Shown here: positions 1 through 64,000 of the stretch, one piece after another
Numbering within the stretch: the first letter of the stretch is position 1
How the letters are laid out: the number at the start of each line of letters is the position of its first letter
Assembly (NCBI GenBank): GCA_002011125.2
Contig: MTMF02000009.1
Span: 774,989-838,988 of the forward strand
Source of the DNA: Candidatus Hydrothermarchaeum profundi
GTDB lineage: Archaea > Hydrothermarchaeota > Hydrothermarchaeia > Hydrothermarchaeales > Hydrothermarchaeaceae
DNA length: 64,000 bases
Reading direction: 5' to 3'
Notes under the pieces: generated by a model
What the model was told of the DNA's origin: nothing
Database searches by the model: none
Seen by the model: only the letters and a program-made list of their open reading frames with translations
Program-made: the position numbers and the translations under genes

Positions 1-420
1 GAGTTTAATCTCAGAGGACTAAACGGTATAGATTTTATTTGTGGTGATGAAGTTTACTTGCTAGAAGTGAACCCTCGGATAACCGGTGCTATGGAGGTTA
101 TGGAGAAGGCGTATAACATCAACCTCCTAGACCTACATATTAAGGCATGCCTCGGAGAGCTAGCAGTAGGCGATATCGGTAGCATGGGATATTATGGAAA
201 AAAAATTATATATGCACCGAGGGACTTGTTTTTTAATATAGAGGCAGTTGCTTTCATCAAAGACATTCCACATCAGGGCGAGTTTATACCTGAGGGTAGC
301 CCGGTATGCACAGTGATAGGTCACGGGAGCACTAGAGATGAATGCTATAAGGATCTCATAGCAAAGGAGAAGATGATACGTGAGAGTCTACGGGAGAGTT
401 ATCTCAAGAGGCAAGGCTGA
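1..420 (+). CDS. ATP-grasp domain protein (COG2232-like), 3' part only
   Basis: The window opens inside this gene; the frame is open from base 1 and ends with TGA at 418-420, giving about 139 C-terminal residues. The segment LLEVNPRITGAMEVMEKA resembles the end of the ATP-grasp fold, where the E and N of the EVNPR motif bind Mg-ATP. The match is to the archaeal ATP-grasp family annotated as predicted carboligase related to biotin carboxylase. The real substrate is unknown. Its last 41 bases overlap the next gene, so the two are probably co-translated. Family assignment is from motif memory only. Confidence 0.75.
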   Translation, partial: EFNLRGLNGIDFICGDEVYLLEVNPRITGAMEVMEKAYNINLLDLHIKACLGELAVGDIGSMGYYGKKIIYAPRDLFFNIEAVAFIKDIPHQGEFIPEGSPVCTVIGHGSTRDECYKDLIAKEKMIRESLRESYLKRQG

Positions 421-775
421 GGGAGAAGCTATACTAACAAGGGAGCCTATCACTTTTCTGGGAGGCGTAGATCCTGATACGGGTGTAGTTGTGGAAAAGG
501 GCCATGAGTTGGAAGATAGGAGTGTAAGCGGTAAGATACTTGTGTTTCCATGGGGCAAGGGGTCTACAGTTGGCTCCTATGTGTTATACAGGATGAAGAA
601 AAGTGGCACCGCTCCTTCTGGCATAATAAACCTGAAGGCTGAGGAGGTAGTGTCTGCTGGTGCGATAATATCCGGTATCCCCATGATGGATTCTTTGGAG
701 AAGGACCCTTTTGAGATACTTGCAGACGGTGTAAAGATCTTTATGAATGCGGACGAAGGATACTTGGAGGTGTAA
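380..775 (+). CDS. Phosphomevalonate dehydratase small subunit (AcnX swivel domain, DUF126)
   Basis: This 131-residue protein is the stand-alone swivelling domain of aconitase X (COG1786). In archaea the AcnX large and small subunits dehydrate (R)-5-phosphomevalonate to trans-anhydromevalonate 5-phosphate in the modified mevalonate pathway that feeds isoprenoid lipids. The family signature is visible as GGVDPDTG (about residues 28-35) and PWGKGSTVGSYVLY (about 57-70), with the conserved Ser62 of the GKGS loop. It starts at a GTG inside the upstream ATP-grasp gene. The large subunit is not in this window. Size and motifs are full length for the family. Confidence 0.9.
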   Translation: MRVYGRVISRGKAEGEAILTREPITFLGGVDPDTGVVVEKGHELEDRSVSGKILVFPWGKGSTVGSYVLYRMKKSGTAPSGIINLKAEEVVSAGAIISGIPMMDSLEKDPFEILADGVKIFMNADEGYLEV

Positions 776-777
776 GA

Positions 778-1890
778 GTGGGGCTCCGCGATTTATTTAA
801 AAAGGAGAAGCCGCGGCTCTTCCAATACGATGATATAGAGGCATTCAGGGAGAGAGTTGAAGAGGGATTTTTGATACTGGGAGCCGAATTCTCGGAGGAA
901 GCAATAACCTATATTGTAGAGCCAAGATATTCCCATGAAAGGTCCTTTGGCCTAGTCTGGAAAGAGTTGAGAAATACCGAGTTTGCTCCCTTCTATAGGA
1001 AATCAGAATCAGGGTATAGGCTCATAATTACCCAGCGTAGGAGAAGGAAAGTCAAGGTAAGTCCTCTTGGTCATATAGCGCTCCTCATACTTACCGCTGG
1101 GACAGTAACTTGGGCTGGCTACGAGTGGTGGACGGATCACAGGTTTGTGGATAGCGTATTCTTTGCAGTGGCTTTAATGAGCATATTAGGCATTCATGAG
1201 CTGGGACACGCGGTTACTGCTAGGAGCAGTGACATCGAGTCTACGTTGCCCTTCTTTATCCCTGCTCCACCTTACATATTCCCTTTAGGCACCTTTGGAG
1301 CTGTTATATTCATGAACTCCCCGGTTCAAAGCAGGAATTCTCTTCTAGATGTGGGTATAGCTGGGCCTCTGGTTGGGTTCTTGCTTTCTATACCTGTGAC
1401 TCTTTTGGGGCTTACTATGTCTAATGTGACCGTGCTTGAAGAAGCCTTGAAGGAAGGTGGAGTTATATTCTCTCCTTCATTGATGTTTCAATTTCTTGCT
1501 AGGATTGTTTTCGGCAAATTACCTGAGACAGCGGCGATAAGCATTCATCCTCTCGCTATAGCTGGATGGGTGGGAATGTTTGTGACTTCCCTGAACCTCC
1601 TGCCTATGGGTCAGCTTGACGGCGGTCACATTATTCGAGGGCTATTCCCGAATCATTATAGGAAGATTTATAGATTCACTGCCCTTGTACTGGTATTTAT
1701 AGGATTGTTCTGGCCGGGCTGGATTTTTTGGGCTCTTTTAGTTTATTTCATGACGAGGCTTGAGCATCCTGGCCCTTTGAATGATGTCACAGAGCTAGGT
1801 ACCCGGGGGAAAGTGCTTGGGATATTAGCGGGGATCATACTTATACTGTGCTTCACTCCAGTGCCTATCATAACTGTATCGCCATCGTAG
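778..1890 (+). CDS. Site-2 protease family intramembrane metalloprotease (M50)
   Basis: A 370-residue multi-pass membrane protein carrying both zinc-site motifs of S2P proteases: HELGH at residues 140-144 within a hydrophobic segment, and LLPMGQLDGGH near residues 272-282, which supplies the third ligand Asp. Residues 1-90 are a soluble, charged N-terminal region; the last 90 residues are again membrane-spanning. The family cleaves transmembrane segments of substrate proteins, but no substrate can be inferred here. It starts at a GTG two bases after the AcnX stop, so it is probably in the same transcript. Confidence 0.9.
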   Translation: MGLRDLFKKEKPRLFQYDDIEAFRERVEEGFLILGAEFSEEAITYIVEPRYSHERSFGLVWKELRNTEFAPFYRKSESGYRLIITQRRRRKVKVSPLGHIALLILTAGTVTWAGYEWWTDHRFVDSVFFAVALMSILGIHELGHAVTARSSDIESTLPFFIPAPPYIFPLGTFGAVIFMNSPVQSRNSLLDVGIAGPLVGFLLSIPVTLLGLTMSNVTVLEEALKEGGVIFSPSLMFQFLARIVFGKLPETAAISIHPLAIAGWVGMFVTSLNLLPMGQLDGGHIIRGLFPNHYRKIYRFTALVLVFIGLFWPGWIFWALLVYFMTRLEHPGPLNDVTELGTRGKVLGILAGIILILCFTPVPIITVSPS

Positions 1891-1927
1891 CCTTAATATA
1901 TAAGGAGTTCTAAAAATTTTCTTTGAG

Positions 1928-2212
1928 ATGAAGACTTCAATAGGATATATAGACCGGCGTGACCTGACGCCTGAGGAGACTGACATCTGTGCTGATTGCA
2001 GGTCTAAGGGCTTGAATATATGCGAAATCGACGAGATATGCCAGGCCAGGCTTGCGGCGGCCCTTGGTAATATGAGAGATATTGATTCGTCAATAGATTT
2101 TGCCAGAAAAAAGGGACTCATAAAGGTCCGAGAGATTGATGTCGGGGGAGAGAAAAGGCGGTTTATAAAGATTACGGAGGAGGGAGAGGTTCTCTTCGCC
2201 CTTATGAAGTAA
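1928..2212 (+). CDS. Small winged-helix-like protein with N-terminal cysteine cluster
   Basis: A 94-residue protein of unrecognised family. Four cysteines (C21, C24, C32, C38) with spacing CxxC-x7-C-x5-C suggest a metal or FeS site in the N-terminal half. The C-terminal half (KKGLIKVREIDVGGEKRRFIKITEEG) has the strand-turn-strand wing and ITEEGE ending typical of archaeal winged-helix regulators. A TATA-like TTAATATATAAGG at 1893-1905 lies about 25 bases upstream of the ATG, so the transcript is probably leaderless and independent of the S2P gene. Function unknown; a DNA-binding or redox-sensing role is inference. Confidence 0.7.
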   Translation: MKTSIGYIDRRDLTPEETDICADCRSKGLNICEIDEICQARLAAALGNMRDIDSSIDFARKKGLIKVREIDVGGEKRRFIKITEEGEVLFALMK

Positions 2213-2238
2213 CGCAGGGTTATTGGGCGTGGCAATGT

Positions 2239-3087
2239 ATGAAGGCGGGTCCTGAGTGTCTCCAGTGTTTAAAGGAGCAGGCTAAGCGCTCTCTGAGTTT
2301 TTCTGGTGTAAACGGCGAGATCCTGGAGAGCATGATACGTTTCGTAGATGAAATCTTCGGTGAGGATAAGATACCTGCCAACCTCGGAACTATTCTTCAC
2401 CGAAGGATAATGGAGATAATCGGAGGCGATCCTTATAAGGAGAAAAAGAGAACCTCCAATAGAGAAGCTTTGAAGCTAGAGGGATATGCGAGAGAACTTA
2501 TAAGGAGGGCTGAAAACCCTCTCTTACAGTCCTTTAAGGTAGCGTTGGCGGGGAACCTCCTGGACTTCAGCATATCAGATGTCAGGGTTAACGTTGAAGA
2601 GCTTAAGAAAGCCTTAAACGATGGCTTCGAGGTTGATGATAGTGGAGAGCTATTAAAATTCTTGGAGAATGCTAGCACCGTGTTGTACCTCTGTGATAAC
2701 GCAGGTGAGATAGCCTTCGATAAGCTATGTATACTTGAGTTGCAGACGATGGGCCTAGAAGTAACAGCAGCTGTGAAGTCCGGTCCGATACTAAACGATG
2801 CTACTATGGAAGACGCTTTGGCAGTGGGATTACCAGAGGTTTGCGAGGTTATAACGATTGGCTCTAACTGTGTAGGAGTTAACCTTGAAGAAGCCTCAAA
2901 GGAGTTTATACAGAGGTTTAAATCATTTGACCTAATCATTGCAAAAGGCCAGGGTAACTATGAGACCTTGGGTGATGTAAATAAGGATATCCTATTCCTT
3001 TTGAAAGCAAAATGCCTGCCGGTAGCAAGAGCCCTTGGGGTGGGTTTAAAGGGTAGTGTCCTGTTTTTTAATCGAGCTTGTTTATAA
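2239..3087 (+). CDS. DUF89 / ARMT1-like damage-control phosphatase family protein
   Basis: A 282-residue member of the DUF89 family (COG1578). It begins MKAGPECLQCLKEQ, the CxxC N-terminal motif (C7, C10) of the archaeal/bacterial subgroup, and carries the metal-site segment YLCDNAGEIAFDKL (about residues 149-162) plus AKGQGNYETL near residue 235. Family members are metal-dependent phosphatases proposed to remove damaged or excess phosphometabolites; the substrate here is unknown. It overlaps the convergent DUF1015 gene by 20 bases at the 3' end. Confidence 0.88.
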   Translation: MKAGPECLQCLKEQAKRSLSFSGVNGEILESMIRFVDEIFGEDKIPANLGTILHRRIMEIIGGDPYKEKKRTSNREALKLEGYARELIRRAENPLLQSFKVALAGNLLDFSISDVRVNVEELKKALNDGFEVDDSGELLKFLENASTVLYLCDNAGEIAFDKLCILELQTMGLEVTAAVKSGPILNDATMEDALAVGLPEVCEVITIGSNCVGVNLEEASKEFIQRFKSFDLIIAKGQGNYETLGDVNKDILFLLKAKCLPVARALGVGLKGSVLFFNRACL

Positions 3088-4303
3088 CCAGTCCGGTGAG
3101 GGGCTTGGGATAGAAATAGGTTGCTTTTCCAGGCATCCTCTCGCCGTTTAGAGCCACATCTCTAACCTCTTCCACTCTAGTTGGGTTTACAAAAAAGACC
3201 ATCTTATATTCTCCTCTGTCGACAGCTCTTATCGCCTTCTCCGCGTCAATCTCGTAGTTTATATGTCCCTCGTCGTTTAATCCAAGCACGTTTTCAATAA
3301 CCAAGTAACGGAGTATTGTAACAGCGAGGTTCTTCCATGCCTTGGATTTAGTGTTTCCGAATATCTCGTTCATCAGATTTTTTTGGAGCTTCAAATAATA
3401 ATAGCTTCCATTATAAAGCCCATAGGAGTGGCGGTTTCTCCTCATTTCCTCGAACATCTCCTGCTTACTCGCTCTTGTTATGCTGAAGTTTTCTTCAAGC
3501 TGTCTGAGAAATCTATTAAAATCGAGCTCCTCTAGGTCAGCTATCAAGCGATGGGCAGGCAGTATCGTTACTCCTCCGCAGTCCATATTTGCCATGTACA
3601 TCAGGGTGTAATCGTAGTTCAGTCCCTTTTTCCTCATCTCATCCCTAAATATCAGGGCGGTAGTGTACCTGTGGTGTCCATCAGCAATGAACAGCTGCTT
3701 TTCCTTCATAATGGACTTGACCTTCTCTATGGTGCTTTTATCGCTTATTTTCCAGAGCCTATGTCGTACTCCGTCAACGCTGATATCGATGAGTGGTTCT
3801 TCAAAGCTCTTTTCAAGTAAGTCTTCGATTCTTTTCTCTGGGTCGGAATAGAGAGTATATATTTGGCTGAAGTTGGCTCTACATGCCTTCAAGAGTTCAA
3901 ATCTATCCTCTATTGCCCTGCGCAGTGTCTCTTCATGGGGGAGTATCACTTTTTTCTCGAATTCCTCCAGCCTGCAGAGAGCTATGAATCCCTTCAAAAC
4001 TTTCCGCTTGCCATCATGAAGATAGTCCATGTAGTATGCATAGATAGAAGGCTCCTCGTCTCTGACTAGGGTCCCGTCTTTAAGCCAACTCTCCAAGTAC
4101 TCTCTCGCCCGTATATACTTATTATTAGATTCGTTGTCTCCCTCTTCATCCTTCCCCAATATAAGACGGATCACATTTTTTTCATGCCGGCTATAATACT
4201 CGTCACGCTCTTCTGGAGAGATAACATCGTAAGGGGGGGAAACTACCTTCTCGATTTCATCGAGAGCATAGCGTATACCCTTAAAGGGAAGGATGTCAAC
4301 CAT
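3068..4303 (-). CDS. DUF1015 family protein (COG4198)
   Basis: About 411 residues, start chosen at the ATG at 4303 (MVDILPFKGIRY) rather than the TTG two codons upstream, because family members begin with this segment. Visible family motifs are VVSPPYDVISPEERDEYYSRH near the N terminus and FIADGHHRYTTAL in the middle, the latter probably forming the active or binding site. The family is widespread in archaea and anaerobic bacteria and remains without an agreed biochemical role. It is convergent with and overlaps the DUF89 gene. Confidence 0.88.
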   Translation of the reverse strand: MVDILPFKGIRYALDEIEKVVSPPYDVISPEERDEYYSRHEKNVIRLILGKDEEGDNESNNKYIRAREYLESWLKDGTLVRDEEPSIYAYYMDYLHDGKRKVLKGFIALCRLEEFEKKVILPHEETLRRAIEDRFELLKACRANFSQIYTLYSDPEKRIEDLLEKSFEEPLIDISVDGVRHRLWKISDKSTIEKVKSIMKEKQLFIADGHHRYTTALIFRDEMRKKGLNYDYTLMYMANMDCGGVTILPAHRLIADLEELDFNRFLRQLEENFSITRASKQEMFEEMRRNRHSYGLYNGSYYYLKLQKNLMNEIFGNTKSKAWKNLAVTILRYLVIENVLGLNDEGHINYEIDAEKAIRAVDRGEYKMVFFVNPTRVEEVRDVALNGERMPGKATYFYPKPLTGLVINKLD

Positions 4304-4356
4304 GAACAACCCATGAAGAAAAATGAAATATAATACTTTCTATATGTCACCTTTTC

Positions 4357-4437
4357 TTATCTACGTCTATCTAGCTCTTCCTCTCTAGCTATAATAGCGA
4401 TTTCTTTTGGAACCCGTGTTGTTATAGTGACTCCCAT
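4357..4437 (-). pseudogene. Truncated ribbon-helix-helix (VapB-like) antitoxin remnant
   Basis: A 26-codon frame starting MGVTITTRVPKEIA and stopping at 4357 matches the N-terminal strand and first helix of archaeal VapB/RHH antitoxins (typical pattern TRVPKEIAxxIExxAxEEGLDKS), then ends about 40-50 residues early. No toxin gene follows. It is preceded by an inverted repeat of the kind such antitoxins bind. I read it as the residue of a lost toxin-antitoxin pair. It is too short for strong proof. Confidence 0.45.
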
Positions 4438-4452
4438 TTTTATTCCATCTTT

Positions 4453-4479
4453 GTATTAAAATTGTAATGCATTTAATAC
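4453..4479. promoter_or_regulatory. Inverted repeat upstream of the antitoxin remnant
   Basis: Perfect 8-base arms GTATTAAA (4453-4460) and TTTAATAC (4472-4479) separated by 11 bases, lying 16 bases before the remnant antitoxin's start on the minus strand. It fits an autoregulatory operator overlapping the promoter. Binding is inference. Confidence 0.4.
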
Positions 4480-4515
4480 AAAAAGTTACTACTCTATCGT
4501 AGAGAAAATATTTTC

Positions 4516-4857
4516 TTATTTAAGAACCCAGATCAACTTTTTTCCAGCATGGTACATTGCTTTAAGACCATATTCCTTTGCAAGAGATAGGCCTGCTATA
4601 GTAAAGAGTTTTGTGAGAGGGGTGAGGTCTATTATAATATCGTAGCTTCTCAGATTTGCTTCTATTGCTTTCTTTAACGCCTCTCTTACTTTGTCCATCT
4701 CATGTTGATATACTTCGAACTCAAAAGTAATCTCTTCATCTCCGTAAGTATAGCCGGCGTCTCTTATCTTCTCTTGGGCAAGAGGTGTCGTAAAAGCAAT
4801 ATGTTTCTTGATCTTTATATTTTCTTTTTCAAGGAAGCCCAGAGCATCCTCAAGCAT
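4516..4857 (-). CDS. CARF-like (CRISPR-associated Rossmann fold) protein, probably 5'-truncated
   Basis: A 113-residue protein whose end (YDIIIDLTPLTKLFTIAGLSL then KAMYHAGKKLIWVLK) resembles the D-[LV]-T-x-x-[TL]-K segment and final strand of CARF domains, the cyclic-oligoadenylate sensors of type III CRISPR systems. There is no visible effector domain (HEPN, PD-ExK or RelE-like). The same frame stays open and protein-like upstream to about 4950 (FEIKAPILLISGYTYDP, which looks like the first Rossmann strand), but it contains no ATG, GTG or TTG before the stop at 5038-5040. The 5' end therefore appears lost. It lies directly upstream of cas10, divergently oriented. CARF assignment is by pattern only. 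Confidence 0.5.
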   Translation of the reverse strand: MLEDALGFLEKENIKIKKHIAFTTPLAQEKIRDAGYTYGDEEITFEFEVYQHEMDKVREALKKAIEANLRSYDIIIDLTPLTKLFTIAGLSLAKEYGLKAMYHAGKKLIWVLK

Positions 4858-5073
4858 CTCAAGAGTCGTAGAGTCTGGCTTATTCGGGTCGTAAGTGTAT
4901 CCTGATATCAGTAAAATAGGAGCCTTAATCTCAAACTCACGCCTGAAATATTGGATTTTTTGGGGGGTGACGCTATTAGAGATCTCTTTTCCTTTTTTAT
5001 CTTTTAATGAAAATAGAAAAAATATAAATAAAAGTTTTTAAAATATAAACTTGGAGGCAGTTAGTGGGATTAA

Positions 5074-5089
5074 AGGAGGTTTACTCATG
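5074..5089 (+). promoter_or_regulatory. Strong ribosome binding site placed on an ATG out of frame with cas10
   Basis: AGGAGG (5074-5079) followed after 7 bases by ATG (5087-5089) is an ideal translation start, but this frame encodes only MLFCILGEVVW before TGA. The cas10 frame is shifted by one base. A single-base loss in the G-run at 5105-5108 would join the two frames. The alternative is a genuine 11-codon leader peptide. Confidence 0.5.
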
Positions 5090-5094
5090 CTCTT

Positions 5095-6864
5095 TTGCAT
5101 ACTTGGGGAAGTTGTCTGGTGAGTGAGATGAATGAATTAATACCTGAGCTTCATGACATTGGAAAATTACAGAAGAAATATAAACATAATTTTGAAGATG
5201 CTGGATATACATTTGAATCTAAAACTTGGAGAGGGATTTTAGAACATCACTGTTCTCGTAATTTTGAAAAATATCCCTTAAGTTTAGATACTTTCAAATT
5301 AAAAATAGCAGACAAATTAGCATCTGCGGTATCGAGAGAGTATCGTGAAGATGGATGTCCTATTTATAATGTTTATAAGCTATGGAATCCAACGCGCGAG
5401 GAGATAACTATTCCGCCTCTTAGAACTGAGAAAGATATCAAGGAATTAATTGAATTTACTGTTAGCGTATCTACTTTTGAAGATTTTGTAATAAGATATG
5501 AAAAGCTGTTGAAATATCGGACAGAAGATGCGCATCCAAAGTCTAACTTAACTAGTCTGTATACTCATATGTTGCTTACTGGAAAATTATATAGAATATT
5601 GTCCGCGATAGATGAGTATACGGTCCACCAAGAAATTTTTCAAAATAAGGATGCTGTTTGTAGAGCGATTAATGAAAAAATGAACGAGTGGAAACTACGA
5701 GTTGTGCGATGTAAAATAAATTTTTCTCAGAGTCCGATACGTGCAAAAGATATGAATGTTTTTGTGGCATTAAACACTTCTAACGATGAAATTAAGCACA
5801 AATTTAAGGACAATATTTTATTTTCATTTTCAAATGAACTTTTTTTAATCACTGTTCCTAGAGAGGACATTGTTGGCAAAATCTCTGCTCTAATAAGTAA
5901 AAATGGTTTTTGGATAGAAGTATATGGAGAAGATGATATAAAATTGAGCACGATTGCAAATAGAGGTACTAATATATTTGAAAATTTAAGGAATCCAAAG
6001 GTCGTACATTACCAGCTTGAAAAAGAAATCGCGCCTCCAATATGTGAAATATGTCAAATGAGAAAAGCTACTCCTGAAACTAGGTGGGTGGATGAAGAAA
6101 GTGGCATTATCGAGGAATTATGTGAATATTGTTTTAAAATAAGGCAAATACCTGAAGTAAGACTTAAGAAACTTGTAAACTGGTCGAGCGAGGCTGAAAT
6201 TAAGGTTGTCTATCTTAAAATTTCACTTTCGACAGAACAACTTATGCATACTCTCAACCAACTTTATAGAAACTACACTGGAAGCAATGAACATGTTTCC
6301 TTGTCAATAATCTCAGAATTTCAATGGGATTATGAAGAATTTCTTAAGGAATTTGTAAGGAGAATAAGTATCGCGTTTAATGAAGAGGACATTCAATTAA
6401 TTTTAAATGATTTTTTAGGGATAAAAATAGAAAGAACCTCTGATATTAAAAAAATATTAGAGATATATAGCCAAATTTTTAAACAATACTTTCCTGAATT
6501 TATACAAAAATCTCCGATAAGACTTTCGATTAGTTGTTCGAGTGCCAAATTTCCATTTTTCTGGCACTGGAGGATTTTAAACGATACAAAGGACGAAATA
6601 AATGTAAGCATGATCGGAAAGGGTGAGATGCATCTTAAATTTTCTAAACTTGATGAGTTGCTTAGCATAGATTTACCAAATACCCGCATGTTACACAACT
6701 TAGATAGAATATCGCAGATTTCTAAGAAATTAGCATGGATAATGCTTAATGATAGAAGTGACCGGAGAATGTATAAAGAGTTTGAGGGGTTAAAAAGAGC
6801 GGTACTGGCGACAGGGATTAGCTATTCGAGCATATTAACCTATGCAAAGATTATGGGTGATTAG
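5095..6864 (+). CDS. cas10: Cas10-like large subunit with HD domain, lacking the GGDD cyclase motif
   Basis: 589 residues from a TTG at 5095 (an in-frame ATG at 5128 is an alternative; see the misplaced ribosome site). HDIGK at residues 20-24 is the metal-binding HD nuclease signature. A treble-clef zinc site follows in the middle, CEIC at about residues 317-320 paired with CEYC near 343-346, as in Cas10. The region after it aligns by eye with the second palm (SPIRLSISCSSAKFPFFWHW), but no GGDD or GGDE sequence occurs anywhere, so cyclic oligoadenylate synthesis is not expected. In type III complexes Cas10 organises the effector and cuts single-stranded DNA through HD. It is first in a tight operon with cas5, cas11 and cas7. 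The DNA is strikingly AT-rich (27% GC in the line starting 5761). Confidence 0.82.
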   Translation: MHTWGSCLVSEMNELIPELHDIGKLQKKYKHNFEDAGYTFESKTWRGILEHHCSRNFEKYPLSLDTFKLKIADKLASAVSREYREDGCPIYNVYKLWNPTREEITIPPLRTEKDIKELIEFTVSVSTFEDFVIRYEKLLKYRTEDAHPKSNLTSLYTHMLLTGKLYRILSAIDEYTVHQEIFQNKDAVCRAINEKMNEWKLRVVRCKINFSQSPIRAKDMNVFVALNTSNDEIKHKFKDNILFSFSNELFLITVPREDIVGKISALISKNGFWIEVYGEDDIKLSTIANRGTNIFENLRNPKVVHYQLEKEIAPPICEICQMRKATPETRWVDEESGIIEELCEYCFKIRQIPEVRLKKLVNWSSEAEIKVVYLKISLSTEQLMHTLNQLYRNYTGSNEHVSLSIISEFQWDYEEFLKEFVRRISIAFNEEDIQLILNDFLGIKIERTSDIKKILEIYSQIFKQYFPEFIQKSPIRLSISCSSAKFPFFWHWRILNDTKDEINVSMIGKGEMHLKFSKLDELLSIDLPNTRMLHNLDRISQISKKLAWIMLNDRSDRRMYKEFEGLKRAVLATGISYSSILTYAKIMGD

Positions 6865-7452
6865 ATGGAGTTTCTTGAATATAGGATAACTTCAGATATC
6901 CTTTGTATGGGGGAAAGAATAAAGAAAGGTACATTTAGGCCGTGTATTACTACAATTCCATATAGTCAAATTACTGGTGCTCTAAAAGCAATACTAGGTA
7001 GAGAAATTGCCGCTACTGGATGTTTAATTCGAGATGGGATACACAATAATGTAGAATATCTGATTTATTCGCCTAGAGATAGAAGTACTGAAACCAGCAA
7101 ATTGCCGCTAACGATACAAATTTTAACTAATGTTCTTGGAAGAGTCTTTATACCAAAGAATGATTCGAGTGAACTACCAGAACAGCTTTCAATAACTATG
7201 GGAGCACTTAAATCAAAAGGTATAGGAAGATGTAAATTAAAGAAGATTAGGAAAATTAAAAATCCTCGATTTAAGCGAGGAATGTTGAATACTCGTATTC
7301 CTCTCGATTTGAAAGAAAACTTTGGAATTAGAAATGTTATAAAACCACAGTATGGTTATTTATTTAGACCAACTTCTTCTACAAGCGGCGTTTATGTACT
7401 TTCTCTATTTGAAAACTCAGAAATTTACGGACCAGAATTTCTGATGAGGTGA
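6865..7452 (+). CDS. cas5: Cas5-like RAMP protein of the compact type III effector
   Basis: 195 residues, starting at the ATG immediately after the cas10 stop. The region GALKSKGIGRCKLKKI (about residues 112-127) is a glycine-rich loop of the RAMP fold, and the N-terminal MEFLEYRITSDILCM reads as the first RRM strand. Given its size, single copy and position between cas10 and cas11, it is best read as the Cas5 subunit that caps the crRNA 5' handle. It is much shorter than Csm4 or Cmr3. Sequence conservation is weak, so the call leans on context. Confidence 0.65.
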   Translation: MEFLEYRITSDILCMGERIKKGTFRPCITTIPYSQITGALKAILGREIAATGCLIRDGIHNNVEYLIYSPRDRSTETSKLPLTIQILTNVLGRVFIPKNDSSELPEQLSITMGALKSKGIGRCKLKKIRKIKNPRFKRGMLNTRIPLDLKENFGIRNVIKPQYGYLFRPTSSTSGVYVLSLFENSEIYGPEFLMR

Positions 7453-7456
7453 GTAA

Positions 7457-7744
7457 ATGGATGAAATTGAGCAACTTCTTGAGGAAATAAAAAATGATTC
7501 GAATTTTAAAAAAACGAGATTTACCGCAAATTTTGTAAATGATGTAGCCGATGTCTTTGAAAAATATGGATTTGGAACTACAAGGACGTTCCTAATGGAT
7601 AAAAAAAGTCGCAGAGATTTGCACTTGCAAGCAGTAGCAATATTATCAATTTTAGAAAAATTTGAGAAAATAGAGAAGATTAAATTAAACAGAAGTATTG
7701 GGCGGTACATAATAAAAACATTAAATACATTAAAGAGGGGTTAA
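7457..7744 (+). CDS. cas11: Cas11-like small subunit
   Basis: A 95-residue, lysine/glutamate-rich, entirely helical-looking protein (MDEIEQLLEEIKNDSNF to TLNTLKRG), 4 bases after cas5 and one base before cas7. Its length, helicity and location between Cas5 and Cas7 match the small subunit that lines the inner belly of type I and III effectors and touches the target strand. No motif is diagnostic, so the assignment is by context. Confidence 0.6.
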   Translation: MDEIEQLLEEIKNDSNFKKTRFTANFVNDVADVFEKYGFGTTRTFLMDKKSRRDLHLQAVAILSILEKFEKIEKIKLNRSIGRYIIKTLNTLKRG

Positions 7745-7745
7745 A

Positions 7746-8522
7746 ATGAAAGTAGAGCAGAAATATAAAGTGATTTTAGTTACTGAGGAGCCTTTTAGAA
7801 TTGGCGGACCAAAAGATCCACTTTCAGGAGCGGATAATCCTGTAGCTATCGTAGGAAGCAAACTAGTAGTGCCCGGACCTTCCTTAAAAGGAGCATATCG
7901 AGCAGAAATAGAGAGATTTTTAATAGACAGATATTATGACAAAATAAATAAAAGGTGGGTTCAGGAAAAAGAAAGCTTAATGCCTTGTATACCTGCGACT
8001 AAACTATCAAAGGATGAGGAGAAGCTAGTGAAAAATAGATTATATAGAAGTGTTGCCTGTCATTACCCTTGTGATAAAAGACGAGATAAATGTGGAAATA
8101 CGGAGCATTCTATTTGTCCAGCTTGCTATTTATTAGGCTCCCAGGGATTGAATGGATTTCTTAGGGTACCCTTCTTGTTTTCAGAGGCTTCAGCTAGCGA
8201 GTTATACTCAGCGAGGATAGATCGAGCAGTTAGTACAGTTGCGCAAGGTACAAACAGACCTTATTCGCTAGTACCGGATGGAACTACATTTGAAGGGACA
8301 TTGACGGTTTTAATCAAAGATGATATCCTCGGTTGGGAGCTGGGAAAACCTAGGCCTCTTAGCGATATTTCAGGCAAAGACATATGGTTACCAAGTCAAG
8401 AGTGGACTCAGGAGAGGATACTAAGTGAAATGATAGTCCAAAGACTTCAGAACATTAAAATCCTTGGCGGATATAAATCAAAGGGTTGCGGTAAGGTTAA
8501 AATAACAATTAAAGAAGTATAG
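7746..8522 (+). CDS. cas7: Cas7-like (Csm3-type) backbone subunit
   Basis: 258 residues with the Csm3 pattern: RIGGPKDPLSGADNPV near residues 18-33, PGPSLKGAYRAEIE near 43-56, a cysteine group (C-H-Y-P-C, C-G-N, CPAC) and LLGSQGLNGFLRVPF, then a terminal glycine loop GGYKSKGCGKVKI. Asp30 in the ADNPV segment sits where Csm3 has its catalytic aspartate (the IDSPV region), so target-RNA cleavage at 6-base steps is plausible. The cysteines probably bind zinc. It is the only Cas7 paralogue in the locus, unlike III-A, III-B and III-D, which carry several. Confidence 0.85.
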   Translation: MKVEQKYKVILVTEEPFRIGGPKDPLSGADNPVAIVGSKLVVPGPSLKGAYRAEIERFLIDRYYDKINKRWVQEKESLMPCIPATKLSKDEEKLVKNRLYRSVACHYPCDKRRDKCGNTEHSICPACYLLGSQGLNGFLRVPFLFSEASASELYSARIDRAVSTVAQGTNRPYSLVPDGTTFEGTLTVLIKDDILGWELGKPRPLSDISGKDIWLPSQEWTQERILSEMIVQRLQNIKILGGYKSKGCGKVKITIKEV

Positions 8523-8530
8523 ATAAAAAA

Positions 8531-8563
8531 GAGCTATAGCTCGGTCCTTAAAATTTTTATATA
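8531..8563 (+). promoter_or_regulatory. 12-base palindrome and TATA-like stretch before cas6
   Basis: GAGCTATAGCTC (8531-8542) is a perfect palindrome in the gap between cas7 and cas6. It is followed by the AT-rich run TTAAAATTTTTATATAG just before the cas6 ATG. The palindrome could be an operator or weak terminator, and the AT-run a core promoter, which would make cas6-cas1-cas2-cas4 a separate transcription unit. Confidence 0.35.
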
Positions 8564-8564
8564 G

Positions 8565-9263
8565 ATGAGATTCAAGACAACTTATTTAGTTCTTAGTACA
8601 GATAGGCCAGTCAAAGAAGAGGCTTCTAAGCTTAGAGGCTATATTGGTAACAAGTTTGAGGAGTATCCCATCCTTCATCATCATATAAGGGAAGTCGGCT
8701 ACTTATACACTTATCCTCGAGTGCAATACAAGGTGCTTGAAGGAACGCCTCACATCCTAGGGATAGAGGAGGGTGCGAAGGTATTGAAGGAGATATCAGG
8801 CGGCTTAAATGAGTTGGTATTGGGCAGAAGCCATTATACGGTTAAACAGAAAATACTCTATGAGCAGGAGGTAGAGCTTAGATCTTCTAGGAAGAAGCAG
8901 TATAGGTTTATAACACCTTGGCTGGCCTTAAATCCTGATAACTATAGAACCTATCAGAATATTGAAAATTGGAAGGAAAAGAAGGAGTTTCTAAACCGCA
9001 TACTGGTGGGCAACATACTCTCGATGTGCAAGAGCCTTGGTATAGTAGTGGAAAAGCATTTATATGCCCACACCCATCTTTATTCAAGAAAAGTAAATTA
9101 TAAGAATGCCCCATTAATGGGCTTCACAGGCGAGTTTAGAGTGAACTTTATTATCCCCGAGTTCTTCGGCTTGGGGAAGGGGGTAAGCCAGGGGTTTGGC
9201 GCAGTTAAAAATGAAGGTCGTGATCGACGACTACGGGGCCTACCTGAAGAAAAAAGGCAATAG
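8565..9263 (+). CDS. cas6: Cas6 CRISPR pre-crRNA endoribonuclease
   Basis: 232 residues with two RRM-like halves: an N-terminal half starting MRFKTTYLVLST and containing the cluster LHHHIREVGYLYTYPRVQYK, and a C-terminal half ending in the Cas6 glycine-rich loop GLGKGVSQGFGAVKNEGR. It is predicted to cut each repeat to leave an 8-base 5' handle, here ATTGAAAC. The catalytic histidine cannot be assigned without an alignment. The last 53 bases overlap cas1. GC content is visibly higher than in the effector genes upstream, pointing to a different history. Confidence 0.88.
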   Translation: MRFKTTYLVLSTDRPVKEEASKLRGYIGNKFEEYPILHHHIREVGYLYTYPRVQYKVLEGTPHILGIEEGAKVLKEISGGLNELVLGRSHYTVKQKILYEQEVELRSSRKKQYRFITPWLALNPDNYRTYQNIENWKEKKEFLNRILVGNILSMCKSLGIVVEKHLYAHTHLYSRKVNYKNAPLMGFTGEFRVNFIIPEFFGLGKGVSQGFGAVKNEGRDRRLRGLPEEKRQ

Positions 9264-10209
9264 GTTCATAGTATCCTCAGAGGAGAAGAGCGAGGAGTTT
9301 GCATCTGATAAGGTAACGCAGGTCATTATACTAAAGGGATCGGCGATCACTACTGATGCAGTAAAATTGGCAGCAGAGAAATGCATAGACATAATATGCT
9401 TGGATAGAAGCGGAAAGCCTTACGCTAGAATATACCCGTGCAAGCTAGGTGGCACCACGTTAACTAGAAGAAATCAGCTGGCAGCATATTCAACCTCTAA
9501 GGGAGTCTTTCTGGCTAAAGCTTTTGTAGGCGCTAAAGTTGAAAACATGTCTTATTTTCTTAAGTCACTAGCAAAGAGTAGAGGAAATAGTGTACTAAAA
9601 GAAGCAGGGAATTTGATCTTGAAATTTTCTAAGAATATAGATGATGTAGAGGGAAATATCGATACCGTGAGAAACAGGCTTCTAGGCATTGAGGGTGAAT
9701 GTTCTAAGACTTATTTCTCTGCCTTAAGCGAGGTATTACCTAAAGGGCTCTACTCTGGGGTAAGAACAAGGAGGCCTCCTAGGGATGCGTTTAATGCGAT
9801 GATAAGCTATGGATATGGTGTTTTATATTCTGAGATTGAGAAGGCGTGTATAATTTCTGGGCTAGACCCATATTTAGGCTTCTTGCATACGGATAGATAC
9901 GGTAGACCTTCGCTGGTAATGGATTTGATAGAGGAGTTTAGGCAGCCAGTGGTTGATAGAGCAATGGTAACTCTGGTTGCAAGAGGTCAAGTAGAGAAAG
10001 ACTGCGTTAAAAGAGAGGAGGGAGTGTATCTGAACAAGAAAGGAAGGAAAATGGCTATTGAAGCGATGATGTCTCGCTTGGAGTCAAAAATAAAGTATAA
10101 GGGCAGAAGAATCTCTATGGAGGATATCATATTGAAGCAGGCTAGGGAGTTAGTGGGCTTTCTTAACGGTGACCGTAGGTCATATAAGCCATTTGTCTAC
10201 AGGTGGTGA
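9211..10209 (+). CDS. cas1: Cas1 integrase
   Basis: About 332 residues from the ATG at 9211 (MKVVIDDYGAYL), preferred over a TTG five codons earlier. The metal-binding triad is visible: Glu in LGIEGECSKTYF, His in GFLHTDRYGRPS and Asp in the following LVMDLIEEFR helix. Cas1 with Cas2 inserts new spacers at the leader end of the array. It is translationally coupled to cas6 by overlap, and cas2 follows with a one-base gap. Length and motifs are those of an intact enzyme. Confidence 0.96.
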   Translation: MKVVIDDYGAYLKKKGNRFIVSSEEKSEEFASDKVTQVIILKGSAITTDAVKLAAEKCIDIICLDRSGKPYARIYPCKLGGTTLTRRNQLAAYSTSKGVFLAKAFVGAKVENMSYFLKSLAKSRGNSVLKEAGNLILKFSKNIDDVEGNIDTVRNRLLGIEGECSKTYFSALSEVLPKGLYSGVRTRRPPRDAFNAMISYGYGVLYSEIEKACIISGLDPYLGFLHTDRYGRPSLVMDLIEEFRQPVVDRAMVTLVARGQVEKDCVKREEGVYLNKKGRKMAIEAMMSRLESKIKYKGRRISMEDIILKQARELVGFLNGDRRSYKPFVYRW

Positions 10210-10210
10210 A

Positions 10211-10513
10211 ATGCTAACTTGGGTGATATATGATATCTCTGATAATAGGCTGCGAACCCGTGTTTCTGAGAAGTGTAAAGACTACGGTATGGAGAGGTTA
10301 CAGAAAAGCGCCTTCCTCGGGGATCTCAGCAGGAATAACTCTGAGATGCTCGCTATAGAGATAGAGAAAATATTGGATGATGAGAATACTGTGGAAGAGG
10401 ACTGCGTATTCTTTTTGCCTATGTGTAGCTCCTGTATAAGCAAGAAGATAACGATTGGCAGAGGATTTGATGAAGAAGAATTTAAGGACAAATTCTACAC
10501 ATTCTTCGAGTGA
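10211..10513 (+). CDS. cas2: Cas2 adaptation protein
   Basis: 100 residues from the ATG at 10211 (MLTWVIYDISDNRLR), with the conserved first-strand aspartate at residue 8 (VIYDI) and the ferredoxin-like fold pattern, including the GMERLQKSAFLGDLS segment. It is the structural partner of Cas1. A start upstream of 10211 in the same frame would only add residues from within cas1 and is rejected. Its stop overlaps a possible GTG start of cas4. Confidence 0.95.
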   Translation: MLTWVIYDISDNRLRTRVSEKCKDYGMERLQKSAFLGDLSRNNSEMLAIEIEKILDDENTVEEDCVFFLPMCSSCISKKITIGRGFDEEEFKDKFYTFFE

Positions 10514-10518
10514 ATATA

Positions 10519-11100
10519 ATGGACAAAGAGGGCTATTTCTCCGCAAGAGATATAGTAGACTACGCATACTGTCCTAGAACAATATACTTCCGCTACTGTA
10601 TAAAAGCAGGGAAAGAAAAAACGCCAAAAATGAATAAAGGGCAGGAGTTGCATGAGTCTTTCACAGACAAGTCTAAAAGAACAAAAATCGTGAGAAAGTT
10701 GCCAAGGCTCCCTAAGAGATACAGCGTCAGGCTATCCTCAAGAAAGTATCATTTCAATACGATGGTAGATTGCATTATTTTAGATAACTCTAAGGCTTAT
10801 CCAATAGAATTCAAATACTCTTTAAAGCCAAAATACCTATACAATACTCATAAGTATCAGCTTGTCGCGCAGGCAATGGCAATAGAAGAAGAGCTAGGTA
10901 AGATAGTGCCTTACGGTTACATAAAATATGTAGATGGTTCTACAGCCAGGGTTTCAATTACTCAAAAGTTAAAGGAGAAGGTAGCTAATATTCTCCTTGA
11001 GATGGAAGACATAATAAGGTTCGAAAGGCTCCCGAAAGAAACGTCATCGAAGAAGAGATGCAATTCGTGTTTTTACATAAACCTATGTAGAAGACTGTAG
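10519..11100 (+). CDS. cas4: Cas4 RecB-like FeS nuclease
   Basis: 193 residues from the ATG at 10519 (an in-frame GTG at 10510 is possible). The 4Fe-4S ligands are visible as one N-terminal cysteine in DYAYCPRTIYF and three at the C terminus (CNSCFYINLC). The RecB motifs are present: Asp in MVDCIILDN and E-x-K in AYPIEFKYSL. Cas4 trims prespacers and helps fix PAM and orientation during adaptation. It is the last gene before the leader and array. Confidence 0.95.
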   Translation: MDKEGYFSARDIVDYAYCPRTIYFRYCIKAGKEKTPKMNKGQELHESFTDKSKRTKIVRKLPRLPKRYSVRLSSRKYHFNTMVDCIILDNSKAYPIEFKYSLKPKYLYNTHKYQLVAQAMAIEEELGKIVPYGYIKYVDGSTARVSITQKLKEKVANILLEMEDIIRFERLPKETSSKKRCNSCFYINLCRRL

Positions 11101-11229
11101 AAAGCCGAAAAATATAAATTCTCGGTAGGTCTTTATAAAGGATGGTGCAAAAAGGAGACTCACCTGAGAAGCCTTCTGAAAGGAGGAAAATCAGGCGAGT
11201 TTAGGCGAAAATAAGGAATTTTATAGCCT
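11101..11229 (+). promoter_or_regulatory. CRISPR leader
   Basis: The 129 bases between cas4 and the first repeat contain a TATA-like AAATATAAATTCTCGG early on and purine-rich tracts (AAAAAGGAGACTC, GAAAGGAGGAAAATC). No protein-like frame is present. Position, cas side and repeat direction (handle ATTGAAAC at the far end) mark it as the leader that drives pre-crRNA transcription and spacer insertion. Confidence 0.75.
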
Positions 11230-13733
11230 GTTGCAGAAGTCGATCTAGTAAAACAAGGATTGAAACAGTCTACAGGGTCGCTAGTAGTTAAGGATACTAA
11301 TAGTTGCAGAAGTCGATCTAGTAAAACAAGGATTGAAACATGTTCCACAATCTAGAATATGAGCGAGAAATTCTTTGTTGCAGAAGTCGATCTAGTAAAA
11401 CAAGGATTGAAACCTTATACATCAGGCCATGTTCAACAAAATTACTGCACGTTGCAGAAGTCGATCTAGTAAAACAAGGATTGAAACAACTCAAACGAGG
11501 CACGTGCTTTGGCGGCCTCGTAGTGTTGCAGAAGTCGATCTAGTAAAACAAGGATTGAAACATCGAAGACGGAGTTGACAAAAACTCCAGCCTTTTCGTT
11601 GCAGAAGTCGATCTAGTAAAACAAGGATTGAAACCATAATATACCGAGATATACGAGGATATATAAAAACTTGTTGCAGAAGTCGATCTAGTAAAACAAG
11701 GATTGAAACTCCCAGACGAGATAGACGATACCGACTCTCTATACGTTGCAGAAGTCGATCTAGTAAAACAAGGATTGAAACCACCGGCACAGGCATGGCA
11801 GCCGCCAGGGGATACAGGTTGCAGAAGTCGATCTAGTAAAACAAGGATTGAAACGGGGTATACGTGCACCTCAGCGGCAGGGACGTCGACGAGTTGCAGA
11901 AGTCGATCTAGTAAAACAAGGATTGAAACGTTTCCAAGACTTGATATTTATGTAGATTCCTAGCAGTTGCAGAAGTCGATCTAGTAAAACAAGGATTGAA
12001 ACGTCTCAGTGAGCAGGCGGATAGACTTTGAAGACTACGGTTGCAGAAGTCGATCTAGTAAAACAAGGATTGAAACATGTTGATAGCGATAGTGATTTTG
12101 AGAGCGGATTAAAGAGTTGCAGAAGTCGATCTAGTAAAACAAGGATTGAAACTCTTGAACGGATGCATCTCTCGCCAGTCCCTTATCTCTGTTGCAGAAG
12201 TCGATCTAGTAAAACAAGGATTGAAACACCATAAAGCTATTGTTCAATATTCCGAGTGTAAACAAGTTGCAGAAGTCGATCTAGTAAAACAAGGATTGAA
12301 ACTTGCATTTACCGAGGAGCCTTATCTCAGTGCTTTTACCGTTGCAGAAGTCGATCTAGTAAAACAAGGATTGAAACAATTGCCGGAATTCCAGCCAGTT
12401 CTTTTCTATACGTACAAGTTGCAGAAGTCGATCTAGTAAAACAAGGATTGAAACCACTACGCAAAGGCACTAAGCGTAGGCTTCCAGAGGTAAGTTGCAG
12501 AAGTCGATCTAGTAAAACAAGGATTGAAACACCTTAACCTCTTTTTTTGCCTCAACACTATGAGACTTGTTGCAGAAGTCGATCTAGTAAAACAAGGATT
12601 GAAACTGTGACATACGGTCTTGATATATACACATTAAAGCCTGTTGCAGAAGTCGATCTAGTAAAACAAGGATTGAAACTCCTTAATAGTCTTTCCAACT
12701 CAAAGAAATTATCTTCAGTTGCAGAAGTCGATCTAGTAAAACAAGGATTGAAACATATTTATCAACAGATATTACCTCAAATTTTCTATCAGTTGCAGAA
12801 GTCGATCTAGTAAAACAAGGATTGAAACTGTGACATACGGTCTTGATATATACACATTAAAGCCTGTTGCAGAAGTCGATCTAGTAAAACAAGGATTGAA
12901 ACTCCTTAATAGTCTTTCCAACTCAAAGAAATTATCTTCAGTTGCAGAAGTCGATCTAGTAAAACAAGGATTGAAACATATTTATCAACAGATATTACCT
13001 CAAATTTTCTATCAGTTGCAGAAGTCGATCTAGTAAAACAAGGATTGAAACATCATATAGAGCGTCTAAGAACTTATTCCAATTTCTGTTGCAGAAGTCG
13101 ATCTAGTAAAACAAGGATTGAAACTCCTCACTTAGCTCGATGCCCGCCTCATACTTATCTATAATAGTTGCAGAAGTCGATCTAGTAAAACAAGGATTGA
13201 AACTGCTCGGCATTACTCAGCTCTTCATACCATTCTGTAGCGTTGCAGAAGTCGATCTAGTAAAACAAGGATTGAAACAGATCCTCAAACATATTTCATC
13301 ACTCCTTACATTTTTTTTGTTGCAGAAGTCGATCTAGTAAAACAAGGATTGAAACAAATAATCCAGGATTAAACCAGTATGCTGTTAGCTCATTAGGTTG
13401 CAGAAGTCGATCTAGTAAAACAAGGATTGAAACGGGATTTTCTGCAACTCTCTGTCTAATATCTTTTGTAAGTTGCAGAAGTCGATCTAGTAAAACAAGG
13501 ATTGAAACTGGTGTAGCTTCGTGTTGTGTCAAATTTAATATCCTCGTTGCAGAAGTCGATCTAGTAAAACAAGGATTGAAACAATTCATTTTTCAATTTC
13601 CAAACTCTTGGCGTCTTTTTGTTGCAGAAGTCGATCTAGTAAAACAAGGATTGAAACCCTGCCAAGCCTTTCAACGTTGCAATCTGAACTGGCAGAGTTG
13701 CAGAAGTCGATCTAGTAAAACAAGGATTGAAAC
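11230..13733 (+). CRISPR. CRISPR array, 34 repeats of 37 bp and 33 spacers
   Basis: The repeat begins GTTGCAGAAGTCGATC and ends AAGGATTGAAAC (37 bases); every copy I checked is identical, including the last at 13697-13733. Repeat starts were counted at 11230, 11303, 11377, 11451, 11525, 11598, 11673, 11745, 11818, 11893, 11966, 12040, 12116, 12191, 12266, 12341, 12418, 12494, 12569, 12643, 12718, 12792, 12866, 12941, 13015, 13088, 13167, 13242, 13319, 13397, 13472, 13546, 13621 and 13697. Spacers are about 35-42 bases. The array is transcribed away from cas4. Complete identity of repeats suggests active maintenance or recent expansion. Confidence 0.98.
12569..13014 (+). repeat. Exact 223-bp tandem duplication of three repeat-spacer units
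   Basis: The block 12569-12791 (three repeats plus spacers starting TGTGACATACGG, TCCTTAATAGTC and ATATTTATCAAC) recurs without change at 12792-13014. Both copies have the same three spacers in the same order. This is a segmental duplication by recombination between identical repeats, not independent acquisition. Confidence 0.95.
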
Positions 13734-13811
13734 GGGTGGAGTAGAGTTATAAGTGTTGGAGTTAATTATCATGAATAGAGTATCTTCTACTCTAGCAGAG
13801 GAGAATGGTAT

Positions 13812-14120
13812 ATGGAGCCTAAAAGAATCAAAGAACTCGTTGAAAATGATGACTTCGTTATTTCGAGCCACGCAAGAACGAGAATGTTCCAGAGGAATGT
13901 CTCTACTGATGAGATTAAAAGCATTATACTCCTCGGTGAAGTAATTGAGGAGTACCCAGATGACGAGCCCTGTCCTTCGGTCCTAATCTTAGGTTTTCTA
14001 AAGGATGCTCCCTACCATGTTGTTGTGGCAGAATGCTTAGACCATGTTAGGATAATAACAGTTTATAACCCAGAAGCGGATAAATGGGTTGACTACCGGA
14101 AAAGGAGGAGCCGAAATTGA
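13812..14120 (+). CDS. DUF4258 protein, putative toxin of a toxin-antitoxin pair
   Basis: 102 residues with the DUF4258 pattern: ISSHARTRMFQRNVSTDEIKSIILLGEVIEEYP, then PYHVVVAECLDHVRIITVYNPEADKWVD. This BrnT/RelE-like fold is commonly paired with a YgiT-type zinc-finger gene, exactly as here, and such pairs are annotated as MqsRA-like toxin-antitoxin modules. The stop codon overlaps the start of the next gene (TTGA). It sits immediately past the last CRISPR repeat. Confidence 0.8.
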   Translation: MEPKRIKELVENDDFVISSHARTRMFQRNVSTDEIKSIILLGEVIEEYPDDEPCPSVLILGFLKDAPYHVVVAECLDHVRIITVYNPEADKWVDYRKRRSRN

Positions 14121-14362
14121 AGCCTAGGAAATGTGGCCTGTGTAAGGGAAGACTTCAAAAAGGAAAAACGGAATTCACAGTAAAGGTTGAGAAGACGATC
14201 CTCTCTATTAAGGATGTGCCAGCCTATGTATGTCAGGAGTGTGGAGAGGCCTACTTCACCCCAAGGATCTCGCGGAAGATCGACAAGGTAATGAAGGAGT
14301 TTCACGAAGGCAGACTTTTGGCTTATCCAATCGCTGCTGGAGAAATCAGGCTCGAAGCCTAA
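14117..14362 (+). CDS. YgiT-type zinc-finger protein (MqsA N-domain-like), putative antitoxin
   Basis: 81 residues, TTG start supported by AAAGGAGGAG a few bases upstream and by overlap with the preceding stop. Two CxxC knuckles (CGLC at residues 6-9 and CQEC at 39-42) form the YgiT/MqsA zinc domain; the rest is a short helix and tail. It lacks the C-terminal HTH of full-length MqsA, so DNA binding is uncertain. It is the probable antitoxin for the DUF4258 protein. Confidence 0.8.
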   Translation: MKPRKCGLCKGRLQKGKTEFTVKVEKTILSIKDVPAYVCQECGEAYFTPRISRKIDKVMKEFHEGRLLAYPIAAGEIRLEA

Positions 14363-14489
14363 AAAGTTTTAGCTATTTTTATCTATTGATTCTAAGTATC
14401 CAATTTGCAGGTTAAATACTAGAGGGAGTTATTAGATTGAGGCTATATACTGGGAGGTTATTAATAGCCTCAGTAAGTTCTATGATTCC

Positions 14490-14513
14490 GTTGCAGAAGT
14501 CGATCTAGTAAAA
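14490..14513 (+). repeat. Orphan partial CRISPR repeat (first 24 bases)
   Basis: The first 24 bases of the array repeat recur exactly, from GTTGCAGAAGTCGATC through AAAA, 756 bases beyond the array. The handle half is altered: the array has CAAGGATTGAAAC, while here the sequence is GGAATTGGAATGC. No protein frame covers this site; the 14363-14714 gap otherwise holds only AT-rich sequence and the operator of the next gene pair. An inverse copy of the handle (GTTTCAAT) occurs at 14648-14655, perhaps by chance. Confidence 0.85.
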
Positions 14514-14685
14514 GGAATTGGAATGCTCTCGTCAACGAAAGCAAACTCCAGTGCTTATTCAGGTTGTAAAAGTTAATTTCGTAATTTTTCTGTATAATAG
14601 ACTCTAATTTTGATGAAAATAACTTCTTCACTTTCCTTCCAAAAAGGTTTCAATATAGAAATCTAGTTAGACGATATTTTTCTAT

Positions 14686-14707
14686 AACTCTATATATCTA
14701 TAGAGTT
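14686..14707. promoter_or_regulatory. Perfect inverted repeat operator of vapBC-1
   Basis: Arms AACTCTATA (14686-14694) and TATAGAGTT (14699-14707) flank four bases, ending 7 bases before the antitoxin ATG and overlapping the TATA-like sequence. This is a typical site for autoregulation by the VapB/VapBC complex. Confidence 0.6.
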
Positions 14708-14714
14708 GAAGATT

Positions 14715-14909
14715 ATGTCTACCACAATAATGGTTCGTGAGGATCTCATGAAGATGCTTAACAAATTGAAAAAGGAGACCGGAGCAAAAAGCTATGACGA
14801 GTTGCTAAGGAAGCTACTAAAGAGAGCGAAGAGATTGGAAAAAACCCATTTTGGGACTCTGCCGGATATTAAGAGCTTTGAGAGGGAGGAACTTGACCGT
14901 TTTGATTGA
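14715..14909 (+). CDS. vapB: VapB-type antitoxin
   Basis: 64 residues from the ATG at 14715 (MSTTIMVREDLMKMLNKLKKETGAKSYDELLRKLL), a ribbon-helix-helix/AbrB-like archaeal antitoxin in which the first strand contacts DNA and the charged tail binds the toxin. A TTG three codons upstream lies in the operator and is rejected. It overlaps vapC by 17 bases. Confidence 0.85.
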   Translation: MSTTIMVREDLMKMLNKLKKETGAKSYDELLRKLLKRAKRLEKTHFGTLPDIKSFEREELDRFD

Positions 14910-15267
14910 CTCTTGGGCCTGGATAGAATATTTTAAAGGCTCGGAGGCAGGGGCTAAAGCGAGGAAAATCATCGAGGGCGATGAGGAGTCCATCGTGAGC
15001 ACGATAAACCTGGCAGAGGTCTACCAATGGATTCTCAGGTTTTATGGTGAAAAGACTGCAGATGAGAAGATAGAGGTTATTAAAAAGAGGTGTTTTGTGG
15101 TAGATGTTGACCCAGAAATTGCGATAGCTAGTGCAATGATTAAGCACGATATGGAATTTGGTTTGGGCGATGCTATCGTGCTAGCTACTGCCAGGCGTGA
15201 GAATGCTAAGGTGTTGACAGGCGACCCAGATTTTGAAAACCTGGAAGATGCGGTATGGCTTGGTTAG
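14893..15267 (+). CDS. vapC: VapC-type PIN-domain ribonuclease toxin
   Basis: 124 residues from a TTG at 14893 (LTVLIDSWAWIEYF). The PIN acidic residues are visible: Asp in LIDSW, Glu in NLAEVYQW, Asp in FGLGDAIVLATA and Asp in VLTGDPDF. Such toxins cut tRNA or rRNA when released from VapB. An upstream in-frame start would add residues encoded inside vapB and lacks family support. Confidence 0.88.
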   Translation: MTVLIDSWAWIEYFKGSEAGAKARKIIEGDEESIVSTINLAEVYQWILRFYGEKTADEKIEVIKKRCFVVDVDPEIAIASAMIKHDMEFGLGDAIVLATARRENAKVLTGDPDFENLEDAVWLG

Positions 15268-15320
15268 GCTCCGTTATAGAATCCTGAAGCACTTAAAAGT
15301 TATCTGGAGGTGAGCTAAAA

Positions 15321-15449
15321 TTGAGATACTGTCCGCTACTTAACAAGCCTTGTGATACTAAATGTGAGTGGCGAAGGGAAGATAAGTGCGTACTGCATGT
15401 TATTGCAGACGCTGTCGGAGAGATTGCGTTGTCTTCACCGATAATTTAA
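15321..15449 (+). CDS. Small four-cysteine protein
   Basis: A 42-codon frame from TTG at 15321, preceded by the excellent ribosome site GGAGGTGA (15307-15314), encodes a protein beginning RYCPLLNKPCDTKCEWRRED, with cysteines at 4, 11, 15 and 23. Short proteins of this CPLLxKPCxxxxC type are common in archaea and probably bind zinc or an FeS cluster. A TATA-like CTTAAAAG lies upstream. No function is known; the start and Cys pattern make it a real gene in my view. Confidence 0.65.
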   Translation: MRYCPLLNKPCDTKCEWRREDKCVLHVIADAVGEIALSSPII

Positions 15450-15454
15450 ATAAA

Positions 15455-15775
15455 TTAAATATACTCTGAATTCTTCAACACTCTTGCTTTATAGGGGCCT
15501 GAAAATATTTCTAAGTTAAGGATTTCTTCCTCACTTATGATTGAAGGGTCATAAATAATGGTCCCAGAGTTATTCTTCTGACTTATTTCTGCTCTCAGTA
15601 TGCCATGCGTATTCGTCAGGTACGCCTGAATGGTAGCAGCGCAACTTGGACAAGTCATACCCTCTATCTCAAGCTCGAGGAGTCTGGCATTCGACGGTAT
15701 CTCCTTAGTCTGGGTTTCTGCAGAGCCGACACATCCTATAAAAAATAGTAGCAAGATTAAGATAACTCTTTTCAT
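15455..15775 (-). CDS. Secreted lipoprotein with heavy-metal-associated (HMA) domain
   Basis: 106 residues: a signal peptide with a lipobox-like FFIGC (Cys15) followed by an HMA ferredoxin-like domain bearing GMTCPSCAATI. It is a MerP-like extracytoplasmic metal-binding protein tethered outside the membrane. Its start overlaps the end of the CcdA-like gene by 4 bases, so it is the last gene of a three-gene minus-strand operon opposite the metal ATPase. The metal (Cu, Hg or other) cannot be deduced. Confidence 0.82.
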   Translation of the reverse strand: MKRVILILLLFFIGCVGSAETQTKEIPSNARLLELEIEGMTCPSCAATIQAYLTNTHGILRAEISQKNNSGTIIYDPSIISEEEILNLEIFSGPYKARVLKNSEYI

Positions 15776-16554
15776 GTCATCACCACAGAAAAAGCTAGGT
15801 AAATCCCAACAACAGCTATTATGATTCCGCTGAATTTCTTTATTCTATTAGTTGAAACAGCTAAATTCCTTATTAAAGTGTCCTTTGAGTATGCTACTAG
15901 GTACGAGACCGTCACCATGAGGATCGCTTTTGCTAGAGCATAGCTTAAAAAAGCTAAGAGTCCAATAGAGAGCATTCTGTTAAACAATGGGTAGATAACC
16001 AATACTAGGAAAATTGGGAGAGTACATCCAAGCGCAGTAGCTCCATAGGCTATCCCAAACAAAAAGAATGGCAATGGTCCACCGTCTTTACTCTTAGAAT
16101 ATAATCTACCAGCAGCAGAGCTAAGATTGTCAAGATAAAATGAGCCAGTATAAAGTAGGACACCTAAAAAGATGAAAATAAAGCCAATAAAAGGCTTAAA
16201 ATACACTAAAAGGGGGCTTATAGCAGACCCTAAGATTGAGAATAGCACTCCTAGAATCAAGTAGAAACAGAGTATCCCAGATGCTGTTGCCAGCCCCAAA
16301 TAAGCAGGACCTATACTCCTTCTTGTATCTAACCCCAAGTAATAGGAAGCATATCCTGGGAGAAGAGCAAAAGCGCAAGGAGCAAAAAAAGATGCTATAC
16401 CAGCGAGGAATGCAAACAAGAGAAAAAAAGCATCACTTTGCTTTATTCTTCCTACCTCATGCAGTACAAAGTTGTTCCATAGATACCAGCCTGCAACCAT
16501 AAGAAGAGCGAAGCCTATGGTGACGTTTAATAAAAAAGTATATTCTCTTTTCAT
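15772..16554 (-). CDS. CcdA/DsbD-like integral membrane protein
   Basis: 260 residues with about seven hydrophobic segments. The two conserved cysteine sites of the CcdA family are visible: FFAPCAFALLPGY near residue 60 and TALGCTLPIFLVL near residue 175. CcdA proteins pass electrons from cytoplasmic thioredoxin across the membrane; relatives in metal-resistance loci may instead move metals. It lies between two HMA-domain genes with 4-base overlaps on each side, so reduction or delivery of metal at HMA cysteines is a reasonable inference. Confidence 0.82.
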   Translation of the reverse strand: MKREYTFLLNVTIGFALLMVAGWYLWNNFVLHEVGRIKQSDAFFLLFAFLAGIASFFAPCAFALLPGYASYYLGLDTRRSIGPAYLGLATASGILCFYLILGVLFSILGSAISPLLVYFKPFIGFIFIFLGVLLYTGSFYLDNLSSAAGRLYSKSKDGGPLPFFLFGIAYGATALGCTLPIFLVLVIYPLFNRMLSIGLLAFLSYALAKAILMVTVSYLVAYSKDTLIRNLAVSTNRIKKFSGIIIAVVGIYLAFSVVMT

Positions 16555-16865
16555 GCTACTATATACCCATGATTGAGGAGGGCCTGCCTAAACTCTGAAT
16601 CTTTGGTCTTGGAGGGATCAAAGGAAACTTCTACAAGCTTTGTTTTAATATCTACCTTAACCTCATAAGCACCATCGAATTCTAGGATAATTTTTTTAAT
16701 GGTTCTCGCGCAGCCCTCACATGCCATATTTTCAACTTTAAAACTAACTGTCTGTAGTGGATAACCTTCAGACAGAGTTTTAGCATCTTCTCTGCTCTCA
16801 CTTGAAGATCGACGCAGAAGGGAAAATAGTTTAGCTAACATCATCATCAGCGGATTAGATAACAT
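16551..16865 (-). CDS. HMA-domain metallochaperone-like protein
   Basis: 104 residues. After a 40-residue N-terminal stretch (MLSNPLMMMLAKLFSLLRRSSS) comes an HMA domain with VENMACEGCARTIKKI and a standard beta-alpha-beta pattern. Several in-frame Met codons near the N terminus make the exact start uncertain; the first ATG abuts the palindromic operator, so a start at one of the following Mets is likely. It is first gene of the minus-strand metal operon, divergent from the regulator. Confidence 0.75.
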   Translation of the reverse strand: MLSNPLMMMLAKLFSLLRRSSSESREDAKTLSEGYPLQTVSFKVENMACEGCARTIKKIILEFDGAYEVKVDIKTKLVEVSFDPSKTKDSEFRQALLNHGYIVA

Positions 16866-16883
16866 TTACGAAAATTTTCGTAA
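16866..16883. promoter_or_regulatory. 18-base perfect palindrome in the divergent metal-operon promoter
   Basis: TTACGAAAATTTTCGTAA is fully self-complementary and lies between the two divergent operons, 22 bases before the regulator's ATG and next to the first ATG of the HMA gene. It is the obvious operator for the adjacent ArsR-type repressor controlling both directions. Confidence 0.75.
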
Positions 16884-16905
16884 CGGTAATAAATTATTTG
16901 TATAT

Positions 16906-17457
16906 ATGGCTGAAATCTTTCAAAAGCCGGTTAAGGTGAAAAATCTAATTGCGTTGGATGTGAGTAAGGCTCGGGCACTAGAAGATCCTCTCCGCATCAG
17001 GATACTTGACTTCCTCATACAAAAACCGATGTCTATCGAAGACCTAGCTAAGGAACTAAAGGAGAGAGGGATCGAAAAAGCTCCAACAACTATTAGGCAT
17101 CATATTGAAATTCTCAAAAAAGCAGGACTCATAGAGCTTACTAGACTAAAAGAAGCAAGGGGAGGCATGTTGAAATATTATGCTTCTAACACCAAAATAC
17201 TAAACTACAAAATTCCAGAAGACTTCGATGATAGGCTGAAGACATCTATTGAAAAAGCTAGAGAGGAAGTTAAACACCTGCTGGCAAAACTGCTTCAAGA
17301 ACATGGTGAAGAAATAAAAGCAGTTGCAGAGGACCTGAAACCGTGCCCTTATTGCAGCACCCAACACTTTATTGAGTACGTGTTAATCCAAATCCTAAAT
17401 AGGGCATTGGTGGAAGCTCTCCAGGAGCACAGATATCCTGCTCTAGAGGGAATGTGA
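16906..17457 (+). CDS. ArsR-type winged-helix metal-responsive regulator
   Basis: 183 residues. A winged-helix DNA-binding domain occupies about residues 20-100 (ALEDPLRIRILDFLIQKPMSIEDLAKEL, then TTIRHHIEILKKAGLIEL). A C-terminal extension carries CPYCSTQH near residues 147-154, a likely metal-sensing site. A regulator that releases the neighbouring palindrome on metal binding is the natural reading. The stop overlaps the ATPase start (TGATG), so regulator and pump are made together. Confidence 0.83.
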   Translation: MAEIFQKPVKVKNLIALDVSKARALEDPLRIRILDFLIQKPMSIEDLAKELKERGIEKAPTTIRHHIEILKKAGLIELTRLKEARGGMLKYYASNTKILNYKIPEDFDDRLKTSIEKAREEVKHLLAKLLQEHGEEIKAVAEDLKPCPYCSTQHFIEYVLIQILNRALVEALQEHRYPALEGM

Positions 17458-19859
17458 TGGAAAAACATCACATAAGGATAGGAAGGATGTCCTGTTCGTT
17501 TTGTGCAGAGACCATCAAGAAAGCTCTTACCAGGGTAGATGGAGTAAGCAAAGTGAATGTAAGCCTTGCCCATGAAGAGGCTCTTATAGAATACGATCCA
17601 GAGAAGGTTGACGCTGGGAGATTGGATGAGATATTGATGCAACTTGGGTATACTGTCCGTGACCCAAGGAAAATGAGGACTTTTGAAGAGGAAGAAGTTG
17701 AAATAAAACGAGAGAAACAGAGGCTTCTTATATCGGCTGTTTTTACTGGCGTAGCAGTGGTATTGATGATCCTCATGCGGTTAGGATACCAGCACCTCTG
17801 GTTCAAGTGGCTGATGATGGGGCTGGCACTAATGACAGTATTTGGCCCGGGATTTTACATTTTGAAGATGGCACTTTACTCTCTCCGCAGAGGAATATTG
17901 AATCAGCACGTGCTATTAGAGTTTGGAGCGTTTGCGGGACTAACGGGTGGATTCGTGGGATTCCTCATAAAGGACTTCCCAATTGCTGACTTCTTCGCCG
18001 TAGCTGTTTTTATTACAACTTATCATATTCTCTCAGGTTATACATCGTTGATCGTCCGTACCCGCGCCTCGCAAGCCGTGAGAAAATTGCTGGATCTTCA
18101 GCCACAGAAGGCTAGAGTAATCAGAGACGGTAAAGAGAAAATGGTGCCGATTGAGGGGGTAGTGAAAGGAGATTTGGTGAGCATACGTCCGGGTGAAAGA
18201 ATCCCTGTCGATGGAGAAGTAATAGACGGTTATTCTGCTGTAGATGAGAGCATAGTAACTGGTGAATCTATTCCCATTGATAAGAAACTAGGTGACGAGG
18301 TAATCGGAGGATCATATAATCAGCTAGGAAATCTCTTAGTGAGGGTTTCACGGATAGGCGAAGAAAGCTTCCTCCAGCAAATTGCCAGACACATCGAGGA
18401 AGCCAGGGCAATGAAGCCAGGAATTGTTCAAGTAGTAGACAAAGTACTCAAGTATTATGTTCCAGTAGTACTATTATTTGCTGCTGCAGGCATGGTAATC
18501 TGGACAGTAGGAGCATGGCTAATCAAAGGAGAGACAAACCTTATCCGGGGCACTTTTGCTGCACTCGCCGTTTTAATAATGGGCTATCCATGTGCTCTTG
18601 GAATGGCTACGCCTCTAGCGATGATCCGTGGGGGCGGATTAGCTGCGGAAAAAGGGATCTTAATGCGCTCTAGCAACGCATTTCAGGCTTTTAAAGAAGT
18701 CAAAAAGCTGATACTCGATAAAACAGGCACTATAACGAAGGGAAAGCCGGAGGTAACTGAGGTTGTATCTTTAAGTAAGATTCCAGATAGGGAGATAATT
18801 ATGATGGCAGCATCAGTTGAAAAGCATTCAGAGCATCCTCTTGGCAAGTCTGTAGTGGAGCACGCACAGAGCCTAGGCGTTGAGTTAAAGAAAGTCAAAA
18901 AATTTTCAGCTGTTCCAGGCGAAGGCGTACGAGCAGAAATGGGTGGGAAAGTTATCCGAGTAGGAAGTCTAAGGTATCTAAAAAAGGAGGGAGTATTAAT
19001 ATCTAGAGGTTCTCAGGAGGCTAAAGCTCTCGAACAGCAAGGGAAAACCGTAATAGCAGTTTCAGTAGGCAGAGAACTTGTAGGTCTCATAGCAGTAGCT
19101 GATGCATTGAAGGAGGATGCGGTAGAAGCCATTCGCAGAATAAAAGAAGCCGGTTTAGAGCCTGTGATGATAACTGGGGATAATCAGCTGATAGCACGTG
19201 TAGTGGCAAATGCTGTCGGCATTGAAGAGGTGATAGCTGAAGTTTTGCCCGAGGAAAAGGCGGAGAAAATAAGAAAGTTGCAGGAAGATGGCTACCGAGT
19301 AGCTATGGTGGGAGACGGAATAAATGATGCTCCTGCTCTTATGCAGGCAGATATTGGCATTGCTATTGGAACTGGGACAGATATAGCTATAGAATCTGCA
19401 GATGTGGTCTTAATCGGTGGAAGTTTAAACGCTATTGTGGATGCCTATTATATTGGAAAAAACTCCTATAAGAAGACGGTTCAGAATCTTATCCTCGCCT
19501 TTAGTTTTAACGGCATAGGTGTGCCAGCAGCTACTACAGGGCTAGTACACCCTGTCTGGGCGATGGTTGCAATGGTAGCTAGCGTGAGCACAGTGTTATT
19601 GAACTCCTTTGGCGGTAGACTATTGCCTACCCGGAGAAAATTTAATAAAGAACTTAGAAAAGTCACTTTCAGAGTCCCGACTATGCACTGCGAGAAATGT
19701 CTCTCTACTATCGCAAAAAGATTATCCGAAATAGAGGGAGTAAACGACATCAAAGGAAGTGTATTAGAGAAGACAGTTACAGTAACCTGTGATGGTAAGA
19801 GAGGTCTAGAGAAAAAACTAAGAGAAGAAATAACAAAACTAGGCCATGTAGCTGGCTGA
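17457..19859 (+). CDS. P1B-type heavy-metal-translocating ATPase with HMA domains at both ends
   Basis: 800 residues from the ATG at 17457 (TGATG coupling with the regulator). Order: N-terminal HMA domain (RMSCSFCAETI), membrane segments, actuator domain with TGESIP, a transmembrane metal site IMGYPCALGMATP, phosphorylation site DKTGT, nucleotide domain (HP of KHSEHPLG), hinge VGDGINDAPAL, final membrane pair, then a second HMA domain (PTMHCEKCLSTIAK). The membrane metal site is YPC where Cu pumps have CPC, so metal specificity is uncertain. It exports or loads a soft metal across the membrane. A C-terminal HMA domain is uncommon. Confidence 0.92.
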   Translation: MEKHHIRIGRMSCSFCAETIKKALTRVDGVSKVNVSLAHEEALIEYDPEKVDAGRLDEILMQLGYTVRDPRKMRTFEEEEVEIKREKQRLLISAVFTGVAVVLMILMRLGYQHLWFKWLMMGLALMTVFGPGFYILKMALYSLRRGILNQHVLLEFGAFAGLTGGFVGFLIKDFPIADFFAVAVFITTYHILSGYTSLIVRTRASQAVRKLLDLQPQKARVIRDGKEKMVPIEGVVKGDLVSIRPGERIPVDGEVIDGYSAVDESIVTGESIPIDKKLGDEVIGGSYNQLGNLLVRVSRIGEESFLQQIARHIEEARAMKPGIVQVVDKVLKYYVPVVLLFAAAGMVIWTVGAWLIKGETNLIRGTFAALAVLIMGYPCALGMATPLAMIRGGGLAAEKGILMRSSNAFQAFKEVKKLILDKTGTITKGKPEVTEVVSLSKIPDREIIMMAASVEKHSEHPLGKSVVEHAQSLGVELKKVKKFSAVPGEGVRAEMGGKVIRVGSLRYLKKEGVLISRGSQEAKALEQQGKTVIAVSVGRELVGLIAVADALKEDAVEAIRRIKEAGLEPVMITGDNQLIARVVANAVGIEEVIAEVLPEEKAEKIRKLQEDGYRVAMVGDGINDAPALMQADIGIAIGTGTDIAIESADVVLIGGSLNAIVDAYYIGKNSYKKTVQNLILAFSFNGIGVPAATTGLVHPVWAMVAMVASVSTVLLNSFGGRLLPTRRKFNKELRKVTFRVPTMHCEKCLSTIAKRLSEIEGVNDIKGSVLEKTVTVTCDGKRGLEKKLREEITKLGHVAG

Positions 19860-20035
19860 GCTCCTTATATACGAAAAATACAGTTAACATTTTCAGACCA
19901 TGATGAACGAATATTCTAGTGCTAGCTAAATTAGGGTTATCTTAAAACCTAAAGACAAATAGACCCAAGTAAGTCTTACTAATCCTCCTAAATATTTTTT
20001 AATTGTTTTTTAGTAAAGAATGATATTATTATAAT

Positions 20036-20060
20036 TAATTATTTTATTGTTAAATAATTA
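20036..20060. promoter_or_regulatory. Inverted repeat upstream of vapBC-2
   Basis: TAATTATT (20036-20043) and AATAATTA (20053-20060) are perfect arms around nine bases, ending 9 bases before the antitoxin ATG. The surrounding 210-base gap from 19860 is very AT-rich and contains no gene. The repeat is a probable autoregulatory site, though AT-richness makes chance arms easier. Confidence 0.4.
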
Positions 20061-20069
20061 TACAATTAT

Positions 20070-20264
20070 ATGCCCACAACAATTACAATAAGCGAAAGCA
20101 CAAAACAGGTGCTTAAAAATATCAAAGGCAAGAAAAAATGGGACATCCTTCTTAGGGAACTTGCAGAGGAGTATATGAAGATTAAGAGGGAAAGAGTGAG
20201 AAAGGAACTCAAGAAGTTGCTTATAGAAGAGACGAGGGTTAGGAAATGGGCGAGGGAGTACTAG
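20070..20264 (+). CDS. vapB: VapB-type antitoxin
   Basis: 64 residues (MPTTITISESTKQVLKNIKG, then a basic helical tail). The TITISE strand followed by helices is the usual archaeal VapB ribbon-helix-helix. It overlaps the PIN-domain gene by 19 bases, the standard arrangement. Distinct in sequence from the pair at 14.7-15.3 kb. Confidence 0.82.
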   Translation: MPTTITISESTKQVLKNIKGKKKWDILLRELAEEYMKIKRERVRKELKKLLIEETRVRKWAREY

Positions 20265-20608
20265 TTGATACAGATGTTTTGATCGATTTTGTAAATGAAA
20301 AAACTGAACTTCCAAATAGTCCCTTATATATAACTGAGGTAACCCTCTATGAGTTTATACGGGGATCTCGGGACATCTCAAAATCAAAAGCTCTTCTTGA
20401 AGAGGCATTCTCCGTCATATACCATGAGAACCCCATAATCCAAAAAGCATCAGAAATTTGGGTTACACTCAGAAGGGAAGGGGAAATCTTGGACGATAGG
20501 GACATCCTTATCGGGGCAGCCGCTATGATTAAGAACATTCCTTTATTAACCCGCAACAAGAAACATTACGAAAAGCTCAAAGAATTCGGCATAACTTTTT
20601 ACAAATAG
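20246..20608 (+). CDS. vapC: VapC-type PIN-domain ribonuclease toxin
   Basis: 120 residues with PIN signatures: LVDTDVLIDFVNE at the start, Glu in VTLYEFIRG, and DDRDILIGAAAMIKNIPLLTRNKKHYEKL at the end carrying the remaining acidic ligands. It is a predicted Mg-dependent RNase held by the overlapping antitoxin. Start ATG at 20246. Confidence 0.87.
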   Translation: MGEGVLVDTDVLIDFVNEKTELPNSPLYITEVTLYEFIRGSRDISKSKALLEEAFSVIYHENPIIQKASEIWVTLRREGEILDDRDILIGAAAMIKNIPLLTRNKKHYEKLKEFGITFYK

Positions 20609-20618
20609 TGCAAAAGGA

Positions 20619-21272
20619 TCAGAAATACTCTTCTAAATCCTTCTGGGACGGCTTCTTCTTTTTTTCTTCCCAAGAGCTAATAGCCCTACCGACTTTCCTC
20701 CTAACCGCGGTTTGAACCTCCTCTATAGATCCGGTGGCATTGATGATTGAGATTACCTCATACTCTTTTGCGAGGTCTAGATATATGTCCCGCACCTTGG
20801 CGAGAAACTCTTTCTTCTCGAAGTACTCTCGCTCCCTAACACTACTCCGCAGGCTGTTCTTCGTTGATATTCTTTCGATGGCAACCTCCGGCGGAATATC
20901 TAGCAGTAAAACTAGGTCAGGCATTGGCGCAAACCTATTTATCTCCCTAAGCCATTCAAGGCTAAGACCAGATGCGCCCTGGTAAGCCATAGAAGAAAAA
21001 AAGTACCTCTCAGTAATAACCACCTTACCCTCTCCAAGCTTTTCTGAGATCACCTTAACATGCTCGCTTCTATCAGCCGCGAACAATAGGGCCTCCGTCT
21101 TTGAGTCGAGCTCGCCTTTTTTCAAGGCTTCTCTAATGAGCTTACCGACAGGCCCATCTGTGGGTTCCTTGGTGAGGAAAGTATCATAACCCTTATCCTT
21201 GACCCACCTGTTCAGGAGCTTACAGTGAGTTCCTTTCCCAGAGCCGTCTATACCCTCTATAGCTATGAACAT
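20619..21272 (-). CDS. tmk: Thymidylate kinase
   Basis: 217 residues from the ATG at 21272 (MFIAIEGIDGSGKGTH), chosen over a TTG five codons upstream. The P-loop GIDGSGKG, the TKEPTDGPVG motif, and the DRSEH and TERYFFSSMAYQGA (DRY/LID region) segments identify dTMP kinase, which makes dTDP for DNA synthesis. A C-terminal extension (SSWEEKKKKPSQKDLEEYF) goes a little beyond the usual end. Cytoplasmic. Confidence 0.94.
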   Translation of the reverse strand: MFIAIEGIDGSGKGTHCKLLNRWVKDKGYDTFLTKEPTDGPVGKLIREALKKGELDSKTEALLFAADRSEHVKVISEKLGEGKVVITERYFFSSMAYQGASGLSLEWLREINRFAPMPDLVLLLDIPPEVAIERISTKNSLRSSVREREYFEKKEFLAKVRDIYLDLAKEYEVISIINATGSIEEVQTAVRRKVGRAISSWEEKKKKPSQKDLEEYF

Positions 21273-21325
21273 GCCTCTTACACCCAATGCTTATCTCTTT
21301 TTTCTGCCTAATAAGGGCTTTGTAA

Positions 21326-22237
21326 TCAGATGAAATTGATATGCAGATAAATAAACATCAAATAAAGTGCTATAAGCACCGAGGACTCCTTCCTATTCAG
21401 ATTCATATTATTCCAAAGTAGCAGGAGGGCGATAGCAGTAGCAAAGGCCCAGTATACGAAATCGTAGGAGAGCAGTATAGGTTCAACTGCGAATCCGTAG
21501 AGAGAAGCTCCTATACCTATGGATAAAAGCGGGTCGGTGATATTAGAGCCGATAAGATTACCAAGGCTCAAGGCATGAGCTTTTTTGGAGAGAGCCCTAA
21601 GAGAGACGCTGAGTTCTGGAAGAGCGTTTCCAAGGCCTACAAGTATGCCCATAAAGGCAACCGGTAGACCAAGGTTCTGAGCTATACCTACTCCATTTTC
21701 AACCACAACTCTTGCGGAGAAAACAACTACCCCTATGCCTCCCAGGGTTAAAAAAACATCACCAATAACCCTAGTAGTAGGCGTCTCCTCCCTTGCGATA
21801 GGCTTCTCCTGCTTTATTAGAAAAACCAAGTAGGCTACATATAATAAAACTAGAGTAACGCCGTTTAAGCGGGATATCATTCCATCGCTCGCAGCTAGAT
21901 ACATGACGAATAAAGCTAGTAGCATGGCTATCCCATCCCTCCTCAGCGACCTCTGCTGAATATAGAGATTAGCAAATAACCCAACTATGCCAAGTATTAT
22001 AGTTATCTGACTCATGCATGAACCAATTATATTCCCCACAGCTATACCGCTGGATGGGAGACCCTTTCTAGCCAGCAAACCGGCTGCTATATTAGTAGAT
22101 ATTTCCGGTAAAGATGTGCCAATAGATGTTATAGTTAAACCAATAACCAGCTCAGAGACCCCGAGTCTCAGAGCTATTCTCCGAGCAGCGTTAACTGCTA
22201 TATCAGAAGACCACCAGAGGCCGAGGATACCGGCCAA
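21326..22237 (-). CDS. Sodium/calcium exchanger family (CaCA) membrane protein
   Basis: 303 residues, about ten hydrophobic segments with the two inverted alpha repeats of cation/Ca2+ antiporters: TSIGTSLPEISTNIAAG in the first half and GLGNALPELSVSLRAL in the second, plus GNIIGS and GNLIGSNI. It starts with TTG; GGAGCT lies about 11 bases before it and no ATG exists before the upstream in-frame stop. Ion exchanged is uncertain (Ca2+ likely). It lies just downstream of the MgtC-like gene. Confidence 0.88.
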   Translation of the reverse strand: MAGILGLWWSSDIAVNAARRIALRLGVSELVIGLTITSIGTSLPEISTNIAAGLLARKGLPSSGIAVGNIIGSCMSQITIILGIVGLFANLYIQQRSLRRDGIAMLLALFVMYLAASDGMISRLNGVTLVLLYVAYLVFLIKQEKPIAREETPTTRVIGDVFLTLGGIGVVVFSARVVVENGVGIAQNLGLPVAFMGILVGLGNALPELSVSLRALSKKAHALSLGNLIGSNITDPLLSIGIGASLYGFAVEPILLSYDFVYWAFATAIALLLLWNNMNLNRKESSVLIALYLMFIYLHINFI

Positions 22238-22267
22238 TAAAATTGTAGCTCCTATCAGCCTTCCTCC

Positions 22268-23512
22268 TCAGATAGCACTCTGCAATACAAGCACCACAAT
22301 ACCAACCACGGCCATCAAAGTCGAAGGAAATCCGATGATCTTGAGAAGGTCCTTTGTACCACTTATCCTGACAATTAGAATCTTGCCGAGAGTAGAGCCT
22401 ACTGCAGCAATCACACATCCTGATGCGGCAGTATAAGCGTCAAGGCTGCCGAGAGCTCCTAGCGAAGCTAGAGAAGCAGTAACAGCAGCGCTGCTCACAA
22501 GCCCTCCGAGCATAGCGGTTATATACACTCCTCCGACACCGTAATCCTTAAACGTGTCTACGATAATTGATATGGCTGTAAAAAGTAGTGCAAAGCGTAT
22601 CGCAGGCAGAATCGCAAAAGGTGACTCAACAGGGGTTTCCATCTCTTTAGGTTTCTCCTTATATTTAGCTGTGGCAGAGTATAGGAGTCCTGCGGCTATC
22701 ATTAACACTTGGGGTAGGACCATGAAGCGTAGTACCTCAATGCTTATCACACCGGCTATTACGAGGTTTCTAGCTAGCATTACACAATTCGTATAAACGA
22801 TTGCTGTTTTAGCTGATTGAACTAGCTCTTCATATTTTTTCGCCTTAATGGCGAGAGCACTTGTTGTCGCCTCGCTATTCACAAGCCCTCCCAATGCGCC
22901 CACTATTGGAAGACCCTTTTCAACGCCAACCTGTCTGAGCGCTAGGAATCCAGCGAATCCTATGGAAGTCACTACTATAACGATGAGTACAAGCATCCTT
23001 GGGTTTATTAGTCCGAAGGGATCTACGGGATAGTCTGGCACCACAGGGTAGAGGACAAACGCTATAATACCAAACTCTAAAGCATTAATAATCTCGCTGT
23101 GGGTAAGTGTCTTGGAAAAGCTGGTAGAATACTTCTTAGTTACCAGGATACCTGTTATAATCACACTGCCAGCTACTGCCTCGAAGTACATCTGCATTCC
23201 AGCAAGGACTCCTAAGAGAAATGTTAAGAGAAATGCAACCGGGGTTGTAACACCTATATCCCAGAGGTTTATATTCTTGATAATACCAAGTAGAAGGGTC
23301 ACAAGGAGTATACCGAAAAAGGCTATTATCAGGAAAAGTTCCTCCTCTAATGCATCAGAGATAACCACAGAGAGAGCTCCAAGAATTGAGGCGAGCATGA
23401 AGGTCCGCATCCCAGCTACTACTTTTTCCTTCATCTCCCTCTCTATGCCTACCAGCCCACCTACTAGAGCTGCTATTATAAGCATTTTTATGAATTCGGC
23501 CTGCAAAACCAT
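22268..23512 (-). CDS. MgtC/SapB-DUF4010 family membrane protein
   Basis: 414 residues, highly hydrophobic throughout. The N-terminal third has the MgtC pattern (AALVGGLVGIEREMKEKVVAGMRTFML), and the rest is the DUF4010 half found in COG3174. MgtC proteins are linked to Mg2+ homeostasis; this two-part family has no proven role. It precedes the cation exchanger in the same orientation (30-base gap), which suggests a divalent-cation theme. Confidence 0.87.
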   Translation of the reverse strand: MVLQAEFIKMLIIAALVGGLVGIEREMKEKVVAGMRTFMLASILGALSVVISDALEEELFLIIAFFGILLVTLLLGIIKNINLWDIGVTTPVAFLLTFLLGVLAGMQMYFEAVAGSVIITGILVTKKYSTSFSKTLTHSEIINALEFGIIAFVLYPVVPDYPVDPFGLINPRMLVLIVIVVTSIGFAGFLALRQVGVEKGLPIVGALGGLVNSEATTSALAIKAKKYEELVQSAKTAIVYTNCVMLARNLVIAGVISIEVLRFMVLPQVLMIAAGLLYSATAKYKEKPKEMETPVESPFAILPAIRFALLFTAISIIVDTFKDYGVGGVYITAMLGGLVSSAAVTASLASLGALGSLDAYTAASGCVIAAVGSTLGKILIVRISGTKDLLKIIGFPSTLMAVVGIVVLVLQSAI

Positions 23513-23621
23513 GTCTTTAAGTTATATTGGCGAGTATTTATAATATTTCCAAGATTTCCGCTTTCCTACCCCTAAAAATATAAATAACGATGTACTTATC
23601 CTTTAACCGGAGGTATAAACG

Positions 23622-24086
23622 CTGAAGCTAACTCATGTCTCAGATAAAGGGGTAAGGATGGTTGAAATCTCAGATAAGAAAGACATTAAGAGAACTGCTA
23701 TCGCTAGCGGTAAAATCAGGCTTAGAAGAGAAACCATTGAGGGGATTAAGAAGGGCACTATTGAGAAGGGTAACGTGCTAACCACCGCTCAAGTAGCTGC
23801 AACGCTGGCTGTAAAGAAGACTCCGGAGCTAATACCCATGTGCCACCCACTTCAAATAACCGGCGTAGATGTGAACTTTGATGTAAGAGATGAAGAAATA
23901 GAAGCAGTAGTAAAGGTTACGACGGTGGGCAAGACAGGCGTAGAAATGGAGGCCATTACAGGCGTTGCTACTGCCTTGCTCACGATATGGGATATGGTTA
24001 AATCGGTTGAAAAAAATGAAAAGGGCCAATACCCTGTGACAAGGATTAATGATATAAAGGTGCTGGAGAAGCATAAGAGCGGTTGA
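23622..24086 (+). CDS. moaC: Cyclic pyranopterin monophosphate synthase MoaC, probable CTG start
   Basis: 154 residues if read from CTG at 23622. MoaC converts 3',8-cyclo-GTP-derived intermediate to cPMP in molybdopterin synthesis. Family features include [25 protein letters not shown] (the CHP active-site segment) and [22 protein letters not shown]. The conserved N-terminal [13 protein letters not shown] segment lies upstream of the first ATG (23658), in frame after a TAA. A ribosome site GGAGG sits 8-9 bases before the CTG, so the ATG would give a protein missing its conserved start. First gene of the Mo-cofactor operon. Confidence 0.93.
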
Positions 24087-24089
24087 AAA

Positions 24090-24626
24090 ATGGAAACCAC
24101 CAAAAAACACAAAGAAGAGGCCCCTAAAGTCCTTAGGGCCGCGGTAGTCACAGTATCAGACTCAAAATACGATTACCTGTGGAGCAAAAACAAGACGCTA
24201 GAGGAGACAGAAGACGTTTCGGGAAAAGAAATTATAAGAACATTAAAAAATGAAGGACATGAGGTAGTTTTCTATACGATTGTCCCTGACCATGCTGGAG
24301 TAATTGTTGAGACGGTTGATCATATAGTAGAAACCTATGCTCCGGATATTGTCGTCACTACAGGGGGAACGGGAATCTCGAGTAAGGATGTCACTATAGA
24401 AGCATTGCGAGATGCCTTAGACAAGGAGGTTGAAGGATTCGGCGAGCTTTTTAGGAAGATCAGCTTTGAAAGGCTGGGTACCGCTGCCTTGTTAACCAGG
24501 GCGATAGCAGGTGTGTGGGGAGAAACTGTAGTTTTTTGTCTTCCGGGATCGCCTGACGCTGTGAAAACAGGCATGGATATAATCATTAAAGAAGCAGCTC
24601 ACTTAGTAAAACATGCGAGGGAATGA
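24090..24626 (+). CDS. moaB: MoaB/MogA-type molybdopterin adenylyltransferase
   Basis: 178 residues. The MoCF-biosynthesis fold is shown by RAAVVTVSDSKY, DIVVTTGGTGISSKDVTIEAL (TGGTG binding loop) and VFCLPGSPDAVKTGMD. The enzyme adenylates molybdopterin before metal insertion. It begins 3 bases after moaC and overlaps the next gene by 4 bases. Confidence 0.93.
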   Translation: METTKKHKEEAPKVLRAAVVTVSDSKYDYLWSKNKTLEETEDVSGKEIIRTLKNEGHEVVFYTIVPDHAGVIVETVDHIVETYAPDIVVTTGGTGISSKDVTIEALRDALDKEVEGFGELFRKISFERLGTAALLTRAIAGVWGETVVFCLPGSPDAVKTGMDIIIKEAAHLVKHARE

Positions 24627-24937
24627 AATTGAGATTTGAAGAAATAAGGAAGAAGCTTTCAGGATTAGATTGCAGGGAATGCGGATTTAACTCCTGCGAT
24701 GATATGGCGAAGGCGATAGTGGAGGGGAAAGTAAAACTCGAGGACTGCGTAGTTTTAGCGGCTGGGAAAAGAGTGGTGCTAAGGGTTGATGGGAGCGAGA
24801 TACCTATGGGAGGGTTCGTTCAGAGCTTCGTGAAAAACACTACCTTGGGTATGGTGAAGACTCTCAAAAAGGTGGATATGAAGCCTGGGAGCTTGGTAGA
24901 ACTCAGGTTTTTGGTGACAGAGGATGATCTACGATAG
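24623..24937 (+). CDS. Small FeS (4Fe-4S, PF04060-type) protein of the Mo-cofactor cluster
   Basis: 104 residues. The N terminus DCRECGFNSCDDMAKAI...EDC provides the four-Cys pattern of the PF04060 FeS domain. The C-terminal half (VVLRVDGSEIPMGGFVQSFVKNTTLGMVKTLKKV) resembles the tail that is fused to MobB-like proteins in some archaea. Here it stands alone between moaB and moaA, overlapping both by 4 and 14 bases. A role in molybdopterin-dinucleotide or Mo-enzyme maturation is inference. Confidence 0.7.
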   Translation: MKLRFEEIRKKLSGLDCRECGFNSCDDMAKAIVEGKVKLEDCVVLAAGKRVVLRVDGSEIPMGGFVQSFVKNTTLGMVKTLKKVDMKPGSLVELRFLVTEDDLR

Positions 24938-25844
24938 GTATGGTAGACCCCTTAAGAGCATGAGGATATCCATAACTCAGAAGTGCAACTTAGACTGTAT
25001 TTATTGCCACAGAGAAGGGGTCTTTGAAAAAACCTACAAGGAGATGACACCTGAGGAGATCCAGAGGATAACTAGGATTTGCGTCCAAAATGGGATAAAG
25101 AAAGTTAAGATAACTGGTGGGGAGCCCCTTGTGAGGGCAGATGTATGTGAAATAGTAGAGAGAATATCAAGCATAGAGGGGGTAGAGGATGTGTCTATGA
25201 CTACTAATGGCGTGCTACTGGAGAAGTTAGCTGAAGACCTTAAAAACTCCGGGTTAGATAGAATAAATATAAGCCTGGACACCCTCCGTCCTGAGACCTT
25301 CAAATGGATAACTAGGGGGGGAGACTTGGAAAAAGTCGTAAGAGGGGTTGATAAGGCGGTAGAAGCCGGCTTAAGACCTGTTAAGCTAAATATGGTAGTA
25401 ATGAAAGGAGTCAATGATGATGAGATAGAGCAGATGGTTAAGGAGTATTCGAGGGAGGAGGTGGTTATACAGCTTATAGAGTTAGTGGATACCGATAAAG
25501 CGTTTTTTGCCAAGTACTTCTATGATTTAGATGATATCGAAAGGGACCTGCAAAAAAAAGCTAAGAATGTGGTGATAAGGAGGTTCATGCAGGGCAGGAG
25601 GAAATATATTCTAAACGGCTCCAGGGTAGAGGTAATAAAGCCTATGCATAACAGCGAATTCTGCGCTCACTGCACTAGGATAAGGATAACCGCTGATGGA
25701 AAGTTTAAGCCCTGCCTGATGCGCTCCGATAACACTATTGATTTCCTTACTCCCGCGAGGAATGGGGCAACTGATGAAGAGCTTAACCAGCTTTTCCTAA
25801 AGGCTGTTGAAAATAGGGCACCTTATTTTAAGAAGAAAATATAA
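24924..25844 (+). CDS. moaA: GTP 3',8-cyclase MoaA (radical SAM)
   Basis: 306 residues. The N-terminal radical SAM motif CNLDCIYC, the GGEPL SAM-binding segment, SLDTL, and the C-terminal second cluster site (FCAHCTRIRITADGKFKPC) define MoaA, which rearranges GTP in the first step of molybdopterin synthesis. It overlaps the FeS protein gene by 14 bases. The usual extreme C-terminal GG is not present (ends YFKKKI), as in many archaeal forms. Confidence 0.94.
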   Translation: MIYDRYGRPLKSMRISITQKCNLDCIYCHREGVFEKTYKEMTPEEIQRITRICVQNGIKKVKITGGEPLVRADVCEIVERISSIEGVEDVSMTTNGVLLEKLAEDLKNSGLDRINISLDTLRPETFKWITRGGDLEKVVRGVDKAVEAGLRPVKLNMVVMKGVNDDEIEQMVKEYSREEVVIQLIELVDTDKAFFAKYFYDLDDIERDLQKKAKNVVIRRFMQGRRKYILNGSRVEVIKPMHNSEFCAHCTRIRITADGKFKPCLMRSDNTIDFLTPARNGATDEELNQLFLKAVENRAPYFKKKI

Positions 25845-25870
25845 GCCAGAGAGACTCTAAAAAAAAGCTA

Positions 25871-27058
25871 ATGCAGTTTAAGGACTTCAGATTCGATAGA
25901 CGCGAGTTTTCTGGCTCATTAGGGGATATGGGCACATTAGTGCCGTTATCCATAGCTATGATAGTAGTGAACGGCCTTAACGCTACTGCTGTCTTCTTGA
26001 TGGTGGGCCTATTCTATATAGGGACGGGGATATACTTCAGGCTTCCTCTACCGGTACAGCCTTTGAAGGTCGTTGCAGCTATAGCCATAGCTACTCACAT
26101 GGATGCAAGCACAATAGCTGCATCCGGAATACTCTTCGGCGTTAGCCTGATGATACTAGGGTTAACGGGATTAATAGATAAGCTAGCGAGATACTTCACC
26201 AAGCCAATAGTGCGAGGGATTCAGCTTGGCTTAGGCTTAATTTTGCTCCAAAAAGCTATAATTTTCATAACCGCTGAAGACCTGCTTATAAATGTAGAGG
26301 CTCTTCCAACCTTCCCGTCTCACATAACGCTGTCTACGAACCTTGCCATAGGTATAGTTGGGGTCCTGTTAGCATTGCTCTTAATTCAGAGTAGAAGACT
26401 TCCCGCTGCTATCGCCGTATTATCATATGGAATAATTGTAAGCCTTGCATTAGGATCCGTATATAATATCCGAGAATTTTCAATGGGATTCATTCCATTC
26501 TCCCTATATTCTCCTACTAAAACAACGCTCGTAGATGCCTTCTTCCTTCTGGTGATACCTCAAATACCGCTAACCTTGGGTAATGCGGTTATAGCAACAT
26601 CAGATGCGGCTAGGCACTTCTTCGGAGAAGAAAGGGCAAAGAAAGCATCTTTTAAAGCTCTCGCTTCAAGCATGGGGGTAGCTAACATCATAGCTGGAGC
26701 GATTTCCGCTATGCCCATGTGTCATGGCTCCGGTGGCCTAGCCGCTCACTACAGATTTGGAGCTAGAACAGGTGGTTCGAATATAATAATAGGCACCATA
26801 TTCATAATAATCGCAGTAGTATTCGGGAAGATGGCAGTCGCTCTCCTCTCGCTGATACCTAATTCTATCTTGGGTATACTCCTCTTCTACGCAGGAATCG
26901 AGCTGGCTATGCTGGTAAGAGACATTAAAACAAAGAATGATTTCTTCATAGTATTCTCTATTGCCGCAATTGCGCTGGCGACCTCAAATATGGGGATTGC
27001 TTTCATCGCGGGCATCATATTCAAATTCATTCTCGATAGAACAGGAATCGAGCTATAA
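25871..27058 (+). CDS. MOT1-type molybdate/sulfate transporter
   Basis: 395 residues, about ten to twelve membrane segments. The start FSGSLGDMGTLVPLSIAMI and the segment LPLPVQPLKVVAAIAIA match the MFS_MOT1/SulP-like molybdate transporter family; MPMCHGSGGLAAHYRFGARTGG is a further family signature. It follows moaA by 26 bases, so it very probably imports molybdate or tungstate for the cofactor made by its neighbours. Confidence 0.88.
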   Translation: MQFKDFRFDRREFSGSLGDMGTLVPLSIAMIVVNGLNATAVFLMVGLFYIGTGIYFRLPLPVQPLKVVAAIAIATHMDASTIAASGILFGVSLMILGLTGLIDKLARYFTKPIVRGIQLGLGLILLQKAIIFITAEDLLINVEALPTFPSHITLSTNLAIGIVGVLLALLLIQSRRLPAAIAVLSYGIIVSLALGSVYNIREFSMGFIPFSLYSPTKTTLVDAFFLLVIPQIPLTLGNAVIATSDAARHFFGEERAKKASFKALASSMGVANIIAGAISAMPMCHGSGGLAAHYRFGARTGGSNIIIGTIFIIIAVVFGKMAVALLSLIPNSILGILLFYAGIELAMLVRDIKTKNDFFIVFSIAAIALATSNMGIAFIAGIIFKFILDRTGIEL

Positions 27059-28663
27059 TCTTCCTCGCATAGCCCCGAGATCGATTTTACCCTCTTTGGC
27101 AGGGAAGTCCAGAACTTCGGGAGGGGCGGCTTCAGGCTTTGCGGGAGGAACCTCTTTCCTAGATTTAATCAATACTTCATCTATCCTCAAGATAGCACAC
27201 GCCAAAGAAGTGGCAGACTTAAGGACCTGTTTTTTCGTGCCAGCGTATTCAATAAGCCCACAAGCTCTAGCGTCTTCTAACCGACCATTAATAGCCTCGA
27301 AGGCTGTCATAGTATTACCTTTAGCATGCTCGGACCTAAGCTTCACCATCATGTCTATCGGGTCTAATCCAGAATTATATACGAGAGCCTTAGGTATAAC
27401 TTCTAGAGCTTCAGCGTAAGAGCTTATTGCGAGCTGTTCTCTACTACTCACGCTTGTTGCGTAGTCGCGCAACTTCTTAGCTAGCTCAAGCTCAATCGCA
27501 CCTCCTCCAGCGACCGCACTATTCTCCTTTTTAACCCTAGAAAGAACCGAGATGAGGTTCTCCATCCTCCTCTTTACCTCCATAGCTACATTCTCACTGC
27601 CGCCTCTAACCAAAATACTAGCGGTATTATTCTCTTTGCACTCCGTGATATACATTATCTCCTCTAGCCCGATTTTGCTCTCCTCAACTAAGCCCGCATA
27701 CCCCAACACAGAAGGGCTGACCTCGTTTATATTCCCTACGATCCTTGCACCAGTAGCTTTTTGAAGGAGTTTAAGTGTCTCCCTCTCTACATCTCGAACT
27801 CCCATGATGCCAGCCTTGGAGAGATAATACATGGCGATATCAGCTATATTCTTCTGGCAGAACACCACATTAGCTCCTGCTCTAGCGATCATTTCTACGG
27901 CGACGCGCATTACTTTATCCTTATACTGAGAAAAGGCACGCATCTTTTCAGGGTCATAAATCTCGATCTTAGCGTTCCTTGGGTTCCTCACGTCAAACTC
28001 TTTATCAATCAAGAGTACCCTAGCCCCGCTAATCTTTTTAGGCATATCAGGGTGTACCCTCTTCCCAAGGTCAATCACAACGCCTCGTATAAGAGAGCTG
28101 TCTAGAACTTTGCCGCCAGGGCGATACTCGATCTTGATATTTTTCTCATCTCCAGCTATTTCAACCGCTTCTACTGCTATCCTCGACAGATGCCCGGCCT
28201 CGCTACTTCCGACCTTTCCTCTGAGGATACCCTCGGCGAGGTTAAAGAGTTCTCTTTTAGAAGCAGGAAATGCTAATTCTTCGAGGAACTCGAGAGCCTT
28301 CTCACCAGCCCACATATACCCACGTATAATAGTTGCAGGATGCAAGCCAGAGTCCATGAGTTTCTCGGCATACTTCAACAGCTCACCGGTCAATACAACG
28401 GCAGTGGTAGTACCGTCACCTACCTCTTTCTTCTGCACATTAGCTGCCTCTATCAGCATCTTTGCAACAGGATGTTTAGTGCGTATTAGGGAAAGAATAG
28501 TGTAGCCGCTGTCAGTTACTGCGATATCTTTCGAGGCATCAACTAGTAGCTTATCCATGCCTTTGGGTCCAAGAGCGGTCTTCAGGGTCTCTGCGATTAC
28601 TCTCGCAGCTAGGATATTAGACCTTAAAGCATCTTGCCCTGAGTACACCTCCTTTTCTACCAC
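27053..28663 (-). CDS. ths: Thermosome (group II chaperonin) subunit
   Basis: 536 residues, GTG start. Family motifs are TALGPKGMDKLLVD, the ATPase GDGTTTAVVLTGELL, and SAVAGGGAIELELAKKL in the returning equatorial domain. It folds proteins in an eight- or nine-fold double ring in the cytoplasm. The C terminus ends KIDLGAMRGRL without the GGM-rich tail typical of many archaeal subunits. It overlaps the transporter gene by 6 bases at the 3' end (convergent). No partner subunit is in the window. Confidence 0.96.
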   Translation of the reverse strand: MVEKEVYSGQDALRSNILAARVIAETLKTALGPKGMDKLLVDASKDIAVTDSGYTILSLIRTKHPVAKMLIEAANVQKKEVGDGTTTAVVLTGELLKYAEKLMDSGLHPATIIRGYMWAGEKALEFLEELAFPASKRELFNLAEGILRGKVGSSEAGHLSRIAVEAVEIAGDEKNIKIEYRPGGKVLDSSLIRGVVIDLGKRVHPDMPKKISGARVLLIDKEFDVRNPRNAKIEIYDPEKMRAFSQYKDKVMRVAVEMIARAGANVVFCQKNIADIAMYYLSKAGIMGVRDVERETLKLLQKATGARIVGNINEVSPSVLGYAGLVEESKIGLEEIMYITECKENNTASILVRGGSENVAMEVKRRMENLISVLSRVKKENSAVAGGGAIELELAKKLRDYATSVSSREQLAISSYAEALEVIPKALVYNSGLDPIDMMVKLRSEHAKGNTMTAFEAINGRLEDARACGLIEYAGTKKQVLKSATSLACAILRIDEVLIKSRKEVPPAKPEAAPPEVLDFPAKEGKIDLGAMRGRL

Positions 28664-28948
28664 CTGAACACCTAGGTAGGAGATAAGCCAAGGTAAAAAT
28701 AAATATCTTACTGAAAGCCAAGATTATATGTTAGAGGGAGTAGGAATGTTTATTAGGATGATATAAGAGCAACTGTCTAAGAAACGCCCAGATAGAGAGT
28801 TTGATTGGCAACTAGGTATAATATCTATTATCTTTTTTTGGGTTGCGACATAGGAGTAAAAAAAATTGTATATCTGAACACAATCAGAGAAAAGCAGGTA
28901 TGGTTTAGAGTGGAGCATAAATTTGATGTTATTAGGGAGGTGAAGATA
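28664..28948. other. Intergenic region upstream of thermosome and HEPN remnant
   Basis: About 285 bases, AT-rich, holding the divergent promoter region of the thermosome (TATA-like AAATAAATATC on the minus side) and the ribosome site GGGAGGTGA (28935-28943) of the broken HEPN gene. I see no convincing coding frame. Confidence 0.5.
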
Positions 28949-29588
28949 ATGATAACTGAAAAGGAAGCAGAAGGGATAATGGCATGCTTGATGAAAGGCT
29001 TCCTAAAGACTCTATTAGGGAAAGAGCCGTGGCTATAACAGAATCTGTTAGTTTTTCAACCCCTATAATTGAGGGTATTATCTTAGACCTTCTTGAAATG
29101 GGATGGCAATGCTATGTTTATGGTATCCCATATGGGTGTGTAATTTTCTCTGCTATGAGTGTTGAAAGGGCATTAAGAGTGGAGTTAAAGGATAAAGACT
29201 CGAACTTTAAGTGTTTGATTGAGTTAGCAGAGGCAAGAGGAATTATAACACCGGAGGCTGCAAAGATTGCACACGACCTTCGGAAGAAACGTAATGTATA
29301 TGTTCACGTGGACTCTAGAAAAGTGTGGGCAAATATTTTCTCCACCTACAGGCATACCTAAAAAGCGTTGGTGCTAAGAAAGTAGATTTTCCCGAGTCTT
29401 GGGTTTTTGGAATTAGGGAAGAAGTAGATGCGTTAAAGGCATACAAAGATGCAATACGCATCTTATCGGAAATATATCAAGGAAAAAGGAGGAGCCCCCT
29501 CTTAAAGAGAACCATGAGAATCATAAAATCACCTCCCCCTTATAGAGGATTTAAGGTAAAAACCATTCTTGATATTTCTCATAATTGA
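28949..29588 (+). pseudogene. HEPN-domain protein gene broken by two frameshifts
   Basis: Starting at ATG 28949 after a strong GGGAGGTGA, the first frame (MITEKEAEGIMACLMKGFLK) stops at 29038. A second frame continues the protein (DSIRERAVAITESVSFSTPI to 29361), and a third carries the end (GKYFLHLQAYLKSVGAKKVDF to 29588). Joined, they give about 210 residues with a HEPN-like core: a SAMSVERALRVELKD helix and HDLRKKRNVYVHV, which contains the R-x4-H motif of HEPN ribonucleases. The breakpoints are near 29000 and 29335. The joined reading is far more protein-like than any single frame. Confidence 0.65.
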
Positions 29589-29641
29589 GTGTCTGGTATC
29601 AGCGAAATTTTTTTATATTTAGTATCTTAATACTAAGTATC

Positions 29642-31030
29642 ATGTTACTAAAATTTGTGAATAGAGGGGAAGAATTGACATTTCTAGAAGAAAAATGGAA
29701 GGAGAAAAAACCTCAGCTTGTGGTGATATATGGCAGGCGTAGGATTGGAAAGACAGAGCTAGTGAAACAGTTCATTAAAGAGAAACCTTCCTTCTATTTT
29801 CTTGCCAAAAAACAGAAGCTGGAGCTTGAGGTTGAGAGGCTTGCAAAGAGATTTTCAATGAAGTTTAACACCTATGTTGAAGCTGAAGATTTCGAAGAAC
29901 TCTTCGAAAGAATCTCCGGATTCTTCGGCGAAAAAAGACATATAATAGTTATAGATGAGTTTTCCCACTGGATGGAAGAAGACAAAAGAATTCCATCAAC
30001 CTTTCAGCTAATTTGGGATGAGATCCTCAGTGAATCCAAGACTTTTTTAATTCTCTGTGGCTCCAGTGTGGGGATGATGGAATCCCTATTTTCCTATAAA
30101 AACCCTCTCTACGGTAGGCGTACTGGTCAATGGCAAATTGCTCCATTGAAGTTTTCAGATATAGGGGAGTTCCTTCCATCCTATTCTATAGAAGACCTCG
30201 TTAAGGTTTATGCATGCGTAGGGGGGGTCCCTCAGTACTTAGCAGAATTCGCAGAGGAGAGGAGCTTTGAGGAAAACCTAATCAACACATTTTACAGGAA
30301 AGGAAGCATTCTTTATGAGGATGGCGAGTGGTTGCTCAGAGAGGAACTTAGGCAACCTACAGTTTACCTTAACATCTTAACTGCTATTGCTGAGGGCTCA
30401 ACGAGGCTTTCTGAAATAGCTGGGAAAAGCAGGGTGGATATAACGAATATTCCCAAATATCTCAAAGTTCTTTTGACGTTGGGTCTAATTAAAAGGGAAT
30501 TTCCCGTCGGCAAGGTAGAAAGAAAGTCTAGGGATTTTGTCTATAAAGTGAAGGATCTCTACTATAATTTCTGGCTGAGATTCGTTTATCCTTATAAAGA
30601 CGATATTGAGATAGGGAATTTTAAGTTCGAACTCTGCCGTAAGCCCTTTGAAAAGTATCTCGGCGCAGTGTTTGAAGATATAGCTAGGGAGTTGCTAAGT
30701 AGAGTTTTCCCTCTTTACAGTATTGGAAGCTGGTGGCATCGAGGCGAAGAGATAGATCTAGTGGCTCTAAATGAAAGAAAAAAAGAGATAGCCTTTTTCG
30801 AAGTAAAATGGAGCTGTCTTGAGATGGGGGAGGCGAGGAGAATTGTAGAGGACCTTCACAGAAAAGCCGGGCTTATGAAATGGTACAATAGAGAGAGAAG
30901 GGAGAAATACGGGATAATAGCCAGAGAGATAAAAAACAAAAAGAATCTATGGGAGGAGGGAATCTTGGCTTATGACCTTACCGACATCAAAGTACTATTA
31001 AGGACAGCAGGCAGACCTCAAAAACGATAA
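29642..31030 (+). CDS. Archaeal P-loop ATPase with C-terminal DUF234 nuclease-like domain
   Basis: 462 residues from the ATG at 29642 (MLLKFVNRGEELTFLEEKW); an earlier in-frame start would pass through the promoter. Walker A GRRRIGKTEL near residue 33, Walker B HIIVIDEFSHW near 100, sensor LCGSSVGMMESLF and a winged-helix region (LSEIAGKSRVDITNIPKYLKVL) precede the DUF234 domain, whose EIDLVALNERKKEIAFFEVKW has the E/D-x(n)-E-x-K layout of PD-(D/E)xK nucleases. This COG1672 family is common in archaea and often mobile; its role is not settled. Intact, unlike its neighbours. Confidence 0.85.
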   Translation: MLLKFVNRGEELTFLEEKWKEKKPQLVVIYGRRRIGKTELVKQFIKEKPSFYFLAKKQKLELEVERLAKRFSMKFNTYVEAEDFEELFERISGFFGEKRHIIVIDEFSHWMEEDKRIPSTFQLIWDEILSESKTFLILCGSSVGMMESLFSYKNPLYGRRTGQWQIAPLKFSDIGEFLPSYSIEDLVKVYACVGGVPQYLAEFAEERSFEENLINTFYRKGSILYEDGEWLLREELRQPTVYLNILTAIAEGSTRLSEIAGKSRVDITNIPKYLKVLLTLGLIKREFPVGKVERKSRDFVYKVKDLYYNFWLRFVYPYKDDIEIGNFKFELCRKPFEKYLGAVFEDIARELLSRVFPLYSIGSWWHRGEEIDLVALNERKKEIAFFEVKWSCLEMGEARRIVEDLHRKAGLMKWYNRERREKYGIIAREIKNKKNLWEEGILAYDLTDIKVLLRTAGRPQKR

Positions 31031-31036
31031 GCATAA

Positions 31037-31210
31037 TCACCACCATTTGACGCTTTCCTTGAATTTTGTTGGCTTCTCTTTCTCTCCTAGTTTTCTAAAT
31101 ATGTATAGGTGTTCATGGGCTATTAGCAGAAAGTCGTACTTGCGTCCCCTCCATTTTTCTCTAGTAACCGAAAAGTTTAGATCGCATAGAAGAACTGAGT
31201 TAATAAATAC
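31037..31210 (-). pseudogene. C-terminal remnant of a DNA methyltransferase
   Basis: The minus-strand frame from 31210 to the stop at 31037-31039 reads VTREKWRGRKYDFLLIAHEH, then LYIFRKLGEKEKPTKFKESV and KWW. The segment [KR]G[RK]xYDxLLxAHEHLYxFRK is the conserved end of N6-adenine/N4-cytosine DNA methyltransferases of the PF01555 kind. Everything upstream (catalytic DPPY and SAM sites) is absent because the fragment runs directly into the start of the DpnI-like gene on the other strand. Confidence 0.6.
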
Positions 31211-31980
31211 ATGGACTTAAAATTAAGACCAGAAATAGCAGCTAACTACAAAAGTTTATCTCAGAAAGCAAGAGTAATGACTGAGACATGGGCTACTGAA
31301 AATATGTACTGCCCCTCTTGTCCGTCAGATAACTTAGACCTGTGCCAACTAGAAAAAAGGTCATCGATTTTACTTGCCCTGATTGTGGGGAAAAATATCA
31401 GCTAAAAAGTCAAAGCTATCCCTTTGGGTCTAGTGTAGCGAATTCTGCATACGAATCTAAGATTAAATCCATATATGAGAGAAGAAATCCGAATTACCTT
31501 TTTCTTCACTATAACCCCAGGGTATACAGAGTCCAAAATCTTTTCTTGGTGCCTAAGCATTTCATCACCCCTCTATAATCAAAAAGCGAAAACCACTTAG
31601 AGAAGGCGCTAGGAGAAGCGGCTGGGTTGGTTCAAACATTCTCTTGCGAAATTTACCGAAGGATGCATATATCTTTATTGTGGAAGATGGATATGAGACT
31701 CCTAAATCTAAGGTAAGAAGAGAATGGAGCCGATTTTTGTTTCTACGTGAGCAAACGATCTACTCCAGTGGATGGTTATCTGACGTACTTGCATGTGTTA
31801 GAGACTTGGAGCGGGAGGAATTCAGTCTCGCTGATGTGTATACATTTGAAAAGCGGTTATCAGACCTCTATCCTAGAAATAAACATATCTGCGCAAAGAT
31901 TCGTCAGCAGTTGCAGGTTTTGCGAGATCATGGTGTTATTGAGTTTTTAGGAAGAGGTAAATACCGTATAAAAAGCTTTA
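31211..31980 (+). pseudogene. DpnI-like methyl-directed restriction endonuclease, frameshifted twice
   Basis: Three frames join into one DpnI-family protein of about 255 residues, close to DpnI itself (254): MDLKLRPEIAANYKSLSQKA and ENMYCPSC (frame 1), KVIDFTCPDCGEKYQLKSQ and NPNYLFLHYNP (frame 2), then IIKKRKPL, RRSGWVGSNILL, LPKDAYIFIVEDG and QQLQVLRDHGVIEFLGRGKY (frame 3). The order is CxxC zinc pair, PD-(D/E)xK core (D of VIDF, E and K of EKYQLKS), and C-terminal winged helix. DpnI cuts G-m6A-TC. Each break, near 31338 and near 31577, is a one-base loss. The end after about 31975 is uncertain. Confidence 0.8.
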
Positions 31981-31995
31981 ACTCTCGCTTCTGCA

Positions 31996-32223
31996 TTAGG
32001 GATCATCTAGAATATTCTTTAAATCCTCAAGGTCCCCATAAGCTAGATGGAGATATTTGTCATTCTTTGTTAATGTCAAAGTCTCTTCGCCCTGAATGTA
32101 GTAGGGCTCGAAATAAACCTCCCAGCCCAGAGACATCAAAGAAATAATAGCCTCTTTTAATTTCTTTTCCCACTTAGCGTTAAACTCTTTTTCAGGATCG
32201 AAATTTAATTCTCTTCTTGTCAT
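31996..32223 (-). CDS. Small hypothetical protein
   Basis: 75 residues (MTRRELNFDPEKEFNAKWEK, then LGWEVYFEPYYIQGEETLTL and a DLEDLKNILDDP tail). The charged helix followed by a beta-rich segment looks like a real folded protein. I recognise no family. It faces the DpnI-like remnant and overlaps only the non-homologous read-through at that gene's 3' end. Confidence 0.5.
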   Translation of the reverse strand: MTRRELNFDPEKEFNAKWEKKLKEAIISLMSLGWEVYFEPYYIQGEETLTLTKNDKYLHLAYGDLEDLKNILDDP

Positions 32224-32456
32224 AAGATTCTTCTCTTTTGAAATGAAACAGATTTATTAAGCACGGATACATGTGAGAGATAAATCTGATATTCTGGTAG
32301 GTCAATGGTAGCAGCTTTAAATGTACCTCTTTGGTATAGCCCTAACATTATAACTGTTTCTCTACTATTTTTCTTCATCTACTGATGGGATCAAAAAAAG
32401 GAGTATTTATAGATTCTGATCTAAATTACTGGAAAATAGAAATAAAGGAATTTATT
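32224..32456. other. Intergenic region without recognisable genes
   Basis: AT-rich, about 230 bases. I find no RNA gene, repeat or coding frame that I can support. It presumably holds the promoter of the 75-residue protein on the minus strand. Confidence 0.4.
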
Positions 32457-33031
32457 TCATCTTTTAGGATATACATCTACCTTTGGAACCGGAAGCATAA
32501 AAAGTCTTTCTAGCTTATCATAGAGTGGGCTACCTTGGAATGTATCTAGGATATAGAACTTGGTTGAGAAGCCCGACTAGAATAGCCCCGACTTCTCTAT
32601 CTCGTAGTAGAGTTCTAGTTCTTTTATCGCCTTGTTTATCTTCTTTTTCTCCGGTCTTTAGGGCGTATTTCACAAGTTCTTTAAGTTCTTTTTTGGCTTC
32701 CCCTACCTTCTTGGCTAGGCTCTTGTTTTTTGTTCTCATCTTTTCTTGAGACTATGTCGGAGATCTGTGACTCTATCCCTTTTCTCTTCTTTTTCTTGGC
32801 TCTTTTCAGTCTCTCCCGGGGTATAAGCCCTCTGTCAGCCTTACGGTGGCATGTTGGGCAGAGAACGATGAGGTTATGCGGCCTGTCGCTTCCCCCATAT
32901 TTAACCGGGTAGATAGGAGGGATATCAAGTACTTCAGGGTCATATCTCCCGTCGCATATCTGGCACTTAAACTCTACCTTTAACTTAAGATTCCTTTTTT
33001 GCGCCTCAGTTAGACCTAGGTTTCCCCCCAT
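32457..33031 (-). pseudogene. HNH-like zinc protein gene, apparently frameshifted twice
   Basis: The N-terminal frame (32681-33031) has an HNH-type zinc fold: CQIC, then PVKYGGSDRPHNLIVLCPTCHRKAD. The first catalytic histidine position reads DIPPIYP instead of the usual HHI, so nuclease activity is doubtful. A second frame takes over near 32740 (KNKSLAKKVGEAKKELKELV) and a third near 32560 (FSTKFYILDTFQGSPLYDKL, to a stop at 32457). These continuations look coding, which suggests one gene of about 185 codons with two breaks; two overlapping small genes are the alternative. Confidence 0.5.
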
Positions 33032-33325
33032 CTCTCCACTTCTTTCTCGTTCACGAGATATTAAAAATTCTTCTAATCACGAATTGTATAAACTTTTATT
33101 ATTTTATTATCCGAACTATGTAATGTCATAGTCTCTATATAAAGCTCCTTATGTACGAGCACATTTGAGGAGTGTTAGGTTGGTGATTTTTCTCCATTTC
33201 GCTTATTTAATGGACAGCAATGTTAACATATATTGCAGAGGACAGCAAAGTAAATACTTCCGTATACTTTTAAAAATAAGTGTATATTTAAGGAATGGCT
33301 CCTATACTGTTAAAATAGAGTGGGA

Positions 33326-34435
33326 ATGTCCTCTATTAAATCTACTGTTTGGAAACTCGATCCGCACACTAAGGCTAAACATGAAATCCTAGAATACTAT
33401 CTGAAGCAGTGGTTCCCTATTTTAACAAAGTGGTCCGGCAGAGTAGTTTACCTTGACGGGTTTGCAGGTCCAGGAATTTACAGTAACGGCGAAGAGGGAT
33501 CTCCGATTATCGCTCTTAGGACAGCCGTTAACCATGTGCTCCGTGATAGATTTAAAGAGATAGTCTTCTGGTTCATAGAGAAAGACAAAGCCCGTGCTAA
33601 AAAGCTAAAAGAGGTCTTGAAAGACCGATTCCCAGATTTGCCAAGTAATATGGTATATGAGGTTGAAGGTGGAGAGTTTGCTCCTTCCCTTGAAAAAACA
33701 CTAGACAAGCTGGAAGGCGAGGGGACTAGGCTTGCTCCAACGTTTGCATTCCTCGATCCTTTCGGTTTTTCTGGATTGCCTATGGAACTTATCTCTCGGA
33801 TGATGAAAAACCCGAAATGTGAAGTCATGATAACTTTCATGACGGACTTTATAAACAGATTTAATGATGAAGAAAGGGAAAGAGCTCTCAACGAGTTATA
33901 TGGAACAGACAAATGGCAAAAAATAAGAGATATAAGGGACAGTGATGAGAGAACTAGATTTCTCATAGATTTATATCAAGAACAATTGATGGAACTTGGG
34001 GGAGCCAACTATGTAAGAAGTTTTGAAATGATAAGTAAGTTTAACAAGCCATTATATCACTTGGTCTATGGTACCCAGCACTGGAAAGGTTTGAAAGCTA
34101 TAAAAGAAGCGATGTACCGGGTTGATAAAACTGGCAATTACAGATTTTCAGACAGGACTACTCCTTCTCAAACTACAATGCTGGACTATGGTGTTGAAGC
34201 AGTATGGGTCGCTAAAGCTGCAGAACTAATTTTTAAGGCATATAGGAGAGCCCCTAGTCCGATCCCCGTTACTATCATTGAAAAATTTGTCATCACTAGA
34301 ACCCCATATGTTTTTAGAAAATCTATTCTAAGACATCTTGAAGAAAAAGAGAAGATAGTGGATGTAAAAATACCGAAGAGGAAAAGAAGAACGGGATATT
34401 TTCCAGACGACGCTGTAGTAACCTTCGGTGAATGA
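33326..34435 (+). CDS. tcmP: Three-Cys-motif partner protein TcmP
   Basis: 369 residues from the ATG at 33326, with TATA-like GTATATTTAAGG about 30 bases upstream. The signature HTKAKHEILEYYLKQWFPIL, VVYLDGFAGPGIYSNGEEGSP (SAM-methyltransferase-like loop), AFLDPFGFSGLPMELI and FNKPLYHLVYGTQH match the TcmP family. TcmP genes are defined by sitting next to a protein with a three-cysteine motif, here the convergent radical SAM gene whose stop is 5 bases away. The biochemical role is unknown. Confidence 0.85.
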   Translation: MSSIKSTVWKLDPHTKAKHEILEYYLKQWFPILTKWSGRVVYLDGFAGPGIYSNGEEGSPIIALRTAVNHVLRDRFKEIVFWFIEKDKARAKKLKEVLKDRFPDLPSNMVYEVEGGEFAPSLEKTLDKLEGEGTRLAPTFAFLDPFGFSGLPMELISRMMKNPKCEVMITFMTDFINRFNDEERERALNELYGTDKWQKIRDIRDSDERTRFLIDLYQEQLMELGGANYVRSFEMISKFNKPLYHLVYGTQHWKGLKAIKEAMYRVDKTGNYRFSDRTTPSQTTMLDYGVEAVWVAKAAELIFKAYRRAPSPIPVTIIEKFVITRTPYVFRKSILRHLEEKEKIVDVKIPKRKRRTGYFPDDAVVTFGE

Positions 34436-34440
34436 GGTTA

Positions 34441-35412
34441 TCAGAGCACGCAGTTACACTTTGGATTCTTATAATCGGTTCCCAGTGCTCGATGCATTTC
34501 TATGGTTTCCTTGCAGATCCCTACTTCTGAATAACTGTAGTGATTTCTCAAGTAGCAGATCAAGGTAGAATATAATTTAAACCTATTTGGGAAGTCTATT
34601 TTTTTACCCCAGCCGGAGGACTCGGTCATATAGGGCACCCAAGACTTGTCTTTGCAGTTATTTATCGTCGTGACAAGTCCTCTTAGCGATCCGAGGGTTA
34701 TCCTCTCAGGTCTGAAGTTCGAGAAAATCATGTCGATTAAATTCTTATAGTGGACATCCCAATTCTTAATGGGAACGATTGGATCGATTCTTACCCTGAC
34801 GGTATAGCCTGCATCATAGCATTTTTTGGCAGCACTGATCCGATGTTCTACTCTAGGAGCTCTTTTTTCCCATCTTTGGGCCACGGGCAAGGCATTAAGT
34901 GTCCAGCTTAAAATCACTTGCCGTGGCATCCTCAACTCCAAGAGATTTTTAACGTTGCAGCCCTTCGTCAAAAAAAGGATCTTATGCTTATTCTGAGAAT
35001 TGAACAGGGGGATTATGAACCTGCTAAACGAATGCCCATTGCCCTCGTATAACAATGAGTCGGCAAGCTCGCCGCTGTTAAGCAACTCAGGTGGTGAACC
35101 ATTATTTAAGAACGCCTCGGTATGCCTCCTGATCACGTCGAAGTCTTTAATATTAGGCTTCCCATTCTTCCACTCGGGATGGAACCTGTAAGTACCCTGA
35201 AGATAACACCAAGCACAGTCATAAAAACACCCATTCGCCCACTTAAATTCGAGGAAATGTGGGCAAACAATGTCTCTAGGATTTTTAGGTGGGCCTGTTT
35301 TTTCAAATCTCTTTATTATGGATCCGTCACCAACCTGTTGGACTAACAGCTTTCTAGAACCATCTAAAGCCTCATATTCTTTCTTTTTAATTCTAATCTC
35401 TCTTACCCCCAT
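34441..35412 (-). CDS. Three-Cys-motif radical SAM-like protein, TcmP partner
   Basis: 323 residues. ANGCFYDCAWCYLQGTYR supplies a Cx3Cx2C cluster motif of the radical SAM/spore photoproduct lyase and Gp37/Gp68 (DUF5131) type; GYTVRVRIDPIVPI and ITLGSLRGL are the expected barrel strands. Three further cysteines near the C terminus (KNPKCNCVL and VGICKE) could bind metal. It shares a convergent end with TcmP, the pairing that gives TcmP its name. Substrate unknown; DNA or RNA modification is speculation. Confidence 0.82.
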   Translation of the reverse strand: MGVREIRIKKKEYEALDGSRKLLVQQVGDGSIIKRFEKTGPPKNPRDIVCPHFLEFKWANGCFYDCAWCYLQGTYRFHPEWKNGKPNIKDFDVIRRHTEAFLNNGSPPELLNSGELADSLLYEGNGHSFSRFIIPLFNSQNKHKILFLTKGCNVKNLLELRMPRQVILSWTLNALPVAQRWEKRAPRVEHRISAAKKCYDAGYTVRVRIDPIVPIKNWDVHYKNLIDMIFSNFRPERITLGSLRGLVTTINNCKDKSWVPYMTESSGWGKKIDFPNRFKLYSTLICYLRNHYSYSEVGICKETIEMHRALGTDYKNPKCNCVL

Positions 35413-35515
35413 ATTGTTCCCTACCGTAAAAATATTTTGCCTAGAATATATATCTTACCAGTGCGCAGGAAAAGTAGGATAGTGAGATGCACCGGCGTGT
35501 CCTTTCCAGTACTTT

Positions 35516-35980
35516 TTATCTCCATGAAGATGGGTCGAACTCCGATATTGGTATAAACCTCTCGTCTATCTCGGCTAGCCCGTTCTTCAAAAGCTCGGCG
35601 TTAAGGTTCTTACCCTTGCAGTAGACGACGGCTACAACCCGGCCGTATTTATCTCTCGGCTGGCCGTCATCAACATCGATATACGCCGTTGAGCCAACAG
35701 AACATAGGGACGCTGTAAACTGAGCTGCCTCAAAGAAGCCTGACATACCTCTCTCCGGCGTATCCACCAACGCCAGCCTTACTCTTTCTCCATCAACCTC
35801 CAGAGTGTCTCCGTCTATAACCCTAGTGACCGTGCCAGAGTACTCGTAGGTAAAACCCTTCCCTACAATATGTCCCGTGACTCCTGTTTGTACAAAATAC
35901 TCATAGGTAAAGTAGATTCCGGAGATTCCTCCTAGAGCGAAGAAAGTCCCACATAGGAAAAGAGCATGCTTCAATCTCAT
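35516..35980 (-). CDS. Membrane-anchored thermonuclease (SNase) family protein
   Basis: 154 residues: one N-terminal hydrophobic segment (about 5-30) and an SNase OB-fold domain from about residue 45. Catalytic-type residues are seen in VIDGDTLEVDGERVRLALVDTPE (Asp of GDT, Arg of VRL, D-T-P-E) and in DKYGRVVAVVYCKGKNLN (the second Arg). It is predicted to act outside the membrane on DNA or RNA. TATA-like TTTATATACG occurs just upstream at 36007-36016. Confidence 0.88.
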   Translation of the reverse strand: MRLKHALFLCGTFFALGGISGIYFTYEYFVQTGVTGHIVGKGFTYEYSGTVTRVIDGDTLEVDGERVRLALVDTPERGMSGFFEAAQFTASLCSVGSTAYIDVDDGQPRDKYGRVVAVVYCKGKNLNAELLKNGLAEIDERFIPISEFDPSSWR

Positions 35981-36042
35981 ATAAAACTCCCTTTCTCCAA
36001 GAGAACTTTATATACGCAGAGGCAAGCGGGTTTTTCACTACT

Positions 36043-36237
36043 CTATATTGAATCCGAATAGCAGCTCTGAAGTCAATCTGGCATATAGCTCTGTAGCTGC
36101 AGCCATGCTAGGAGCAGAGTGTACTTGAGGTAGTTCCACATCCCGTGGAGGTAGTATCCTGAAAAGAACTCGCTTGTCCCTTCAAGACTCCTCAAATACC
36201 TGTATATTTCCTTCCTTTCTACATGGCTAGAAGCCAT
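36043..36237 (-). pseudogene. Small protein gene with a possible frameshift
   Basis: Frame 1 from the ATG at 36237 reads MASSHVERKEIYRYLRSLEG, TSEFFSGYYLHGMWNYL, and stops at 36073. An alternative frame continues plausibly as SAPSMAAATELYARLTSELL to a stop at 36043. The fused reading looks like a compact helical protein of about 64 residues. I do not recognise the family; support is only the protein-like composition. Confidence 0.3.
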
Positions 36238-36587
36238 ATCTCCCTAGGACCCTCCATGCTATTTTTTCCTAAATATGTTCGAAAATCTTTTCTTTAGCTA
36301 AATAAGTCATAATTTCTACATATTTAAATTTTTCTTATCGCACTACTACTTTCTTAATTTTATTTAGGCTTGTTTAGAGAGAAAAAATCCGGAAAGAAAA
36401 CATTATCACCGTAGTCCGACATTTATTATAAAACAAAAGGTGTTTTGAGAGAAATTCCTAGATTTTATTTTCTCTATGATATAAATTACATTAATGTATG
36501 CAAATTTTCATTGAAGAGCTTTATCTATCCTTATCTCAAACTCGGCTGTGGCTGTGATAAAGATTATAGTGAAACAGCTTGGCTCTT
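36238..36587. other. AT-rich intergenic region without a supported gene
   Basis: About 350 bases, very AT-rich. A plus-strand open frame at 36445-36651 has poor protein character and overlaps the regulator on the other strand. No repeat, RNA gene or hairpin with a convincing stem was found by eye. Confidence 0.45.
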
Positions 36588-36917
36588 TTATCTGGGTTTT
36601 CGTATTTCTTTCCCTGTGATTTCTTCTTGGGCTATTTTTTCAGCCATGTAGTCCGCTGCTTCTAAGTCGAATTTAAGCAGCTTCTGAACTATTGGATTGT
36701 CGATGTTTAGGGTATATAGCGTCGCCCTTCCTATAGTTCGTGTCGCCTTAACGAGATTCCAACGCTCTAACTTTTCCCAATGCCTATTCAAAGTGCTCCA
36801 TCCTATACCGGCATGTTCTGCGATCTCTGTCTTCGTATAGTCAAATCCTTTATGATCTATAAGATGGTCTAGAATCTTTATTATAGGCGTCTCTCCAAAG
36901 ATGTCTTTTAATGCCAC
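36588..36917 (-). CDS. Winged-helix transcriptional regulator
   Basis: 109 residues. MALKDIFGETPIIKILDHLI, then DYTKTEIAEHAGIGWSTLNRHWEKLERWNLV forms a clear winged-helix DNA-binding domain, and RTIGRATLYTLNIDNPIV is the wing. This is a common archaeal type of single-domain regulator found beside the small protein encoded divergently at 37022. Target unknown; the 104-base divergent gap may hold its operator. Confidence 0.8.
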   Translation of the reverse strand: MALKDIFGETPIIKILDHLIDHKGFDYTKTEIAEHAGIGWSTLNRHWEKLERWNLVKATRTIGRATLYTLNIDNPIVQKLLKFDLEAADYMAEKIAQEEITGKEIRKPR

Positions 36918-37021
36918 TACATTCCACCAGCTATTAATTTATATATTGGTATATTTAAATCTTATGAATAGAAACTTTTAAATGTCGTCTTATGATATAA
37001 TATAATTTCGCTAGTGATATA

Positions 37022-37267
37022 ATGTTATCTAAGATCGAAAAACATATTCTGTTCAAGCTTTACCGTAATTTTTATATCGGTAGAAGGCACACGTCTGTGG
37101 ATAACATTGTTAAAGGTCTACCTAAACATACGCGTGGTGAAGCAAAAAAGGCGGTTCGATCCCTCATTAAGAGGGGCTATATTCTTTCTAAGCCCACCTC
37201 TTATGGTGCTCAGGTATCTCTTAACCCTAGGATGATTGCAAAAATAAAACAGGCTTTAGAAGATTAA
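37022..37267 (+). CDS. Small archaeal HTH-like protein
   Basis: 81 residues (MLSKIEKHILFKLYRNFYIG, then HTSVDNIVKGLPKHTRGEAKKAVRSLIKRGYILSKPTSYG). The SLIKRGYI...KPTSYGAQVSLNP segment is a winged-helix ending. I recall similar small archaeal proteins beside the divergent regulator, so the two may act together. Function unknown. TATA-like TATGATATAATATAA lies upstream. Confidence 0.7.
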   Translation: MLSKIEKHILFKLYRNFYIGRRHTSVDNIVKGLPKHTRGEAKKAVRSLIKRGYILSKPTSYGAQVSLNPRMIAKIKQALED

Positions 37268-37399
37268 AGGCAACAAAAGGATGATAGGCCTAGGAAATAA
37301 ATCCGAAAGAGAGAATTAAGATAAAAACATCAAGAGTAACTTTTGGTTTCTTATTCGAAAATACTTATCTTGAGAAAAGACCTTAAATAAGGATTATCT

Positions 37400-39598
37400 A
37401 TGGAATTCGTTTCTCACCCTCTCATAAAAGAAGATACCTTGGAAGCAAGACTTTATCAGCAGGTTATAGTAGGCAGTGCGATCTCAGATAATACACTAGT
37501 CGTCGCTCCAACAGCATTGGGAAAGACTGTCATAGCTGTTTTGCTGGCCGCACACAGGCTAGAGAAATACCCCGATAGCATGGTACTGATGATTTCGTCC
37601 ACTAGGCCTCTCGTAAACCAGCATGCTGCCAGCTTCAAAAAATTCTTAAATATTAGCGAGGATGATATCAAGGTTTTCACAGGTCATACGCCACCAGAGG
37701 AAAGGAGAGAAATATGGAAAAGCGCAAAGGTGATCTGTGCTACGCCCCAGGTAATCAAGAATGACCTAATCTCGGGCAAGTATACCTTAGAGAATGTAAG
37801 CTTAATAATATTTGACGAAGCTCACAGAACAAGTGGCGATTACCCCTATGCCTTCATTGCAAAGCAGTATGTTAATACCTCTAAGAATCCTTTGATACTT
37901 GGGCTAACAGCATCCCCTGGGGCGGATGAGACTAGAATAAAGGAGGTCTGTGATAACTTATTCATTAAAAACATAGAAGTCAGGACCGAGTCAGATCCTG
38001 ATGTGAGACCCTATATCAAAGGGATGGATATAGAGTGGAGGATGCTTGACCTTCCAGAGGAGTTCTCAAGAATTAAAGAGGCGCTGGAGGAGGCTATGAA
38101 ACAGCGCTTAAAGAACCTGAAGGAAATAGGCCTTATTAGATCCACAGATGTCAGCATACCTAAAAAAGACCTGCTCGCTCTTAGGGGGAAGCTTCAAAAT
38201 GAACTTGCTAAGGGAGAAGCAGCTCCGGAGATATATATTGGAATCTCAAATGTCGCAGCATGTATAAATCTATCCCATGCCCTTGAGCTACTTGAAACCC
38301 AGGGACTAGAGACTCTTCAAAAATACTTTCATAGGCTTAGAAGCCAGTCAACTAAGGCAGCTAAAAATCTCATAAACGATGCGAAGGTAATGCGCGCCAT
38401 TAGGCTCACGGAAAACCTGTCATCGGAGTTACACCATCCTAAGCTCGACGCTCTGGTAGAGATTATAAAAAAGGAGAGGGGAAAGAGGATAATTGTTTTC
38501 ACTCAGTACCGGGACTCCGCTCAAAAGATAACAGAAAAGCTTGGAGAAATAAAGGGCATAAGGGCAGCTAGGTTCGTGGGTCAAGCCTCACGCTCTGAGG
38601 ATAAGGGCCTCACCCAAAAAGAACAGCTCGCCGTGCTAGAGAAATTCCGCTCAGGCGAGTACAATGTTCTTGTAAGTACCTCCGTTGGTGAAGAAGGCCT
38701 AGATATACCTAAAACCGATTTAGTTGTATTCTATGAGCCTATTCCAAGCGAGATCAGATCTATTCAAAGGAGAGGAAGAACAGGAAGGAGCAGAGCCGGA
38801 AAAGTAATCGTTCTTGTTACCAAGAATACCCGTGATGAGGGATTCTACTGGAGTAGCTTCCATAAGGAAAGGAAAATGAGAAAGGTATTAGACGGTCTAA
38901 AAGATAAATACTACAAGCCGAAGTTAGACGTTGCGCAGAAAGAGCTAAGGGATTTCTATGAAAGTTCTTTAGTTGTAGACTCAAGGGAGCTTTCTTCAAA
39001 TGTGCCGAAAGAGTTGCTCGAATTTGGGGTAATATCCAAGCCTAAGATGCTAGAAGTTGGGGACTATATTATAAGTGATAGAACCTGCGTAGAGAGAAAG
39101 ACCGCAGAGGACTTCCTAGGGAGTCTAGTAGATGGAAGGCTCATGCAGCAGATGAAAAGACTTAGAGAGGAATATTCAAGGCCGATTCTCATAATCGAGG
39201 GCGAGGGCATATACTCTAAGAGAGGAATACATCCTAACGCAGTTAGGGGGGCATTAGCAAGCATCGTTCTTGACTTTGGTATCCCTACTCTCTTCACAAG
39301 GGATGAAAAGGAGACAGCAGCCTTCCTAGCAGCCCTATTAAGGAGAGAGGAAAGAGAAAAAAGGGAAATACAGATCAGAGCAGATAAGAGGATATCCACC
39401 CTAAAAGAGCAGCAGGAGTCGGTGATAGCTGGACTTCCTAATATTAATATCATACTGGCAAGAAGGCTGCTTAAAGAGTTTGGATCTGTGTTAGGGGTAT
39501 TCACAGCAAGTGTAGAGGATTTAAAAAAAGTAAAAGGCATTGGAGACAAGACGGCTGAGGAGATACGGAGGGTTCTAACTCAGAGGTACGAGGAGTGA
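37400..39598 (+). CDS. hef: Hef: XPF/FANCM-family helicase-nuclease
   Basis: 732 residues. Helicase motifs: APTALGKT (I, near residue 37), FDEAHR (II), LTASPG (III), then FTQYRDS, EEGLDIPKTDLVVFYEP and QRRGRTGR (VI). A C-terminal XPF nuclease carries VERKTAEDFLGSLVDGR (ERKx3D site, near residue 558), followed by tandem helix-hairpin-helix motifs (LPNINIILARRLLKEFGS, KVKGIGDKTAEEI). Archaeal Hef unwinds and cleaves stalled replication forks. Both domains look intact. Confidence 0.95.
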   Translation: MEFVSHPLIKEDTLEARLYQQVIVGSAISDNTLVVAPTALGKTVIAVLLAAHRLEKYPDSMVLMISSTRPLVNQHAASFKKFLNISEDDIKVFTGHTPPEERREIWKSAKVICATPQVIKNDLISGKYTLENVSLIIFDEAHRTSGDYPYAFIAKQYVNTSKNPLILGLTASPGADETRIKEVCDNLFIKNIEVRTESDPDVRPYIKGMDIEWRMLDLPEEFSRIKEALEEAMKQRLKNLKEIGLIRSTDVSIPKKDLLALRGKLQNELAKGEAAPEIYIGISNVAACINLSHALELLETQGLETLQKYFHRLRSQSTKAAKNLINDAKVMRAIRLTENLSSELHHPKLDALVEIIKKERGKRIIVFTQYRDSAQKITEKLGEIKGIRAARFVGQASRSEDKGLTQKEQLAVLEKFRSGEYNVLVSTSVGEEGLDIPKTDLVVFYEPIPSEIRSIQRRGRTGRSRAGKVIVLVTKNTRDEGFYWSSFHKERKMRKVLDGLKDKYYKPKLDVAQKELRDFYESSLVVDSRELSSNVPKELLEFGVISKPKMLEVGDYIISDRTCVERKTAEDFLGSLVDGRLMQQMKRLREEYSRPILIIEGEGIYSKRGIHPNAVRGALASIVLDFGIPTLFTRDEKETAAFLAALLRREEREKREIQIRADKRISTLKEQQESVIAGLPNINIILARRLLKEFGSVLGVFTASVEDLKKVKGIGDKTAEEIRRVLTQRYEE

Positions 39599-39694
39599 TC
39601 ACTCCTTCAACATCTCTTTTAGACGTTTTTTTTCTAAATTTCGCGCTTTCTCCTCACCCTTCCTCTCCTTCTCCCTCTTGTTCGGTCTTCCCAT
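39599..39694 (-). CDS. Possible 31-residue basic protein
   Basis: An ATG-initiated frame, MGRPNKREKERKGEEKARNL then EKKRLKEMLKE, ends exactly one base past the Hef stop (convergent). It is nearly all charged and probably one helix. Such short K/R/E peptides may bind nucleic acid, but low complexity alone could produce this frame; expression is unproven. Confidence 0.3.
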   Translation of the reverse strand: MGRPNKREKERKGEEKARNLEKKRLKEMLKE

Positions 39695-39733
39695 ACTTTA
39701 GTTTTATATCCTCTCCGATTGAAATAACTTTCC

Positions 39734-40216
39734 ATGCATTCAGTGAAAACCTTTGACAGGCCACTAGAGGATATTAAAGAAGCTGTTAAGGACATTTTTG
39801 AGATAATTGGGGACTGCACAATATCCGGTAATATAATCACATGCAAAGGGAAGAATAGGAAATATGTTGCTACATTAAGAGACTTGGGTGAGAGCACAGA
39901 CCTTCATCTCTCTCTAGAGGTAAGAAAAGGAATTTTTAGCATGTTTAGAAAAAAACAACCTTTTGAGGGAGCTGAAGAATTGGAAAGGATATGGAGATAT
40001 CTGGAGCTAAGACTTACAAGAGAAACTACTTCCCTCGACGGCTTTATTGATAAGTTGCTCTTCAGCAGGAGTTCCAAGGTACAAATACCCGGTGGGATAA
40101 AAGTGAACAGTGAGCCAGGCGGCATTATGAGGCTAAAGGGTAAGGACGGAGAAATAAGGGAGATATTACCTCCAAAGAAGTTCCGGGTAGAAAAAGGGTT
40201 TATAATCTTTGAATAA
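39734..40216 (+). CDS. Hypothetical protein, conserved-looking
   Basis: 160 residues, no signal or membrane segment. The N-terminal part (SVKTFDRPLEDIKEAVKDIFEIIGDCTISGNIITCKGKNRKY) looks like an alpha-beta domain; the C-terminal half is charged with beta strands (KVQIPGGIKVN, IREILPPKKFRVEKGFIIFE). I recognise no family. It is a single gene with its own promoter region. Confidence 0.65.
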   Translation: MHSVKTFDRPLEDIKEAVKDIFEIIGDCTISGNIITCKGKNRKYVATLRDLGESTDLHLSLEVRKGIFSMFRKKQPFEGAEELERIWRYLELRLTRETTSLDGFIDKLLFSRSSKVQIPGGIKVNSEPGGIMRLKGKDGEIREILPPKKFRVEKGFIIFE

Positions 40217-40366
40217 AAGATTACGTACCATTGAGCATCAAAAATAATCCTTCAAACACACCCTATCAAACTCATATCCGATATTTTTCCATTAATAGCG
40301 TAATATAAAGATTTAATCCGGTTTTTATATGTTTTTTCTTATTTAATGGGCTTTTCTTAGTCTGCG

Positions 40367-40636
40367 ATGGAAATCAGGATTAAGTGGACTAGGAAGGCCG
40401 AGCAGCATATTGCCAAGCATGGGCTAACTAAGTCGCAAGTTGACAAGGCCATTGAAGGAAGATTTGTTATACTCCGAACACGGTATAACCGTTATAAGAT
40501 CCTGTGCAAATATGAAGGCAGGATAATAGCTGTGATCACTGAGCCGTACAAGAGCAGGGAGTTCAACATGAAGGGAATCACGGCAAGGGATGCCGATGAT
40601 AAAGAGAAAAGACTATATAAAAAGAAGGTGAAATAG
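40367..40636 (+). CDS. BrnT/DUF4258-like toxin
   Basis: 89 residues: MEIRIKWTRKAEQHIAKHGLTKSQVDKAIEGRFV, then YKILCKYEGRIIAVITEPYKSREFNMKGITARDADDKEKRLY. The H-I-x-K-H-G-x-T, IxAVIxE and TARDADxKEKRLYKK pattern is the BrnT-like ribonuclease fold. It is followed after 6 bases by a small gene with antitoxin character. Different in sequence from the DUF4258 protein at 13.8 kb. Confidence 0.78.
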   Translation: MEIRIKWTRKAEQHIAKHGLTKSQVDKAIEGRFVILRTRYNRYKILCKYEGRIIAVITEPYKSREFNMKGITARDADDKEKRLYKKKVK

Positions 40637-40642
40637 TCTACT

Positions 40643-40795
40643 ATGCCATGTAAAAAGAAAAAAATCACCTGGGAGGATATAGAAAAACTCAAGGTCGGAG
40701 AAAGCTTAGTAGGACCGGCTGGAACATTTGAAAACGTATGGCCTGAAGAAAGGCCTAAAAAGAAGAAGCCCCGGATAGGCATGTCAGATGTCTAA
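40643..40795 (+). CDS. Small putative antitoxin of the BrnT-like toxin
   Basis: 50 residues: MPCKKKKITWEDIEKLKVGE, SLVGPAGTFENVWPEERPKK, KKPRIGMSDV. It is very basic, starts with ATG 6 bases after the toxin stop, and has the ITWEDIEKLKVGE segment seen in antitoxins partnering such toxins. There is no classical DNA-binding motif. Pairing is inferred from position. Confidence 0.55.
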   Translation: MPCKKKKITWEDIEKLKVGESLVGPAGTFENVWPEERPKKKKPRIGMSDV

Positions 40796-41000
40796 AAAAT
40801 TTTTTTGCGATAAGAACATGGCAAATTTCCCATTCATGTTAAAATCATTTTTTATACATTAAAAGGAGCAAGATTTAAGCTTATTTTTTTTATGTAACTA
40901 AAAAACATAGACCGAAAGAAGATGTAGAAAATAGGTAAAAAATGCCCTTTTTCTCTGATAAAAATTAATAAAGATTCTTTATTTAAGTTAAAAGAGCATA

Positions 41001-41179
41001 TTACTCCCCATACTCAGTTAGTAGGAACATCCACAGAGGTATTAGAAGTATAACATTCCCATAATTTTCTCTTTTTTGGAGTAGGTCTTTTGTTATAACA
41101 ATACCATCTGTTTTAAATTCTTTACAAAAATTAATTAAGCCTCCATTATGTTGGAAAAAAATTAACTCATATTTAAGGA
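41001..41179 (-). pseudogene. C-terminal fragment of a DUF4143/COG1373-type ATPase
   Basis: The minus-strand frame ending at the TAA at 41001-41003 reads FFQHNGGLINFCKEFKTDGI, then VITKDLLQKRENYGNVILLI and PLWMFLL. The pattern GxVITKDL...(K)xxLIPxWxFLL is the usual end of COG1373 AAA-type ATPases. The upstream part runs into the CDP-alcohol transferase gene on the same strand, so no complete gene can exist. The flanking 40796-41000 is AT-rich without a gene. Confidence 0.5.
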
Positions 41180-41746
41180 GGCTATATAAAGCCTGTAAAT
41201 AGCGGTAGCATTTGATATTAGACCGAGAAATATTAGCCCAACATATACCTGATCTAAAAGAGTGAAAATTATAAGCAAAAGCAGGCGCTCAGATCTAGCT
41301 CCGAGACCAACATCAAGATCTAATCCTTCTTTCTCCGCTCTTGCCCTAGTATAGCTCACCATTACGAAGCCTGTAATTGTTAGCATAGCCAGTATATAGG
41401 GGGATATCGGTAAGACCTGTGTCGAGTAGATATCTAGGTATACGGCGGCCCCTAACACTATCGCAGCATCAGCATACCTATCCAAAATGCTATCCAGAAA
41501 AGCACCCCATTCTGACCGGCGTCCACTTATCCTCGCTAGTTCGCCGTCAACGCCGTCTATCAAGCCATTAAAGAAAATAGATAACGCAGCTGGAACTAAA
41601 CTGCCCTTATAGTAAAAGTAGATTGATGAAAAGGCAAAAAATAGAGCGATGAGAGATGCAGCATTAGGCCCTACTCCTATCCTATTTAAAAACAATGCAA
41701 TTAGCCTTACGACCGGATTAAATAGCCCTCTTAATCTAAATCTCAT
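41162..41746 (-). CDS. CDP-alcohol phosphatidyltransferase family protein
   Basis: 194 residues, about six membrane segments. The complete catalytic motif D-G-x2-A-R-x8-G-x3-D-x3-D is visible as DGELARISGRRSEWGAFLDSILD. Start ATG overlaps the stop of the nucleotidyltransferase by 4 bases. With that partner it most resembles the separate versions of the IPCT/DIPPS enzyme, where CDP-inositol is joined to inositol-1-phosphate to make phosphorylated di-myo-inositol phosphate, a heat-stress solute. A phospholipid head-group transferase is the alternative. Confidence 0.82.
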   Translation of the reverse strand: MRFRLRGLFNPVVRLIALFLNRIGVGPNAASLIALFFAFSSIYFYYKGSLVPAALSIFFNGLIDGVDGELARISGRRSEWGAFLDSILDRYADAAIVLGAAVYLDIYSTQVLPISPYILAMLTITGFVMVSYTRARAEKEGLDLDVGLGARSERLLLLIIFTLLDQVYVGLIFLGLISNATAIYRLYIASLNMS

Positions 41747-42390
41747 AAACCGTCTCCAAAAATTCTCCTCGCGGCTTCAAGATCCTCAGGGGTATCCACA
41801 TCCACTATAGCGTAATCAGATAGCGACACCGCGTTAACCTCGATACCAGTTTTAATGCAATATTCAAGGAAGCCTTTCAGCGAGGAAGTATTTAAAGAAG
41901 CCCTCTTAGCAATATCAAATATCCTTGGATCTAGAACAGCTATGCCAGTAGAATAATATCCTCCACAGCCTATTTTTTTGACCCTGCTTTTATCTATGTC
42001 TACCTCTGTGGAGCTTTCTCTATCTATTACTCCGAGAGTAAAGATTCCCTCAGACTCTGATATCAACTTCTTAATCCCTTGGCTATCTATCAAAACATCA
42101 CATGGGTTAAAAACAAAGGGCTCCGAAATATATTTTTCAACACTTAGTAAGGAGTATAGACTACCTTTATCGTAGTGTGGATTACCGACAAATAATATCT
42201 CTCGACTATCGAGCCGTTTCTTAACATCCTCTGCCCTGAAGCCTACCACTACTGTAATTTTCTCTATTCCAGCTCTTTTAAGCCCTTTTATTACATGAGA
42301 AATCAAAGGCTCGCCTCCGATTTGTGCCAAGGCCTTAGGCGATACGGGTAATCTTCTACCATATCCGGCGGCAGGAATCACAGCTTCCAT
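41743..42390 (-). CDS. Sugar/inositol-phosphate nucleotidyltransferase (IPCT-like)
   Basis: 215 residues. MEAVIPAAGYGRRLPVSPKALAQIGGEPLI is the nucleotide-binding G-x-G-x-R...PK signature of the NTP-transferase family, and VDVDTPEDLEAARRIF closes the fold. Its 4-base overlap with the CDP-alcohol transferase suggests it makes the CDP-activated substrate (for example CDP-inositol) used by that membrane enzyme. UTP- or CTP-specificity cannot be read from the sequence. Confidence 0.8.
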   Translation of the reverse strand: MEAVIPAAGYGRRLPVSPKALAQIGGEPLISHVIKGLKRAGIEKITVVVGFRAEDVKKRLDSREILFVGNPHYDKGSLYSLLSVEKYISEPFVFNPCDVLIDSQGIKKLISESEGIFTLGVIDRESSTEVDIDKSRVKKIGCGGYYSTGIAVLDPRIFDIAKRASLNTSSLKGFLEYCIKTGIEVNAVSLSDYAIVDVDTPEDLEAARRIFGDGL

Positions 42391-42440
42391 GAGAATACAT
42401 AATGATAAAATATTATAATCATTTTGGCCAACACTTAACT

Positions 42441-43184
42441 ATGAAATTTAAATGCTTTATTTTAGATCTTGACGGAGTAGTCTACAAGGGTAATGAACTC
42501 ATAGAGGGGGCCGATGAGAGAATATCTAAGATAAAGAAAAAAGCTGAAGTCTACTTTCTAACCAACAATTCTACTCTCAGCAGTGAGGACTATGTCGCTA
42601 AGCTGAGGAAACTAGGAATATCTGCGGAAGAAAAAGAAATCATAACCTCGGGATATGCGGCGGCATGGTACATAAGGAAAAACATTCCAAATCCAAGGGC
42701 CTATGTGATTGGTGAAGAGGGACTAGTTAAAGAGTTGAGAAAACAGTGGATCGATGTTGGGCATAGAAACTGCAATGTCGTAGTAGTAGGTTTAGACAGA
42801 GGATTTACCTATGCAAAACTTGCTTGGGCCATGAAGCTAATATTAGATGGAGCAGAATTTATAGCCACCAACACAGATAGGAGACTTATAACTGAAAAAG
42901 CACTACTCCCTGGGGGAGGGGTCATTGTTAAAGCGGTTGAAGAAGCATCTGGTAAAAAGCCTATTGTCGTAGGTAAGCCCTCTGATATAATGGCTAAAAT
43001 TATTCTAGAAAAAGTTAAAGCAAAACCCGAGGAAGTACTTTTAATAGGCGATAGACTTGAAACTGATATCGCTATGGGTAAAAAGATGGGAATGAAAACA
43101 GCTCTAGTTCTCACCGGACATACTAGGCGAGAGGACGTAGAAAAAAGCAGTATTAAGCCAGACTATATACTTGATAAACTCTAG
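42441..43184 (+). CDS. HAD-IIA (NagD-type) phosphatase
   Basis: 247 residues from the ATG at 42441 (MKFKCFILDLDGVVYKGNE). HAD motifs: DLDGVVY (I), LTNNST (II), lysine in VVGKPSD (III) and IGDRLETDIAMGKKMGMKTALVLTG (IV), with the large NagD-type cap. It is divergent from the two genes above with a 50-base promoter gap. Removing phosphate from the inositol product or from another phosphometabolite is inference. Ends overlap the oppF stop by 4 bases. Confidence 0.88.
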   Translation: MKFKCFILDLDGVVYKGNELIEGADERISKIKKKAEVYFLTNNSTLSSEDYVAKLRKLGISAEEKEIITSGYAAAWYIRKNIPNPRAYVIGEEGLVKELRKQWIDVGHRNCNVVVVGLDRGFTYAKLAWAMKLILDGAEFIATNTDRRLITEKALLPGGGVIVKAVEEASGKKPIVVGKPSDIMAKIILEKVKAKPEEVLLIGDRLETDIAMGKKMGMKTALVLTGHTRREDVEKSSIKPDYILDKL

Positions 43185-44131
43185 ACCTTAAAGCATGCGA
43201 CATAATGCCCTGCTCCAACTTCAATCATCTCAGGTTCCTCTGTCCTGCATCTATCTGAGGCTTCACTACACTGCGCCCAGAAACGACATCCTTTTATAAC
43301 TCGCCTAGGAATCGCTGGAGGGAAAGTCCTCTTTTTTCTTCTCTGTGGATCTGGAATAGGAATAGCCTCAAGCAGCATCCTGGTGTAGGGATGTAAAGGA
43401 TTTCTAAAGATTTCCTCTGTATCCGTCATCTCCATTACCTTCCCCAGATACATAACGACTACTCTATCACAGGTATTCCTTATCACAGAGAGATTATGAG
43501 CTATAAAGAGATAGGAAAGGTTAAAGCTCTTCTGAAGTTTCATAAAAAGATTCAATACCTGTGCTTGAACAGAAATATCGAGGGCGGACACAGGCTCGTC
43601 AGCAATTATTAGCCTCGGCTTAACTGCCAATGCTCTTGCTATGCCTATCCTCTGCTTCTGTCCTCCACTGAACTCATGCGGATACCTCCTCATGTGCTCT
43701 CGCTCCAAGCCAACTGCATCGAAAAGCTCCTCTACCCGTCTTCTTCTTTCCTCAGGGTCTCTAACTCCATGGATAATCAAGGGCTCCTCAACGGCATCTC
43801 CAACCGTCATCCTAGGATCTAGAGAAGCATGAGGGTCCTGGAATATCATCTGAACTTCTTTTCTATATTCCCTCTCCTCATTTTTGCTCAGGGAGTTTAT
43901 GTCCCTACCACGGTAGATTACCCTGCCACCAGTTGGCTTCTCCAGCTTAACAATGGCCTTTGCAATAGTTGTCTTCCCGCATCCACTCTCACCTACTAGA
44001 CCAAGGCTCTCTCCGTCCATTATTTTAAAACATACTCCATCAACCGCCTTCACTTCTCCAATGCGCTTAGAAAGCAAACCAGAAGTAATCGGATAATACA
44101 CCCGTAGGTTAATGACTTCGAGAAGACTCAT
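43181..44131 (-). CDS. oppF: Oligopeptide ABC transporter ATP-binding protein (OppF type)
   Basis: 316 residues from the ATG at 44131 (MSLLEVINLRVYYP), 8 codons inside the longest frame. Walker A GESGCGKTT, signature SGGQKQRIGIARAL, Walker B RLIIADEPVSALD, H-loop IAHNL. The C-terminal oligopeptide-transporter extension with cysteines (GCRFWAQCSEASDRC and YVACF) may bind an FeS cluster. It is the last gene of the transporter operon, overlapping oppD by 4 bases. Confidence 0.92.
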   Translation of the reverse strand: MSLLEVINLRVYYPITSGLLSKRIGEVKAVDGVCFKIMDGESLGLVGESGCGKTTIAKAIVKLEKPTGGRVIYRGRDINSLSKNEEREYRKEVQMIFQDPHASLDPRMTVGDAVEEPLIIHGVRDPEERRRRVEELFDAVGLEREHMRRYPHEFSGGQKQRIGIARALAVKPRLIIADEPVSALDISVQAQVLNLFMKLQKSFNLSYLFIAHNLSVIRNTCDRVVVMYLGKVMEMTDTEEIFRNPLHPYTRMLLEAIPIPDPQRRKKRTFPPAIPRRVIKGCRFWAQCSEASDRCRTEEPEMIEVGAGHYVACFKV

Positions 44132-45114
44132 TTTCCCCCTCCATATAGATAGCATGCCACGGTATGAGTATCCGACACAGGGTATTCTTTGGGTATATCC
44201 TTATCACAGGGCTCGAATTTATATCTACATCTAGGGTGAAATACGCAGCCCTTAGGAGGGTCTATCATGCTAGGAATAGTTCCTGGTATGTATGGGAACT
44301 CTTTTTTAGCTTTCATTGTAGTTGGAAGACACTCAAAAAGACCCCTCGTATAGGGATGCAAGGGCTTATCAAATATCTCGTTAACCACGCCTCTCTCCAT
44401 TATCTTTCCTGCATACATTACCACAACCTTATCTGCTATCTCAGCGACGATTCCGAGGTCATGAGTAATAAAAAGAATAGAGAGGCCCTTATCCTTTAAT
44501 TCTTTGAAAATCTCCAGTATCTGTGCCTGCACCGTAACATCTAGAGCAGAAGTAGGCTCATCTGCGATTATAATCTCAGGACCACAGGATAAAGCCATTG
44601 CTATCATCGCCCTCTGCCTCATTCCCCCTGAGAACTGGTGGGGATACTCGTTTACTCTCCTTTCAGCCTCCGGAATTCCGACATCGTTTAAAAGTTCAAT
44701 GGCTCTCTTCTTAGCCTCACTTTTCTTCATCTTCTTATGTTGGATTATTTGCTCGATAATTTGATCTCCTATTTTTAGCACAGGGTTCAAAGAAGACTGT
44801 GGGTCCTGGAATATCATAGCTATCCTGCCTCCCCTAATTTGTAAAAGCTCTTTCTCTGGTAGGGTTAGCAGGTTTTTTCCATTGAATAATATCTCGCCAT
44901 CAACTATTCTAGCTGGAGGGCTATCCAACAGTCTCAATATGGATAAAGCAACTGTAGATTTTCCAGACCCAGATTCCCCTACTAGGCAGAGACATTCTCC
45001 CCTATCTAGCGTGAAACTAACCCCATCAACTGCCCTAACAATACCGCTCTCCGTATAGAAATAGGCTTTAAGCCCCCTCACGCTAAGCAGCTCATTTGGT
45101 AGGGTCAAAGGCAT
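44128..45114 (-). CDS. oppD: Oligopeptide ABC transporter ATP-binding protein (OppD type)
   Basis: 328 residues. Walker A GESGSGKST, signature SGGMRQRAMIAMAL, Walker B EIIIADEPTSALDVT, H-loop ITHDLG, and the C-terminal oligopeptide extension GCVFHPRCRYKFEPC. Forms the second ATPase of the importer with OppF. Overlaps oppC by 23 bases and oppF by 4. Confidence 0.93.
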   Translation of the reverse strand: MPLTLPNELLSVRGLKAYFYTESGIVRAVDGVSFTLDRGECLCLVGESGSGKSTVALSILRLLDSPPARIVDGEILFNGKNLLTLPEKELLQIRGGRIAMIFQDPQSSLNPVLKIGDQIIEQIIQHKKMKKSEAKKRAIELLNDVGIPEAERRVNEYPHQFSGGMRQRAMIAMALSCGPEIIIADEPTSALDVTVQAQILEIFKELKDKGLSILFITHDLGIVAEIADKVVVMYAGKIMERGVVNEIFDKPLHPYTRGLFECLPTTMKAKKEFPYIPGTIPSMIDPPKGCVFHPRCRYKFEPCDKDIPKEYPVSDTHTVACYLYGGGK

Positions 45115-45994
45115 CCCTCAAACCATCTCCTAAAAAGTTAAAGGCCAGCACCGTTAGAAATAACAGTATACCCGGCTCAACAGCCACCCACCACGTAGTA
45201 TCAAGAGAATCCTGACCAGCATTAAGAATTCTGCCCCAGCTAGCAACCGATGGGTCACCTAGTCCTATAAAGCTTAGTGCCGCCTCTGCAAGTATTACTC
45301 CTGGAATGGATATCGTAGCGGTAACGATAATAATACTCAGAACATTCGGTATTAAATGCCTGAAAATTATACGCTTATTACTACTTCCAAGAACAATTAG
45401 AGCTTGAATAAATTCTCTTGTCCTCAATGAAAGAGCCTCGCTCCTAACCATCCTCGCTGTACCCGTCCACCCGGTTAACCCTATTACCACTATTATGAGA
45501 TTCAAGCTAGGACCGAAAATGAAGACTATTAGAACTAAAAGAAGGAAAAAGGGAAAAGTCATCATAATATCTGTGAACCTCATTAGAGCGTTGTCTACGA
45601 CTCCGCCAAAATATGCTGAAGTGACACCTATCACCGAGCCGATGATCAATGCCAGTCCAGTAGCAAGAATACCTACATAGAGAGAGACTCTAGCACCGCT
45701 CACAAGCATCGCAAGGAGGTCTCTGCCCTTGTCATCAGTACCAAGCGGATGCTTAAGTGAGCCTTTCACAACTACCGTAGTAAACTCGCCGCTTTTAATA
45801 TCGTAAACTGAATGTTCTATAGAAAATCCTACGGGAGGAAGGTTTTTCTCTGCAAAGTTAACAGCGTTAGGGTCTCCCGTGAAAAAAGGTCCGAAAATGG
45901 CTACAATAACGAGAATAATTATATAAACTAGCCCGAAAGCCGCCAGCCTGCTTCTCATGGTTCTTTTCCAATAATATTTCACAAGCCTATTCAT
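45092..45994 (-). CDS. oppC: Oligopeptide ABC transporter permease (OppC type)
   Basis: 300 residues with an N-terminal membrane segment, an external loop containing HPLGTDDKGRDLLAMLVSGARVSL (the OppC hallmark), and five further membrane segments with the EAA-type cytoplasmic loop (EAALSFIGLGDPSVASWGRIL). Forms the membrane channel with OppB. Overlaps oppB by 8 bases. Confidence 0.92.
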   Translation of the reverse strand: MNRLVKYYWKRTMRSRLAAFGLVYIIILVIVAIFGPFFTGDPNAVNFAEKNLPPVGFSIEHSVYDIKSGEFTTVVVKGSLKHPLGTDDKGRDLLAMLVSGARVSLYVGILATGLALIIGSVIGVTSAYFGGVVDNALMRFTDIMMTFPFFLLLVLIVFIFGPSLNLIIVVIGLTGWTGTARMVRSEALSLRTREFIQALIVLGSSNKRIIFRHLIPNVLSIIIVTATISIPGVILAEAALSFIGLGDPSVASWGRILNAGQDSLDTTWWVAVEPGILLFLTVLAFNFLGDGLRDAFDPTK

Positions 45995-46967
45995 ACCTAA
46001 TCCTCGGGTCGAGATAGGTGTATGCGATATCAGTTATCAGGTTAAAGAATAAGGTAACCAATGCGCCAATAAGGGTCACAGCAACAACGACCCCATAGTC
46101 ATCAGCGAATATAGCGTTAAAAGATATCTGGCCTAGACCAGGAATACCAAATATTATCTCAGTAAGGTATGCACCTCCGAAGACTACGCCGCTGAGGTCG
46201 AACATTATTATCGTAACCACAGGTAGCATAGCGTTCCTCAACACATGTTTTCCAATAACAACCCTATCTGGCAGCCCTTTGGCTCTGGCGGTTCTGACAA
46301 AATCCTTTCTAAGATTTTCTAGAGTAGAGGCCCTCACATACCTAGTGTAGGCCGCCATAGAACCTGTGCCCAAGGTAATCACTGGCAATACTAACGCCTT
46401 CAAATTTGCCAATGAGAACATGGGTAAAGAGGTGTCATAATAGGTCTTGAACACCCCTAGCTTAACCGAGAACACAAGGATCAGCATTATACCCAGCCAA
46501 AAGTTTGGTATAGAGATTCCGATGAATGAGAAAAACGTGGCTATGTAATCTGCCTTAGTGTATTGTTTAACTGCAGAGTATACCCCTATTAATATACCAA
46601 GAAAAACAGCGAAAAGCATGCTGAGAAGAATAAGCTGAAAAGAATACTTCCAATGGATCTTTATCAGCTCCATCACCGGCATAGAAGTAGAGAAAGACCA
46701 CCCCCAATCTCCATGAAGTAGGCTATTAATATAATCAAGATACTGGATATAAAGAGGCTTATCAAGTCCCTGCCGTGCTTCAACCGCAGCTATAAGCTCC
46801 TCAACGTTTTCCCCCTTCGCAACTAACGTAGCTAAATACTTATCAGCAGGAGAGCTGGGTCCAATGCGAAGTAAAAAAAAGGTAAGGGTGAAGACCCCCC
46901 ATGCTATGAAAATGGCATATATAACTCTTCTAAGAATATATTCCCGCATTGAAGCCTTTCTCGGCAT
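45987..46967 (-). CDS. oppB: Oligopeptide ABC transporter permease (OppB type)
   Basis: 326 residues; the start could be the second Met (MREYILRRVIYAIF), which is the typical OppB beginning. Six membrane segments; GLDKPLYIQYLDYINSLLHGDWGWSFS and the conserved loop RTARAKGLPDRVVIGKHVLRNAMLP (EAA loop) identify the OppB/DppB family. Transports peptides delivered by the OppA-like protein encoded just upstream. Confidence 0.92.
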   Translation of the reverse strand: MPRKASMREYILRRVIYAIFIAWGVFTLTFFLLRIGPSSPADKYLATLVAKGENVEELIAAVEARQGLDKPLYIQYLDYINSLLHGDWGWSFSTSMPVMELIKIHWKYSFQLILLSMLFAVFLGILIGVYSAVKQYTKADYIATFFSFIGISIPNFWLGIMLILVFSVKLGVFKTYYDTSLPMFSLANLKALVLPVITLGTGSMAAYTRYVRASTLENLRKDFVRTARAKGLPDRVVIGKHVLRNAMLPVVTIIMFDLSGVVFGGAYLTEIIFGIPGLGQISFNAIFADDYGVVVAVTLIGALVTLFFNLITDIAYTYLDPRIRYE

Positions 46968-46998
46968 AGTAGAATGATAGAATATTAACTAATGAAGT

Positions 46999-48750
46999 CT
47001 ATGCGAAGAACCACTCATGATAGTTATAACCCATACTTATACCCGGCTCGATACCCATAACATTTTTCTGAAAGCCTACATTGCTAGCTGGGAAGGCCAG
47101 GAAGTCCCCAGGAAGTTCCTCAGACAACAGCCTAGAAAGCTCGCCATAAATCCTTCTCCTCTCCGCCTCATCTAAAGCTTCCCTAGTTTTGACTTTCTGG
47201 AATAAAGAATCCACTTCAGGGTTAAAGTAGCCTTCTATATTCAGGCCTCCCTCAGAGCTGAAGAAGGTGCTACTGCCTGAAGGAGCTAAGGGATCGGTAC
47301 TAAAGCCTATAACCAGCAAGTCCCATGGCTTTTCTGAAACTGCGTCTGGGCCGTTATTAAAGGCAGGGGGCTGATCGCTCCCAGGTACCTTATTTCGTAG
47401 GTACTGATTCAACTCGGTAGCCCAAGGCAAAAATTTCAGCTCTACGTCAATACCGATATCAGATAATTCTTGTTTTACTAAGAAACATATAGACTCTCTA
47501 ACTTTGTTCCCAGAGTTAGTGATAATAGTAAGCTTCAGAGGTTCCCCATTCTTGTCCAAGATCCTACCCCCCTCTTGCTCATAGCCTTCTTCAGCAAGAA
47601 TCTCACTGGCTTTTTCCTTATCATACAAGCCACCTACACCATACATGGAGAGTCCCTCTTCCACATACCATGGCGATGGCTTAGGTATGAAGCTAAAGGC
47701 GGGATCAGCGAATCCAAGGTAGATGGATTGTATTAAGGCATCCTTGCTTATTGACATAGCGAGTGCTTGCCTTATCCTCTTATTCTTAAATCCTTCCCAT
47801 CCATTATTCCTAAGATTCCATAGCAACATAGTATAGCTTGCCGTTGGATTAGTGTACACTTTAATATGCTCCATCTCCTTGAATTTCTTCACTTGCAGAG
47901 GATCAATCACTGTGCTGGTTATATCTCCAGCTTCGAGAGCAGCGTGCCTCGCTGCTGGCGTACCAAGTATCTTTACTATGTACTTCTCAAAGTATGGTGC
48001 TCCTGTCTCCTTTCCTAAATAGTAATCAGGATTTCTTTCTAAGACGAATTTATCGTTTCTAACCCATTCTACAAATCTGTAGGGTCCAAGGTTCCCAGTA
48101 TAAGACAGGTTATTTAACTCTTCAGCCTGAGTGAAAGCCTTAAGGTCCCCCTCATATTTCTTCACAATGTGCTTAGGATACGCCCAGAAATCTGTGATAG
48201 TATACAAAAACTCGGGATCAACCGTCTGCCTAATAAACTGATAGGTCGTTTTATTAACAGCTCTAACCTCGACGAATTCCCTCTTACCATCTACATCCTC
48301 CCTATAGTCATCTTTATAGTTAAAAGGCATCCAGTCTGCAAACATGAGGTTCTTATAAGTATAAACAAAGTCCTCCGCAGTAACCTGCTTACCACCAGTC
48401 CAGTACAAGTCGTCTCTCAAGGTTAAAGTGTACACCAGGCCATCATCAGAGACCTCTATAGGCTTAGCAAGCCAGCGTAGAACTATATTTAGGTCATTAT
48501 CATATGCAATAAGGCCATCCATCGTGTAGCCGACATAGCTGAATGAAGCCTGATCAGCAGCGAAGATCCAATTCAAAGTCTCGGCATCCCCTGCAGACGT
48601 ACCTTCTATAAAGGTTCCCTTAACCTGAGGTATAGCAGGCTTCTCAGTTGAAGGCACAGTCTCCTTCTGTAAGCAGCCTAAACTACCAACCATCGCTAAA
48701 GCTCCCGCCTTAGCGCAAAGACGCAAAAATCTACGTCTCGACAATCTCAT
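46999..48750 (-). CDS. oppA: Oligopeptide-binding lipoprotein with Tat-type signal (OppA type)
   Basis: 583 residues. The N terminus MRLSRRRFLRLCAKAGALAM contains a twin-arginine-like RRRFLR and a lipobox-like SLGC, so it is exported folded and lipid-anchored. The mature part is an SBP_bac_5 extracellular solute-binding protein (VTAEDFVYTYKNLM, VKILGTPAARHAALEAGDI, GFKNKRIRQALAMSISKD). It captures the peptide or other ligand for OppBCDF. It begins 4 bases after hisG ends, suggesting read-through from that gene. Confidence 0.9.
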   Translation of the reverse strand: MRLSRRRFLRLCAKAGALAMVGSLGCLQKETVPSTEKPAIPQVKGTFIEGTSAGDAETLNWIFAADQASFSYVGYTMDGLIAYDNDLNIVLRWLAKPIEVSDDGLVYTLTLRDDLYWTGGKQVTAEDFVYTYKNLMFADWMPFNYKDDYREDVDGKREFVEVRAVNKTTYQFIRQTVDPEFLYTITDFWAYPKHIVKKYEGDLKAFTQAEELNNLSYTGNLGPYRFVEWVRNDKFVLERNPDYYLGKETGAPYFEKYIVKILGTPAARHAALEAGDITSTVIDPLQVKKFKEMEHIKVYTNPTASYTMLLWNLRNNGWEGFKNKRIRQALAMSISKDALIQSIYLGFADPAFSFIPKPSPWYVEEGLSMYGVGGLYDKEKASEILAEEGYEQEGGRILDKNGEPLKLTIITNSGNKVRESICFLVKQELSDIGIDVELKFLPWATELNQYLRNKVPGSDQPPAFNNGPDAVSEKPWDLLVIGFSTDPLAPSGSSTFFSSEGGLNIEGYFNPEVDSLFQKVKTREALDEAERRRIYGELSRLLSEELPGDFLAFPASNVGFQKNVMGIEPGISMGYNYHEWFFA

Positions 48751-48754
48751 TTTC

Positions 48755-49627
48755 TCACCTTACTATCTTAGCAATATCTATCTCCAATATATCCTCCGCA
48801 CCCGCATTTTTCAAGCTCGGGATTAATATATTCACATCTTTTTTTGGCACTACTGTTTCTAAGGCATAGTACCCCGAGTTCCATAGTTTCGAGATAGTAG
48901 GTGTTTTCATCGCTGGGAGCATAGATATAACATCTTCTAATTTATCTTCAGGAACATTCATGCTGAGTAAAACCTTTCCTCTAGCCTCAATTACCCCTAG
49001 AAGAAGGGTTCTTATCTCTTCTATAGCTTTTCTCTTCTCCGGATTAGCCCAGGATTCTTTATTCGCAAGCAACTTCGTAGAAGATTCAAGTATAGTCCCT
49101 ATTATCTTAAGCCTATTCTTCCGCAGAGTTGTACCCGTCTCTGTTAGATCTATCACCACATCCATAAGCTCAGGAACTTTAGCCTCAGATGCACCATAAG
49201 AGTAGTATATCTTAACGGGTATCCCTAGCTCCTCGAAATACTTTTTTGTAAGATTAGGAAACTCAGTTGTAATCCTACTGCCAGGCTTAATATCCTTAGG
49301 GCTATCAATGCTCGAGTCTTCTGGGACAGCAACCACTAATCTAACTACTCCTTCGCCAGTCTTACTATACGGGAGGTCAGCGATTACTTCTACATCTGCG
49401 CCGCTTTCCTGCACCCAGTCCCACCCGGAGATACCTAAATCAAAGTATCCCTCCTCCACGTACTTCGGTATTTCCTGCGGCCTCAGAATCTTCACCTTCG
49501 AAATCCTAGGATCATCTATACTGGGATTATAATCCCTAAACCCAACTTTTACTTCAAGATCTGCTTGCTTAAAAAGTAATAATGTCTGCTCCTCAAGGCT
49601 TCCTTTTGGTAGAGCGATACTCAACAT
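48755..49627 (-). CDS. hisG: ATP phosphoribosyltransferase, long form
   Basis: 290 residues. MLSIALPKGSLEEQT, GYFDLGISGWDWVQE, the PRPP-binding segment VPELMDVVIDLTETGTTLRKN, and a C-terminal ACT-like regulatory domain (LSMNVPEDKLEDVISMLPAM, ALETVVPKKDVNILIPSLK) define long-form HisG, which starts histidine synthesis and is feedback-inhibited by histidine. No other his gene is nearby. Confidence 0.94.
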   Translation of the reverse strand: MLSIALPKGSLEEQTLLLFKQADLEVKVGFRDYNPSIDDPRISKVKILRPQEIPKYVEEGYFDLGISGWDWVQESGADVEVIADLPYSKTGEGVVRLVVAVPEDSSIDSPKDIKPGSRITTEFPNLTKKYFEELGIPVKIYYSYGASEAKVPELMDVVIDLTETGTTLRKNRLKIIGTILESSTKLLANKESWANPEKRKAIEEIRTLLLGVIEARGKVLLSMNVPEDKLEDVISMLPAMKTPTISKLWNSGYYALETVVPKKDVNILIPSLKNAGAEDILEIDIAKIVR

Positions 49628-49669
49628 CGATTCTTACTTCAAATCCCAAATATAAAAAAGCTTTCCGAT

Positions 49670-50584
49670 TTAGAACCACGCAAACCACTCAGGTATCCCC
49701 TCTAATATGATCTTATCTCTCCAGAAAGTTATCCCCTTAACCTTCTCGCTTCTTTTCCATTCATAGGCGTAAATAATATCCTTTACCTTATCCACCTTCC
49801 ACACAGGAGTAAGCTGAGGCTCGGCCTCTTCTATACTGCTTAAATATTTCATCTCGACAGGCACAACGGAGCGTTTAGAAAATATAGGAGCCAAAGAGTT
49901 CCGGAAAGTAAACCACTCATCCCAGTCAGGTACCTCAAGATCAGTTTCTTTCTTATAGTCCTCATAATATAACTTCTCCTTACCCAGCTCAGATGAATAT
50001 GGAGCCGGAGAAGCCTCGATAAGAGCAGCACCTTCAACAACCCACGGGGCGGTAATAAACCCTGGAGAAGATAATTCTAAAGTGAATTCTTGATACCATC
50101 TCACCACTTTAATGCTTGGATTCTCTTTTTCAATTTTCTGAGGGTCTATAGTCCCGCTCCCTCCTATATCATTAACCGTAACCTTGATGATCGCCCCCTC
50201 ATTAGGCTTCAGCCACCATCCATACCTATCCCCTATCTTAATCACATGCTTTATAGGATTACCCGCTTCCGCTGCTCCTCGGCCAGTAAAAACTTCTCCT
50301 CTTCCAAGTAATGATTGCTTATCGTAGGGTAAGCCATAGATCCTCCAAAGGCCAAATTCTCTTACAGCATAGGACTGAGCAAAAGTACCAGAGGCCTCAG
50401 GAGTCCAGCCAGAGGGCAATGCAATGAAAATCTTATTATATCCCCAGTTTTCGATCTTTGCCTCTATCCTTGTGTTAATTTTGCTAATAGATCCATCAGG
50501 CACTTCCAGCATTTCAAATCCAGATTCTGCAGTAACTATCGAGAAACTTAACAACAACGTTAGGGCGAGAATAATCCATTTCAA
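49670..50584 (-). CDS. Secreted protein of unknown function
   Basis: 304 residues with a clear signal peptide (MKWIILALTLLLSFSIVTAE). The mature part is rich in W, Y and G (YNKIFIALPSGWTPEASGTF, VIKIGDRYGWWLKPNEGAII) and looks like a beta-sandwich. There is no C-terminal membrane anchor. It follows the DUF515-like gene by 16 bases in the same direction, so the two may form one cell-surface unit, perhaps with the pilus system nearby. Confidence 0.7.
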   Translation of the reverse strand: MKWIILALTLLLSFSIVTAESGFEMLEVPDGSISKINTRIEAKIENWGYNKIFIALPSGWTPEASGTFAQSYAVREFGLWRIYGLPYDKQSLLGRGEVFTGRGAAEAGNPIKHVIKIGDRYGWWLKPNEGAIIKVTVNDIGGSGTIDPQKIEKENPSIKVVRWYQEFTLELSSPGFITAPWVVEGAALIEASPAPYSSELGKEKLYYEDYKKETDLEVPDWDEWFTFRNSLAPIFSKRSVVPVEMKYLSSIEEAEPQLTPVWKVDKVKDIIYAYEWKRSEKVKGITFWRDKIILEGIPEWFAWF

Positions 50585-50600
50585 TTCTACCGCCTTAGCC

Positions 50601-51764
50601 CTATTTTTTGGATATAGTCACAAAAATATTCTCCCGCTCAGGTGAAGTAGGAGAAGCCTTCAACACTAGGTCCGGGACTTCGTCTTCACTCACCTCAAAT
50701 AAGATAAGGTACTCTGCCTCGAGGTCACCTATCCCCATTTCGCTTTCTATCCTATTCAATTCGTACCCAAAGTTTCTTAGGCTTTCATCCAAGTCTTCTT
50801 CAGAGACCTTCCCAGCAGCTATAACTTTTTGAATCTCAGAAACATCTACGCTGAAGATTGTTTCAGTTTGCATACTTCTTCCCCCCGCGCTCCCTGCAAA
50901 GCTCCCTGGAAGGGTTCCCCAGCCTCCTGAAGATAATGGTGGTAAAGGAAATGTACTCATTGTCCCTTTTCCTTCTGCTCCTCCACCCGCCTCGGCTTTA
51001 GATTCTCTTTCCGTGAGAGATATCACCCCACTCTCCTTTCCCCTCATAATAGCAGTTACTACAGCATCTTTTGCTAATAAAGTAACATTCTCATCTTCTT
51101 TAAGCCAAATATTCACGATGTTCCCTGGCTCAGCCCATCCTCCAGCTTGTTCTCTGGTTAACCTAATTGGGAAATACTCTCTATAAAACTTGCCCACAGA
51201 TGCATCTTTAAGCTGTATATAGGATAACCGATCTATTGTCTCCAAAACCGTGGTATATCCTCTATAAATCTGTCCCTCGACTTCTATCTTTATATTCTCT
51301 GCGGGCATCAGCTCTTCAACTTTATCTTTCAAATATGACCGCCAAGCCTCTGTGGCAGGAGTGGCGACATCTATTGCACTAATCTGGGCAGTGGTTTTCG
51401 CTTTGTTCAGTTCATCAAGTAAAGACGCTTTTGCGGTAATATATACGGATGGTAAACCCAAGAAGGCGTTATTTATTTCTTTCAGTTTTTCAGACTTAGC
51501 CTGTAAAAAAGCTTGTTCGGCCGCTTTTTTAGCCGCTAGCTCAGCTTCTTTCCCCTCTTGCATTGGCTTATAGAGGAAGGTGTATCCTGCTAGAAACACA
51601 ACTCCTATTATGATAACTATGACTAATATTCCAACCCCCCTCGCCAATCTCCTTCTCCTCTCATCTTCAGGCGACGGTTCTTCGGGAGGAGGCTTTTCTT
51701 CTGGTGCACGCTTCCGTAGGGCCTCTAGTCTACCTACTATATCTTCTGGTTCCTTTTCGGCCAT
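50601..51764 (-). CDS. DUF515/CpaB-like membrane protein with SAF-type domain
   Basis: 387 residues: a charged N-terminal 40 residues, one membrane segment (about 43-65), a coiled-coil-like region (KEAELAAKKAAEQAFLQAKS) and a domain with YREYFPIRLTREQAGGWAEPGNIVNIWLKED, which matches the SAF/CpaB-type fold of Flp-pilus assembly proteins and the archaeal DUF515 family. A Gly/Ser-rich linker follows (LPPLSSGGWGTLPGSFAGSAGG). Given the type IV pilus operon 2 kb away, a role in pilus assembly is a reasonable inference. Confidence 0.7.
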   Translation of the reverse strand: MAEKEPEDIVGRLEALRKRAPEEKPPPEEPSPEDERRRRLARGVGILVIVIIIGVVFLAGYTFLYKPMQEGKEAELAAKKAAEQAFLQAKSEKLKEINNAFLGLPSVYITAKASLLDELNKAKTTAQISAIDVATPATEAWRSYLKDKVEELMPAENIKIEVEGQIYRGYTTVLETIDRLSYIQLKDASVGKFYREYFPIRLTREQAGGWAEPGNIVNIWLKEDENVTLLAKDAVVTAIMRGKESGVISLTERESKAEAGGGAEGKGTMSTFPLPPLSSGGWGTLPGSFAGSAGGRSMQTETIFSVDVSEIQKVIAAGKVSEEDLDESLRNFGYELNRIESEMGIGDLEAEYLILFEVSEDEVPDLVLKASPTSPERENIFVTISKK

Positions 51765-51892
51765 CTTTTCCTCCCTACTTCATCAAGGCGATTCTTATTT
51801 CACGCATATATATACTTTGCCCCGGTAATAACATTTTGAGAAACTCTATGGGCAGGTAGGTTATATGAATTATGTACGTAGTATATATATCC

Positions 51893-52648
51893 TTATATAC
51901 TGAAGATTTCTTTGAAACGTGATAATAGAGAATATTTTGGAGAATATCTTTTACCTATAAGGCCTGCAGCCAGCTTCATTACTTCTTGGGAGGACTTGGA
52001 TCTAGGGTATTTTATAACGAAGGGAGTCTCATAATGCAGTGCTTTTTTGACATTCTTATCATAGGGAATCTTACAAATCACATTGACATCCAAGGTAGCT
52101 TCGACTTCATGAACTTTTACCTCTTGGGGTGTATTCTCAACCATGTTCATAACTCCCCCTATAACTTTAGCTCCCATTCTCTCAGCCAGAATTTTCATCT
52201 TTAAAGCATCAGACACTGAACTCACTTCTGGAGATGTTACAATTAAGACCTCTTGTCCAGCGTCCATTACCATAGCGGCATCTCTCCCCGCGGGAGCATC
52301 TACTACAAGTATCTCTATATCCCGTGGAACTTCTTTTAATGCCGCCTTAAGCATTTCCATATTCTCTTCGTTAAACCCATTCAGAGTGATACCGGCCGGT
52401 ATCAGCTTAACCCCTCGCGGACCCTCAAACATAACGTCCTCTATGCTCAACTTATTCTGTAAAACATCTATCAATGCTACAGGAGGATTTTTAAGCCCCA
52501 TTATAATCTCTAAGTTCGCCATCACGATGTCTGCATCAAGCACAGCAACCCTCTTCCCTAGCATCGCTAATGCAACCGCTATATTCGCAGCCAAGGTAGT
52601 TTTCCCAACGCCGCCTTTCCCGCTGGCGACTACTATCACCCTGGTCAT
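51893..52648 (-). CDS. minD: MinD/ParA-type ATPase
   Basis: 251 residues. Deviant Walker A GKGGVGKTT, AVLDADIVMANLEIIMGL, VVDAPAGRD and a C-terminal amphipathic helix (YSLLSRFKEIFSI) typical of MinD membrane targeting. Such ATPases position division or surface machines; TadZ-like roles in pilus placement are possible given the pilus operon 1.3 kb away. Start overlaps the pgk stop by 4 bases. Confidence 0.9.
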   Translation of the reverse strand: MTRVIVVASGKGGVGKTTLAANIAVALAMLGKRVAVLDADIVMANLEIIMGLKNPPVALIDVLQNKLSIEDVMFEGPRGVKLIPAGITLNGFNEENMEMLKAALKEVPRDIEILVVDAPAGRDAAMVMDAGQEVLIVTSPEVSSVSDALKMKILAERMGAKVIGGVMNMVENTPQEVKVHEVEATLDVNVICKIPYDKNVKKALHYETPFVIKYPRSKSSQEVMKLAAGLIGKRYSPKYSLLSRFKEIFSI

Positions 52649-53856
52649 TTTCTGCGCCTCAATGCCTCTATTCCGGGAAGCTTTTCCCCGGCCAGAAAAG
52701 ATAAGGTAGCTTTTCCTCCCGTGCTAATGTAGGATATATCATTAATTAGCTTTAATTTCTTTGCTACTGCAGAGAGGTGGCCTCCTCCTAAGACTGAGAA
52801 ACAACGAGACTTCGCAACAGCCTTAACAAGCTCTTCTGTACCTAGAGCAAAGTCGCTTACTTCGAACATACCGCTTGGGCCATTCAATACAGCTATCTTA
52901 GCTTTTTTTATTATAGTTGAATATCTAGCAATAGTCTCAATACCTATATCCATTATTTTAAGGTCTGGAAGCTTATCCATTGGAGCCTCAAACCTCGCTC
53001 CATTTTTTAATAAAGCAAGGTCGACAGGTATCTCTATTTTCTCTCCATACTTTTCTAAAAGTTTTCTAGCTTCATCTACCAGCTCTAATAGACCCTTTTC
53101 CTCCAATATTTTCTTATTTTTACTGCCTATAGTGTATCCCTTTGCTGCTAAGAAAACCGTAGCCACCAGCCCTGCGGTTAATATCTTCTCTACTTTCCCG
53201 TTGTCAAGTAATCTTTCCATCACCTTCAAAGAATCTTTTACCTTTGCTCCCCCAAAGATAAAGACCGGATTTTCACGGTTGTTTAAAATTCTTGAGAGGG
53301 TTTTAACTTCTTTTTCCATGAGCTTTCCAGCGCAGCTAGGAAGGACATATGGGAAAGCAACAATGCTTGGCTGATTGCGGTGGGATACTGCAAAGGCATC
53401 ATTGATATAGAAATCAACATATGAGGAAAGTTTTCTAACCATTAATGTCTTACTTTGCTCCTTAGGGCTTTTTTTTATCACTGTGTCGCTTACTTCTTCA
53501 GAACATAGTCGAACATTCTCGAGCATCAGGACTTCGCCATTTTCTAGTTCAGAGATCGCTTTTCTAGCAGCTGACCCGAAGATATCATCTACGTATCTAA
53601 CTTTTAGTCTACTTATCTCCTGCAGTCTCCTAGCATGAGCCTCAAGAGTAGTAAAATCCTCTAGTCCGGGTCTACTTTGATGTGCAATTAGAATTGTTTT
53701 TCCAATACTCAGGCTTTTTATAGTAGGAATATGACTTCGGATCCTAGTATCGTCCAGTATCTCACTCGTTTTCGGATCGATTGGCGAATTTATATCTACC
53801 CTCACCAGTATTTTTTTATCCTCAAGATCTTGTTCATCAATAGTAGCGAACTCCAA
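52645..53856 (-). CDS. pgk: Phosphoglycerate kinase
   Basis: 403 residues. Family landmarks: KKILVRVDINSPID (usual VDFNVP replaced by VDINSPI), HQSRPG, RLCSEE, FINDAFAVSHRNQPS, GGAKVKDSLKVMERLL, NGPSGMFE and VLGGGHLSAVAKK (ATP site). It transfers phosphate from 1,3-bisphosphoglycerate to ADP in glycolysis or the reverse in gluconeogenesis. Leads the pgk-minD transcript; divergent from the pilus operon. Confidence 0.95.
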   Translation of the reverse strand: MEFATIDEQDLEDKKILVRVDINSPIDPKTSEILDDTRIRSHIPTIKSLSIGKTILIAHQSRPGLEDFTTLEAHARRLQEISRLKVRYVDDIFGSAARKAISELENGEVLMLENVRLCSEEVSDTVIKKSPKEQSKTLMVRKLSSYVDFYINDAFAVSHRNQPSIVAFPYVLPSCAGKLMEKEVKTLSRILNNRENPVFIFGGAKVKDSLKVMERLLDNGKVEKILTAGLVATVFLAAKGYTIGSKNKKILEEKGLLELVDEARKLLEKYGEKIEIPVDLALLKNGARFEAPMDKLPDLKIMDIGIETIARYSTIIKKAKIAVLNGPSGMFEVSDFALGTEELVKAVAKSRCFSVLGGGHLSAVAKKLKLINDISYISTGGKATLSFLAGEKLPGIEALRRRK

Positions 53857-53958
53857 GGTTTTCCACCGGAATCGTTTATTTTTTTCCTCTATATTATATT
53901 TTCCTAATAGAGAAGCGAATAATTTAATATATTTTAAGGTTTAATAATAGGGATAGAA

Positions 53959-56900
53959 ATGAATTACGACTTTTTAAGAAAAAAAGGTAAAAACGTCTAC
54001 ACTAATGGTGGAGAAGAAAAGATTGGCGGCCTTCTAGGCAAGCTCATGAAGAGGAGGATGAGGGAAGAAGACACTTTAAGCTCCATAGATATGGAGCTGG
54101 AAACCGAGATAGAGGGCGAGGTCATCGAGAGAGGAAAGGGATATAGTATTGTAAAAAAAGAAGGAGAAAAGACACTTTATTATATAGTCTACTTGCCTGA
54201 AATGGATGAGGAACGTAGAAGAGCTTTGAAAGAGATAGAGAGGCGAGCTATTAGCGAGATAGACATAGAGCCCGAGAGTATAGAGGATCCTTTGGAGAGG
54301 AAAGAGATTTTTACTAGGGAGGTGCGGTCTCTTATCGAAAAAGAATTCTCAGAGTTGCCTGAACATGAAAAAAAGGTCTATGCTAGGCTAATAGTCCAGG
54401 ACATGGTTGGCTACGGCTTGCTAGAGCCCCTGCTTGAAGACGACAATCTAGAAGAGGTGATGATTGTTGGCACGAAGAAGAGGGTTTATGTTTATCACAG
54501 GAAGCACGGTATGTGCAAGACGAACATTATATTCCAAGAAGATAGAGAAATAACCAGTATTATAGAGAGGATAGCTAGATCTGTAGGCAGAAGAATAGAT
54601 TTGAGTGCACCCTTATTAGATGCTAGGCTTCCTGATGGTAGCAGGGTCAACGCAACAATACCTCCTGTTTCTCTCACAGGCCCTTCTCTAACTATCAGAA
54701 AATTTAAAGCAGACCCCTTTACTGTTATTGATATAATGAATTTTAGAACAATGACACCTGAGCTGGCCGCCTTTCTTTGGTTGGTTGTAGAGGGATTTGG
54801 AGTGAAGCCGGCGAATATTTTGGTGTCAGGCGGTACTGGATCAGGAAAAACTACGACTCTGAATTGTTTAGGTTCTTTTATACCTCCTACGGATCGTGTT
54901 ATAAGCATAGAAGATACGGCTGAACTCCAGCTTCCCGTTGCGCATTGGGTAAGGTTGGAGACGAGGCCACCTAATATAGAGGGGAGAGGCGAAGTCAGCA
55001 TGGATATGCTCCTTAAGAATACTTTGAGGATGAGGCCTGATAGGATTATAGTTGGCGAGGTAAGGGGTAGTGAAGCATTAACACTTCTTGCGGCTATGAA
55101 TACAGGCCAGAGCGGGTGTCTAGGTACTCTCCACGCTAATACTGCGAGAGAAACTATTACTCGACTTACGAGTGCTCCTATGAATGTCCCCCTTGTGATG
55201 ATACCTTCTCTAAACTTAATTCTCATGCAAAATAGGTTTACTTACAAGGGAAAGGTAGTTAGGAGAATAACGGAAATCGCAGAAATTTCCGGTATTGAAA
55301 GAGATAGAGTTCAGCTAAACATAATATATGAGTGGGACCCTGTAGATGATACAGTGAAGCCGACAGGTTCTCCAAGCATAATGTTAAGAAAGATTGCTGA
55401 GCTGAGAGGCATTGAAGTAAGCGATGTGATTGAGGAAATAAAGAGAAGAGAAAAAGTATTAAGATATCTAATGAAGGAAGGCATAAGAAGCATTACTGAT
55501 GTTGGAAAATTAGTAAATGAGTATTATATTTCACCAGAGAGACTAATGGCTAAAGTAGAGGGGAGGGAAACAAAAGATAAAGCAAAGCGTAAGAGTAATA
55601 AAGGCTATGAGTTCCTAAGAGAAGTTCTTGAGGAAGAGGAAGAAATTAAGGAAATTGTAGAAGAGGGGGAAACCTATAGGATTGTTAGAGAGGAGGGAGA
55701 AAAAAATCCGAAATATATTGTGCCACTGCCTCACCTTACTTCAAGAGATAGGAGGATACTGGCCGAGATTGAAAAGAAAGCGATTAACGAGATAAAGGAA
55801 GATCCTTCTAATCTCGATAAAGAAGAAGCTCGAGTACTTTTCAGGAATAAGGTACTAGAGGTAATGAAAAGAGAATATCCGGGTATAGGTTCTTCTCGAA
55901 GGAAGGAACTTGCTGAACTTATTGTACAGAACATGGTTGGCTACGGCTTGCTGGAACCACTACTGGAGGAGGATGCTTTGGAGGAGATAATGGTTATTTC
56001 TCCAAACAGACCGGTTTATGTAAACCATAGAAAATATGGAACATGTAAGACTAATGTTTCCTTTAGCAATGATGAAGAAATAATGAGAATAATTGAGAAG
56101 ATAGCTAGCTCTGTGGGTAGAAGAATAGATAAAGCGACTCCCCTCCTGGACGCTAGGCTTCCTGATGGTAGCAGGGTCAACGCAACAATACCTCCAATAT
56201 CCATTATGGGGCCGACATTGACTATAAGAAAATTCAGGAAAAACCCACTAACAGTAGTTGACTTAGTGAAATTTAGAACTATAACATTAGAAGTTGCCAC
56301 TTACCTATGGATTATTGTAGAAGGCCTTGGAATAAAACCTGGAAATATACTTGTTGTTGGTGGGAGTGGTTGCGGTAAAACAACAACTCTAAATGTTCTT
56401 TGCTCATTTGTTCCAGATACAGATCGTGTTATAACCATAGAAGATACAGCCGAGCTTAACTTGCCGATTGAGCATTGTATAAAGCTTGAGACTAGACCAC
56501 CAAATGTAGAGGGGCAGGGTGAGGTTACTATGGATGATCTGGTCAAGAATACTTTGAGGATGAGGCCTGATAGGATTATAGTTGGAGAGGTAAGGGGGCC
56601 AGAAGCTAGAACTCTGTTTACTGCAATGAACACAGGCCATGATGGCTGTATGGGCACTCTTCACGCTAACTCTGCAGAAGAGACGATAATTAGGCTAACT
56701 AATCCCCCAATGAGTGTACCAGAGATTATGCTTCCTGCCCTCGATTTAATCTTGATGCAGAGCAAGATTTACCAAGAAGGCAAAACAATTAGAAGGATTA
56801 CAGAGGTCGCCGAGGTGTCGGGTGGAGAAGAGGGGAAAATATCCTTAAATAATGTGTTTAAATGGGATCCGAAAGCAGACTCTTTAAAAGCTACGGGATT

Positions 56901-57117
56901 GCCTAGCATTATAAAGCAAAGGCTTGCGAAGCTTAAGGGAATAAGTCTAGACGAATTAGAAAAAGAAGTTGAAAATAGAAAGAAAGTTTTGACGTGGATA
57001 GTGGAGAATAATATCAGAGAGGACTCAAAGATATATAACAAATATTACTCTGATCCAGAAGGTTTACTAAAAGAAATAGCAATAAAAGCCACAGCAGATG
57101 GAGGAGAGAATGCCTGA
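53959..57117 (+). CDS. Tandem-fused type II/IV secretion (GspE/TadA) ATPase, two complete copies
   Basis: 1052 residues made of two full ATPases in a row. Copy 1 covers about residues 40-540: Walker A GGTGSGKTT near 293, Walker B region DRIIVGEVRG near 361, His-box TLHANTARETITRL near 393. Copy 2 covers about 555-1050: Walker A GGSGCGKTT near 802, DRIIVGEVRG near 871, TLHANSAEETIIRL near 903. Each starts with an N1D-like helical part (EKKVYARLIVQDMVGYGLLEPLLE and RKELAELIVQNMVGYGLLEPLLE). These ATPases power assembly of archaeal type IV pili as hexamers. All motor motifs are intact in both halves. First gene of the pilus operon. Confidence 0.95.
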   Translation: MNYDFLRKKGKNVYTNGGEEKIGGLLGKLMKRRMREEDTLSSIDMELETEIEGEVIERGKGYSIVKKEGEKTLYYIVYLPEMDEERRRALKEIERRAISEIDIEPESIEDPLERKEIFTREVRSLIEKEFSELPEHEKKVYARLIVQDMVGYGLLEPLLEDDNLEEVMIVGTKKRVYVYHRKHGMCKTNIIFQEDREITSIIERIARSVGRRIDLSAPLLDARLPDGSRVNATIPPVSLTGPSLTIRKFKADPFTVIDIMNFRTMTPELAAFLWLVVEGFGVKPANILVSGGTGSGKTTTLNCLGSFIPPTDRVISIEDTAELQLPVAHWVRLETRPPNIEGRGEVSMDMLLKNTLRMRPDRIIVGEVRGSEALTLLAAMNTGQSGCLGTLHANTARETITRLTSAPMNVPLVMIPSLNLILMQNRFTYKGKVVRRITEIAEISGIERDRVQLNIIYEWDPVDDTVKPTGSPSIMLRKIAELRGIEVSDVIEEIKRREKVLRYLMKEGIRSITDVGKLVNEYYISPERLMAKVEGRETKDKAKRKSNKGYEFLREVLEEEEEIKEIVEEGETYRIVREEGEKNPKYIVPLPHLTSRDRRILAEIEKKAINEIKEDPSNLDKEEARVLFRNKVLEVMKREYPGIGSSRRKELAELIVQNMVGYGLLEPLLEEDALEEIMVISPNRPVYVNHRKYGTCKTNVSFSNDEEIMRIIEKIASSVGRRIDKATPLLDARLPDGSRVNATIPPISIMGPTLTIRKFRKNPLTVVDLVKFRTITLEVATYLWIIVEGLGIKPGNILVVGGSGCGKTTTLNVLCSFVPDTDRVITIEDTAELNLPIEHCIKLETRPPNVEGQGEVTMDDLVKNTLRMRPDRIIVGEVRGPEARTLFTAMNTGHDGCMGTLHANSAEETIIRLTNPPMSVPEIMLPALDLILMQSKIYQEGKTIRRITEVAEVSGGEEGKISLNNVFKWDPKADSLKATGLPSIIKQRLAKLKGISLDELEKEVENRKKVLTWIVENNIREDSKIYNKYYSDPEGLLKEIAIKATADGGENA

Positions 57118-58243
57118 AAATATATTACTAAAGATAATTGACAGGCTTGGCGAGAAAACCTTGACCGAAGCTGAAAGAGCATATAGAAGAGCAGCCGAGC
57201 TTTCTTTAGTCTTTAGGGAGCAAGATGAGGCTGCTAAAACACTATTAGAGAAAAGAAAAAAAGAGGAGGAAGAAAGGAAAAAAGCACTCGAGGATAGATT
57301 GTCAAAGATAAAAGATGCCGTGATTTTTGAAACGGAGGAAGAGGAACCTGAACTTCTGATTGAAAGAGAAGAACTTAAGGTTCCATTTTCAGCAAGGCTG
57401 GTGAACGTGATATCCGATATATTCTCCAAGTACTCAAAAGCACCAGCGTCCTTCTTTAAAGACATTCAAGAAGACCTATATAAGGCAAACATAATTATGC
57501 CGGCATCCAAATACATAGCTTTCTCTTTTGGAATAAGTATCATAGTAGGAATTGGTAGCGCTGTTTTATTCTCAATTTTATTAGGTAGTATAATAGGGAA
57601 TATCTCCGGCTGGCTGTTAGGACTCGTGCTTGGGTTTCCAACTTTTTTGTTCGTTCTTATGTTCTGCAAAATATATCCTCGTTCAAAGGTAAAATCGAGA
57701 TCGGATGCATTTAGCAGAGAATTACCCTTTGCTCTACGACATATGGCAACTCAACTGACATCGGGTTCTGGACTGCTGGAAACAATGCGCTCTGTTTCCC
57801 AAAGTGATTATGGAGTATTAAGCGAGGAATTCAGAAGGGCTATAATGGAAATAGAGAGAGGAGCCACGGTAGAAGAGGCCTATGAGAGAATGAATCTGCG
57901 TATTGACTCACCAGGGCTGAAAAAAGCTTCAAGGCAGATAATTTCTACTCTTAGAACCGGAGGAAACCTTGCGAATACGCTTAAGATCATAGCAGAGGAA
58001 GTGGCGACTGAGATGAGAATGAAACTTAAGGACTTTATTCAGATGCTTAACACTTTTTCGATGATGTATATGTTTATTGTAGTTGTTGCCCCGGTATTGA
58101 TTACAACTCTGATTATCGCAATGGGCATCGCGATGGGTGGGTTACCTATGCCTCCTCAAATGATGTGGCTACTATATATTGTATTTTTTGGCATCTCCCT
58201 CTACATGTCATTTATGGTTAAAAGATTCGAGCCTAAGGTGTAA
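57098..58243 (+). CDS. TadB/GspF-type pilus assembly membrane protein
   Basis: 381 residues; an alternative ATG at 57110 follows GGAGGAG very closely. A soluble, highly charged N-terminal 130 residues precede two GspF-type (T2SSF) membrane regions: RELPFALRHMATQLTSGSGLLETMRSVSQSDYGVLSEEF is the cytoplasmic four-helix bundle. The protein is a platform on which the ATPase acts. Overlaps the ATPase gene by 20 bases. Confidence 0.88.
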   Translation: MEERMPENILLKIIDRLGEKTLTEAERAYRRAAELSLVFREQDEAAKTLLEKRKKEEEERKKALEDRLSKIKDAVIFETEEEEPELLIEREELKVPFSARLVNVISDIFSKYSKAPASFFKDIQEDLYKANIIMPASKYIAFSFGISIIVGIGSAVLFSILLGSIIGNISGWLLGLVLGFPTFLFVLMFCKIYPRSKVKSRSDAFSRELPFALRHMATQLTSGSGLLETMRSVSQSDYGVLSEEFRRAIMEIERGATVEEAYERMNLRIDSPGLKKASRQIISTLRTGGNLANTLKIIAEEVATEMRMKLKDFIQMLNTFSMMYMFIVVVAPVLITTLIIAMGIAMGGLPMPPQMMWLLYIVFFGISLYMSFMVKRFEPKV

Positions 58244-58248
58244 AAAAT

Positions 58249-59190
58249 ATGGCTAAAAAGCTTTCAAACATGCTGAAGAAGATAAGGGTTCCGAAGTTCC
58301 TAGTGCCTGCAAGGTTTGTTAGACGTATGGATATACTCTTACTTAACGCTAAGATATCTTTCTCAGCTCGGGAGTGGATGGGGATATTCGCATTAACATC
58401 TTTTATATTATTCGTTCTAGGGTCATTGCTAGCGTCTCTTTTAGTTGGTGTCATTCTCTTCGGTGTGGGTATGGGGCTTATGATAATCATCCCCAGACTA
58501 CAAGCTGATAAAAGGAAGGGGCAAATAGAAGAATCATTACCAGACGCTCTACATCATATGTCTGTTGCAATAAGGACAGGATTAGTGCTTGAGAGCGTGA
58601 TACAAGAAATATCTGAGGCCGAGTATGGAGCGTTATCTGATGAGTTCTCTCAGATAGTACTGGAGATGCGTAGAGGAAGGCCCTTAAAGGATGCTCTTCT
58701 AGCATTTTCAAAGAGGACGGGTTCTAAAGAAGTTGAGAGGGCGGTTAGGCTTTTATTGGAAGGAGTGGAGTCCGGGGGTCCAATTTCTGAGGTGTTGGAT
58801 GAGGTATCAGAGGATATGAGAGCAGTTAGGATGGTTCAAAGGGAAAGGAAAACAGCAACTTCGCAGCAAGTGTCATTCCTTGCTATGGCATCGCTTATGG
58901 CGGGTCCCTTCGTGATGGGGGTCGTAGCTTCTCTACCGGATATTATGGTTCAATCGACTGCAGGAATAGGAGTTGGATTGAGTCTCCCTATAGATGAGGT
59001 AAATACTGTGGTTAATGCACTATCATTTTATGTGGTGGCGCAGGCTTGCAGTGCTGCAATAATGATGGGTGTAGTTATGTATGGCGACTTTAAGAAGGGC
59101 TTTAAGTTCATGATACCGATGGGGGCAGCAGCGTTTATTGTTTATAACCTTATAAAATTCATAATGCCTGGCATGGTTGCAGCATTTTAA
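58249..59190 (+). CDS. TadC/GspF-type pilus assembly membrane protein
   Basis: 313 residues, starting 5 bases after the previous gene. EESLPDALHHMSVAIRTGLVLESVIQEISEAEYGALSDEF and VRLLLEGVESGGPISEVLDEVSEDM are the GspF helical bundles, flanked by membrane segments at both ends. It pairs with the preceding protein as the second half of the inner-membrane platform. Confidence 0.88.
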   Translation: MAKKLSNMLKKIRVPKFLVPARFVRRMDILLLNAKISFSAREWMGIFALTSFILFVLGSLLASLLVGVILFGVGMGLMIIIPRLQADKRKGQIEESLPDALHHMSVAIRTGLVLESVIQEISEAEYGALSDEFSQIVLEMRRGRPLKDALLAFSKRTGSKEVERAVRLLLEGVESGGPISEVLDEVSEDMRAVRMVQRERKTATSQQVSFLAMASLMAGPFVMGVVASLPDIMVQSTAGIGVGLSLPIDEVNTVVNALSFYVVAQACSAAIMMGVVMYGDFKKGFKFMIPMGAAAFIVYNLIKFIMPGMVAAF

Positions 59191-59218
59191 GGACCAAAAC
59201 AAATATGTCTATCTTTTA

Positions 59219-59234
59219 TTAACAATTTTGTTAA
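59219..59234. promoter_or_regulatory. Palindrome in the pilin promoter region
   Basis: TTAACAATTTTGTTAA (arms TTAACAA and TTGTTAA) lies 70 bases before the pilin start, upstream of a TATA-like ATTATAG. A strong GGAGG ribosome site directly precedes the ATG. It may serve as operator or as terminator of the upstream operon. Confidence 0.4.
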
Positions 59235-59304
59235 CAACACCTTTTTATTATAGTTACATCCTAATATATTAAGTCCTCAAAATAAGGGGAAAGGAGGCTG
59301 ATAA

Positions 59305-59511
59305 ATGTTTAGAAAATTTTTAAGAGAGGAGAAAGCTCAAGGAGCCATTGAATACATTCTGCTTGCCGGTGGTATCATTGTGGCTGCGGTAGTTATATTC
59401 GCTATATACTCAAGCATGACGAAAAGCGCAGCTACTAAATTAAATCAGTCTGTTGGAGCCAAAGCTGAAGAAATGGCTAATATAATTAATCAACAGAATT
59501 TAACTGGGTAA
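59305..59511 (+). CDS. Class III signal peptide type IV pilin
   Basis: 68 residues: a basic leader MFRKFLREEKA, the class III motif QGAIEYILLAGG (EppA-type cleavage before Q), a hydrophobic segment and a short helical tail. This is the structural subunit assembled by the preceding ATPase and GspF proteins, or a minor pilin. An AAAGGAGG ribosome site 9 bases before the ATG indicates high expression, and the separate promoter fits a subunit needed in excess. Confidence 0.92.
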   Translation: MFRKFLREEKAQGAIEYILLAGGIIVAAVVIFAIYSSMTKSAATKLNQSVGAKAEEMANIINQQNLTG

Positions 59512-59525
59512 TTAATTACCCAGTT
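59502..59525. terminator. Perfect 24-base palindrome across two convergent stop codons
   Basis: AACTGGGTAATT followed by AATTACCCAGTT forms a perfect hairpin; a short T-run follows on the plus side. It includes the pilin TAA (59509-59511) and the stop of the opposite-strand membrane protein gene (59516-59518), making both proteins end in ...TG. A bidirectional terminator is the simplest reading. Confidence 0.65.
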
Positions 59526-60982
59526 TTCCATTTTATTTTAAGCAGAGTTGCAGTTGCGTTGTTTTGCATAGATATTTTAATGATTTCTAATTCGCTACAA
59601 TTTATAAAAGGAAACATTCTTTCTCCTGTGCTATTCACGATTAGTAAGTAGTTTATGTTATTGTTTAACATTATTTTTTTAGCATTTGTGAAGTTGCTTT
59701 CCTTCATAAGTTTATTAAACAAATCTTTGTTTTGAGTCCATTTTTTTGTATCAGTCAAATCGCTAAGAAAAGTGCTTGCGTTTGAGTAATAAGCTATCGC
59801 ATGGCCTATGTTGGGGTTATTAGTTAGAATTAGATCCTTATCTGTTAATTCAGCGCCTAAAAGGACTTCTTGAACCACAGAGACGTATTTATCAACCTTT
59901 TCTCCATGCATCTCATACGTCATGAGGAGATTTAAAGAGATTAAAGATAAAAAAATAAAGAGGGATAGAGGCATCCCATAACTTATACCTTGTTTGGTTT
60001 TTAATTTATAGATAGAGTATAATGACGTGGCGATCAAAATACAAATCATAAAAACGAAAAGTACAAATAAATTAGCTTTGAAAAAAATCAGACTCAGAGA
60101 AAGAGACGAAAATAGAGCTAGTTGAGTGTTTTTTTTGAAGAAAATGTAAATGCCGTGGAGTATTAATGGAAAATTTGTTAGGTTGAATACGGAGAAATAA
60201 AATAGTAGCACGGAAAAAGCCCACCAAATGTCTACTGATGGGACTTCTCTAAGGGGGGAGATTAGCGGTTTATATTCGGAAGTATATCCGAGGGAAAAGT
60301 TGAGGTAGGGTATAAACCGGGAGTAATATAACGCTGCTATAATAATCGGAATAATTAGGGTTATGAGTATATTCTTTAAATATTTCTTGTCTTTTACACT
60401 TAGAGAGGATACTATGATAAAAACTAAAACTATTATCACAGAGCTATGAGCAAGAAAGTATATAATTTCTATAATCGACGCTACGATTCCCCATTTTATA
60501 TTATCTTTCAGCTTATACAGGGAGTATACAAGGGCAATTGCTAATAGTATCGATAATCCTATCGGTCGAGCCCAAAGTCCTGCTCGTAGTAGAATTACTG
60601 GAGTAACCGAAAATATGGTAGCCGAAATAATGCCAATGTGTCTATTTAGCGTACGACCTAGGCAATACACGAATAAGAGTGCTATAATACCAAATAAGAC
60701 GTTTAATAGACTTCCTATTGTAATATAATCAAACGTAGGGAAAATAAACTTCCCTATCGCAATCCATATGTGGTAAGCAGGAGGATAATAATATGGGATA
60801 CCCCCCAGCTCCTGAGTATCCCATTCGGGAATATTGTAATCCTCATATATACCCTTAGCTATTCTTGCGTGATAAAAGGCATCATAGTCTAAGAGGATAG
60901 GAGAAAAATTTGAGAGCCATATCCTCATAAAAAGAGATATTAAAATTATAAGTAGGAGTGCGAAGCAATTGATTCGCTTCAT
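59516..60982 (-). CDS. GT-C superfamily integral membrane glycosyltransferase-like protein
   Basis: 488 residues with about eleven membrane segments. The first external loop has LLDYDAFYHARIAKGIYEDY, the acidic D-x-D motif of STT3/AglB and dolichol-phosphate-mannose GT-C enzymes, and GGIPYYYPPAYHIWIAIG. The C-terminal soluble domain is short and lacks a WWDYG oligosaccharyltransferase motif, so it is more likely a lipid-linked-sugar glycosyltransferase than AglB. It is convergent with the pilin gene, and pilins of archaea are often glycosylated; a link is inference. Confidence 0.72.
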   Translation of the reverse strand: MKRINCFALLLIILISLFMRIWLSNFSPILLDYDAFYHARIAKGIYEDYNIPEWDTQELGGIPYYYPPAYHIWIAIGKFIFPTFDYITIGSLLNVLFGIIALLFVYCLGRTLNRHIGIISATIFSVTPVILLRAGLWARPIGLSILLAIALVYSLYKLKDNIKWGIVASIIEIIYFLAHSSVIIVLVFIIVSSLSVKDKKYLKNILITLIIPIIIAALYYSRFIPYLNFSLGYTSEYKPLISPLREVPSVDIWWAFSVLLFYFSVFNLTNFPLILHGIYIFFKKNTQLALFSSLSLSLIFFKANLFVLFVFMICILIATSLYSIYKLKTKQGISYGMPLSLFIFLSLISLNLLMTYEMHGEKVDKYVSVVQEVLLGAELTDKDLILTNNPNIGHAIAYYSNASTFLSDLTDTKKWTQNKDLFNKLMKESNFTNAKKIMLNNNINYLLIVNSTGERMFPFINCSELEIIKISMQNNATATLLKIKWKTG

Positions 60983-61087
60983 ACTACTTTATTTTTAAAA
61001 AGATTATATAAAATGGTCTATACTTCTTTTACAAAAAATATTTTTTCTTATCTTAACCGCATTTATAAAAGCTTTTCATATTTTCAT

Positions 61088-61786
61088 TTATGCCAGTATC
61101 CTTTCTCTGACTTCTCTGTAAAATTCGAGCACATTACCTAGATCCTTCCTGAACCTATCTTTATCTAGTATCTCTTTTGTTGTAGCATCCCAAAATCGGC
61201 ATGTATCTGGGGAGATTTCATCTGCTAGAAGGAGATTTCCTTCTTTATCCTTCCCGAATTCCAGTTTGAAGTCTACTAGTATTATCCCCTTGTCTTTAAG
61301 AAATTCTGTTAGTATATCATTAACTTTTAGAGTTATCTCTCTCATTTTATCTAACTCTTCTTTTTTTTCTACGGCGCCAAGGGCAATTGCTATCTCGTCG
61401 TTAACCATAGGGTCATGGTACTTGTCATCTTTATATCCAAACTCCACTATCGGTGGCGAGAGTTCTTGCCCTTCTTTAAAAGGATACCTCCTTATCAGAC
61501 TGCCAGTAGCAATGTTTCGACAGATTACTTCTAAGGGTATTATCCTAACTTTCTTTACAAGATGTTTATTTGGAGGTTGAAATTCGATGAAGTGAGTATC
61601 AATACCTTTTTCTTTTAGGATTTCAAAAAACTTAGCTGAGATCTCTGCGTTTAGGGCTCCTTTACCTGCTTTTGTATCTTTCTTTGCCCCATCCCCAGCA
61701 GTTAGGTCATCTCTAAATTCTATCAAATATGTATCCTCGTCTCTCTCATAAACACTTTTTGCTTTCCCCTTGTATAAGAGCTTCAT
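61088..61786 (-). CDS. purC: SAICAR synthetase (phosphoribosylaminoimidazole-succinocarboxamide synthase)
   Basis: 232 residues from the ATG at 61786 (MKLLYKGKAKSVYE). SAICAR synthetase signatures are YKGKAKSVYERDED, PLEVICRNIATGSLIRRYPF and LVDFKLEFG...LLADEISPDTCRFWD. It adds aspartate to CAIR in purine synthesis. Separate single gene with no purine neighbours here. Confidence 0.95.
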   Translation of the reverse strand: MKLLYKGKAKSVYERDEDTYLIEFRDDLTAGDGAKKDTKAGKGALNAEISAKFFEILKEKGIDTHFIEFQPPNKHLVKKVRIIPLEVICRNIATGSLIRRYPFKEGQELSPPIVEFGYKDDKYHDPMVNDEIAIALGAVEKKEELDKMREITLKVNDILTEFLKDKGIILVDFKLEFGKDKEGNLLLADEISPDTCRFWDATTKEILDKDRFRKDLGNVLEFYREVRERILA

Positions 61787-61845
61787 GTTCAATGGTTTAT
61801 TGGAATCTAATAAATATTTTTCTAGTTTAATACAATAATTTTTTA

Positions 61846-61873
61846 TTAGGTTATCCTAATTAGGTAAACCTAA
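61846..61873. promoter_or_regulatory. IdeR/DtxR-like palindromic iron box
   Basis: Outer arms TTAGGT (61846) and ACCTAA (ending 61873) enclose a second perfect palindrome CCTAATTAGG. The layout resembles the DtxR/IdeR consensus (TTAGGTTAG-C-CTAACCTAA). It lies 17 bases before the GTG start of ftr1, where a bound repressor would block a leaderless or short-leader transcript. The regulator itself is not in the window. Confidence 0.65.
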
Positions 61874-61890
61874 TAATGAGGTGATGATAA

Positions 61891-62742
61891 GTGATTGCAA
61901 GTTTCATAATAACACTTAGAGAAGGACTTGAAGCTGCTTTAATAATAGGAGTATTGGCCGCTTACTTAGCGAAAATTGGTCGAAGAGACCTTAACAAGTA
62001 CATATACATGGGTACGGGATTAGCGGTCATGGCGAGTATAGTAGTAGCAGGGATATTTGCACTGGTTTATGGAGGATTAAGCGGGGAAGCTGGGGAACTC
62101 TTTGAAGGAATAGCAACTCTTTCAGCTTCTGCGGTTCTAACATACATGATTTTTTGGATGGCTAAACATTCAAAAGAAATAAAAGGAGAATTACAGAGAA
62201 AAGTTGACATAGCTATTTCCACAGGAGCTGTTGCGGGACTAGTCGGAGTAGCATTCATATCAGTGTTCAGAGAAGGAGTTGAAACCGTTTTATTCCTTGG
62301 TGCGATAGCTTTCCAAGACCCTATAGGGACTTTTACAGGATTAATTCTTGGAGTAGCTGTGGCGGTAGGCTTTGCTGTCATGATGTTTAAGGGAGTCTAT
62401 AGGCTCGATATAAGAAAGTTCTTCAAGTATACCAGCATTATATTAATAGTATTTGCAGCAGGACTTACGGCATATGGTGTGCACGAGCTTAATGAAGCAG
62501 GGGTCATCCCCCCAGTGATTGAACATGTTTGGGATATAAATCCCCCTATAAATCCTGATGGAACCTATCCACTGCTACATGAAAAAGGAGCTATTGGTTC
62601 GATTTTAAAATCTCTCTTTGGGTACAATGGGAATCCCTCTCTGACAGAAGTACTTGCCTACCTAGGATACTGGCTCATCATCGGTACTTATGTGATGCGC
62701 TCGTACAAGTATAGTGAAAAAGAAGCTCTAGCTCCGGCATAA
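61891..62742 (+). CDS. Ftr1-family high-affinity iron permease
   Basis: 283 residues, GTG start with GAGGTGATGATAA before it. Two iron-site motifs are seen in membrane segments: LREGLEAALIIG at residues 9-20 and FREGVETVLFLG near 128. Seven membrane helices, with the last after a loop of about 60 residues (HVWDINPPINPDGTYPLL). This is an EfeU/Ftr1-type Fe permease. An iron-box palindrome lies upstream and feoB follows, so it belongs to an iron-starvation response. Confidence 0.9.
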   Translation: MIASFIITLREGLEAALIIGVLAAYLAKIGRRDLNKYIYMGTGLAVMASIVVAGIFALVYGGLSGEAGELFEGIATLSASAVLTYMIFWMAKHSKEIKGELQRKVDIAISTGAVAGLVGVAFISVFREGVETVLFLGAIAFQDPIGTFTGLILGVAVAVGFAVMMFKGVYRLDIRKFFKYTSIILIVFAAGLTAYGVHELNEAGVIPPVIEHVWDINPPINPDGTYPLLHEKGAIGSILKSLFGYNGNPSLTEVLAYLGYWLIIGTYVMRSYKYSEKEALAPA

Positions 62743-62754
62743 TAAAACTAGAAA

Positions 62755-62776
62755 GAGGAGTCTCCTAAGGCTCCTC
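62755..62776 (+). terminator. GC-rich hairpin between ftr1 and feoB
   Basis: GAGGAG (62755-62760) pairs with CTCCTC (62771-62776) around a short loop. No T-run follows, so it is more likely an attenuator, a processing site or an mRNA-stability element than a terminator. The GGAGAGGAG ribosome site of feoB comes soon after. Confidence 0.35.
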
Positions 62777-62819
62777 AAAGCTTCTATTACATATAGGTTA
62801 ATGGAGAGGAGAGATATTC

Positions 62820-64000
62820 GTGCATCAACACCATAAAGAAGTCATTAAGATAGGGAAAAAAATAGTGCTAGTTGGAAACCCAAATGTTGGTAAAAGCGTG
62901 ATTTTCAGTCTTCTCACTGGAAGATATGTTACTGTTTCTAATTACCCTGGCACCACAGTAGAGCTGGCCCAGGGGTATGCGAAATTTGATAGAGAGATTT
63001 TGATTATTGATACTCCTGGAGTAAATAACCTAATACCGATGTCTGAGGATGAGAAGGTCACGAGGGATATATTACTTAATGAGGAGATTGAAGGGGTTGT
63101 CCAGGTCATAGATGCTAAGAATCTTAGGCGCGGACTTCTAATAACTCTCCAACTATCTGAGATGGGTTTACCTTTTATAATAAACTTGAATATGGAGGAT
63201 GAAGCGAGGAGTAGGGGTATTTTTATTGATTACAAGAAGCTCGAAGAAATCCTTGGAGTAAAAGTAGTTCCAACTATAGCTACCCAGAGAAAAGGGATTA
63301 GTAGCCTTATAAGCGGCATATCTTATTTAAAAAAATCAAAAGTAAAACCTGAATATAGTGCAGATATTGAAGATGCTATCTCTGAGATTGAGGAAATATT
63401 ACCTGAAACTAGAATCTCCAAGAGAAGTTTAGCTGTGATGCTATTAGCAGGTGATGAAAGTCTCCGCAGCTGGCTTCATAGGAATCTGGATTCAAAGGAA
63501 ATAAGTAAGATAGAGGAGATTAGGAATAAGACTCAGAGGGTGTATCCAGATCCTCTGGGTCATTTAATCAATACCCAGCGTATAAGCCAAGCTGACAAAA
63601 TCCTTAAGAGAGTAGTCACAACGACTAAAGTAAAAAGAGAGACATTTTCTCAAAGGATTGGAAACGCCTGTATGCATCCCCTCTGGGGCATACCAATCTT
63701 GTTTATAGTATTGTTTTTGATGTATAAGTTTGTTGGTGAATTTGGAGCTGGTGTATTAGTTGATTTTCTAGAGTCCGTAGTTTTCGGGAGATATCTTAAC
63801 CCGATCTCAATTAGCGTTGTGGAGAAACTAATACCGGTTAAAATAATACAGGAAGTTCTTGTTGGAGAGTACGGGATCATCACCATGGCTTTAACTTATT
63901 CCATAGCCATAGTTCTTCCAATTGTTGGGACCTTTTTTTTGGCGTTTGGAGTATTGGAGGACTCAGGATATTTGCCTAGGCTTGCTATCATGGTAAATAA
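62820..64000 (+). CDS. feoB: FeoB ferrous iron transporter, 5' part (runs off the window)
   Basis: GTG at 62820 after GGAGAGGAG; no stop before the window ends, giving the first 393 residues. The N-terminal G domain has G1 GNPNVGKS (residues 20-27), G2 Thr in NYPGTT, G3 DTPG, and NMED as G4. The helical GDI-like domain follows, then the first membrane region with HPLWGIPILFIVLFLMYKF and the Gate segment LPIVGTFFLAFGVLEDSGYLPRLAIMV. It imports Fe2+. No FeoA gene lies beside it in the visible part. Confidence 0.94.
   Translation, partial: MHQHHKEVIKIGKKIVLVGNPNVGKSVIFSLLTGRYVTVSNYPGTTVELAQGYAKFDREILIIDTPGVNNLIPMSEDEKVTRDILLNEEIEGVVQVIDAKNLRRGLLITLQLSEMGLPFIINLNMEDEARSRGIFIDYKKLEEILGVKVVPTIATQRKGISSLISGISYLKKSKVKPEYSADIEDAISEIEEILPETRISKRSLAVMLLAGDESLRSWLHRNLDSKEISKIEEIRNKTQRVYPDPLGHLINTQRISQADKILKRVVTTTKVKRETFSQRIGNACMHPLWGIPILFIVLFLMYKFVGEFGAGVLVDFLESVVFGRYLNPISISVVEKLIPVKIIQEVLVGEYGIITMALTYSIAIVLPIVGTFFLAFGVLEDSGYLPRLAIMVN

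Follow-up and report, generated by a model that had tools for sequence, protein, structure and literature searches.

A lone, incomplete CRISPR repeat in Candidatus Hydrothermarchaeum profundi is most probably the leftover of the leader-distal end of a neighbouring array, array 1, displaced by DNA that carries a DUF4258/YgiT gene pair. The window, the whole stretch of 64,000 nucleotides analysed here, belongs to contig C9 in a genome of 2.19 Mb. Read directly, the orphan half-repeat at 14490-14513 (+), GTTGCAGAAGTCGATCTAGTAAAA, matches bases 1-24 of the 37-nt array 1 repeat, GTTGCAGAAGTCGATCTAGTAAAACAAGGATTGAAAC, exactly; it lies in the same orientation as the array and on its leader-distal side (Table 1). 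Most likely it reflects the ordinary decay of an array and does not represent a novel regulator. The direct evidence for a remnant consists of the orphan's identity, orientation and uniqueness, a worn neighbour one period on, and the general habit of array ends. An array-end remnant is thus well supported in form and place, and insertion of the toxin-antitoxin-like pair is its likeliest cause; the insertion at the end of array 1, its mechanism and the remnant's present lack of function are what we infer.

Table 1. Features around the orphan half-repeat (window coordinates)
Feature	Position	Strand	Remarks
CRISPR array 1	11230-13733	+	34 intact 37-nt repeats, leader on left
Last intact repeat of array 1	13697-13733	+	next slot without half-repeat
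Intervening DNA, putative insertion	13734-14489	+	756 nt, ends approximate
DUF4258 protein, putative toxin	13812-14120	+	PF14076, E 2.6e-25
YgiT-type zinc finger protein, putative MqsA-like antitoxin	14117-14362	+	TIGR03831 above cut-off
Presumed old spacer following the orphan	14527-14562	+	position only
Proposed terminal repeat, a half-repeat worn more heavily than the orphan	14563-14584	+	16/22 identical to repeat
vapBC-like pair	14706-15267	+	antitoxin just under Pfam cut-off; PIN toxin

The orphan half-repeat and the two arrays

The sequence-only reading had placed a half-repeat 756 bp past the array, with the first 24 repeat bases perfectly kept, and both statements are confirmed, the gap being counted from the end of the last intact repeat. 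Its further statement, that the 3' handle half is changed, stands base for base, as the repeat remainder CAAGGATTGAAAC has become GGAATTGGAATGC in the orphan and the altered tail reaches to about 14526, but a gapped alignment softens it: with a small gap allowed, the tail is still similar to the repeat end (GGAATTGGAA versus GGATTGAAAC). In the orphan the repeat's 5' half survives and its 3' half is lost. A genome-wide search allowing at most 2 mismatches returned 53 copies of the repeat, 34 and 18 of them in two arrays and the last being the orphan, which makes it the only such copy outside both arrays; the same search in 60 other genomes gave zero copies. Chance occurrence of an exact 24-mer in a genome of 2.2 Mb is negligible. 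Searched against Rfam, intact repeats alone matched CRISPR-DR7, just below the cut-off, and the orphan remained unmatched. A sigma-70 promoter scan, whose model does not cover archaeal promoters, had zero matches. In a scan of genome contigs, one Lachnospiraceae contig matched.

The cas genes that precede array 1 (5095-11100) form a type III-F system, with subtype models matching Cas10, Cas5, Cas11 and Cas7, followed by Cas6b, Cas1, Cas2 and Cas4. PMC11229360 describes III-F systems as generally having an HD nuclease and lacking the cyclase motif; in the Cas10 translation here the HD motif HDIGK is present and GGDD is not seen. A 113-aa protein with CARF-type matches (4516-4857, minus strand) adjoins the III-F operon, although III-F is said, in the same paper, to be without cyclase motifs. 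Within array 1, positions 12569-12791 and 12792-13014 are identical tandem copies of a 223-nt block of three repeat-spacer units. Array 2 (C9:770731-772040) contains an identical 38-nt spacer twice, at non-adjacent positions (11185 and 11411 of the separately analysed stretch L009, that is, C9:771184 and 771410). Beside the array 2 trailer, at 12176-12930 of L009 on the minus strand, lies a two-gene unit that by eye resembles HEPN plus minimal nucleotidyltransferase, so that both arrays would border toxin-antitoxin-like pairs at their old ends.

Array 2 holds 18 intact copies of the array 1 repeat some 14 kb from array 1, and the array 1 leader (11100-11229) recurs in front of it. A second source of the same repeat at that distance, together with an intact last repeat in array 1 and a broken spacing beyond it, would suit an orphan that is the remnant of a different array, or a repeat copy made by ectopic recombination, and not the end of array 1. 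The orphan nevertheless shares the orientation of array 1 and lies on its trailer side; a search for a copy of the leader in 13735-14720 found no match, which counts against a separate array there; and a worn neighbour follows one period past the orphan. We consider an origin outside array 1 unlikely.

A second worn unit and the ends of other arrays

If the orphan belongs to an array, the next unit is expected to start 72-80 nt past it. The sequence at 14563, 73 nt from where the orphan begins, is GTTGTAAAAGTTAATTTCGTAA; five of its six changes from the repeat are C>T or G>A. Its level of identity to the repeat over 22 nt was equalled at 1 of 149,964 background positions (about 7e-5 for 11 slots), a length that was picked post hoc, lengths of 18, 20 and 24 giving 3e-3, 5e-4 and 8e-4 for 11 slots. 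This unit begins with GTTGTAAAAG, and the worn terminal repeat of array 2, a unit 35 nt past the last intact repeat there, begins with the same 10-mer, which has 17 sites in the 2.19 Mb genome; the offset is 73 nt from the orphan start in one case and 72 nt from the start of the last repeat of array 2 in the other. In array 2, that terminal unit is itself only 12/22 identical (about 0.05 for 11 slots), and an alignment of the whole orphan trailer with the array 2 trailer is not significant, 160 of 2000 shuffles being equally good. One period upstream of the orphan, no repeat-like unit rose above background. The orphan is probably the last-but-one unit of the old array, with a more worn half-repeat as its terminal one. 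The presumed old spacer between the two had zero matches of at least 11 nt within 79 kb of the contig. A viral origin of this spacer was ruled against, its 20-mer having no exact match in IMG/VR, and an 18-mer in the stretch before the orphan that matches one virus contig was taken as chance, as the match ends at those 18 bases.

How do array ends look elsewhere? We surveyed 60 listed Cas1 places, chosen for long contigs before any results were seen, together with two contigs of genome G021. Fifty of 63 sequences (our own contig counted) held 58 arrays after removal of duplicates, and exclusion of the 8 that reached the end of their stretch left 48 foreign arrays, all from other archaea, and our 2. 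A half-repeat was called when the slot behind the last intact repeat contained the repeat's first (or last) 18 bases with no more than 4 mismatches. By this test a half-repeat with its 5' half kept stands in that slot in 15 of the 48 foreign arrays and one with its 3' half kept in 3 of 48, so that a kept 5' half with a lost 3' half is a common state of array ends. Control windows farther out passed the same test in 13 of 2349 cases, a count that includes true copies (such as the orphan itself and those in stretches L084 and L089). In L084, the array end at 2304-2680 is tandemly duplicated with long flanks, giving several extra half-repeats. The survey bears out the sequence-only reading's premise that wear in terminal repeats falls on the 3' end, as do passages of PMC8047081, by which terminal repeats often differ at that end; the authors of CRISPRDetect likewise describe degenerated repeats at the leader-distal end in PMC4869251. 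Array 1 itself has 11 mismatches to the half-repeat in the slot after its last intact repeat. A second worn unit was found behind none of the 15 foreign half-repeats, the best candidate having 8 of 18 mismatches, so a two-unit end is not the usual pattern.

Why, then, does the orphan lie so far from the array? An undisturbed array end would follow the repeat upstream at one spacer's distance, which the orphan, 756 nt away, does not; a displaced remnant need not do so, and we attribute the displacement to a probable insertion. The DNA in between encodes a DUF4258 protein and a YgiT-type zinc finger protein, presumably a toxin-antitoxin type pairing, with putative function; DUF4258 relatives occur in 3 other genomes of a set of 23 from the same phylum, our own genome counted. 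The array would once have closed with the orphan repeat, followed by a spacer of about 36 nt and the decayed terminal half-repeat. This old end would then have been parted from the intact array by some 0.7 kb with the gene pair, insertion into the oldest spacers being the simplest route. Cut off from recombination with intact repeats, it would have retained the repeat's 5' half and lost the 3' half, as array ends often do. An unrelated array offers a parallel: in stretch L096 (11060-13501), from a second genome, the array is followed by an AAA_14/DUF4143 gene and then, at +1837, by a half-repeat with its first 20 nt kept, which is a half-repeat stranded past an array by a gene. In stretch L077, from a further genome, a repeat fragment lies at +1845 past an ORF, with the 3' half kept there instead, which counts against the parallel. 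Insertion at the array end may be called a fair inference. The search for a target-site duplication around the intervening DNA gave at best two 5-mers, a result equalled at 24% of random places. The sequence-only reading's proposal that the gene pair split off the array end can accordingly be divided: an array-end remnant fits best by form, strand and worn neighbour, while the insertion is the part we propose by reasoning, with a target duplication no better than chance.

A solitary repeat with a gene pair alongside would also suit an RNA anti-CRISPR (Racr) that arrived with mobile DNA, since solitary repeat units exist in phages and plasmids according to passages of PMC10651486. The orphan, however, is part of the host chromosome, close to the cas locus and its own array, and has a second worn unit behind it, and zero virus contigs hold the exact first 29 bases of the repeat; we give a Racr origin next to no credence.

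Regulatory readings of the orphan

The orphan keeps the 5' part of the repeat and loses the handle, as does the second pseudo-repeat of CreA; passages in PMC9458426 and PMC8501985 assign the 8-nt handle to the first CreA pseudo-repeat, and to the second a preserved 5' part with the handle lost. The orphan could on this model be the second pseudo-repeat of a CreA- or CreR-like RNA, with a guide upstream at about 14444-14489 that would direct the effector to a toxin promoter (CreA) or to the cas operon promoter (CreR). A handle-like ATTGAGGC, noted before any target search, does lie at 14436-14443, 46 nt upstream of the orphan, and matches at 6 of 8 positions, but a 6/8 handle is present in 12% of 21-nt windows. 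Nor does a full pseudo-repeat upstream stand above background, 17% of windows scoring equally; a degenerate full repeat picked out by eye at 14404-14443 (TTGCAG, CTAG and ATTGA in order) was rejected on that score. At the toxin promoters (vapBC and DUF4258) no match exceeds chance. An 11-nt match within the vapC gene was equalled in 0 of 60 shuffles, but 30 tests were made in all and the match falls within coding sequence. Neither a DevR-family Cas7 nor a Cas3 above cut-off was found in the genome, its effector being III-F, so the known effector of CreA guides, a type I Cascade, was not found. The sequence-only reading had offered a CreA-like mimic repressing a nearby promoter, and with neither a promoter match above chance nor a type I effector found, that proposal is unsupported as worded; a CreA- or CreR-like element is in our view very improbable.

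A narrower version looks to the cas operon. The 14 bases past the handle (14444-14457) match 12 of 14 positions at 5044-5057 before cas10, in a TATA-like stretch, a level reached on four upstream regions by 37 of 2949 random 14-mers and 0 of 51 real spacers. The orphan might then be the second half of a crRNA-like regulator through which the III-F complex dampens the cas operon, with a guide from 14444 and its target at 5044-5057. We know of no earlier autoregulator of this kind for a type III system. The guide length of 14 was, however, picked after the match was seen; in a shuffle test 10 of 60 were equally good, and the same 14-mer has 27 other genome sites at up to 2 mismatches. The guide is moreover in the sense of the cas mRNA and unable to pair with it, and would be of no use against that transcript to a complex that targets RNA. 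We hold such autoregulation to be highly improbable; were the cas-promoter match true, type III systems too would use crRNA-like self-control. CreR itself has been reported from types I and V-A (in passages of PMC12737573). We file the orphan as neither CreA nor CreR.

Comparison with known systems

Array ends can be stranded when genes settle on the leader-distal side, so before a lone half-repeat near an array is labelled a regulator, an origin as array debris should be tested; for such a test the survey provides a base rate, 15 of 48 examined arrays ending in a half-repeat with its 5' half kept. Among known elements, the orphan resembles a degenerate terminal CRISPR repeat in its kept 5' half, lost 3' half, strand and leader-distal side, and differs in its distance from the last intact repeat, 756 nt in place of a single spacer, and in having a further worn unit behind it. 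With CreA and CreR it shares the state of an ectopic repeat with a lost handle near toxin-antitoxin-like genes, but it differs from them in having no clear first pseudo-repeat, no toxin-promoter match and a III-F effector. Like a Racr it is a single repeat away from an array; unlike one, it is located on the host chromosome, adjacent to its own array.

Follow-up and report, generated by a model that had tools for sequence, protein, structure and literature searches.

Pilus and secretion motors of the PilT/VirB11 family usually carry one ATPase module per chain. The 64,000 nt stretch of Candidatus Hydrothermarchaeum profundi DNA analysed here (the window) encodes a family member with two such modules in one polypeptide, which raises the question of whether this fusion is genuine, which machine it serves and what kind of ring it would form. 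The answer bears on how PilT/VirB11-family motors turn, i.e. by C2 or by C3 symmetry. C3 alternating structures exist for FlaI, GspE2, DotB and PilT, their role being described as unclear (PMC6858323, PMC5424180), and rotary models based on C2 symmetry have been put forward for PilB and CpaF (PMC5424180, PMC12019362). A search of the open-access literature gave no earlier description of a fused PilT/VirB11-family motor.

The tandem-fused pilus assembly ATPase is encoded at positions 53959..57117 of the plus strand in a single frame of 1052 aa, from ATG to stop, with zero internal stops, so that no hidden stop splits the chain. Pfam T2SSE (PF00437) matched two stretches of the protein, the whole scoring 332 bits against a cut-off of 24.9. 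The N half (residues 62-540, 54142..55578, plus strand) and the C half (residues 573-1050, 55675..57108, plus strand) are 56% identical across 479 aligned residues, and each is a complete FlaI/GspE2/TadA-type ATPase. The linker between them (residues 530-572, 55546..55674, plus strand) is variable, with 10-78 residues in relatives. The features tested for membership in the PilT/VirB11-like family were Walker A, the Asp box Glu, the Walker B Glu, the HIS box and the trans arginines. All were present in both halves, the sole loss being the first His of the N-half HIS box. The preliminary description, which had proposed two intact motors in one chain, is thus borne out by the single frame, the two full T2SSE domains and the identity of the halves. 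Its remark that the protein is unusual for the family also stands, since known relatives are single-copy and two modules are found here; one module per chain is the usual form of the family and not a strict membership criterion.

A monomer model of the fused ATPase generated with AF2 from 12 sequences (mean pLDDT 71, pTM 0.50) repeats the same secondary-structure pattern twice, the placement of the halves relative to each other being of low confidence. The model matches GspE2 and FlaI across the length of one half, and archaeal GspE2 (2oap) and FlaI (4ii7) are the closest solved folds; in sequence comparison, the scores of CpaF and 2oap are about equal.

Related archaea were searched for the same architecture, as the preliminary description had proposed, and both halves were found in one frame in 19 genomes, namely 18 of the 20 genomes of the order (including that of the window) and one class-level relative (G021); three of these 19 copies run off a contig end within the C half. 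The fused relatives are mostly 60-68% identical to the window protein, and the named records carrying the tandem are mostly Hydrothermarchaeota/Pyrohabitans MAGs. In G018 the tandem gene is split between two contig ends, in the 62% complete genome G007 no tandem was seen, and the class members G020 and G022 yielded other ATPases only and no tandem. The joining of two adjacent genes through a sequencing or assembly error, which the preliminary description had named among the findings that would refute it, is practically ruled out by these fused orthologues, which have been kept across 19 genomes at the identities given above, and by the long contigs on which tandem copies reside (1.9 Mb for the window and 0.62 Mb for G013). 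Outside the class, the listed strong matches were single-copy in the phyla of G026 (115 genomes surveyed, apart from one contaminant), G023 (152 genomes) and G029 (19 genomes); these surveys took in strong matches only, and a diverged tandem could have been missed. Judging from the misfiled record JdFR-02, which falls there, the G026 phylum would be Thermococcus-like, and the G023 phylum appears methanogen-like. The contaminant is an apparent Thermococcus tandem (L008/L075, 'Thermococcus sp. JdFR-02', MTLP01000018.1), a probable case of binning contamination because its length of 1084 aa and its identical domain scores match those of Pyrohabitans L012/L029 (JdFR-16). Long open frames in some genomes of the G026 phylum were also considered as tandems, and the one examined (L082) has a single Walker A. 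A 2023-aa frame in G035 (L058:4843-10914) was rejected as well, being a single-copy ATPase relative with two large insertions that carry intein splicing and LAGLIDADG domains.

The gene neighbourhood was used to assign the motor to a machine. Downstream on the plus strand, two platform proteins that each have one T2SSF domain are encoded, the TadB/TadC-like platform protein 1 (57098..58243), whose gene shares 20 bases with that of the ATPase, and platform protein 2 (58249..59190). A MinD/FleN-type ATPase (51893..52648, TIGR01969) is divergently encoded on the minus strand, followed by a DUF515 protein (50601..51764, minus strand). The order ATPase-T2SSF-T2SSF is conserved in those relatives whose neighbourhood was examined. 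As the single-copy ATPase genes of G026 and G029 precede the same two T2SSF genes, the operon is conserved, with the fusion as its chief visible alteration. In G026 the second gene upstream of the single-copy ATPase encodes a DUF515 protein; homology of a secreted-looking ORF of the window (49670-50584) to a neighbour in G026 was not supported. The T2SSF pair of the window gave the only matches over the cut-off in its own genome. A pilin and EppA-type peptidase locus (L097:6998-10334) lies upstream of the window, at a distance of about 65 kb from its start, and comprises a 390-aa A24 + Arc_PepC peptidase adjoining a 64-aa class III pilin as well as four larger pilin-like ORFs. Since the only T2SSF pair over the cut-off adjoins the fused ATPase, this locus is tied to the fused motor by elimination. 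The Epd-like (clade 1) set consists of a pair of one-domain T2SSF platform genes, a short major pilin (about 70 aa), EppA and a MinD/TadZ-type ATPase (PMC6668835, PMC4858521), and MinD/FleN-type ATPases are encoded in type IV pilus loci of clade 1 (PMC4858521). The window and L097 together contain the one-domain platform pair, the EppA-type prepilin peptidase and the short pilin of this set. With archaellin (PF01917) giving no match in the genome of the window while four archaeal controls were positive, these genes speak for a type IV pilus of the Epd-like kind (clade 1) and not for an archaellum. An archaellum motor (ArlI/FlaI) would accord with the top NCBIfam match, FlaI (NF058587), which lies over its cut-off with a score summed across the two copies, and archaellum genes have been reported for Hydrothermarchaeota in general (PMC6775978). 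Nevertheless, the missing archaellin match and the Epd-like combination of platform genes, peptidase and 64-aa pilin make this assignment highly improbable, and the NCBIfam name reflects shared ancestry. The pilus-type gene set without archaellin also backs the earlier designation as a pilus-type ATPase.

For the origin of the duplication, a maximum-likelihood tree of 57 domains was calculated. The C halves formed one group (support 81/94), as did the N halves of the order (support 100/99), and the nearest relatives in this tree, which held no named Epd reference, were the single-copy genes of G026, G029, G023 and G030. The duplication predates the order, as each half groups with its positional counterparts in other genomes and not with its partner in the same chain. 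It is old, since the halves are about as distant from each other (51-61% identity) as from the single-copy protein of G026 (52-61%). Neither the constraint placing all N halves together (p-AU 0.34) nor that placing all N and C halves together (p-AU 0.38) was rejected, and the same applied to an independent fusion in G021 (p-AU 0.38). Several N/C-specific residues are common to G021 and the order (S290/A800, L352/V862, R426/K936), and these residue patterns favour a single fusion event that includes G021. The fused motor is real and old, an architectural variant of a known motor family that extends across the lineage, and it records that a subunit of the motor ring was duplicated long ago in one group of deep-sea and subsurface archaea.

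Both halves are under strong purifying selection, with omega values (NG86, close pairs) of 0.02-0.14 for the N halves and 0.04-0.18 for the C halves; one C-half value was not computable as synonymous sites were saturated. The Walker A Lys/Thr, the Asp box Glu and the Walker B Glu were present in 19/19 N halves and 19/19 C halves. The same was true of R357 (by spacing the equivalent of the CpaF R347 arginine finger), R369, Arg229 of the NTD and the second HIS-box His392. The NTD Arg223 is replaced by Lys in one C half. The earlier statement that the key motifs are kept in both halves was accordingly confirmed for Walker A, the Asp box, Walker B and the trans arginines.

The preliminary description had located the difference between the two sites in the Walker loops, GSGK versus GCGK. 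This difference is real in the genome of the window, where the Walker A of the N half reads GGTGSGKTTTLN (54829..54864, plus strand) and that of the C half GGSGCGKTTTLN (56359..56394, plus strand), but the Cys is not conserved among relatives. The variable position of the C halves is Ser in 13 of 19, Cys in five and Thr in one, and it is therefore not what sets the two sites apart. When N and C halves were scanned systematically for positions fixed differently between them, seven came up, and the striking one is in the HIS box. The conserved asymmetry thus lies in the HIS box and had gone unnoticed in the preliminary description. In the window, the HIS box of the N half (TGQSGCLGTLHAN, 55102..55140, plus strand) has Gln384 in place of the first His and retains His392 (TGQ), and that of the C half (TGHDGCMGTLHAN, 56632..56670, plus strand) retains both His894 and His902 (TGH). 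Among the N halves, 17 of 19 carry TGQ, one carries TGL (G021) and one TGH (G008), whereas all 19 C halves carry TGH. Single-copy relatives have His at this position in 18 of 19 cases and Leu in one, and additional single-copy loci beyond these 19 also have TGH. Of the 19 N halves, 18 have consequently lost the first His; the asymmetry is not absolute, as the N half of G008 has His. In G008 (L039), the N-half segment TGHDG...HANSARETITRLTNP closely matches the C half of the same protein, which suggests a local conversion between the halves.

In PilB, T411 makes contact with the neighbouring packing unit and is sandwiched by H413 and H420, the second of which also contacts the gamma phosphate (PMC5424180); CpaF H382, corresponding to the second His, is placed to contact the gamma phosphate (PMC11300603). 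With residues equated to PilB and CpaF by motif position and spacing and not by structural superposition, the His that faces the phosphate is retained in the N half, and the one on the interface side is lost. What probably separates the two types of site is therefore how their interfaces close or cooperate, and not basic ATP binding, since the His missing from the N half is the one that lies against the threonine in PilB. We infer from this conserved substitution that N and C sites differ functionally.

It is likely that duplication and fusion of an Epd-like pilus ATPase fixed an (N-C)3 pseudo-hexamer in which two kinds of site differ from each other. In the Hydrothermarchaeota lineage, a single-copy ancestor of the motor, the assembly ATPase of an EppA-dependent-like pilus, would have undergone tandem duplication and fusion, each fused chain would supply two neighbouring subunits of the motor ring, and three chains would form the pseudo-hexamer N-C-N-C-N-C with a built-in C3, trimer-of-dimers arrangement. 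This ring would drive the two-protein TadB/TadC-like platform and thereby pilin polymerisation. As one protein provides two motor units with a lasting site difference, the ring is probably composed of three double units and not of six single ones, presumably with alternating sites. Subunits n and n+3 would always be one N and one C half, so that exact C2 symmetry is excluded and only pseudo-C2 is possible. The stricter proposal of an obligate alternating-site ring, in which three fused chains contribute three standard and three modified (TGQ) sites, is put forward tentatively and may well not hold. If it is true, this motor would be a natural PilT/VirB11 member in which exact C2 is impossible, and pilus assembly would therefore have to proceed by a C3 or an unequal-step cycle. 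The proposed ring agrees with the crystallised state of GspE2 2oap and FlaI 4ii7, which are classed as OCOCOC, i.e. C3 with alternating open and closed interfaces, but C3 is not the sole state of the nearest relatives since the FlaI structure 4IHQ belongs to a C2-type class (PMC6858323).

Other arrangements of the fused chain have to be weighed against this pseudo-hexamer. Six chains could form a stacked double ring with one N-half and one C-half hexamer, like two-tier AAA+ proteins. Rings of N-N and of C-C contacts are conceivable because all interface residues are kept in both halves, and the linker is long in most species. However, the solved structures of the family are single rings (PMC6858323), the operon retains an ordinary single platform pair, and the 10-residue linker of G021 limits the geometry while being compatible with stacking; we consider such a stack unlikely. 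Splitting of the chain during or after translation, giving two separate ATPases and ordinary hexamers, is more doubtful still. It would fit the poor conservation and low AF2 confidence of the linker, but the linker contains no conserved Met or obvious cleavage motif, and the fusion has persisted across the divergence of the order, where no orthologue with separate halves was seen.

The proposed N-C ring resembles several known systems in part. The F1/V1 ATPase (alpha3 beta3) likewise has alternating unlike nucleotide sites; it belongs to another family, is built from separate chains and has non-catalytic alpha sites, whereas both halves of the fused ATPase keep the catalytic residues. The Epd-like/clade 1 pilus ATPases of Methanococcus and Thermococcus (PMC4858521, PMC6668835) are similar in context, with single-copy relatives about 52-61% identical to each half and with two T2SSF operon partners, a MinD-type ATPase, a DUF515 protein, an EppA-type peptidase and a short pilin. 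The known ATPases of this type are single-copy proteins of about 500-650 aa, in contrast to the two copies with different HIS boxes found here. Archaeal GspE2 (2oap/2oaq) and FlaI (4ii7), the closest folds, are hexamers with alternating open and closed interfaces (PMC6858323); their chains are identical and able to change symmetry, while in the fused ATPase the alternation would be fixed by sequence. TadA/CpaF share the fold, the catalytic residues and two separate platform genes but are single-copy, with C2-symmetric cryo-EM states (PMC12019362). The fused unlike halves offer a natural test of the symmetry question, as exact C2 is not available to them and each half can be mutated separately within one polypeptide, and the single-copy orthologues of other archaea are ready controls.

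Two stand-alone paralogous ATPases without platform genes were additionally observed in the genome of the window (L064:7047-8546 and L065:6642-8045), the former adjoining two KaiC-type genes, one of which has TPR and zinc-ribbon domains. Two adjacent but separate superfamily ATPase genes occur in G017 (L059:2343-5660) and likewise in G013, G014, G016 and G018; each is about 35% identical to the window protein, and they may represent unfused motor pairs.
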